The notes under the pieces were generated by a model. The model was given only the letters and a program-made list of their open reading frames with translations, made no database searches and was not told the DNA's origin. Shown here in pieces: positions 1-24,231 of a stretch of DNA of 24,231 nt (position 1 is its first letter; each line of letters begins with the position of its first letter). This stretch comes from a virus, in the IMG/VR virus record IMGVR_UViG_3300005528_000190, positions 1-24,231 of that record; one strand, written 5' to 3'. A program made the position numbers and the translations under genes.

Positions 1-578
1 ATGACTTATGTTCTCTAAGTTCTATTGAAAGAGAAGGACTTCCTATACCAGTATATAAGCCTATAATAGATGGTGAGAAAAAGAAAGCACCTGAACAAAA
101 GCTTACAGATGGAATATATCCTGAGCATATGGTATATCTAAAATCAGCAGGAATATGTGGACAATCAGATTTAGTAGAAGTAGTAAATAGTAGAGTACAT
201 ATTATTGACTACAAGACAAACAAAGAAATAATAAAGGAGTCATTTAAAGATTGGGAAGGAATGTCTAAAAAGATGTTGGCTCCATTAGATAGTTTAGATG
301 ATTGCAACTTTTATCACTATGCTTTACAACTCAGCATTTATATGTATATTATAATAAAGCATAATCCTAAATTAAAACCAGGAAATATCTTTATTCATCA
401 TATCAAGTTTGAAGAAGAAGGTAAAGATGAGTATGGATATCCAATTACAAAGTATTCTTCAGAAGGTGACCCTATTGTAAAAGAAGTTATACCAATAGAA
501 GTACCTTATTTAAAAGAGGAAGTAATATCAGTCATACACTGGTTACATGATAATAGAAGTTCAATTAAAAGTAAATAA
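1..578 (+). CDS. PD-(D/E)XK nuclease, C-terminal part (5' truncated)
   Basis: The reading frame is open from base 3 to the stop at 576-578, so the gene starts upstream of the window; an internal ATG at 129 is not the true start. The key segment is GQSDLVEVVNSR followed by HIIDYKTNKE: an acidic residue in a beta strand, then the D-Y-K signature of the PD-(D/E)XK nuclease core (proximal Asp in SDLVE, Asp and Lys in IIDYK). The rest is helix-rich with many lysines. Crass-like genomes often encode a nuclease of this superfamily close to the packaging genes; a role in DNA processing during replication or packaging is inferred. The next gene starts 8 bases downstream, so it is probably co-transcribed with the packaging operon. 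A RecB-like or Cas4-like member is possible; no iron-sulphur cysteine cluster is visible in the part seen. Confidence 0.75.
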   Translation, partial: DLCSLSSIEREGLPIPVYKPIIDGEKKKAPEQKLTDGIYPEHMVYLKSAGICGQSDLVEVVNSRVHIIDYKTNKEIIKESFKDWEGMSKKMLAPLDSLDDCNFYHYALQLSIYMYIIIKHNPKLKPGNIFIHHIKFEEEGKDEYGYPITKYSSEGDPIVKEVIPIEVPYLKEEVISVIHWLHDNRSSIKSK

Positions 579-586
579 TTTAACTA

Positions 587-1102
587 ATGATTGTAAGACT
601 CTTTGATGTTCAGAATGGTGCAGTAGTACCCACAGAACATTGTTATACACTTAAGACACTTAAAAGAATAATGGATAAGTATCCTGAAGACTATCTTAAA
701 GTATATCAATATCTGTTCTATATGACTTGCCCTAATCCGGATATGAATCCATTCTTTCATACTCCTGAGATTGATAAAGAAGAGATTGTACTAGAAGAAA
801 TAGAAGCAGAGTTTTCTTCAGAAGATCAAGCTATAAAACTAGCACTACAGTTCTGTGAAGATATGTATGCTACTCCTACTGCAAGAGCATATAAGGGTAT
901 GGCATCTATGTTAGATAGATTAGCTAGATATATGGAACATACTCAAATAACTGCAGGAAGAGATGGAAACATAAATTCTTTAATTGCTGCAGCAAAAAAC
1001 TTTGATCAAATAAGAGCGTCTTTTAAAGGTGTATATAAAGATCTTCAAGAGGAGCAATCTAGTAGAGTAAGAGGTGGTCAAGGTTTAGCATATGATATGT
1101 AA
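587..1102 (+). CDS. Small acidic/helical protein, candidate small terminase subunit (TerS)
   Basis: This is a 171-residue, mostly helical protein without a recognisable catalytic motif. Its stop codon overlaps the TerL start codon (TAATG), which implies translational coupling with TerL. Position directly before the large terminase, the size and the helical character fit a phage small terminase subunit, which recognises phage DNA and regulates TerL. No clear helix-turn-helix can be picked out by eye. The N-terminus (MIVRLFDVQNGAVVPTEH) and the segment around YPEDYLKVYQYLFYMTCPNP are the parts most likely to be conserved. There is no Shine-Dalgarno sequence before the ATG, only AAATAATTTAACTA. 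The function rests on context, so it may equally be a conserved crass-type protein of unknown role. Confidence 0.45.
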   Translation: MIVRLFDVQNGAVVPTEHCYTLKTLKRIMDKYPEDYLKVYQYLFYMTCPNPDMNPFFHTPEIDKEEIVLEEIEAEFSSEDQAIKLALQFCEDMYATPTARAYKGMASMLDRLARYMEHTQITAGRDGNINSLIAAAKNFDQIRASFKGVYKDLQEEQSSRVRGGQGLAYDM

Positions 1103-3306
1103 TGGAGTTTTGGAATAATATACCCACTTGGGACAATGGTACATGGACTACTACAGACTTTTCTAGTAGACAAGACTTTACTACATTCTTACTTACAATA
1201 TTTAAAGAACCTGGTCAGTACAGATTTAATCAAATAACTGCAGATGTTTTTAATGAACAATCAAGAATCTTTAGACAAAATAAAGTTTACTGCACTGCAC
1301 CATTTAAATCTAAAGACTTTATATCATACTGGGATGATCAAAAATCTAAATGCAGACAAGGTATAATAGTTAAGGATGGTAGAGATGAATGGTATATAAC
1401 CAGAGACTACTATATGTGGTTAAACTTCCTACCAATCTTTGATAAAGAACAACAGAAGTTTGACTTTGCTAAAATACGTGATGCTCAGTATCATATGGCT
1501 TTATATGAGCTATTAGCAGAAATGCATTATAGACATTCAGCTATTCTTAAGAAACGTCAGATAGCATCATCATACTTTCACGCAGCTAAGTTTATAAATC
1601 AGTTGTGGTTTGAAGCTGGGGTAACTCTAAAGATGGGAGCATCACTCAAGGATTATATCAATGAGAAAGGTACATGGAAGTTCTTAGATGAATATGCAGC
1701 TTTCTTAAATGAGCACACAGCATGGTATAGACCAATGACTCCACACAAAGTAATGATGTGGCAGCAAAAGATTGAAGTAAGAAAAGGAGATAGAAAAGCT
1801 GAGGTAGGTCTCAAAGGTACAATACAAGGTATGTCATTTGAGAAAGATCCTACTAATGGTGTTGGTGGACCAGTAAAGTTCTTCTTCCATGAGGAAGCAG
1901 GTATTGCACCTAAGATGGATCAGACATATGAGTATATCAGACCAGCAATGAGATCTGGTATGATTACTACAGGTATGTTTATAGCAGCAGGATCAGTTGG
2001 TGATTTAGATCAATGTGAACCATTAAAAGAAATGGTACTTAACCCGGAGGCAAATGATATATATGCAGTAGACACAAACCTTATAGATAAGAATCATACT
2101 ATAGGTAGATCAGGACTATTTATTCCTGAGCAATGGTCTATGCCACCTCACATAGATGAATTTGGTAACTCACTTGTTACAGAAGCATTAGCAGCACTAG
2201 ATGAACAGTTTATAATATGGAAGAAAGAGTTATCTCCAGAACAGTATCAGTTAAGGATATCTCAGCACCCTAGAAATATAGAAGAAGCATTTGCTTATAG
2301 AAAGGCATCTGTATTCCCACAGAACTTAGTAGCCGCACAGTTAAGAAGAGTAGAAGAAAAAGAATATTCATATGAGTTCTTAGATATTTACAGAGATGAG
2401 AATGGTTTACCTAAAGTAAAAGAAACTAGTAAACTTCCTATACTTGATTTTCCTGTATCTAAAAAGACTGAAGATAAAACAGGAACACTTGTGGTATGGG
2501 AAAGACCTATTAAAGATCCAGTGTTTAATAAGCATTACTATGCATCTATTGACCCTGTATCAGAAGGAAAGACAACTACCTCAGAATCATTGTGTTCTAT
2601 ATATGTAATGAAAGCAACAGTTGAAGTACAAAAGCATTTAGCTGGTGAAGTACAAAACTATATAGAACAAGATAAAATTGTAGCGGCCTGGTGTGGTAGA
2701 TTTGATGATATTAAGAAGACACATGAGAAACTAGAACTTATCATAGAATGGTATAATGCATGGACAGTTATAGAGAATAACATATCTCTTTTTATACAGT
2801 ACATGATATCTAGAAAGAAACAAAAGTATCTTGTACCAAGAACTCAGATTTTATTCTTAAAGGATCTAGGTGCAAATGCTAATGTATTCCAGGAGTATGG
2901 ATGGAGAAACACAGGTAATCTATTTAAGTCACATCTAATATCTTATGCTATTGAATACATAAGAGAAGAGTTAGATACTATAACTAAAGATGATGGTACT
3001 ATAGTTAAGACTCACTATGGTATAGAAAGAATACCTGATCAAATGCTACTCAAAGAAATGCAGGCTTATCAAGAAGGACTCAATGTTGACCGTCTTGTAT
3101 CCTTTGCTGCACTTATAGCATTTATGAAAATACAGCAATCTAATAGGGGTTTTGCTAAAGATATAATAATGGATGATGCCTCTAAAAACTTGCAAAAGTC
3201 AGAAAATTTGTATAAATTATCTCATACCCCTTTCAGACATATGGGAAAGGGTAGAAATGTAATGGGGCAAAGTTTTAAAAGATCCGCATTCAAAAACTTT
3301 AAATAA
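1102..3306 (+). CDS. terL: Terminase large subunit (TerL)
   Basis: The 734-residue size and motif order are those of a phage packaging motor: an N-terminal ATPase and a C-terminal RNase H-like nuclease. A Walker A-like, arginine/lysine-type segment is at about 149-158 (LKKRQIASSY). The Walker B strand is at about 258-266 (VKFFFHEEA), with the acidic pair at 264-265. The coupling motif is near 293-301 (FIAAGSVGD). Nuclease acidic residues are D484 in YASIDP, E558 in VIENN and D663 in NVDRLVSFAA, so all three metal ligands appear present. The protein docks on the portal, pumps DNA into the prohead and cuts the concatemer. The start is fixed by the TAATG overlap with the gene before. A homing-endonuclease gene begins with no gap after the stop, separating terL from its usual neighbour, the portal gene. 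Confidence 0.93.
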   Translation: MEFWNNIPTWDNGTWTTTDFSSRQDFTTFLLTIFKEPGQYRFNQITADVFNEQSRIFRQNKVYCTAPFKSKDFISYWDDQKSKCRQGIIVKDGRDEWYITRDYYMWLNFLPIFDKEQQKFDFAKIRDAQYHMALYELLAEMHYRHSAILKKRQIASSYFHAAKFINQLWFEAGVTLKMGASLKDYINEKGTWKFLDEYAAFLNEHTAWYRPMTPHKVMMWQQKIEVRKGDRKAEVGLKGTIQGMSFEKDPTNGVGGPVKFFFHEEAGIAPKMDQTYEYIRPAMRSGMITTGMFIAAGSVGDLDQCEPLKEMVLNPEANDIYAVDTNLIDKNHTIGRSGLFIPEQWSMPPHIDEFGNSLVTEALAALDEQFIIWKKELSPEQYQLRISQHPRNIEEAFAYRKASVFPQNLVAAQLRRVEEKEYSYEFLDIYRDENGLPKVKETSKLPILDFPVSKKTEDKTGTLVVWERPIKDPVFNKHYYASIDPVSEGKTTTSESLCSIYVMKATVEVQKHLAGEVQNYIEQDKIVAAWCGRFDDIKKTHEKLELIIEWYNAWTVIENNISLFIQYMISRKKQKYLVPRTQILFLKDLGANANVFQEYGWRNTGNLFKSHLISYAIEYIREELDTITKDDGTIVKTHYGIERIPDQMLLKEMQAYQEGLNVDRLVSFAALIAFMKIQQSNRGFAKDIIMDDASKNLQKSENLYKLSHTPFRHMGKGRNVMGQSFKRSAFKNFK

Positions 3307-3966
3307 ATGGCATATGTGTATAGACATATAAGACAAGATACTAACACACCGTTTTATATTGGTATAGGTAGTGATGCTAAATTTAAACGTGCTTATTCTA
3401 AGTATAATAGAAATAGGTATTGGGTAAGTGTCACAAACAAAACTGATTATAAGGTAGAAATTATTTTAGATGAGCTTGATTGGAACATTGCTTGTAAAAA
3501 AGAAAAAGAATTTATTAGTCTTTATAAATCCTTTGGAATATCTCTTGTTAACTTAACAGATGGTGGAGAAGGAATGTATAATCCTAATTCTGTTGTTAGA
3601 AAAAAAATTTCTGAGGCAAAACTTGGTATAAAAAATCCTCAGTATGGTATAAAATGGTCAGATGAGAGAAAAGAGTATTTTAAAATAAAAATGCAAGGAG
3701 AAGGTAACCCAAATTTTGGTAAAAAAATACCGGATACTCAAAAGATGATAATTGCTTCTGCTCAAAAAGGTAGAGTAAAATCAGATGAAGAAAAAGAAAA
3801 GATATATTCAAAGACAAGAAAAAAAGTAATTAATACAGAAACTAATCATATTTATACTTCAATAAATGAAGTTGCAAGAGTTTTTAAAAAATCTCCTTCT
3901 CATATGACTAGACTCATTAAGAAAAACAAATTCAATTTAAAGTTTTTAGCAGATGCAAGTATATAA
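3307..3966 (+). CDS. GIY-YIG homing endonuclease with NUMOD3 and NUMOD1-like C-terminus
   Basis: This 219-residue protein has a divergent GIY-YIG nuclease domain at the N-terminus: VYRH at residues 4-7 and PFYIGIG at 15-21 correspond to the GIY and YIG strands, with an Arg/Lys-rich helix after and a likely catalytic glutamate in KEKEFISLY (65-73). Two NUMOD3-type repeats follow (KLGIKNPQYG about 105-114 and GEGNPNFGKK about 131-140). A NUMOD1-like segment (INTETNHIYTSINEVARVF, about 175-193) and a basic helix probably contact DNA. Such enzymes cut an allele lacking the gene and spread by recombination. The gene sits exactly between terL and portal with no spacing upstream and a short overlap downstream. 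It is more A-rich than its neighbours (many AAA/AAT codons and poly-A runs), consistent with independent acquisition. It is not needed for virion assembly. Confidence 0.88.
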   Translation: MAYVYRHIRQDTNTPFYIGIGSDAKFKRAYSKYNRNRYWVSVTNKTDYKVEIILDELDWNIACKKEKEFISLYKSFGISLVNLTDGGEGMYNPNSVVRKKISEAKLGIKNPQYGIKWSDERKEYFKIKMQGEGNPNFGKKIPDTQKMIIASAQKGRVKSDEEKEKIYSKTRKKVINTETNHIYTSINEVARVFKKSPSHMTRLIKKNKFNLKFLADASI

Positions 3967-6700
3967 TAGTCTACAGCTTAAGAAGGGAGCCAAGGTACAG
4001 CATAATAGAATGGGTAGTATTACCCAACCTCTTCAGTTTTTACCAAAAGACCAGAAGGATCAGGAGTGGGCTGCATGGAATCTAGACTGGTTGGAGTGGA
4101 ATGGGTTGAAACAAATCCGTATGAATGCTAGAAGGTTAATGAAGAATTACAAGCTAGCAAAAGGTGTAATTGACAAGTCAGATTATATTATTGAAGAGGA
4201 TAATGAGTATAGAGACATTGTAGAGACTTTAACAAAAGAAGATAACTCTGCACTTGAACTCAAGTTCTATCCTATTATACCCAATGTAATTAATGTTCTA
4301 GTAGCTGAGTTTGCTAAGAGATCAACTAAGCTTACATACCGTGCAGTAGATGAGTTCTCTTACAATGAAATGATGGAGCAAAAGAGAGCTGCTGTAGAAG
4401 AAGTTCTCTTATCTGATGCTAAGGTAAAAATAATGTCAGCTTTAATGGCTCAAGGATTAGAACCTGAGAGTGAAGAAGCTCAGCAACAAATGTCAGATGA
4501 TGCCTTAAAAAGATTGCCAGAAGTAGAAATGTTCTTCAAGAAAGATTACAGATCTTTAGTAGAGCAGTGGGCATCTCATCAGCACAAGGTAGATGTTGAG
4601 AGATTTAAGATGGATGAGCTTGAGGAAAGAGGTTTTAGAGACATGCTCATTACAGATAGAGAGTTTTGGCACTTCCGTATGATGGAGGATGATTATGAAG
4701 TAGAACTCTGGAATCCGGTATTATCATTCTATCATAAGTCTCCAGATGCTAGATATATTTCTCAAGCAAACTGGGTAGGAAAAACTGACATGTTTACAGT
4801 AGCTGATGTTATTGATAGATATGGATATCTAATGACAGAGGAGCAATTAGAAGCATTAGAAGCTATCTACCCTATTAGATCAGCAGGATATAATATAGGT
4901 GGTATGCAGAATGATGGTTCATACTATGATGCTACCAAAACTCATGAATGGAATACTAACTTACCTTCACTTGCATACCGTCAGTACACATCTATGGTAT
5001 CAGGTTCTGTATTAGAAGGAGGAGATGTTATATCGCAGATACTAGCAGAAGGAGAGGACTATAATGTAGCAGGAACAGCATACCTACTTAGAGTATCTAC
5101 TTGTTACTGGAAGTCTCAAAGAAAAGTAGGACATCTTACTAAAGTATCTGAGTCAGGTGAAGTATCTACTGAAATAATAACAGAAGACTACAAAGTAATA
5201 GATAAGCCTATCTATGATACTAGACTATTCCAAAATAAAACTAAAGACAATGTAATCTTTGGTGAACACATTGATTGGATTTGGATTAATGAAGTTTGGG
5301 GTGGTGTAAAGATTGGACCAAATGTACCATCATTCTGGGGTATGAATAACCCTGGAGGATTTACTCCTATCTACATAGGTGTAGAGAAGAATAAAATAGG
5401 CCCACTTAAGTTTCAGTTTAAAGGTGACAGCAGCCTATATGGAAGTAAGTTACCAGTAGAAGGATCTATATTCTCTGATAGGAATACTAAGTCAACAGCA
5501 CTACTTGACTTAATGAAGCCATACCAGATTGCTTATAACATAGTAAACAATCAAATTGCTGATATCTTAGTAGATGAGTTGGGTACTATTATCATGCTAG
5601 ATCAAAACACTTTACCAAGACACTCATTAGGAGAAGATTGGGGGAAAGGTAATCTAGCTAAAGCATATGTAGCAATGAAGAACTTCCAGATGTTACCTCT
5701 GGATACTTCTATTACAAATACAGAGAATGCATTAAACTTTCAGCATTTTCAAAAACTAGACTTGTCTCAGACTGAGAGACTTATGTCTAGAATAAACTTA
5801 GCTAACTACTTTAAGCAACAAGCATATGAAGTAATAGGTGTTAATCCACAACGTATGGGTCAACAGTTATCTCAACAGACTGCTACTGGTGTAGAACAAG
5901 CTGTATCAGCATCATATGCTCAAACAGAAATGTTCTTTATACAACACTGTGATTATTTGATGCCTAGAGTACACCAAATGCGTACAGACTTAGCACAGTA
6001 TTATCATTCTACTAAACCATCTGCAAGACTTACATATACTACTACAGCAGATGAGAAAGTAAACTTTGAAATTAATGGTACTGACTTATTACTCAGAGAC
6101 TTAAACATCTTCTGTACTACAACAGCTAATAATAGAGCTGTGCTAGAACAACTTAAGCAGATGGCTATGAGTAATAATACAATGGGGGCTTCTATATATG
6201 ACTTAGGTAAAGTAATGCAGTCTGACTCACTTTCTGAACTTAATGGTGCTCTTAAATCTTCTGAACAAAAACAACAGGAGATGAAGCAACAAGAAATGCA
6301 GAATCAGCAGCAAATGCAACAGCAACAACAACAGTCTCAACAACAAATTGAGAAGATGAAGATTGATGCTGTAGCAGCTGAGAAAGAGAAAGATAGACAA
6401 AGAGATATCTTAGTTGCAGAAATTAGAGCTGCTGGTTATGGTTCTATGTCAGATGTAAATAAAAATGAACAGTCTGACTATGCAGATGCTATGAAAGAAA
6501 TCCGTCAAACTGAACAATATCAAGAACAGACATCTTTAGAGAGGATGAAGGAGTCTAATAAGAATATGCAGAATAGTGCAAAGAATGATATTGAAAGAGA
6601 GAAGATACAAGCACAGAAAGAAATAGCAGATAAGCAACTTCAAATTGCCAGAGAAAATAAAAATAGATTTGATTCTGGTAAGGAGAAGAAACCTAAGTAG
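3953..6700 (+). CDS. Portal protein
   Basis: The frame encodes 915 residues from the ATG at 3953; a second in-frame ATG at 4010 (MGSITQPLQFLPKDQKDQ) is an attractive alternative start, because the first 19 codons lie in or next to the inserted endonuclease gene. The size, the place after TerL and before scaffold and capsid genes, and the long alpha/beta body identify it as the dodecameric portal at the unique capsid vertex. Tryptophan- and arginine-rich N-terminal helices (WAAWNLDWLEWNGLKQIR) precede the body. The last ~170 residues are very Gln/Glu/Lys-rich and predicted coiled coil (a QQQ-rich tract near 775-800, then many KEKDRQR-type heptads), perhaps a barrel or internal extension. A gap of 100 bases with candidate promoter elements follows. 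Confidence 0.82.
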   Translation: MQVYNSLQLKKGAKVQHNRMGSITQPLQFLPKDQKDQEWAAWNLDWLEWNGLKQIRMNARRLMKNYKLAKGVIDKSDYIIEEDNEYRDIVETLTKEDNSALELKFYPIIPNVINVLVAEFAKRSTKLTYRAVDEFSYNEMMEQKRAAVEEVLLSDAKVKIMSALMAQGLEPESEEAQQQMSDDALKRLPEVEMFFKKDYRSLVEQWASHQHKVDVERFKMDELEERGFRDMLITDREFWHFRMMEDDYEVELWNPVLSFYHKSPDARYISQANWVGKTDMFTVADVIDRYGYLMTEEQLEALEAIYPIRSAGYNIGGMQNDGSYYDATKTHEWNTNLPSLAYRQYTSMVSGSVLEGGDVISQILAEGEDYNVAGTAYLLRVSTCYWKSQRKVGHLTKVSESGEVSTEIITEDYKVIDKPIYDTRLFQNKTKDNVIFGEHIDWIWINEVWGGVKIGPNVPSFWGMNNPGGFTPIYIGVEKNKIGPLKFQFKGDSSLYGSKLPVEGSIFSDRNTKSTALLDLMKPYQIAYNIVNNQIADILVDELGTIIMLDQNTLPRHSLGEDWGKGNLAKAYVAMKNFQMLPLDTSITNTENALNFQHFQKLDLSQTERLMSRINLANYFKQQAYEVIGVNPQRMGQQLSQQTATGVEQAVSASYAQTEMFFIQHCDYLMPRVHQMRTDLAQYYHSTKPSARLTYTTTADEKVNFEINGTDLLLRDLNIFCTTTANNRAVLEQLKQMAMSNNTMGASIYDLGKVMQSDSLSELNGALKSSEQKQQEMKQQEMQNQQQMQQQQQQSQQQIEKMKIDAVAAEKEKDRQRDILVAEIRAAGYGSMSDVNKNEQSDYADAMKEIRQTEQYQEQTSLERMKESNKNMQNSAKNDIEREKIQAQKEIADKQLQIARENKNRFDSGKEKKPK

Positions 6701-6746
6701 CTATATAATGCAAAAAAAGAATTAGCTAATATAAATTTTAGAAGTT

Positions 6747-6774
6747 TATATTAAAGAAAATCCTTATATTAAAT
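6747..6774 (+). promoter_or_regulatory. Candidate late promoter: paired TATATTAAA boxes
   Basis: The 100-base gap after the portal gene contains TATATTAAA at 6747-6755 and again at 6765-6773, 18 bases apart. The second copy lies in TCCTTATATTAAAT, and TCCTTATATTA recurs at 15905-15915 before the 546-aa gene. TATATTAAAT recurs exactly at 22293-22302. The position before the scaffold/capsid pair suits a promoter. No standard Bacteroidota -33 TTTG is seen at the proper spacing, so a phage-specific or modified polymerase would be needed. AT-rich background makes chance matches possible. Confidence 0.35.
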
Positions 6775-6786
6775 TAAGTAGTAAAC

Positions 6787-6800
6787 AAAACCAACAAATT
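6787..6800 (+). promoter_or_regulatory. A-rich translation leader AAAACCAACAAATT
   Basis: The 14 bases touching the ATG of the 414-aa gene read AAAACCAACAAATT. Nearly the same string precedes the genes at 9777 (twice) and 18227. There is no Shine-Dalgarno sequence. Bacteroidota initiate translation on A-rich, unstructured leaders rather than by Shine-Dalgarno pairing, so this element probably acts as the translation-initiation region. Confidence 0.5.
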
Positions 6801-8045
6801 ATGGAAGACACTAATAAGAGTGCAGAGATGTCTGACTCTACAACGGTAGAGCAAGTAGATGTAAATCTTGATGAGTTATTTGGAGCACCTGGTGCAGAAA
6901 GCGTGATGCTTCCAAGTAATGAAGAAGAAGAAAAAAAGAAAACAGTTTTTAGTTCAGAGGGAACTGTAGATGTGACGTTCATTGACAAGCCTGGAACTCC
7001 TCAAGAAACACAAGAGGAGAAACAAGAAGTTCAAGAAGCAATTGCAGAACTTGACAATCTTATTTCACAAGAAGAAGAAGCTGGTAATAAAGGTAGACCT
7101 AAAGTAGACAAATCTGGTTTAGCGGAGTTAGCATCAAAGATGATTGAAGAAGGAACATTGTTTCCATTTGATGATGACAAATCTTTAGAAGATTATACTA
7201 CAAAAGACTTCAGAGAATTATTTGAAGCTAACTTTAAAGAAAGAGAGAATAGCATTAGAGAGAACACTCCTAAAGAATTCTTTAAAGCATTACCTCAAGA
7301 ACTTCAAGTAGCTGCTAAATATGTAGCTGATGGTGGACAAGATTTAAAAGGACTATTCAGAACTCTTGCGCATGTAGAAGAAATAAGAGATCTAGATCCT
7401 TCTCATGAAAATGATCAAGAAGAGATTGTAAGACAGTATCTATATGCTACAGGATTTGCAGATGGTAATCCTGATGAAATAGAATCTGAGATACAAGATT
7501 GGGCAGACATGGGTAAACTTGATCAAAAAGCTCAGCAGTTTAAACCAAAGTTAGATAGAATGCAAGAAGAGATTGTTGCAAGACAACTAGCTGAACAAGA
7601 AGCAAGAAAAGATCAACAAGAAAGACAAGCTAAGCATTACATGGATAATGTATATAATACTCTTTCAGTAGGTGAATTAAACGGTGTTAAACTAGATAAG
7701 AAAACACAAGGTTTACTTTACTCAGGTCTAGTTCAGCCCAACTACCCTTCTATATCAGGAAGACCTACAAACTTACTAGGTCACCTATTAGAGAAGTATC
7801 AGTTTGTAGAACCAAGACATGATCTTATTGCTGAAGCATTATGGTTACTTGCAGATCCAGATTCTTATAAAAACAGAATCAAAGAACAAGGAGGAAAGCA
7901 AGTTACTGAAAAAGTAGTAAGACAGTTAAAGACTGAGGAAGCAAGAAAGCTATCATCCTCTAGTCCAAATGATGAAGAGTTTACTAAAAAGAAACCAACA
8001 AGAACAATATCCAGGCAACAGAGTAATATTTTTAAACGCTTTTAA
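6801..8045 (+). CDS. Acidic, coiled-coil scaffold-like protein upstream of MCP
   Basis: This 414-residue protein is strongly acidic and Glu/Gln/Lys-rich, with a disordered N-terminus (VDVNLDELFGAPGAE, then an EEEEKKKT stretch) and long helices in the middle (about residues 130-290, containing QEEIVARQLAEQEARKDQQE). The C-terminus is basic (KKKPTRTISRQQSNIFKRF). The layout of an acidic helical body with a basic C-terminal tail immediately before the capsid gene is that of internal scaffolding proteins, whose basic end binds the capsid protein during prohead assembly. No protease signature was recognised. The start follows an AAAACCAACAAATT leader, and the MCP starts 29 bases downstream, so the two are co-expressed. 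The function is inferred from composition and position; another internal head protein is the main alternative. Confidence 0.6.
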   Translation: MEDTNKSAEMSDSTTVEQVDVNLDELFGAPGAESVMLPSNEEEEKKKTVFSSEGTVDVTFIDKPGTPQETQEEKQEVQEAIAELDNLISQEEEAGNKGRPKVDKSGLAELASKMIEEGTLFPFDDDKSLEDYTTKDFRELFEANFKERENSIRENTPKEFFKALPQELQVAAKYVADGGQDLKGLFRTLAHVEEIRDLDPSHENDQEEIVRQYLYATGFADGNPDEIESEIQDWADMGKLDQKAQQFKPKLDRMQEEIVARQLAEQEARKDQQERQAKHYMDNVYNTLSVGELNGVKLDKKTQGLLYSGLVQPNYPSISGRPTNLLGHLLEKYQFVEPRHDLIAEALWLLADPDSYKNRIKEQGGKQVTEKVVRQLKTEEARKLSSSSPNDEEFTKKKPTRTISRQQSNIFKRF

Positions 8046-8074
8046 CTAGTAACTAATAAATAAACAAATAAACA
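8046..8074 (+). promoter_or_regulatory. A-rich translation leader of the capsid gene
   Basis: The 29-base gap before the MCP ATG contains only A, T and C after its first few bases (AATAAATAAACAAATAAACA next to ATG). It is unstructured and lacks a Shine-Dalgarno sequence. The ACA-ATG junction is the same as at 15952. It fits a strong Bacteroidota-type initiation region. Confidence 0.45.
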
Positions 8075-9691
8075 ATGGCAACTCCAGTTTTAAACAATGG
8101 TATATTCCTGCGTGACACTGCATACAATGCTACGTCACATGTGGATTCTTACCACTTAACAAACATGTTGAAGGATGCAGAACCTATGGATCTGGGCCCA
8201 GTAGACCTTTGGGCTATGGCACAGAAAGTAGAGATGCCCCTTTATCAGATGTCCTCTTTTGGAGGAAAGAATGTAATCATGGTAGACAATGCTCGTGGAG
8301 AGTATAAGTGGCAGACTCCTGTCTCTATTGATCTACCATATATCATTGAAGACATTGAGCCTCTTAATGAGTTCAAAGGTGTAGATGGTACTACTTTCAA
8401 AATCAAGATTAACAAACGTGAGTTTGGTCACGGAGATATCTTGACTTATGACAAGTACAATGGTGTGGAGATGTATGTTACTCAAGAAGATATTCTTCCT
8501 GTAGGTGACGGATTTATCTATACTGTTCAACTTGTAAACAATGACAACTACAAGTTCTTAGAGAACAGGTATCTTGCTAATGGTACTAAAGTATTCCGTA
8601 AAGGTTCTGCAAGAGGTGAGTATGGTGAAAGATTTTCTGACATCATCACTAATGCTGGATTCCGTGAATTCTATAACTATGTAGGTGGTGCTGAAGCTCA
8701 CGTTCACTATTCAATCTCTTCTCGTGCAGACTTGATGATTAAAGGTGGAATGAATGCAGATGGTACTGTACCTGTTACTGAAATCTGGAGAACATTTGAT
8801 AAGGGTCTTGATCCATCCATTGCATCTCTTGAGGACATGGTAAAAGTTATGGGTAAAGACTCTGTGAAGAAAGCATTTGATAATGGTAATCTTTCACGTA
8901 CATTCTTGACCAATATGGAAGCTGCTCACTTGAGCAAAATTGCTTCTGACATTGAGACTTACTTGATGTGGGGACAAGGAGGTAGAGTTAAGCAAGATGG
9001 TCCAGATGATATCAGATTATCTGTGGGTCTTTGGAAGCAGTTGGATAACTCATTCAAAAGAGTATACAACAAAAATAACTTTACACTTGACTTATTCCGT
9101 GGAGAAATCTATAACTTCTTCAATGGTAAGGTTGAGTTCCAAGGTCCAGATCCAAAGAGATCTCTAGTAGTTCAGACTGGTATGGGTGGTATGAGAATGG
9201 TTAATGAAGCTATCAAAAGAGAAGCTATCTCTTCTGGTCTTCTTATCCAGGCTGCTGACATCGGTGCAATTACTGGTAAAGGTATGGACTTGAACTTTGG
9301 ATTTGCATATACTTCATATGTGATTCCTTTCTTGGCAAATGTTAAGTTTGTTCTTAACCCAGCATTTGACAATGTTCATACTAATGATATTGAGAACCCA
9401 ATCATTGATGGATTCCCATTGTCTTCTTACTCATTCATTATCTTTGATATCACTGATAACACTAATGACAACATCTTCTTGTTGAAACTTTCTTGGGATA
9501 ACCAATTGAAGTGGTGGTATCAGAATGGTACAATGGATTATATGGGAAGAACTCAAGGGTTCCAGTCTTCTGGACAATTCAATGGGTACCGTGTAATGAT
9601 GTCTCAAACAATGCCAGCTATCTGGGTTAAGGATCCTACTAAGGTTCTTAAGATTGTTATGAGAAATCCAATTACTGGTGGATCATTCTAA
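8075..9691 (+). CDS. Major capsid protein (HK97-fold, crass-like type)
   Basis: This 538-residue product follows the scaffold-like gene and is closed by a strong terminator, the usual setting of the major capsid gene. The N-terminus (SYHLTNMLKDAEPMDLGP) and the segment QMSSFGGKNVIMVDN followed by EYKWQTPVS are consistent with my recall of crass-type capsid proteins; an HK97 fold is inferred rather than demonstrated. Codon use differs from the neighbours: many CGT arginines and ATC isoleucines where adjacent genes use AGA and ATA, as expected for the most highly expressed protein. It would form the icosahedral shell built on the scaffold around the portal. No N-terminal propeptide or protease site is obvious. 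The 546-aa product at 15952 has a similar expression setting but a different sequence. Confidence 0.82.
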   Translation: MATPVLNNGIFLRDTAYNATSHVDSYHLTNMLKDAEPMDLGPVDLWAMAQKVEMPLYQMSSFGGKNVIMVDNARGEYKWQTPVSIDLPYIIEDIEPLNEFKGVDGTTFKIKINKREFGHGDILTYDKYNGVEMYVTQEDILPVGDGFIYTVQLVNNDNYKFLENRYLANGTKVFRKGSARGEYGERFSDIITNAGFREFYNYVGGAEAHVHYSISSRADLMIKGGMNADGTVPVTEIWRTFDKGLDPSIASLEDMVKVMGKDSVKKAFDNGNLSRTFLTNMEAAHLSKIASDIETYLMWGQGGRVKQDGPDDIRLSVGLWKQLDNSFKRVYNKNNFTLDLFRGEIYNFFNGKVEFQGPDPKRSLVVQTGMGGMRMVNEAIKREAISSGLLIQAADIGAITGKGMDLNFGFAYTSYVIPFLANVKFVLNPAFDNVHTNDIENPIIDGFPLSSYSFIIFDITDNTNDNIFLLKLSWDNQLKWWYQNGTMDYMGRTQGFQSSGQFNGYRVMMSQTMPAIWVKDPTKVLKIVMRNPITGGSF

Positions 9692-9704
9692 TATATATCT
9701 CAGG

Positions 9705-9740
9705 AAAAGGGGGAGACTAAACACCTCCCCTTTTTTTTAA
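9705..9740 (+). terminator. Rho-independent terminator after MCP
   Basis: AAAAGGGG (9705-9712) pairs with CCCCTTTT (9727-9734), extended by a G-U pair, with a loop of about 12 bases and a run of eight T at 9731-9738, then further T-rich sequence. It lies 14 bases after the MCP stop codon. Confidence 0.88.
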
Positions 9741-9746
9741 TTTTTT

Positions 9747-9774
9747 AAAACCAACAAATAAAAACCAACAAATA
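9747..9774 (+). repeat. Perfect 14-bp tandem repeat of the A-rich leader
   Basis: AAAACCAACAAATA occurs at 9747-9760 and again directly at 9761-9774, two bases before the ATG at 9777. The same core stands before the genes at 6801 and 18227. It is a duplicated translation leader with no Shine-Dalgarno sequence. Whether the doubling has an effect cannot be told from sequence. Confidence 0.7.
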
Positions 9775-9776
9775 AA

Positions 9777-10793
9777 ATGGAAAATGTAAACTTTACAATG
9801 GTTCAGACTAGTGAGAACAGAAAAACTCCTATATCTATTAAACCATATTTTGACAGATCTGTATCAAACATGGGATTAGAAATTTATAATCTTTCTCTAT
9901 TTGATGGAGTGACTCACAGTGAACAATTAGCTTGTATTGAAAGAAATGGAGTAGTTCAGTATCTTACTGGATTAAATGAATTTGCTCCTGAAATTAAACT
10001 ACTTCCAGAAGAACAAAAAGTAGCTAGAGTAAAACAAATTAGAATAGCAATTGCTGAGTTAGAAAAAGAATTAGCAGCAAATGTTCTTGATGTAGAAGAT
10101 ACTCACTTCTGGAATAATGTTAAGTTACTTAAACCTGATAATGCTGAGTTCTGGAATAAGATATCTATATCTTGTGGTAATGAGCCAGTATACCTAGATC
10201 CTAAAGATCCATTTGATAGAATTAAACTTTATGCAATTGAAGCTGGAGGATTTTCTATTGTAGCAAAAAACTATGATGAAGCTAGATCAAAAGCTGTTCC
10301 ACCAAAATTCTATCTTGATAAAGAACAAGAAACTGCAGGTGTTAAGACGGAGTACAAGAAGCTTAAAAACAAAGCATTATCTGAACTTCAAAAACTGTAT
10401 GATAAGAATAGCACAAAACTTTTCTACATTGCTAAAGCAGTAGACTTAGCTAGTGTACAGTATAAAAAACACACACCTAATGATATCATCTATGATAACA
10501 TGGATAGACATATCAATGGTGATGGTACTGAAAACAATAAAGAGAGAGCGGCTAAAGGATTCCTAGAAGCAGCTTCTATGGATATGGAGACATTAAAAGT
10601 TAAAGCAATTGTCAAAGATTCCATATTTTTTAAGTATATTATTAATAAGACAGATGGACATATCTATCATGTGAAATCAAACACTATGATGGGTAGAAAC
10701 ACATCTGAAGTTATTGAGTACTTGAAGAACCCTTTAAATGAGGATATTCTCAAAGATCTTAATAACAGGATTGAAAAGTTGTGGAACTCATAA
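9777..10793 (+). CDS. Uncharacterised head-region protein, 338 aa
   Basis: I do not recognise a named family. The protein is 338 residues, mixed alpha/beta, lysine-rich, without signal peptide or membrane segments. A helical stretch lies at about residues 79-101 (EEQKVARVKQIRIAIAELEK). The C-terminal part contains INKTDGHIYHVKSNTMMGRN and EVIEYLKNPLNEDILKDL, which reads like a small folded domain ending in an amphipathic helix. It directly follows the MCP terminator and has the doubled AAAACCAACAAATA leader, so it is translated efficiently even though it lies beyond a terminator; read-through or a promoter in the gap is needed. Position between MCP and the basic-protein cassette suggests a head-associated protein. 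A minor capsid or internal protein is more likely than an enzyme. Confidence 0.5.
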   Translation: MENVNFTMVQTSENRKTPISIKPYFDRSVSNMGLEIYNLSLFDGVTHSEQLACIERNGVVQYLTGLNEFAPEIKLLPEEQKVARVKQIRIAIAELEKELAANVLDVEDTHFWNNVKLLKPDNAEFWNKISISCGNEPVYLDPKDPFDRIKLYAIEAGGFSIVAKNYDEARSKAVPPKFYLDKEQETAGVKTEYKKLKNKALSELQKLYDKNSTKLFYIAKAVDLASVQYKKHTPNDIIYDNMDRHINGDGTENNKERAAKGFLEAASMDMETLKVKAIVKDSIFFKYIINKTDGHIYHVKSNTMMGRNTSEVIEYLKNPLNEDILKDLNNRIEKLWNS

Positions 10794-10805
10794 TTTGTAT
10801 ATATA

Positions 10806-11699
10806 ATGAAAACTAAAACTAAAATGCCTAAAGCCATGTATGGTAAAACCATGATGAAAAAAGGTGGTATTAAAAAAATGCAGAAAGGTGGTACACCTTC
10901 TTATGCTAGAAATCAAGCTGCTGCAGAAAAACTTTATGATACAGACTCATCTGTAAGAACTTATACTAATGAGTATACAGGTAAAAAAATTCCTACGGGT
11001 CCAATGACTAAAGAAGAATACCAGAATGCTGCGGGAAGAGCTGCTAGTACAAGAGCTAAGGCAATGGGTGAAGGTCCAACTTTAAAGAAAAAAGGTGGTG
11101 CTGTTAGAAAAATGCAAGATGGTGGTACCCTACCTGCAAAACCTAAACCTTTTAGTACTAAGAGTTCTAAAATTGGTTTAGGTATTTTAAGTTCTGCTAT
11201 TGCTGGTATAACAGGTAAAGTTATTGGAGATGCAGTTAAAGCTAGAAAAGCTAAAAAAGCTGAAGAAGAAAAAAAGAAAAAAGAAGCTGAAGTAAAATCT
11301 ACAGAAATGAAAAGAGGTGGTATGATAAAAAGAAAAATGAAGACAGGAGGGATGGTTAATCCTAACTCTAATATTTCTTATCAAAAAATTGCTGGCTCAA
11401 AAGGTGTTACTTCTGGTGTTAATGCTAAAGCTTCAGCTTCTAAAGTAGCATCAAGTAGAGGAACTGGTGGTGTTAATACTCCTCCATCACAAGCTACACC
11501 TGCTGCAAAAAGAGGTGGTGCTGTTAAGAAAATGCAAAAGGGTGGTACTCCAGGTTATCCAGGTATTCCATCATCTACTAAAAAAATTGAATCCTCACCA
11601 CGCTATTCAAAATCTGTTTATGATTCTCAAGGTAGAATTAGATCTCAAAAACAGATGAATAAAAAAATGCAAAAAGGAGGCATGATAAAAAGAAAATAA
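10806..11699 (+). CDS. Basic KMQxGG-repeat protein with a hydrophobic segment, 297 aa
   Basis: This is a strongly basic, Gly/Ala/Lys-rich protein of unknown function. A two-part motif recurs four times: MKKGG-I-KKMQKGG at residues 17-29, KKKGG-AV-RKMQDGG at 94-107, MKRGG-MIK-RKMKTGG at 168-182 and KRGG-AV-KKMQKGG at 235-247. A single KKMQKGG stands near the C-terminus at 286-292. Linkers are low in complexity and probably disordered. Residues 122-144 (KIGLGILSSAIAGITGKVIG and on) form a glycine-rich hydrophobic or amphipathic helix, followed by a charged AKKAEEEKKKKEAE helix. Such a segment might cross or disturb a membrane, which would fit a packaged, ejected protein, or it may be a simple amphipathic helix. 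The gene starts the basic cassette, 12 bases after the 338-aa gene, with no terminator inside the cassette. Confidence 0.72.
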   Translation: MKTKTKMPKAMYGKTMMKKGGIKKMQKGGTPSYARNQAAAEKLYDTDSSVRTYTNEYTGKKIPTGPMTKEEYQNAAGRAASTRAKAMGEGPTLKKKGGAVRKMQDGGTLPAKPKPFSTKSSKIGLGILSSAIAGITGKVIGDAVKARKAKKAEEEKKKKEAEVKSTEMKRGGMIKRKMKTGGMVNPNSNISYQKIAGSKGVTSGVNAKASASKVASSRGTGGVNTPPSQATPAAKRGGAVKKMQKGGTPGYPGIPSSTKKIESSPRYSKSVYDSQGRIRSQKQMNKKMQKGGMIKRK

Positions 11700-11700
11700 T

Positions 11701-11997
11701 ATGAAAAGAATAATCAGATCTACAAAGGAGTTTATGAGAATGACTAAGGTTGTTTCTCAGTATAACACTATTAGAAATCACCTACAATCCTTAATTACTC
11801 CTGTTAAAACAGAAGAGGCTCCAGTTGAAGAAACTGTAGAAGTAGTAGAAGAAGTTATAGAAACTCCTGTTGTTGAGCAACCTGTAGAAAAGAAAGTATC
11901 AAAACCTAGAGCTCCTAGAAAAAAGGTTGTAGTAGAAACTACTGAAGAACCTGTAGTCACAAAAGCTCCAAGGAAGAGAAAAAAGAAAGATGCCTAA
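11701..11997 (+). CDS. Small two-faced acidic/basic protein, 98 aa
   Basis: This 98-residue protein has three parts: a basic helical N-terminus (MKRIIRSTKEFMRMTKVVSQ), an acidic valine/glutamate middle (VEETVEVVEEVIETPVVEQP, about 41-60) and a basic C-terminal tail with PRAPRKK and PRKRKKK clusters. The composition resembles disordered nucleic-acid-binding or linker proteins. No family is recognised. It begins one base after the 297-aa gene, and its last eight bases overlap the next gene (ATGCCTAA), so it is translationally coupled within the basic cassette. A role in neutralising or organising packaged DNA is inferred from charge and neighbours only. Confidence 0.6.
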   Translation: MKRIIRSTKEFMRMTKVVSQYNTIRNHLQSLITPVKTEEAPVEETVEVVEEVIETPVVEQPVEKKVSKPRAPRKKVVVETTEEPVVTKAPRKRKKKDA

Positions 11998-12328
11998 AGA
12001 CTCGTGCTATCATAGTGTAAAAGCAAGGTATGCTGTATTTCCTTCAGCTAGAGCCTCACAAGCAATTGCTAAGTGTAGGAAGAAATCTGGTACTGTAAGA
12101 AAGACAGAAAAAGGTGCTGAGCTTAAAAGATGGCAAGCTGAGAAATGGCAAGATACTAAATCAGGGAAACCTTGTGGGGCTGGTGGAAAGAATGAATACT
12201 GCCGCCCCACTAAACGGGTTTCAAGTAAAACACCAAAAACCAAGTATGAACTAACTCCTTCTAAACTAGCATCTAAGAAAGCTGAGAAGTCTAGAGTAGG
12301 TATGGGAAGAAGGGTTAAAAAAGTATAG
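11990..12328 (+). CDS. Basic Cys-containing protein (DUF5872-like module), 112 aa
   Basis: This 112-residue lysine/arginine-rich protein has a recognisable pattern. An N-terminal MPKDSCYHSVKARYAVFPSA with SQAIAKCRKK places cysteines at 6 and 29. It is followed by LKRWQAEKWQDTKSGKPCG and EYCRPTKRVSSKTPKT, with tryptophans about five residues apart and cysteines at 62 and 71. I recall this W-x4-W, GKPCG, CRPTKRVS, KTP arrangement from small proteins of aquatic phages and giant viruses, filed as a domain of unknown function (DUF5872 from memory, unchecked). The four cysteines could bind a metal or form disulphides. The start overlaps the preceding gene by eight bases. Charge and setting suggest a virion DNA-associated protein; biochemical function is unknown. 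Confidence 0.7.
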   Translation: MPKDSCYHSVKARYAVFPSARASQAIAKCRKKSGTVRKTEKGAELKRWQAEKWQDTKSGKPCGAGGKNEYCRPTKRVSSKTPKTKYELTPSKLASKKAEKSRVGMGRRVKKV

Positions 12329-12330
12329 TT

Positions 12331-12576
12331 ATGGCAGTAAGAAAAACAACAACAACCAGAAAAGCTCCAGCTAAGAAATCAACATCTTCAGTTGGAATTT
12401 CCATTTTAGGAGGTAATAAAGCAGACATGAGAAAATGGGAAGTAGAGTCTGCTATGTCTACATTACAAAGAGCAGCAGAGATTCAGAAGAATGCTAAGCT
12501 CATGAATGATGTAAAGAAAATGGCAGCTGAAAAAGCTAAAGAGTTTAATAATATAGCATCTGGTAGAAAATTATAG
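12331..12576 (+). CDS. Small basic protein with histone-tail-like N-terminus, 81 aa
   Basis: The first 20 residues (MAVRKTTTTRKAPAKKSTSS) are Lys/Arg/Thr/Pro/Ala-rich and resemble histone H1-like or HU-tail sequences. A short beta-like stretch (VGISILGG) then leads to a long amphipathic helix (about residues 30-75, MRKWEVESAMSTLQRAAEIQ onward). There is no known enzyme motif. It lies two bases after the preceding stop and two bases before the next ATG, so it is in the cassette operon. A DNA-binding or virion-internal role is suggested by charge and location. The protein is too short and low in complexity for a firm family call. Confidence 0.6.
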   Translation: MAVRKTTTTRKAPAKKSTSSVGISILGGNKADMRKWEVESAMSTLQRAAEIQKNAKLMNDVKKMAAEKAKEFNNIASGRKL

Positions 12577-12578
12577 TC

Positions 12579-13325
12579 ATGGCAAGTAGTAGAGCACAAC
12601 AAGCAGCAATAGCTATCTCAATGAAGAAAGCTGGTAAGAAACCTAAAATGCAAAAGGGTGGATCTAGTGGAAATGTACTCATTAGTAAGAGTGGTACTAT
12701 TTCAAGATTCAAGCCTGCAGAATCTTATATGGGTGCTAATACGTTTAGTAGAGAAAAATTAGATACAGCTGGATACTCAAAAGGTAAACAAAACTTTAAA
12801 TTAACTAAAGACCTTATATACAAAAATACACCAGGTGTAACAACACAGCTTACTAAAAAACCTTTATCATCTACAACAGTATCTAGGAAAGATGTTCCTA
12901 AAACTATACAGCAATTAAAACAAGGTGCTGATAAAACAAATACTTCTGTAGTTGGTGTTGCTACAAAAGCTCTTAAAACAGGAGTTGCTGCTGCAGCTAA
13001 AGCTGCTGCTAAACCTAAAAAAGCTAAAGGTGGTACAGTAAAAATGAAAACAGGAGGTTCTACACCTGCATGGACAAGAAAAGAAGGTAAGAATCCAACT
13101 GGTGGATTAAATGCTAAAGGAGTAGCAAGTTATAGAGCAGCTAATCCAGGTTCTAAACTTCAGACAGCTGTGACTACAAAACCATCAAAACTTAAACCTG
13201 GTAGCAAAGATGCTAAGAGACGTAAGAGTTTTTGTGCTAGAATGTCAGGAATGCCAGGTCCTATGAAAGATGAAAAAGGAAGACCTACAAGAAAAGCTCT
13301 TTCTTTGAGAAAATGGAATTGTTAA
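12579..13325 (+). CDS. Basic KMQxGG protein with C-terminal RKSFCARM...WNC module, 248 aa
   Basis: The product is basic and Gly/Ala/Lys-rich. KPKMQKGG occurs at residues 21-28 and KAKGG-TV-KMKTGG at 148-160, the same motif as in the proteins at 10806 and 13344. The middle has an alanine-rich helix (VAAAAKAAAKPKKAK, about 136-150). The C-terminal ~85 residues look like a folded module: AWTRKEGKNPTGGLNAKGVA, then KRRKSFCARMSGMPGPM, and the ending KALSLRKWNC, with cysteines at 219 and 248. I recall this tail from many marine and freshwater phage proteins, where it is a domain of unknown function. The paired cysteines suggest metal binding or a disulphide. The function is unknown; a small virion protein is inferred from location. 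Confidence 0.72.
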   Translation: MASSRAQQAAIAISMKKAGKKPKMQKGGSSGNVLISKSGTISRFKPAESYMGANTFSREKLDTAGYSKGKQNFKLTKDLIYKNTPGVTTQLTKKPLSSTTVSRKDVPKTIQQLKQGADKTNTSVVGVATKALKTGVAAAAKAAAKPKKAKGGTVKMKTGGSTPAWTRKEGKNPTGGLNAKGVASYRAANPGSKLQTAVTTKPSKLKPGSKDAKRRKSFCARMSGMPGPMKDEKGRPTRKALSLRKWNC

Positions 13326-13343
13326 ATATTTATATATATAGTC

Positions 13344-14126
13344 ATGAGAAAAATGGGATGTGCTAAATGTGGTGGCTCAATGAAAAAAGGAGGACCTGTT
13401 AAAATGAAAAAGATGCAAGAAGGTGGAACAATGTCCAAAGATGAAAAAAAGATGCGTAAAACTTTGGAATCAAAAGGTCAACCTGTGAGTCCAAAGTACA
13501 TAAACCAATATAAAATGGAAAAAGCAATGACAGCTGCAAAGTCATCAGGAGCTAGTATTGCTAAAACCGTTGGTGCTATAAAAAAGATGCAAGAAGGTGG
13601 CACTGCTAAAAGAAATATTAGTAAGCCAGGTGCAGGATTTGCTCCAGCTACTAAAGGTGGTAGCAATCTAGGTATGAACATCTATGGTATTCCTAATGCA
13701 GGACAAACAGGACCTAATAGAAGAGTTACTACCGAGACTATGAAACTTGGTGGAAGTTCTTCATTTAGTGCTAAAGTAGTACCTTCTTGCAGAAATGGTT
13801 TAGTAAGATTAGAAAATGGTAAATGTGGAACAAGAGAAACTCCTACTTTTAAAAAGGGTGGATCCTCAATACCAGACTTTAGCAAAGATGGTAAGATTAC
13901 TCAAAAAGATGTTCTTATGGGTAGAGGAGTTATTCCTAAAGCTAAGAAAGGTGGTAACTGGATTCAGGGTGCTATCAAGAAACCAGGAGCCTTGAGAGAA
14001 TCACTTGGAGTAAAAAAAGGTGAGACAATTCCTAAAGGTAAATTAGCAGCTGCTGCTAAGAAGGGAGGTAAGCTAGGACAAAGAGCTAGACTTGCTATGA
14101 CATTAAGTAAAATGCGTAAAGGATAA
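13344..14126 (+). CDS. Basic KMQxGG protein with EF-hand/dockerin-like loop and WIQ-KPGALR C-terminal module, 260 aa
   Basis: The N-terminus has CAKCGG (cysteines 6 and 9) followed at once by MKKGG (13-17) and KKMQEGG (22-28). KKMQEGG recurs at 80-86, and MKLGG, FKKGG and AKKGG follow at about 133, 169 and 200. Residues 178-189 (DFSKDGKITQKD) match a 12-residue EF-hand-type calcium loop with D at 1, S at 3, D at 5, G at 6, I at 8 and D at 12; the final D rather than E is dockerin-like. The C-terminal ~56 residues (WIQGAIKKPGALRESLG, then KAAAKKGGKLG-type sequence and RARLAMTLSKMRKG) form a compact basic helical module that I recall from many aquatic phage proteins. No enzyme motif is present. 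The protein is probably a virion or DNA-associated component built from reusable short modules. Confidence 0.72.
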   Translation: MRKMGCAKCGGSMKKGGPVKMKKMQEGGTMSKDEKKMRKTLESKGQPVSPKYINQYKMEKAMTAAKSSGASIAKTVGAIKKMQEGGTAKRNISKPGAGFAPATKGGSNLGMNIYGIPNAGQTGPNRRVTTETMKLGGSSSFSAKVVPSCRNGLVRLENGKCGTRETPTFKKGGSSIPDFSKDGKITQKDVLMGRGVIPKAKKGGNWIQGAIKKPGALRESLGVKKGETIPKGKLAAAAKKGGKLGQRARLAMTLSKMRKG

Positions 14127-14130
14127 TATC

Positions 14131-14658
14131 ATGAAGAAGAATAATAATAAACCTAATCCACTTAAGTTCTTTAATGACAATAATGCTAAAGCACGCATGA
14201 AAGCTGGTGGTGCTATGAAAGAATTTAAGAAGTCCTTACCTAAAGCTCAAGAAGGAATAATTGGTCCGCAAAATAATTACTGGTTTAATAGTCCTGAAAA
14301 AAGAGCTATGCGTGATGCTGGATCAAGATATTTTGCTGCACAAGAAAGATCTAATAATTTTGATGAAAATGCACAAAGAGATTACAAAGCATTAATGGAT
14401 AACTACCAACCACAAGGACCTGTAGTACCATTAGCTGACCAAGTAGCTGAGTTAAATAAGAAATATCCATATTATGATAACCTTTCAGAGGTTGAGTATA
14501 AAGGAGGTGATCTTAATAAAGGTTATAGTGCTATGTATAAAAAAGCAGACAAAAAGGATTCTTTTTCAAGAGAAGGTGCTTTAAAAGATGCTTATCCTAA
14601 TGTAGGTACAGGATTAATTAAAAAGAAAGGAGGTCCTGTAAGATCTAAAAAAAGATAG
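14131..14658 (+). CDS. Basic protein with degenerate GG motifs, 175 aa
   Basis: The protein starts with an Asn/Lys-rich tail (MKKNNNKPNPLKFFNDNNAK) and has ARMKAGG at about 21-27 followed by LPKAQEG, a worn version of the MKKGG/KMQEGG pair. A final KKKGG lies at about 164-168 near the C-terminus. The body between is less basic and contains NNYWFNSPEKRAMRDAGSRY and YPYYDNLSEVEYKGGDLNKG; no family is recognised. It lies four bases after the preceding gene and three before the connector-like gene, so it closes the basic cassette and links it to the neck/structural genes. A minor virion protein is the best guess from context. Confidence 0.6.
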   Translation: MKKNNNKPNPLKFFNDNNAKARMKAGGAMKEFKKSLPKAQEGIIGPQNNYWFNSPEKRAMRDAGSRYFAAQERSNNFDENAQRDYKALMDNYQPQGPVVPLADQVAELNKKYPYYDNLSEVEYKGGDLNKGYSAMYKKADKKDSFSREGALKDAYPNVGTGLIKKKGGPVRSKKR

Positions 14659-14661
14659 TAG

Positions 14662-15360
14662 ATGCAAAACAGTGTAATAACCATAAAGATTAAACAAAGG
14701 CTCAATAAGCTTGACAGTCAGGATTATGATAATCTTGAATGCTGGCAAGTTGTTGAAGCTTTTAATAAGGCTCAAGTAGAATGGGCTAGAAGACAGCTTC
14801 ATGGAATTAACATTGTTAAAGAAGGTGATGAACAATCTACTAGAAGAATTGATGACCTTCAAGTATTACTCAATACACAGAATCTAGCAGTTAGTGATGA
14901 AGAGTATTTTTACTCTGGACCAGTCCCTGAAAATTATCTTCAGTGGAAAAGGGTAGATACATTTGCTAATAATAACTGCTGTGAGAAAAGACGTATGGTA
15001 GTTTACTTAGCTGAGGAAGCTAACTTAAATAATCTCTTAAGGGATGAAGGTAAGAAGCCTAGCTTTGAGTGGGCAGAAACCTTTGCTACTCTAAAAGATA
15101 ACAGAGTAAACATCTATACTAATGGAGACTTTGAGATTGACTCAGCATCTCTTACATATTATAGACAACCTGTCAAGATTCAAATACAGGGATGTGTAGA
15201 TCCATATACCGGAGTACAGTCTTTAACAGAAGTACAGTCTGAGTTTAAAGATGATATAATAGAATTAATAATTGATGAAGCAGTAAGTATTATAGGTGGT
15301 GATATTGAATCAGGAAACCAATTCTCTAGAGGTACTGAAACTGCAGAACGTAACAACTAA
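14662..15360 (+). CDS. Putative head-tail connector (ring) protein, 232 aa
   Basis: The N-terminal helical part (RLNKLDSQDYDNLECWQVVE, then FNKAQVEWARRQLHG) leads to a beta-rich middle and a C-terminal helix (EFKDDIIELIIDEAVSIIGG). Helix-beta-helix proteins of this size are typical of adaptor proteins that form 12-subunit rings under the portal, and the motif pattern fits my recall of conserved crass-type ring proteins. The segment YFYSGPVPENYLQWKRV probably lies in the beta domain. It should bridge portal and tail, but the assignment rests on pattern and position. The protein is much less basic than the preceding cassette. It is followed by the Dps-like gene after five bases. Confidence 0.55.
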   Translation: MQNSVITIKIKQRLNKLDSQDYDNLECWQVVEAFNKAQVEWARRQLHGINIVKEGDEQSTRRIDDLQVLLNTQNLAVSDEEYFYSGPVPENYLQWKRVDTFANNNCCEKRRMVVYLAEEANLNNLLRDEGKKPSFEWAETFATLKDNRVNIYTNGDFEIDSASLTYYRQPVKIQIQGCVDPYTGVQSLTEVQSEFKDDIIELIIDEAVSIIGGDIESGNQFSRGTETAERNN

Positions 15361-15365
15361 TAACA

Positions 15366-15884
15366 ATGGAGACAAAATCAAGAATGTTAAAAAGAAATCC
15401 TGAACCTGCTAAGACTGTATCTAGACCTACTGTTACTGTAACTCAACCTAAGAGTGAGCCAGCTAAACCTGAACCTACTCCAAGTACAGGTGTAGGAGGA
15501 AGTTCTTTAGATAACATGGTTTCTTCTTGTGCTGTAGAACTTATGAATGCAAGAAACAGTTTTCATAAATTACATCTTAAAGTTACAGGAGAAGGATCTT
15601 ATGCAGCTCATGTAGCAATTGGAGATTTTTATGATGGTTTACCTGGACATGCTGATACATTAGTAGAAGGATACCAAGGAGTTGCTGAAAAGATATTAAC
15701 TCTAAAAGATGTATCATCTAGAACTCTTGAGACTGTATCAGATGGTGTTGCATACTTAAGAGACTTGTACGCAATGATAAATAAATTACAAGGAATGCTA
15801 CCTTATTCTGAGATAGTAAACAATCTTGATTTAGTAAAAGACTCTATCAATTCAACTAAGTACAAATTATTATTTCTGAAATAG
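15366..15884 (+). CDS. Dps/ferritin-like phage protein (DUF5856-like), 172 aa
   Basis: After a disordered Pro/Thr/Lys-rich N-terminus (about 1-45), residues 50-170 form a predicted four-helix bundle. The signature is NSFHKLHLKVTGEGSYAAHV, then AIGDFYDGLPGHADTLVEGY, with H67, H70, H82, D87, D90, H95, D97 and E101. This resembles the Dps pattern in which a helix with H-x2-H is followed by an acidic D..D..H.D...E helix near the metal centre. I recall this family from phages as a domain of unknown function related to Dps (DUF5856 from memory, unchecked). Possible roles are iron oxidation or storage, protection of packaged DNA, or a purely structural part. Its place inside the structural operon, between connector-like and abundant virion genes, hints at a virion component. 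Confidence 0.65.
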   Translation: METKSRMLKRNPEPAKTVSRPTVTVTQPKSEPAKPEPTPSTGVGGSSLDNMVSSCAVELMNARNSFHKLHLKVTGEGSYAAHVAIGDFYDGLPGHADTLVEGYQGVAEKILTLKDVSSRTLETVSDGVAYLRDLYAMINKLQGMLPYSEIVNNLDLVKDSINSTKYKLLFLK

Positions 15885-15904
15885 TTTGGAATTTTAAACA
15901 AGAT

Positions 15905-15951
15905 TCCTTATATTATATAGTATATATATTTATTAATTAAACAAAAAAACA
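15905..15951 (+). promoter_or_regulatory. Candidate promoter and A-rich leader before the 546-aa gene
   Basis: The 67-base gap contains TCCTTATATTA at 15905-15915, identical to 11 bases at 6761-6771 before the scaffold gene, then AT-only sequence and the leader TTAATTAAACAAAAAAACA touching the ATG at 15952. The shared string in two structural gaps supports a phage late promoter; the leader is of the same A-rich kind as that of the MCP. There is no Shine-Dalgarno sequence. Confidence 0.4.
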
Positions 15952-17592
15952 ATGGCTTATTTTAATCATGCTTTTAGAAAGTCATTCTTAGCTACTGGTC
16001 TAACAAATTCTAGTTTAGGCATTACGCTTTTGGATGGCTCAACAGCAACAGTTAACACGGCACGCGGGTATTTGAATACTGCAGGTGTGCCAACTTATGG
16101 ACTTAATTTGATTTCTCAAACAGTAGAAGCTGGGAACTCTCCTTATGTAAGTGGGTATATTGGATTCTTTAATCCACAAACTAACTTATCTGTAACATCT
16201 CCTACTGGATGTTGTCCTTTGTATCTTGCAGGTTCTGCAATTTATGCTAATGACAAGATTGGTAAATTCCACGGTGGTTACCAAGAGACTAACAAGTCTA
16301 AAGTAATTAACCCACGTTATGTAACTAGATTTTATTCTGTTGCTCCATGTGAGCCTCAGAATGAAGTAGTACACGTAGGTTCAACTTACTTTACTGCAGG
16401 TGGTGGTATCATTACTTTAGCGGGTGGTGCACTTGTTGCAGGTACAGGTTATGCTAACGGAACTTATACTACAACTGTTACAGGTGGTACAGGTACCGGT
16501 GCTGTAGTAGAAATTGTTGTAACTGGTAACACTATTGATTCAGTTACTATTATTGCTCCTGGAAAAGATTATACAGTAGGTGATACACTTACTATTGTTG
16601 GAGGTAACAATGATGGTACAGTAGTAATTCCAGTAAGTGGTGTTACACTTCCCGTAGAAGACAATGCTAACTGTTGTAAAGAGTTCTTGTGTGGTGAGAC
16701 TTATCACTTGCGTCTTGACATCAAAGGATCTCCAGCATTACGTTACTTAGATCACAATGCATACTATACTGCTGATGCATACACTGGATGTTGTCCTGCA
16801 GGATCTATTGCTCCTACTCCAGTTGACTCAACTGAAGTAATGATTCAATGGGCTAATGCTATATTGAGATACCCAGTAGTTAATCCTTTTGTTCAGATTG
16901 CTGTACAAGATCAGGAAGGTGTTATTTGGTATGCTCCAGGTACTCCTGCTGCTTTCTTAACTGCAAATGGTGCTGACACTTGGGATAATTATGTATCTCC
17001 AGGATATATTGACAATGCTTGTGCTGGTCTTATCTTTAATGGTGCATATGTAGATACAAGATTTGGTGATTGTACTTTCCAAATCTCTGACTTCTATGAG
17101 AAAGAGCCTGTTAGAATTTATCTTTCTGAGATGGATCTTAACGGTGACCCATGTACTTTTGATGGTATCTGTGTACATAAAGAGTGTGAAGGACTTCAAG
17201 TTCAAGGTCTTGGTGAGACAGTTTTGCGTGATATGATTCTTTCTGAGTCTTACAGACAAAACTTCTTTGCAACTGATTTCAGGATTCGTGAGATTACTCA
17301 AGGAAACCAGATTGTTGCATCTATTGACCGTACAGCTCTTTACTGGAGATATTACTTGCAACACAGTATTCCACGTCACAACAATCCAACAGGTACATTT
17401 GATTCAGATCAGTACATGTTAGAAATCTATTCATTCAATCAATTGGGTACGTTTGAAACTCAAACAGCAGAATGGTTAGATGGATGTGGTGTATGTGAAA
17501 TCAATGTTGCTGAAGATGGATACGGATGCTTAACTGAGTGTAATGTTCCAATTGCATTTCCAGATGTAGCTTCTGTAACTCCAGTACTCTAA
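15952..17592 (+). CDS. Abundant virion structural protein candidate with glycine-rich beta insert, 546 aa
   Basis: The protein is beta-rich with conspicuous Cys pairs (TGCCPLYLAG at about 86-95, NCCKEFLCGETYHLRLD at about 240-256, TGCCPAG further on). A glycine/threonine-rich domain at about 155-232 (ALVAGTGYANGTYTTTVTGG onward, ending GKDYTVGDTLTIVGG) looks like a small inserted beta domain of the kind often found in phage capsid or fibre proteins. The C-terminal half has ordinary globular sequence (MIQWANAILRYPVVNPFVQI). The gene has its own A-rich leader, a candidate promoter and a strong terminator, and uses CGT and ATT/ATC codons like the MCP, all pointing to high expression. A head auxiliary/decoration or other major virion protein is inferred. 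It lacks recognised sheath or lysin motifs. Confidence 0.55.
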   Translation: MAYFNHAFRKSFLATGLTNSSLGITLLDGSTATVNTARGYLNTAGVPTYGLNLISQTVEAGNSPYVSGYIGFFNPQTNLSVTSPTGCCPLYLAGSAIYANDKIGKFHGGYQETNKSKVINPRYVTRFYSVAPCEPQNEVVHVGSTYFTAGGGIITLAGGALVAGTGYANGTYTTTVTGGTGTGAVVEIVVTGNTIDSVTIIAPGKDYTVGDTLTIVGGNNDGTVVIPVSGVTLPVEDNANCCKEFLCGETYHLRLDIKGSPALRYLDHNAYYTADAYTGCCPAGSIAPTPVDSTEVMIQWANAILRYPVVNPFVQIAVQDQEGVIWYAPGTPAAFLTANGADTWDNYVSPGYIDNACAGLIFNGAYVDTRFGDCTFQISDFYEKEPVRIYLSEMDLNGDPCTFDGICVHKECEGLQVQGLGETVLRDMILSESYRQNFFATDFRIREITQGNQIVASIDRTALYWRYYLQHSIPRHNNPTGTFDSDQYMLEIYSFNQLGTFETQTAEWLDGCGVCEINVAEDGYGCLTECNVPIAFPDVASVTPVL

Positions 17593-17606
17593 TAACACAA
17601 TAACTT

Positions 17607-17660
17607 AAGAAAAGGGAGAGTGGGAGTTAATCTCTCCTCTCCTTTTCTTTTATATTTATT
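17607..17660 (+). terminator. Long bulged-hairpin terminator after the 546-aa gene
   Basis: AAGAAAAGG (17607-17615) pairs with CCTTTTCTT (17641-17649); after a bulged G, AGAG pairs with CTCT (17637-17640), and after a bulged T, GGGAG pairs with CTCTC (17632-17636) around the loop TTAAT. A T-rich tail follows. It totals about 18 pairs, including one G-U. It lies 14 bases after the stop codon and only 4 bases before the next likely ATG (17665). Confidence 0.85.
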
Positions 17661-17664
17661 TCTT

Positions 17665-18207
17665 ATGGCAAATCATGTCTTAAGTTTAGAGGTACCTACA
17701 GTAATGAATCCTTGTATAATGTCTGTACATGATACAAGTGTTTATTCTGAGATTGTACCCATTACCTGTGAAACCTTAAATGTAACAGTACCTGGATTCC
17801 AGTACTCTAATCAATTTGATGTTGCAGCAGGTTTTACTAAAATCATAACTGCTTGTGATTTACAGTTACAGGGTGCAGATTGTGGTGAAACATATGCTAA
17901 TATACCAGATGGTATTTATATCATTAAGTATAGTGTTTCCCCAAATGAACTTGTATATGTAGAATACAATCATTTAAGAATTACTCAAGCTTTAGTGAGG
18001 TACAATAAAGCTTTGTGTAAATTAGATCTTGCGGCTTGTGACCCAACAGTTGTTGTAAAGGACAAGCTAGAAAGATTAAGAATGATAAAGTCTTATCTAG
18101 ATGCAGCTAAAGCTAAAGTAGAATACTGCTTAGAGCCTCAGAAAGGAATGACTTTATATAACTATGCTCTTAGACTTCTAGATAAGTTTGATTGTAAAAC
18201 ATGTTAA
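17665..18207 (+). CDS. Cys-containing structural protein of unknown function, 180 aa
   Basis: The likely start is the ATG at 17665 (MANHVLSLEVPTVMNPCIMS); an upstream in-frame GTG at 17620 falls inside the terminator hairpin and is rejected. Residues 1-95 are beta-rich (ITCETLNVTVPGFQYSNQFD, then GIYIIKYSVSPNELVYVEYN). Residues 96-180 are helical (HLRITQALVRYNKALCKLDL, then KLERLRMIKSYLDAAKAKVE), ending LLDKFDCKTC with a terminal CxxC. The beta-then-helix layout and regular cysteines match the style of the Cys-rich genes after it. It is the first gene of a block with them and is probably an attachment or adaptor part of a virion appendage. I recognise no named family. Confidence 0.5.
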   Translation: MANHVLSLEVPTVMNPCIMSVHDTSVYSEIVPITCETLNVTVPGFQYSNQFDVAAGFTKIITACDLQLQGADCGETYANIPDGIYIIKYSVSPNELVYVEYNHLRITQALVRYNKALCKLDLAACDPTVVVKDKLERLRMIKSYLDAAKAKVEYCLEPQKGMTLYNYALRLLDKFDCKTC

Positions 18208-18214
18208 ACTAAAT

Positions 18215-18226
18215 AAACCAACAATT
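18215..18226 (+). promoter_or_regulatory. A-rich leader AAACCAACAATT deciding the start at 18227
   Basis: AAACCAACAATT touches the ATG at 18227, matching the leaders at 6787 and 9747. This makes 18227 the likely start rather than the in-frame ATG at 18188, which overlaps the preceding gene by 20 bases. Confidence 0.55.
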
Positions 18227-18448
18227 ATGGCAAAATGTGGAAACTGTGGGAAAGCATTATCCTGCGGATGTCAAAAAAGAAAAGCTTCTAATGGGGCTGC
18301 AGTATGTTCTACTTGTATATCTAGTTATGAAAATACACAAGTAAACAAAACAATTAAACCATTAGAACTAGATCTTGAAAAAGAAGTAAATAAACTTACT
18401 ACTCCACCTTCTTGGAAAAAGGTATATAAGAGTAGGCAAATAAAATAA
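18227..18448 (+). CDS. Small Cys-rich zinc-ribbon-like protein, 73 aa
   Basis: Starting at 18227, the product begins MAKCGNCGKALSCGCQKRKA and has a later VCSTC, giving CxxC, CxC and CxxC groups in the first ~35 residues, a plausible zinc-binding knuckle pair. The rest is charged and helical (LELDLEKEVNKLTTPPSWKK). The N-terminal CGNCG...CGC pattern is repeated in the 161-aa protein at 21702 (CKNCGCNQIDCGCK), which suggests a common small module used in this block. The start is chosen by the AAACCAACAATT leader. A metal-binding adaptor or clamp for the neighbouring Cys-rich fibre-like proteins is possible; a regulatory zinc protein cannot be excluded. Confidence 0.6.
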   Translation: MAKCGNCGKALSCGCQKRKASNGAAVCSTCISSYENTQVNKTIKPLELDLEKEVNKLTTPPSWKKVYKSRQIK

Positions 18449-18449
18449 A

Positions 18450-20087
18450 ATGGCAGCAGCATTCTATTTAAGATTTATAAGTTGTATTCCTGGTACATCT
18501 ACCTCTAACTTTACAACTAACATAAATCCTAATATACAACCAGGATCAATTATTACTTTTATTGATCCAGCTGCACCTTTACCAGTAACTGTATTTGGTT
18601 GTTATACAGTAGAACTTGTTGTAGTATTTGACGGAACTCCTCCTGATTATACAGTAAACTGGACTACACAAGAATACTTCTCAGTAATTGATTGTCCTAC
18701 TTGTATTGACCTTGTAAGATATACCAGACAATATAAGTTTACTGCATGCTGTGATCCAACAGATATCATATACTTCAGAGCAAAAGATCTTATAGCAGAT
18801 GGTACTTATGCTTACTATGGTTTAGATCCTAACATAGGATTAGTAAATCATCATTGCTATGAAGTAGAAAAAGTAGAGATTGCTGACTACACAGCTTTTT
18901 ATAATCTTAATCCTATATCTGCTACAGACTTAGATCCAGAGAATTGTGAAAGTGATGTATGTCAAAATGCATGTGACTCTTGTTTTATGCTTGAAGACTG
19001 TGAAGGATTACAAGATCCTATATACACAACTTCAGCACAGTTCTTACAATATGCAGATACTGGACAAGCTATTATAGTAAATGGGTACACTAACTGCTGG
19101 ACTGTAACAACCACAAGATCAAATTGTGATTGTTCTATATCTTTAATACCAATATTAGTTTATCAGGATTGTCCTAGTTGTACTAATCCTAAAGGATACA
19201 AACTTACTAGTTGTGCAGATGCAGCAGAGATAATCTATTCAATTGATGACTTAGCTCAGTATGTAGGTAAGATAGTAAAGACTGATTGTGGTACATGTTG
19301 GAGAGTTGAAGAAATAGATATTGCTCCACCAGATGTACAGCCTGTTGTTATTGTAAACTCTTATGATAATTGTAGAGATTGTACAGCAGTACATTATAGA
19401 TTAAGAGATTGTACTGGAGTTGCTGACTCAATATATACTACTACAGATTTATCAGATTATATAGGTAGTATTATTACTATAGACTATTGTCCTAATATTT
19501 GTTGGACTGTACAATTAACTGAGGAAGAATTAGATACAGGAGATGTATTCTTTAATACTGAATATGCAGACTGTCCTGAGTGTTATATAGCAGTATATCC
19601 AGTTACTTGTCAAACTGCAACTAATACAGGAAATACACCAGTTTCATTAAGTTATTATGATGCAGAGGGTATTCGTCAAATAATAACTCTTCAAGGAGGA
19701 GCAACAACAGATAAAGCATGTTTACTTTTCTTTATACCTGATGATGCTATTACTATAACAAGTTATGGTGAATGTATTGGTGGTCAATGTCCTCCACTAG
19801 ATTTAGGTCCTAGAAGAAAAGTAAAACCAGGATATGACACTAAAGCTTGTTCAGCAGATTATTATGAAGAAGTAATGTGTCACTACTCAGAATGGATGTA
19901 TAAAGATGTACTAGAAAGAAGATATGGTATATCTAACTGTTGTCCAGATGAATTAATGAAATGGGAAATAAGAAAAGAAATGCTTGAGCTTGATGTATTA
20001 ATCAACCCTGATTATACTTGTTTACCGCAACCAGACTGTGGGTGTTGTAATCCAGTACAGTTAACCCCTAAGACTTGCGGTTCTTAA
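18450..20087 (+). CDS. Cys-closed tandem-repeat virion protein, 545 aa
   Basis: The first ~447 residues are about six repeats, each closed by a CxxC or similar: CPTC (82-85), CDSC (175-178), CPSC (241-244), CRDC (308-311), CPEC (375-378) and C442/C447. The three best units (about 179-244, 245-311, 312-378; 66-67 residues each) share Y-x-L-x-x-C at the start, a central IYTTxDLxxYxG element and CWTV or CWRV before the closing CxxC. There are 40 cysteines in all. The C-terminal ~90 residues are a helical domain (YEEVMCHYSEWMYKDVLERR, then NCCPDELMKWEIRKE) with a Cys-rich end. A string of small beta domains is typical of an extended fibre, collar or decoration protein. Cysteines probably bind metal or form disulphides outside the cell. 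Not a recognised enzyme. Confidence 0.6.
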   Translation: MAAAFYLRFISCIPGTSTSNFTTNINPNIQPGSIITFIDPAAPLPVTVFGCYTVELVVVFDGTPPDYTVNWTTQEYFSVIDCPTCIDLVRYTRQYKFTACCDPTDIIYFRAKDLIADGTYAYYGLDPNIGLVNHHCYEVEKVEIADYTAFYNLNPISATDLDPENCESDVCQNACDSCFMLEDCEGLQDPIYTTSAQFLQYADTGQAIIVNGYTNCWTVTTTRSNCDCSISLIPILVYQDCPSCTNPKGYKLTSCADAAEIIYSIDDLAQYVGKIVKTDCGTCWRVEEIDIAPPDVQPVVIVNSYDNCRDCTAVHYRLRDCTGVADSIYTTTDLSDYIGSIITIDYCPNICWTVQLTEEELDTGDVFFNTEYADCPECYIAVYPVTCQTATNTGNTPVSLSYYDAEGIRQIITLQGGATTDKACLLFFIPDDAITITSYGECIGGQCPPLDLGPRRKVKPGYDTKACSADYYEEVMCHYSEWMYKDVLERRYGISNCCPDELMKWEIRKEMLELDVLINPDYTCLPQPDCGCCNPVQLTPKTCGS

Positions 20088-20097
20088 TATTATTTAG

Positions 20098-20122
20098 TAT
20101 ATTATAATATATAGCATATAGT
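20098..20122 (+). promoter_or_regulatory. Candidate TATATTATAA promoter box before the 522-aa gene
   Basis: The 35-base gap is AT-only apart from four bases and contains TATATTATAA at 20098-20107, close to the TATATTAAAT and TATATTATAT strings in other gaps. Weak evidence because of AT richness; no terminator precedes it, so the gene may simply be co-transcribed with the 545-aa gene. Confidence 0.22.
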
Positions 20123-21691
20123 ATGAAGCCTTTAAATTTAGATAACTCACCTTGTAGTCCAGTATCATCTAACTGTATAATCTGGCAAGGTCCTGATATC
20201 CCTTGTATCAAACTTTGTAAAGGAGATACTATTAGTGATGTAGTGTTCAAACTTGCTACAGAGCTATGTACTATACTGGATACACTTAAAGTTACAAGTT
20301 ATGATTTAGCATGCTTTAACTTAGCAGAGTGTCAACCAAATACCTTTCAAGAACTCATTCAGTTTTTAATTACTAGAATCTGTGCTCTTGAAAATGTAGA
20401 TCCTACTACAGTAGTTACAGATACTACAAGAACAGATATAACATCAACTAAGTCTCAAGCAGTAACTAATTTTCTTCTTACAGCAGCACCATGCTTTGGT
20501 GGAGGTACTGTTACTCTAATAGAGTATGTAGATTTAATTGCGGCAAGAATTTGTAGTATCATAGATGACATTGCTCAGATTAATATAGATATCTCATCTT
20601 TAGATATTAGAGTATCTGCATTAGAATCTGCAGTACCTCCTGTATATACTACACCTACATTTACATTATCTTGTGCAATAGGAACTACACCTCCTTTAGC
20701 TTCAGGATCAACACAAGCAATTAACACAATTCTTCAGAAGTTTATTAATGAAGAATGGTGTCCAATGAAAGTTGCTTTGGGTACACCAGCTGATTTATCT
20801 GCAGCTATTGCAACTCAATGTATAGCAGGAACTGATTTAGCTTTAGCAGTACAGTATACTTCTCCTGGAACAATTATGCAGGTTGCATATCCTACATATG
20901 TAGCTGCTCCAGTTTCTCTTGCAGACTTTATTAATAATATCTGGATTGGTTTATGTGATCTTAGAGATAGAGTAGAGAATTGGGAAAAAGATGTTATAGT
21001 TGCAGCTGGTAATAATGTTACAGTATCTTCAGTTGTAGCAGCTAATGTAACTACATATACAGTAAATGCATTAGATACTATTGTAGCTGCTACAGATGAT
21101 ATTACAGTAACTCCATCAGGCCCAGTAGCAGGAGTAACTACATATACTGTAGGAAGAACTCCTAAGATTAATTTTTATGCTGAAGCATTAACTCCAGTTG
21201 ATATTGTTACTGATCCAGGTTTTGCAGACTTAGTATATTTTCAACCTACTGGTTATACAGGACTTACATACACTAATGCATCAGGAGCAACAAAAGACTT
21301 TATTGTACAAGTCTCTTATCAAACAGAGTCAAACTATATTGGTATTCCTGCTATCCAATCTGGACTATCAAATTGGGTAGATGGAGCAATAGTTAAAAAT
21401 CTAGCAGTTGTTCAATATGAAAACTTGTCAAGACCTAGTATAGGTTTTCAAATGTGGGATAGTGTAACTAACACACCTATTACATCAATTACTGCAGAAA
21501 CTGTTGTAACTACACCTAGCACTAATCCAGTAGATATTGGTGTAAATGCTAATGCTGTTTTAAGAGAGACAGTAAATTTCTTTTATAAGGTAACATTAAA
21601 TGCAGCAGAGAGTGCTTCATTATTCTTTAGAAGTAGAGTAGGTAATACTGGTAACTTACTTAAGGCTCAAATATTTGTACAAGAATTATAA
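20123..21691 (+). CDS. Fibre-like protein with Cys-capped helical repeats and C-terminal beta domain, 522 aa
   Basis: The N-terminal half contains five similar amphipathic helices, each ending in a cysteine: TISDVVFKLATELC (to C49), TFQELIQFLITRIC (C87), TLIEYVDLIAARIC (C144), AINTILQKFINEEWC (C213) and SLADFINNIWIGLC (C278), spaced roughly 40-70 residues. A coiled-coil stretch follows C144 (SIIDDIAQINIDISSLDIRV). Residues 290-346 hold two GNNVTVSS / DDITVTPSG units with TTYTV endings, typical of beta-helical or trimeric fibre shafts. The C-terminal ~175 residues are beta-rich and end in a likely tip or trimerisation domain. The N-terminal NCIIWQGPDIPCIKLCKGD module is shared with the 161-aa protein. 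The best interpretation is a trimeric fibre or appendage that may bind the host. Confidence 0.6.
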   Translation: MKPLNLDNSPCSPVSSNCIIWQGPDIPCIKLCKGDTISDVVFKLATELCTILDTLKVTSYDLACFNLAECQPNTFQELIQFLITRICALENVDPTTVVTDTTRTDITSTKSQAVTNFLLTAAPCFGGGTVTLIEYVDLIAARICSIIDDIAQINIDISSLDIRVSALESAVPPVYTTPTFTLSCAIGTTPPLASGSTQAINTILQKFINEEWCPMKVALGTPADLSAAIATQCIAGTDLALAVQYTSPGTIMQVAYPTYVAAPVSLADFINNIWIGLCDLRDRVENWEKDVIVAAGNNVTVSSVVAANVTTYTVNALDTIVAATDDITVTPSGPVAGVTTYTVGRTPKINFYAEALTPVDIVTDPGFADLVYFQPTGYTGLTYTNASGATKDFIVQVSYQTESNYIGIPAIQSGLSNWVDGAIVKNLAVVQYENLSRPSIGFQMWDSVTNTPITSITAETVVTTPSTNPVDIGVNANAVLRETVNFFYKVTLNAAESASLFFRSRVGNTGNLLKAQIFVQEL

Positions 21692-21701
21692 TAATTAAGT
21701 T

Positions 21702-22187
21702 ATGTCTAATTGTAAAAACTGTGGGTGTAATCAAATAGATTGTGGATGTAAGGATAAGTTTCTTACAACTCCACCTCCATGTCCTACACCAGAAGGTTGT
21801 CCAGATCCACAACCTTGTTCAGAAGTATTTGACTCTCAGTGTATTATATACACAGCAACTGATATTACATGTAATCAAGATACTGTAGTAAACCAAGATG
21901 ATACAGTACAAACTGCATTACAAAGTATCTCAGATTATTTTTGTGAAGAAGTAAATTTAAGAACCCGTAAGTTTTCTAACTCTGGAGCATTTGGTACCAA
22001 TACTCCAACAACAGTTACACATAACTTAAATACTACAAATATTGTAGTTGCTATGGCAACAAGCTCAGGTTTACCATATACATCATACGTACATGGTACT
22101 GACTATACATATACAATTGTCAATGCTAATTCTATTTCAGTAACCCTTGTTCCAGGTGGTTTAGCAAATATTACAGTTATTGGCTAA
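21702..22187 (+). CDS. Short Cys-rich fibre-like protein, 161 aa
   Basis: The N-terminal ~50 residues are Cys/Pro-rich (CKNCGCNQIDCGCKDKF, PPCPTPEGCPDPQPCSE), followed by QCIIYTATDITCNQDTVVNQ and a helix ending SDYFCEE. This middle module matches NCIIWQGPDIPC...GDTISDV...LC in the 522-aa protein. The C-terminal ~70 residues form a small beta domain (TTVTHNLNTTNIVVAMATSS) of the kind found at tips of short tail or head fibres. I recall this combination as common in aquatic Bacteroidota phages. Last gene before a strong terminator; probably a short fibre sharing an attachment site with the longer one. Confidence 0.62.
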   Translation: MSNCKNCGCNQIDCGCKDKFLTTPPPCPTPEGCPDPQPCSEVFDSQCIIYTATDITCNQDTVVNQDDTVQTALQSISDYFCEEVNLRTRKFSNSGAFGTNTPTTVTHNLNTTNIVVAMATSSGLPYTSYVHGTDYTYTIVNANSISVTLVPGGLANITVIG

Positions 22188-22191
22188 AGAT

Positions 22192-22223
22192 GTCGCAGTT
22201 TGTTGGTTTCTGTGACTAACAAA
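22192..22223 (+). other. Two mutually exclusive hairpins before the terminator
   Basis: GTCGCAG (22192-22198) pairs with CTGTGAC (22210-22216) as seven pairs with one G-U. The loop TTTGTTGG (22199-22206) can instead pair with CTAACAAA (22216-22223) as eight pairs with one G-U. The two pairings share C22216 and each blocks the other. They lie directly before the terminator hairpin, with no gap. Confidence 0.4.
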
Positions 22224-22260
22224 AAACCCTGGGTGCTACCTCTGCCCAGGGTTTGTATTT
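22224..22260 (+). terminator. Rho-independent terminator after the fibre block
   Basis: AAACCCTGGG (22224-22233) pairs perfectly with CCCAGGGTTT (22245-22254) around an 11-base loop, followed by GTATTTT. It lies about 37 bases after the stop of the 161-aa gene and separates the fibre block from the IHF-like gene. Confidence 0.9.
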
Positions 22261-22264
22261 TCTG

Positions 22265-22308
22265 TATATTTGCTATAGTAGATAATTTTTTGTATATTAA
22301 ATAGTATA
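22265..22308 (+). promoter_or_regulatory. Candidate promoter: TATATTTG -7 box and TATATTAAAT
   Basis: After the terminator, TATATTTG at 22265-22272 matches the Bacteroidota -7 consensus TAnnTTTG; a -33 TTTG is not present at the usual spacing (the closest, 22252-22255, is too near). TATATTAAAT at 22293-22302 is identical to 6765-6774. Since a strong terminator precedes, a promoter is expected here for the IHF-like and neck genes. No other feature is seen in this gap. Confidence 0.4.
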
Positions 22309-22893
22309 ATGCATAAGAAGTACAACTTACCAGATGTTAAAGCTCCAAGATTTAGACAAAATGGATTTAGCGTCTTAACAAAAAAGTTCTTTGATAGCTT
22401 TAAAACTAAGTATCCAAAGCATAAGGATATGACTGAATCTGATATAAGAAATATAATTAAAAGATTCAATACTCTTATGTGGGAGAATGTAATTGACTAC
22501 AGAGATGGTGTTCAGTTTCCAGAAGGTATAGGAACATTATTTATTGCAACATGTGAGAATGCAAAAAGCAAAAATGTAGACCATGTTAAATCCAAAAAAT
22601 ATGGTGTTGCTGTTAGTAATACTAATTGGGAAACAGATGGTAAACTAGCTAAAATATTCTATACAAGTTATGCAAGTAAATATAAGTTTGAATTCAGAGA
22701 ATGTTGGGGATTTAGAGCTTGTAGAAATTTTAAAAGAGCTGTTGCTAAAACATATCCTGAAAACTGGACTATGTATGTAAAAGTAGATCCTGTAAAAAAA
22801 CTTAGAGAAGTTTATGTAAAGGAGCAAACAAGACAATATGCATTATACAAAACAGAACAGAAATTAAAAAGTTATAATGAATTTGAGTTATGA
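22309..22893 (+). CDS. IHF/HU-like conserved crass-type protein, 194 aa
   Basis: This basic protein of 194 residues has an N-terminal helical region (LTKKFFDSFKTKYPKHKDMT) and then a helix and beta turn (IIKRFNTLMWENVIDYRDGV, then QFPEGIGTLFIATC at about 69-82). The last piece resembles the strand-turn of IHF/HU proteins, in which a short G-x-G-T-F sequence starts the DNA-binding arm. Crass-like genomes carry one or two IHF-like genes near the tail/neck genes, which matches the position here. The C-terminal half is Arg/Lys/aromatic-rich (FRECWGFRACRNFKRAVAKT) and could bind nucleic acid. It begins a new transcription unit after a terminator, and its stop overlaps the next start (ATGA). Whether it bends DNA or is structural is not settled by sequence. 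Confidence 0.6.
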   Translation: MHKKYNLPDVKAPRFRQNGFSVLTKKFFDSFKTKYPKHKDMTESDIRNIIKRFNTLMWENVIDYRDGVQFPEGIGTLFIATCENAKSKNVDHVKSKKYGVAVSNTNWETDGKLAKIFYTSYASKYKFEFRECWGFRACRNFKRAVAKTYPENWTMYVKVDPVKKLREVYVKEQTRQYALYKTEQKLKSYNEFEL

Positions 22894-23564
22894 CAACTGT
22901 AGCACAAGCAATATCAAGAGTTAGAGCAACTCTAAAAGCTGTTAAGGAAGATCCATTCTTAACTGATAGAAACATTTACTTTTCTATAGTTAAGTATGGT
23001 AAGACTCTCTTAAAGAGAGAAGATAACATGAACAAGCTTATGAGAATAAGTTCTTTGTTTACTGTTCTTCCTTATATGGAACTTATTGATGTTGACAAAG
23101 TGGAAGCTGGTTGCACAGGAGTATACTCAGGATGTTATTTTAAAAGAACCAAAGATCAACTTCCTCAAGTATTTGAAGGAATGTTTGGACCATTATTAAG
23201 AACTGTATCTTCTATAGATTCATCTATAAGAATGTTTAGAACAGAACCAGTTACATATGTTTCTATAACAAGATCTACAAACTATAAGTATAACAACAAG
23301 ATATACTTCTGGTATAGAGATGGTTATATCTATGTTGGAAATGCTGATTGGGATGCAATAAAAGTAGAAGGAATCTTTGAAGGAGATAAGTCTGACTTCT
23401 TATGTCCTACTCCTGAAAATCAATGTAGACCAAAACAGGATTTAGCTTTACCATTTCCTGAGTACTTATTCTCTGAGATAGAGCAGTTTGTTATAAAGGA
23501 TCTTACTACAGCATTACAAGTTCCACCTAATGGACCGGATGATTCACAAAATGCACTTAGATAA
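22890..23564 (+). CDS. Putative neck ring/adaptor protein, 224 aa
   Basis: The N-terminal helices (VAQAISRVRATLKAVKEDPF, then LTDRNIYFSIVKYGKTLLKR) lead to a beta-rich middle (LPYMELIDVDKVEAGCTGVY, then GCYFKRTKDQLPQVFEG) and a C-terminal helix (LFSEIEQFVIKDLTTALQVP). This helix-beta-helix order is like head-tail adaptor proteins, and it fits my recall of conserved crass-type structural proteins near the IHF-like gene. Two cysteine pairs are present. It overlaps the gene before by ATGA and the gene after by TAATG, so the three are translationally coupled. Role in the portal-tail junction is inferred. Same general layout as the 232-aa protein at 14662 but no clear identity between them by eye. 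Confidence 0.55.
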   Translation: MTTVAQAISRVRATLKAVKEDPFLTDRNIYFSIVKYGKTLLKREDNMNKLMRISSLFTVLPYMELIDVDKVEAGCTGVYSGCYFKRTKDQLPQVFEGMFGPLLRTVSSIDSSIRMFRTEPVTYVSITRSTNYKYNNKIYFWYRDGYIYVGNADWDAIKVEGIFEGDKSDFLCPTPENQCRPKQDLALPFPEYLFSEIEQFVIKDLTTALQVPPNGPDDSQNALR

Positions 23565-24231
23565 TGGATTTCAATTATACCCTCAGATATAGAACCTTTG
23601 ATACTTTACTTGAAGATATTCTTGTAGACTTTCAAAACTATGCATTAGAAAATATGATTGAACCACAAGGTTTAATCAAAGTGGCAAGAAGATTGAACTA
23701 TGATCTAGGTCTCAGAATAAATCAACAGAAAGAGATAATACTTGAAATAGAACACGGTAAAGCTAAATTGCCTGATGATTTTTACACTTTTAATTACGCT
23801 CTTATTTGCGGTGATTTTACTGTTGATACTGGATATAATGTAGGTGGTACTAATATACAAGAGGTTCCCTACAGAGAAGTTCCATCTACAGTAAATCAGT
23901 GTGCTGCACCTACAGTAAACTGTTCTGTGTGTAATTCTCATCCATGTAATAATACAGCAGCTTGCCAAGGACATGTACGTCCTCCTCAAAACTATTTACC
24001 TGGTGAGTATGATCCTAACAATCCATATGGAGATACATGTATAAGACCGCGTGTATTTATGAATTGTAAAGGAGAGAACTATGAGCTTATCCAAATTATG
24101 GGTACAGGTCAAAGAAGAACATATACTGTTCTTATTCCTCTTAGGATGAAAGCTAGTCAAAATATAGACTGTGAGTGTCCTAACCTTTATTGGAATACAC
24201 CTAATGAAGGATGGATTAAAAATGGTTTTCT
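23564..24231 (+). CDS. Adaptor/tail-type structural protein, N-terminal part (3' truncated)
   Basis: The ATG at 23564 overlaps the preceding stop (TAATG), and the frame stays open to the window end, giving at least 222 codons. The N-terminal ~45 residues are helical (FDTLLEDILVDFQNYALENM, then IEPQGLIKVARRLNYDLGLR), followed by strands (KEIILEIEHGKAKLPDDF), an order seen in phage adaptor or tail-stabilisation proteins. Residues ~105-150 are a Cys/Pro/Asn-rich insert (CAAPTVNCSVCNSHPCNN), probably a metal-binding or disulphide loop. The position after the IHF-like and ring-like genes is where crass-like phages encode tail-stabilisation or tail-tubular proteins; this is the favoured interpretation. 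The rest lies outside the window. Confidence 0.55.
   Translation, partial: MDFNYTLRYRTFDTLLEDILVDFQNYALENMIEPQGLIKVARRLNYDLGLRINQQKEIILEIEHGKAKLPDDFYTFNYALICGDFTVDTGYNVGGTNIQEVPYREVPSTVNQCAAPTVNCSVCNSHPCNNTAACQGHVRPPQNYLPGEYDPNNPYGDTCIRPRVFMNCKGENYELIQIMGTGQRRTYTVLIPLRMKASQNIDCECPNLYWNTPNEGWIKNGF

Follow-up and report, generated by a model that had tools for sequence, protein, structure and literature searches.

Organization of the cassette

The window, that is, the whole 24,231-nucleotide stretch of viral DNA analyzed here, belongs to a crAss-like phage, as indicated by a match to the tail-ring family PF25702 CrAss_Ring_2 (Pfam profile; E 3.3e-22, 79.7 bits against a cut-off of 27). Its terminase-portal-structural-MCP-ring gene order is that of csAssE-Sib, except for an inserted cassette of mostly basic genes and a homing-endonuclease gene. 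The 24-kb record is a genome fragment. The features at the locus are as follows.

8075..9691, + strand: major capsid protein (context); phrog_11589, E 8.7e-30
9777..10793, + strand: 338-aa head-region gene, left edge of the cassette (context); positional synteny with phi17:2 gp065
10806..11699, + strand: 297-aa basic protein (+51); four KKGG..KMxxGG pairs and one KMxxGG
11701..11997, + strand: 98-aa Lys/Glu-rich protein (+7), without the motif; recurs only in the closest relative, L005
11990..12328, + strand: 112-aa basic protein (+24) with DUF5872; PF19197, E 1.1e-12
12331..12576, + strand: 81-aa basic protein (+11), without the motif; in 22/45 kin cassettes
12579..13325, + strand: 248-aa basic protein (+45) with C-terminal DUF6321; PF19846, E 7.2e-24
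13344..14126, + strand: 260-aa basic protein (+43); starts CAKCGG-KKGG-KKMQEGG, and a 58-aa insert ends in the second KKMQEGG
14131..14658, + strand: 175-aa basic protein (+15); motif copies worn; found in 27 of 45 cassettes of kin
14662..15360, + strand: ring/adaptor protein gene, right edge of the cassette (context); tblastn to the csAssE-Sib ring protein and a phi17:2 structural protein; phrog_29507
22890..23564, + strand: crassvirus tail ring protein 2; PF25702, E 3.3e-22, which places the phage

The net charges of the seven cassette products sum to +196. The coordinates and open reading frames assigned to the cassette in a first-pass annotation (10806-14658) were checked and are correct. 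The genes had also been described as very basic and tightly packed; the packing is borne out by spacings of 2-19 bases or slight overlaps, but the basicity does not extend to the 98-aa gene, which is glutamate-rich as well as lysine-rich.

Several modules can be recognized within these proteins. The C-terminal half of the 297-aa protein contains an NPNSxxS..GVNxKASASKVA module that is present in 40 of 45 kin cassettes. In the 112-aa protein, whose DUF5872 match scores 49 bits (curated cut-off 27.5), a PSARAS two-cysteine part is combined with a KRWQAEKWQDTKSGKPCG part; the protein is found in 23 of the 45. The 248-aa protein is laid out as an SRAQQ leader, KMQKGG, a 132-aa insert, KMKTGG and the C-terminal DUF6321 (84.7 bits versus a cut-off of 28.5), within which SFCAR..RKWNC is conserved. 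The C-terminal part of the 260-aa protein consists of KDGKITQKDVLMGRG and a GAIKKPGALR..RARLAMTLSKM module, common to gp44 of Pelagibacter phage HTVC027P. The AlphaFold2 model of DUF6321 is mostly helical (pLDDT 85.5, pTM 0.51) and has no meaningful match in the PDB, and that of DUF5872 is of low confidence (55.9); when the 260-aa protein and the two DUF domains were compared with solved structures, nothing relevant emerged, and the want of an informative fold weighs against the role in the head favored below. In a literature search, DUF5872 appeared only as a gene table entry, and nothing was found on DUF6321 or on lysine-rich small phage proteins.

Rather than being scattered in related genomes, the cassette always occupies the same place among the head genes of kin, between the gene of about 338 aa and the ring-protein gene, where it comprises 4-11 genes, mostly basic. 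It was not found at the equivalent place in three more distant relatives, phi17:2, Lbo-JY46 and csAssE-Sib, and its function is therefore not essential to crAss-like heads generally.

A repeated peptide shared by unrelated proteins

The 297-aa protein carries the four motif pairs and the single copy originally ascribed to it, with KKGG-type elements at aa 16, 94, 168 and 235, KMxxGG at 24, 102, 177 and 242, and the lone copy at 287. The 248-aa protein, credited with two pairs, does have KMxxGG twice (at 23 and at 155, the latter after KAKGG), although no true KKGG precedes the copy at 23. In the 260-aa protein, the count of at least two pairs was too high: there is one full pair (13/23), with KKMQEGG once more on its own (81) and KKGG at three further places. 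The worn form in the 175-aa protein was confirmed as RMKAGG (22) and KKKGG (164), and no KMxxGG copy was found in any other gene of the window.

The motif is genuine and exceeds chance expectation by a wide margin, and it is not simply a by-product of Lys/Gly-rich composition. Shuffling of each protein's own residues (2000 times per protein) yields 0.03-0.15 KMxxGG in each of the 297-, 248- and 260-aa proteins and 0.014 in the 175-aa protein. Across 45 relatives, the cassette proteins contain 120 copies versus 6.15 in shuffles, while all other genes (221,217 aa) contain 4 versus 4.6 expected; in ten long relatives, the coding motif pattern is almost confined to the cassette, and the reversed control gives 0. 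The second position keeps its hydrophobic class (KM 118 versus 2.7 expected, KY 32 versus 1.7, KF 10 versus 0.9). Synonymous codons, by contrast, differ strongly among copies in the relatives, with 94 distinct 18-mers among 118 copies, so that conservation operates at the peptide level. On this codon diversity, recent DNA duplication was also rejected as the origin of the copies.

Gain and loss of modules among relatives

Cassette proteins are hypervariable in length, whereas the adjacent capsid protein is nearly invariant. Among clean large indels, both ends fall at GG-motif copies in 7 of 8 cases (null 1.7), which represent about seven independent events, a small number. One example is the 132-aa insert of the 248-aa protein, which is missing from L005 and L070 and has the motif at both ends. 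This test was preferred to a statistic based on raw BLAST ends, in which the enrichment of homology breakpoints within 6 aa of GG was only moderate (0.454 versus 0.305 ± 0.026). Because indels end at motif copies, the motif is also the junction where modules enter, leave or are exchanged, and the segments it bounds clearly illustrate how phage proteins can shuffle modules in frame.

Motif and modules in other phages

A tblastn search of cultured phages with the 297-aa protein gave no match. The motif is nevertheless not peculiar to the source phage, as judged from a sequence collection scanned for KKMQxGG; the first-pass annotation had overlooked this, as it had the DUF5872 and DUF6321 matches and the place of the motif at module junctions. 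Among the matches listed (119 loci), 114 are in frame, 88 lie in small basic ORFs, 45 have more than one copy and 38 occur with DUF6321; for the reversed-peptide control (120 loci), the corresponding numbers are 29, 16, 0 and 6. The scan places the motif in small basic genes next to unrelated capsid, portal and terminase families, the non-kin neighbors including capsid proteins phrog_267 and phrog_371, portal phrog_1216 and terminases phrog_38 and phrog_979. The motif genes are often near DUF6321, and the modules occur in recurring order.

Similar clusters of small basic genes exist in HTVC027P and HTVC168P (Pelagibacter) and P-SCSP2 (Prochlorococcus), where the same modules are separate genes in like order, positioned between the portal or scaffold gene and the capsid gene; gp29 of HTVC168P carries KKMLKGG. 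These phages differ in having unrelated capsid lineages and shorter proteins.

In cyanomyoviruses, basic proteins with the same modules (syn9 gp114, S-SCSM1_29 and S-CREM2 ORF160) are encoded in T4-like genomes; DUF5872 and DUF6321 are fused there and KMxxGG is lacking, whereas in the present phage the modules are in separate genes. For two of these fused homologues, a place in the virion has been detected or annotated. S-CREM2 ORF160, which includes the DUF5872 module, is represented by 7 unique peptides in CsCl-purified virions (PMC10665884 Table 3), and S-SCSM1_29, which contains both DUF5872 and DUF6321, is an annotated virion protein of a phage whose virion was analyzed by MS (PMC9602691). 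Because the MS-detected homologues are without KMxxGG, the presence of motif-bearing proteins in the virion is an inference, and this gap counts against the reading favored below.

Probable role within the head

An internal virion role would fit two observations: the genes sit next to head genes not only in kin but also in unrelated phages, and homologues of two modules have been detected in virions. On balance, the reading we favor, if by a modest margin over doubt, is that the cassette encodes small, basic, modular internal head proteins of bead-on-string design, in which the repeated motif serves for binding or docking to DNA or the inner capsid. Each protein would be a string of short modules, some of them lysine-rich stretches and others two-cysteine modules such as DUF5872 and DUF6321, linked through K-[M/Y/F]-x-x-G-G that is often preceded by K-K-G-G. 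The presence of one motif in unrelated basic proteins had been taken to suggest a common partner or processing step; the sharing is confirmed and points to one partner. The peptide most likely binds a single head component, either packaged DNA or the inner capsid or scaffold surface, and many weak contacts through its copies could keep the proteins inside the particle. DNA charge would be neutralized by the lysine-rich stretches, although a 2012 paper found nothing to indicate a large contribution of basic proteins to the neutralization of packaged phage DNA (PMC3281028), which counts against this reading. Because the peptide copies would be equivalent, in-frame gain or loss of modules between them should be tolerated, which would explain why protein lengths vary so much next to a capsid protein that hardly changes. 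Sequence does not discriminate between docking, DNA condensation and ejection.

T4 internal proteins are basic, reside in the head, are hypervariable between relatives and have a common N-terminal capsid-targeting leader. By analogy, the motif could be a capsid- or scaffold-docking tag on cargo that is ejected into the host, where the modules act, a possible but rather doubtful alternative. The cassette proteins share with the T4 proteins their basicity, hypervariability and a common tag, and hypervariable genes next to an invariant capsid protein would suit host-directed effectors; the shared modules, however, recur in conserved form in phages that infect different hosts, unlike host-specific effectors. 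In kin cassettes, 64 of 120 KMxxGG copies begin within the first 30 residues (27 ± 4.4 expected) and C-termini are depleted, and in relative L124 a KKLKEGGTV leader lies directly ahead of DUF5872, but in non-kin phages the N-terminal bias is not clear (29 versus 23 ± 4) and many copies are internal. Unlike the T4 leader, the tag is repeated inside the proteins, and a cleaving protease was not found when eight long relatives were searched for S78 and C39.

It is unlikely that the proteins are instead procapsid assembly factors that leave before the virion stage, because proteins homologous to two of the modules have been found in, or annotated as part of, the virion. A potential partner for such factors does exist in the acidic (-28), scaffold-like product of the 414-aa gene at 6801-8045, 5′ of the capsid gene, and T7-like phages place basic genes between scaffold and capsid.

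The postulated processing step finds no support, and there is very little likelihood that the GG motifs are maturation-protease sites at which precursors are trimmed to small basic fragments in the manner of adenovirus core proteins. In favor of cleavage, the conserved GG is mostly followed by S, T or A. The invariant Met, however, lies five residues ahead of the would-be cut, at odds with the known (M/I/L)xGG rule. Neither Peptidase_S78 nor C39 was found in eight long relatives, although controls matched; a C48 search matched nothing anywhere, controls included. Equally improbable is that the motif has no function of its own in the protein and acts at the DNA level, as a joint for recombination or as a selfish repeat that recombination has spread, for although indel ends and homology breakpoints lie at or near motif copies, the codon diversity, the interchange of Met, Tyr and Phe and the in-frame position of nearly all listed collection matches argue against it.

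Comparison with known head and core proteins

The internal head proteins proposed here are alike in kind to the DNA-condensing P64 core proteins of ascoviruses (PMC6163548), which also combine two-cysteine modules with repeated basic motifs in variable number. P64 differs in its repeats, which are arginine/serine rather than Lys/Gly, and in its demonstrated virion abundance and DNA condensation (PMC6163548). No sequence relation was found, as the 2-cysteine adaptor of the P64 family (PF08793) was not matched in the cassette proteins by a Pfam scan at E 0.1. The crassvirus head is also known to store proteins: the cargo of crAss001 described in the cryo-EM atlas comprises gp45/gp46 and RNA polymerase subunits (PMC10172136). 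These are large, helical products of other genes, and the parts of the atlas consulted report no counterpart of the basic cassette; cargo of another kind counts against the favored explanation.

Taken across phages, the distribution of motif and modules suggests that a class of proteins as yet undescribed is widespread inside virus particles, probably on DNA or the inner shell. Tentatively, and with rather long odds, many aquatic tailed phages may share a kit of protamine-like head proteins that spreads by horizontal exchange, consists of interchangeable modules joined by K-[M/Y/F]-x-x-G-G and coats packaged DNA. Such a kit, if real, would oppose the accepted view, in which basic proteins have only a small part in DNA packaging in tailed phages. 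The favored reading would assign a role to DUF5872 and DUF6321 and to many "hypothetical" small basic genes beside head genes in cyanophages, pelagiphages and environmental crAss-like phages. It also opens to direct test the question of whether basic proteins act on the packaged DNA of tailed phages. DUF5872 is annotated also in a giant algal virus (PMC12085832).

Genomic setting of the cassette

Judged from its gene content, the phage is crAss-like, because the window encodes the following set.

Structural and packaging genes in the window
terminase large subunit, phrog_6681
portal, phrog_6547
major capsid protein, phrog_11589
ring/adaptor gene
crassvirus tail ring protein 2, PF25702 (E 3.3e-22)

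The nearest cultured or named relatives include Leptolyngbya phage Lbo-JY46 (capsid identity 28%) and Cellulophaga phages phi17:2 and phi4:1, the nearest by ring protein is csAssE-Sib, and relatives of the capsid protein are encoded in at least 597 IMG/VR stretches. In all 45 relatives in which both flanks are present, 4-11 genes, most of them basic, occupy the 1.4-4.9 kb between the ~338-aa gene and the ring gene; the cassette is absent at this place from three more distant relatives (phi17:2, Lbo-JY46 and csAssE-Sib), in which the two flanking genes are adjacent. Several cassette modules recur, with no match beyond the cassette within these 45 loci.

Cassette modules among the 45 related loci
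NPNSxxS module, 40
DUF6321, 39
part of the 260-aa protein, 39
175-aa family, 27
DUF5872, 23
81-aa family, 22

Several relatives have a second site, some 2.5-3 kb ahead of the terminase gene, at which small basic genes carry the motif or KKGG (L079:630-908, L064:637-930, L061:570-881). In two distant crAss-like relatives (L141:5095-5328, L144:6436-6669), the capsid gene is immediately followed by a lone 77-aa gene, possibly a minimal form of the cassette, whose product has three KMxxGG-type copies.

A repeated peptide in the cassette proteins

The KKGG plus KMxxGG pairs described in the first-pass annotation are present, save that the 260-aa protein, credited with at least two, contains a single complete pair plus several half-copies. 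That their frequency exceeds what Lys/Gly-rich composition yields is borne out: 306 distinct cassette proteins from the 45 relatives, whose genes were called mechanically and whose overlapping ancestry makes the counts non-independent, contain 120 copies of KMxxGG versus 6.15 in shuffles and 149 of KKGG versus 21.9. The corresponding values for 680 non-cassette proteins of the same loci are 4 versus 4.6 and 4 versus 8.9. Each of ten long relatives (73-123 kb) contains the coding pattern 1-7 times, with almost every occurrence at the cassette; a reversed control pattern is found in none of them. The motif was refined to K-[M/Y/F]-x-x-G-G-[S/T/A], where the hydrophobic position is preferentially followed by K, A or Q. 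Codons vary freely among copies, which implies that selection acts on the peptide.

Module gain, loss and exchange

The capsid protein of the close relative L005 is 100% identical to that of the window over the tblastn match, and three of its cassette proteins measure 226, 116 and 199 aa versus 297, 248 and 260 in the window. The inserts of 132 aa (248-aa protein) and 58 aa (260-aa protein) each lie exactly between two KMxxGG copies. Among clean indels of at least 20 aa, seven of eight have GG-motif copies at both ends (1.7 expected), representing about seven independent events because two rows are one insert compared with two partners. The SRAQQ leader of the 248-aa protein continues, after its motif, into DUF6321 in most loci, and into CWPGY, another two-cysteine module, in L021 and L028.

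Motif and modules in other phages

Viral contigs were scanned, not as a census, for DNA coding KKMQxGG, with the reversed peptide as control, giving at least 119 loci. Among the matches listed (119), 114 are in frame, 88 fall in ORFs that are basic and shorter than 400 aa, 45 have a second copy and 38 have DUF6321, versus 29, 16, 0 and 6 among the 120 listed for the reversed peptide. DUF6321 occurs in 28 of the 104 non-kin loci among matches listed, and in all 22 of those measured it is no more than 2.7 kb away from the motif gene. Large neighbors of non-kin motif genes include capsid (phrog_267, phrog_371), portal (phrog_1216) and terminase (phrog_38, phrog_979) families, and the best match is head-and-packaging for about half of 20 neighbors tested. 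The recurring order is DUF5872, KW/GKPCG, DUF6321, preceded or followed by a KDGKxTKxD module. These modules are fused into one protein in cyanomyovirus syn9 (gp114) and form separate small basic genes in other cultured phages.

Separate genes in the portal/scaffold-to-capsid interval
HTVC027P, gp44-gp52
P-SCSP2, 19-23
HTVC168P, gp29-31

At L124:10404-10574, in a phage whose capsid protein belongs to a different family (phrog_371), a KKLKEGGTV leader runs straight into a DUF5872 module within one protein.

Homologues of two cassette genes, though lacking KMxxGG, have been linked to virions. S-CREM2 ORF160 (128342-129235; KW module plus DUF5872) yielded 7 unique peptides in a published virion proteome (PMC10665884 Table 3). 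S-SCSM1_29 (DUF5872 plus DUF6321) is labeled "virion protein" in the genome annotation, and CsCl-purified S-SCSM1 virions were analysed by MS (PMC9602691).

Proposed role

On balance, we lean toward the cassette products being internal head proteins, which would reside inside the head, the repeated peptide making many weak contacts with one partner, either DNA or the inner shell. One copy of each protein carries a net charge of +196, so that, arithmetically and with an assumed copy number, ~120 copies of the set would balance one tenth of the phosphate charge on a 120-kb genome. A less probable reading makes the motif a docking tag of cargo for ejection; the N-terminal bias of motif copies in kin (64 versus 27 expected) favors it, but non-kin phages show no clear bias. 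It is improbable that the products are transient assembly factors. Still slimmer are the chances that the motif is a recombination joint without protein function or, equally, a set of protease sites, the processing step once suggested for it. For that step, S78 and C39 searches of eight long relatives gave no protease candidate.

In kind, the products are akin to chlorovirus basic virion proteins (PMC3281028) and to ascovirus P64, a DNA-condensing protein in which two-cysteine modules are combined with basic motifs in repeated copies (PMC6163548). Membership of the P64 family was rejected because PF08793 is unmatched in the cassette proteins (Pfam). A DNA role, if demonstrated here, would be a real change, because the chlorovirus study sees no evidence that basic proteins contribute largely to neutralising phage DNA.

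Other genes of the window

3307-3966, gene for a 219-aa protein resembling homing endonucleases (phrog_314, E 8.6e-19; NUMOD3), an insertion that separates terminase from portal, because these two adjoin in L005 and others
6801-8045, acidic 414-aa gene (-28) preceding the capsid gene, opposite in charge to the cassette proteins and without a family match; a candidate scaffold
15366-15884, DUF5856 protein, next after the ring gene, matching phrog_858 (E 1.7e-17), "starvation-inducible transcriptional regulator", a Dps-like annotation
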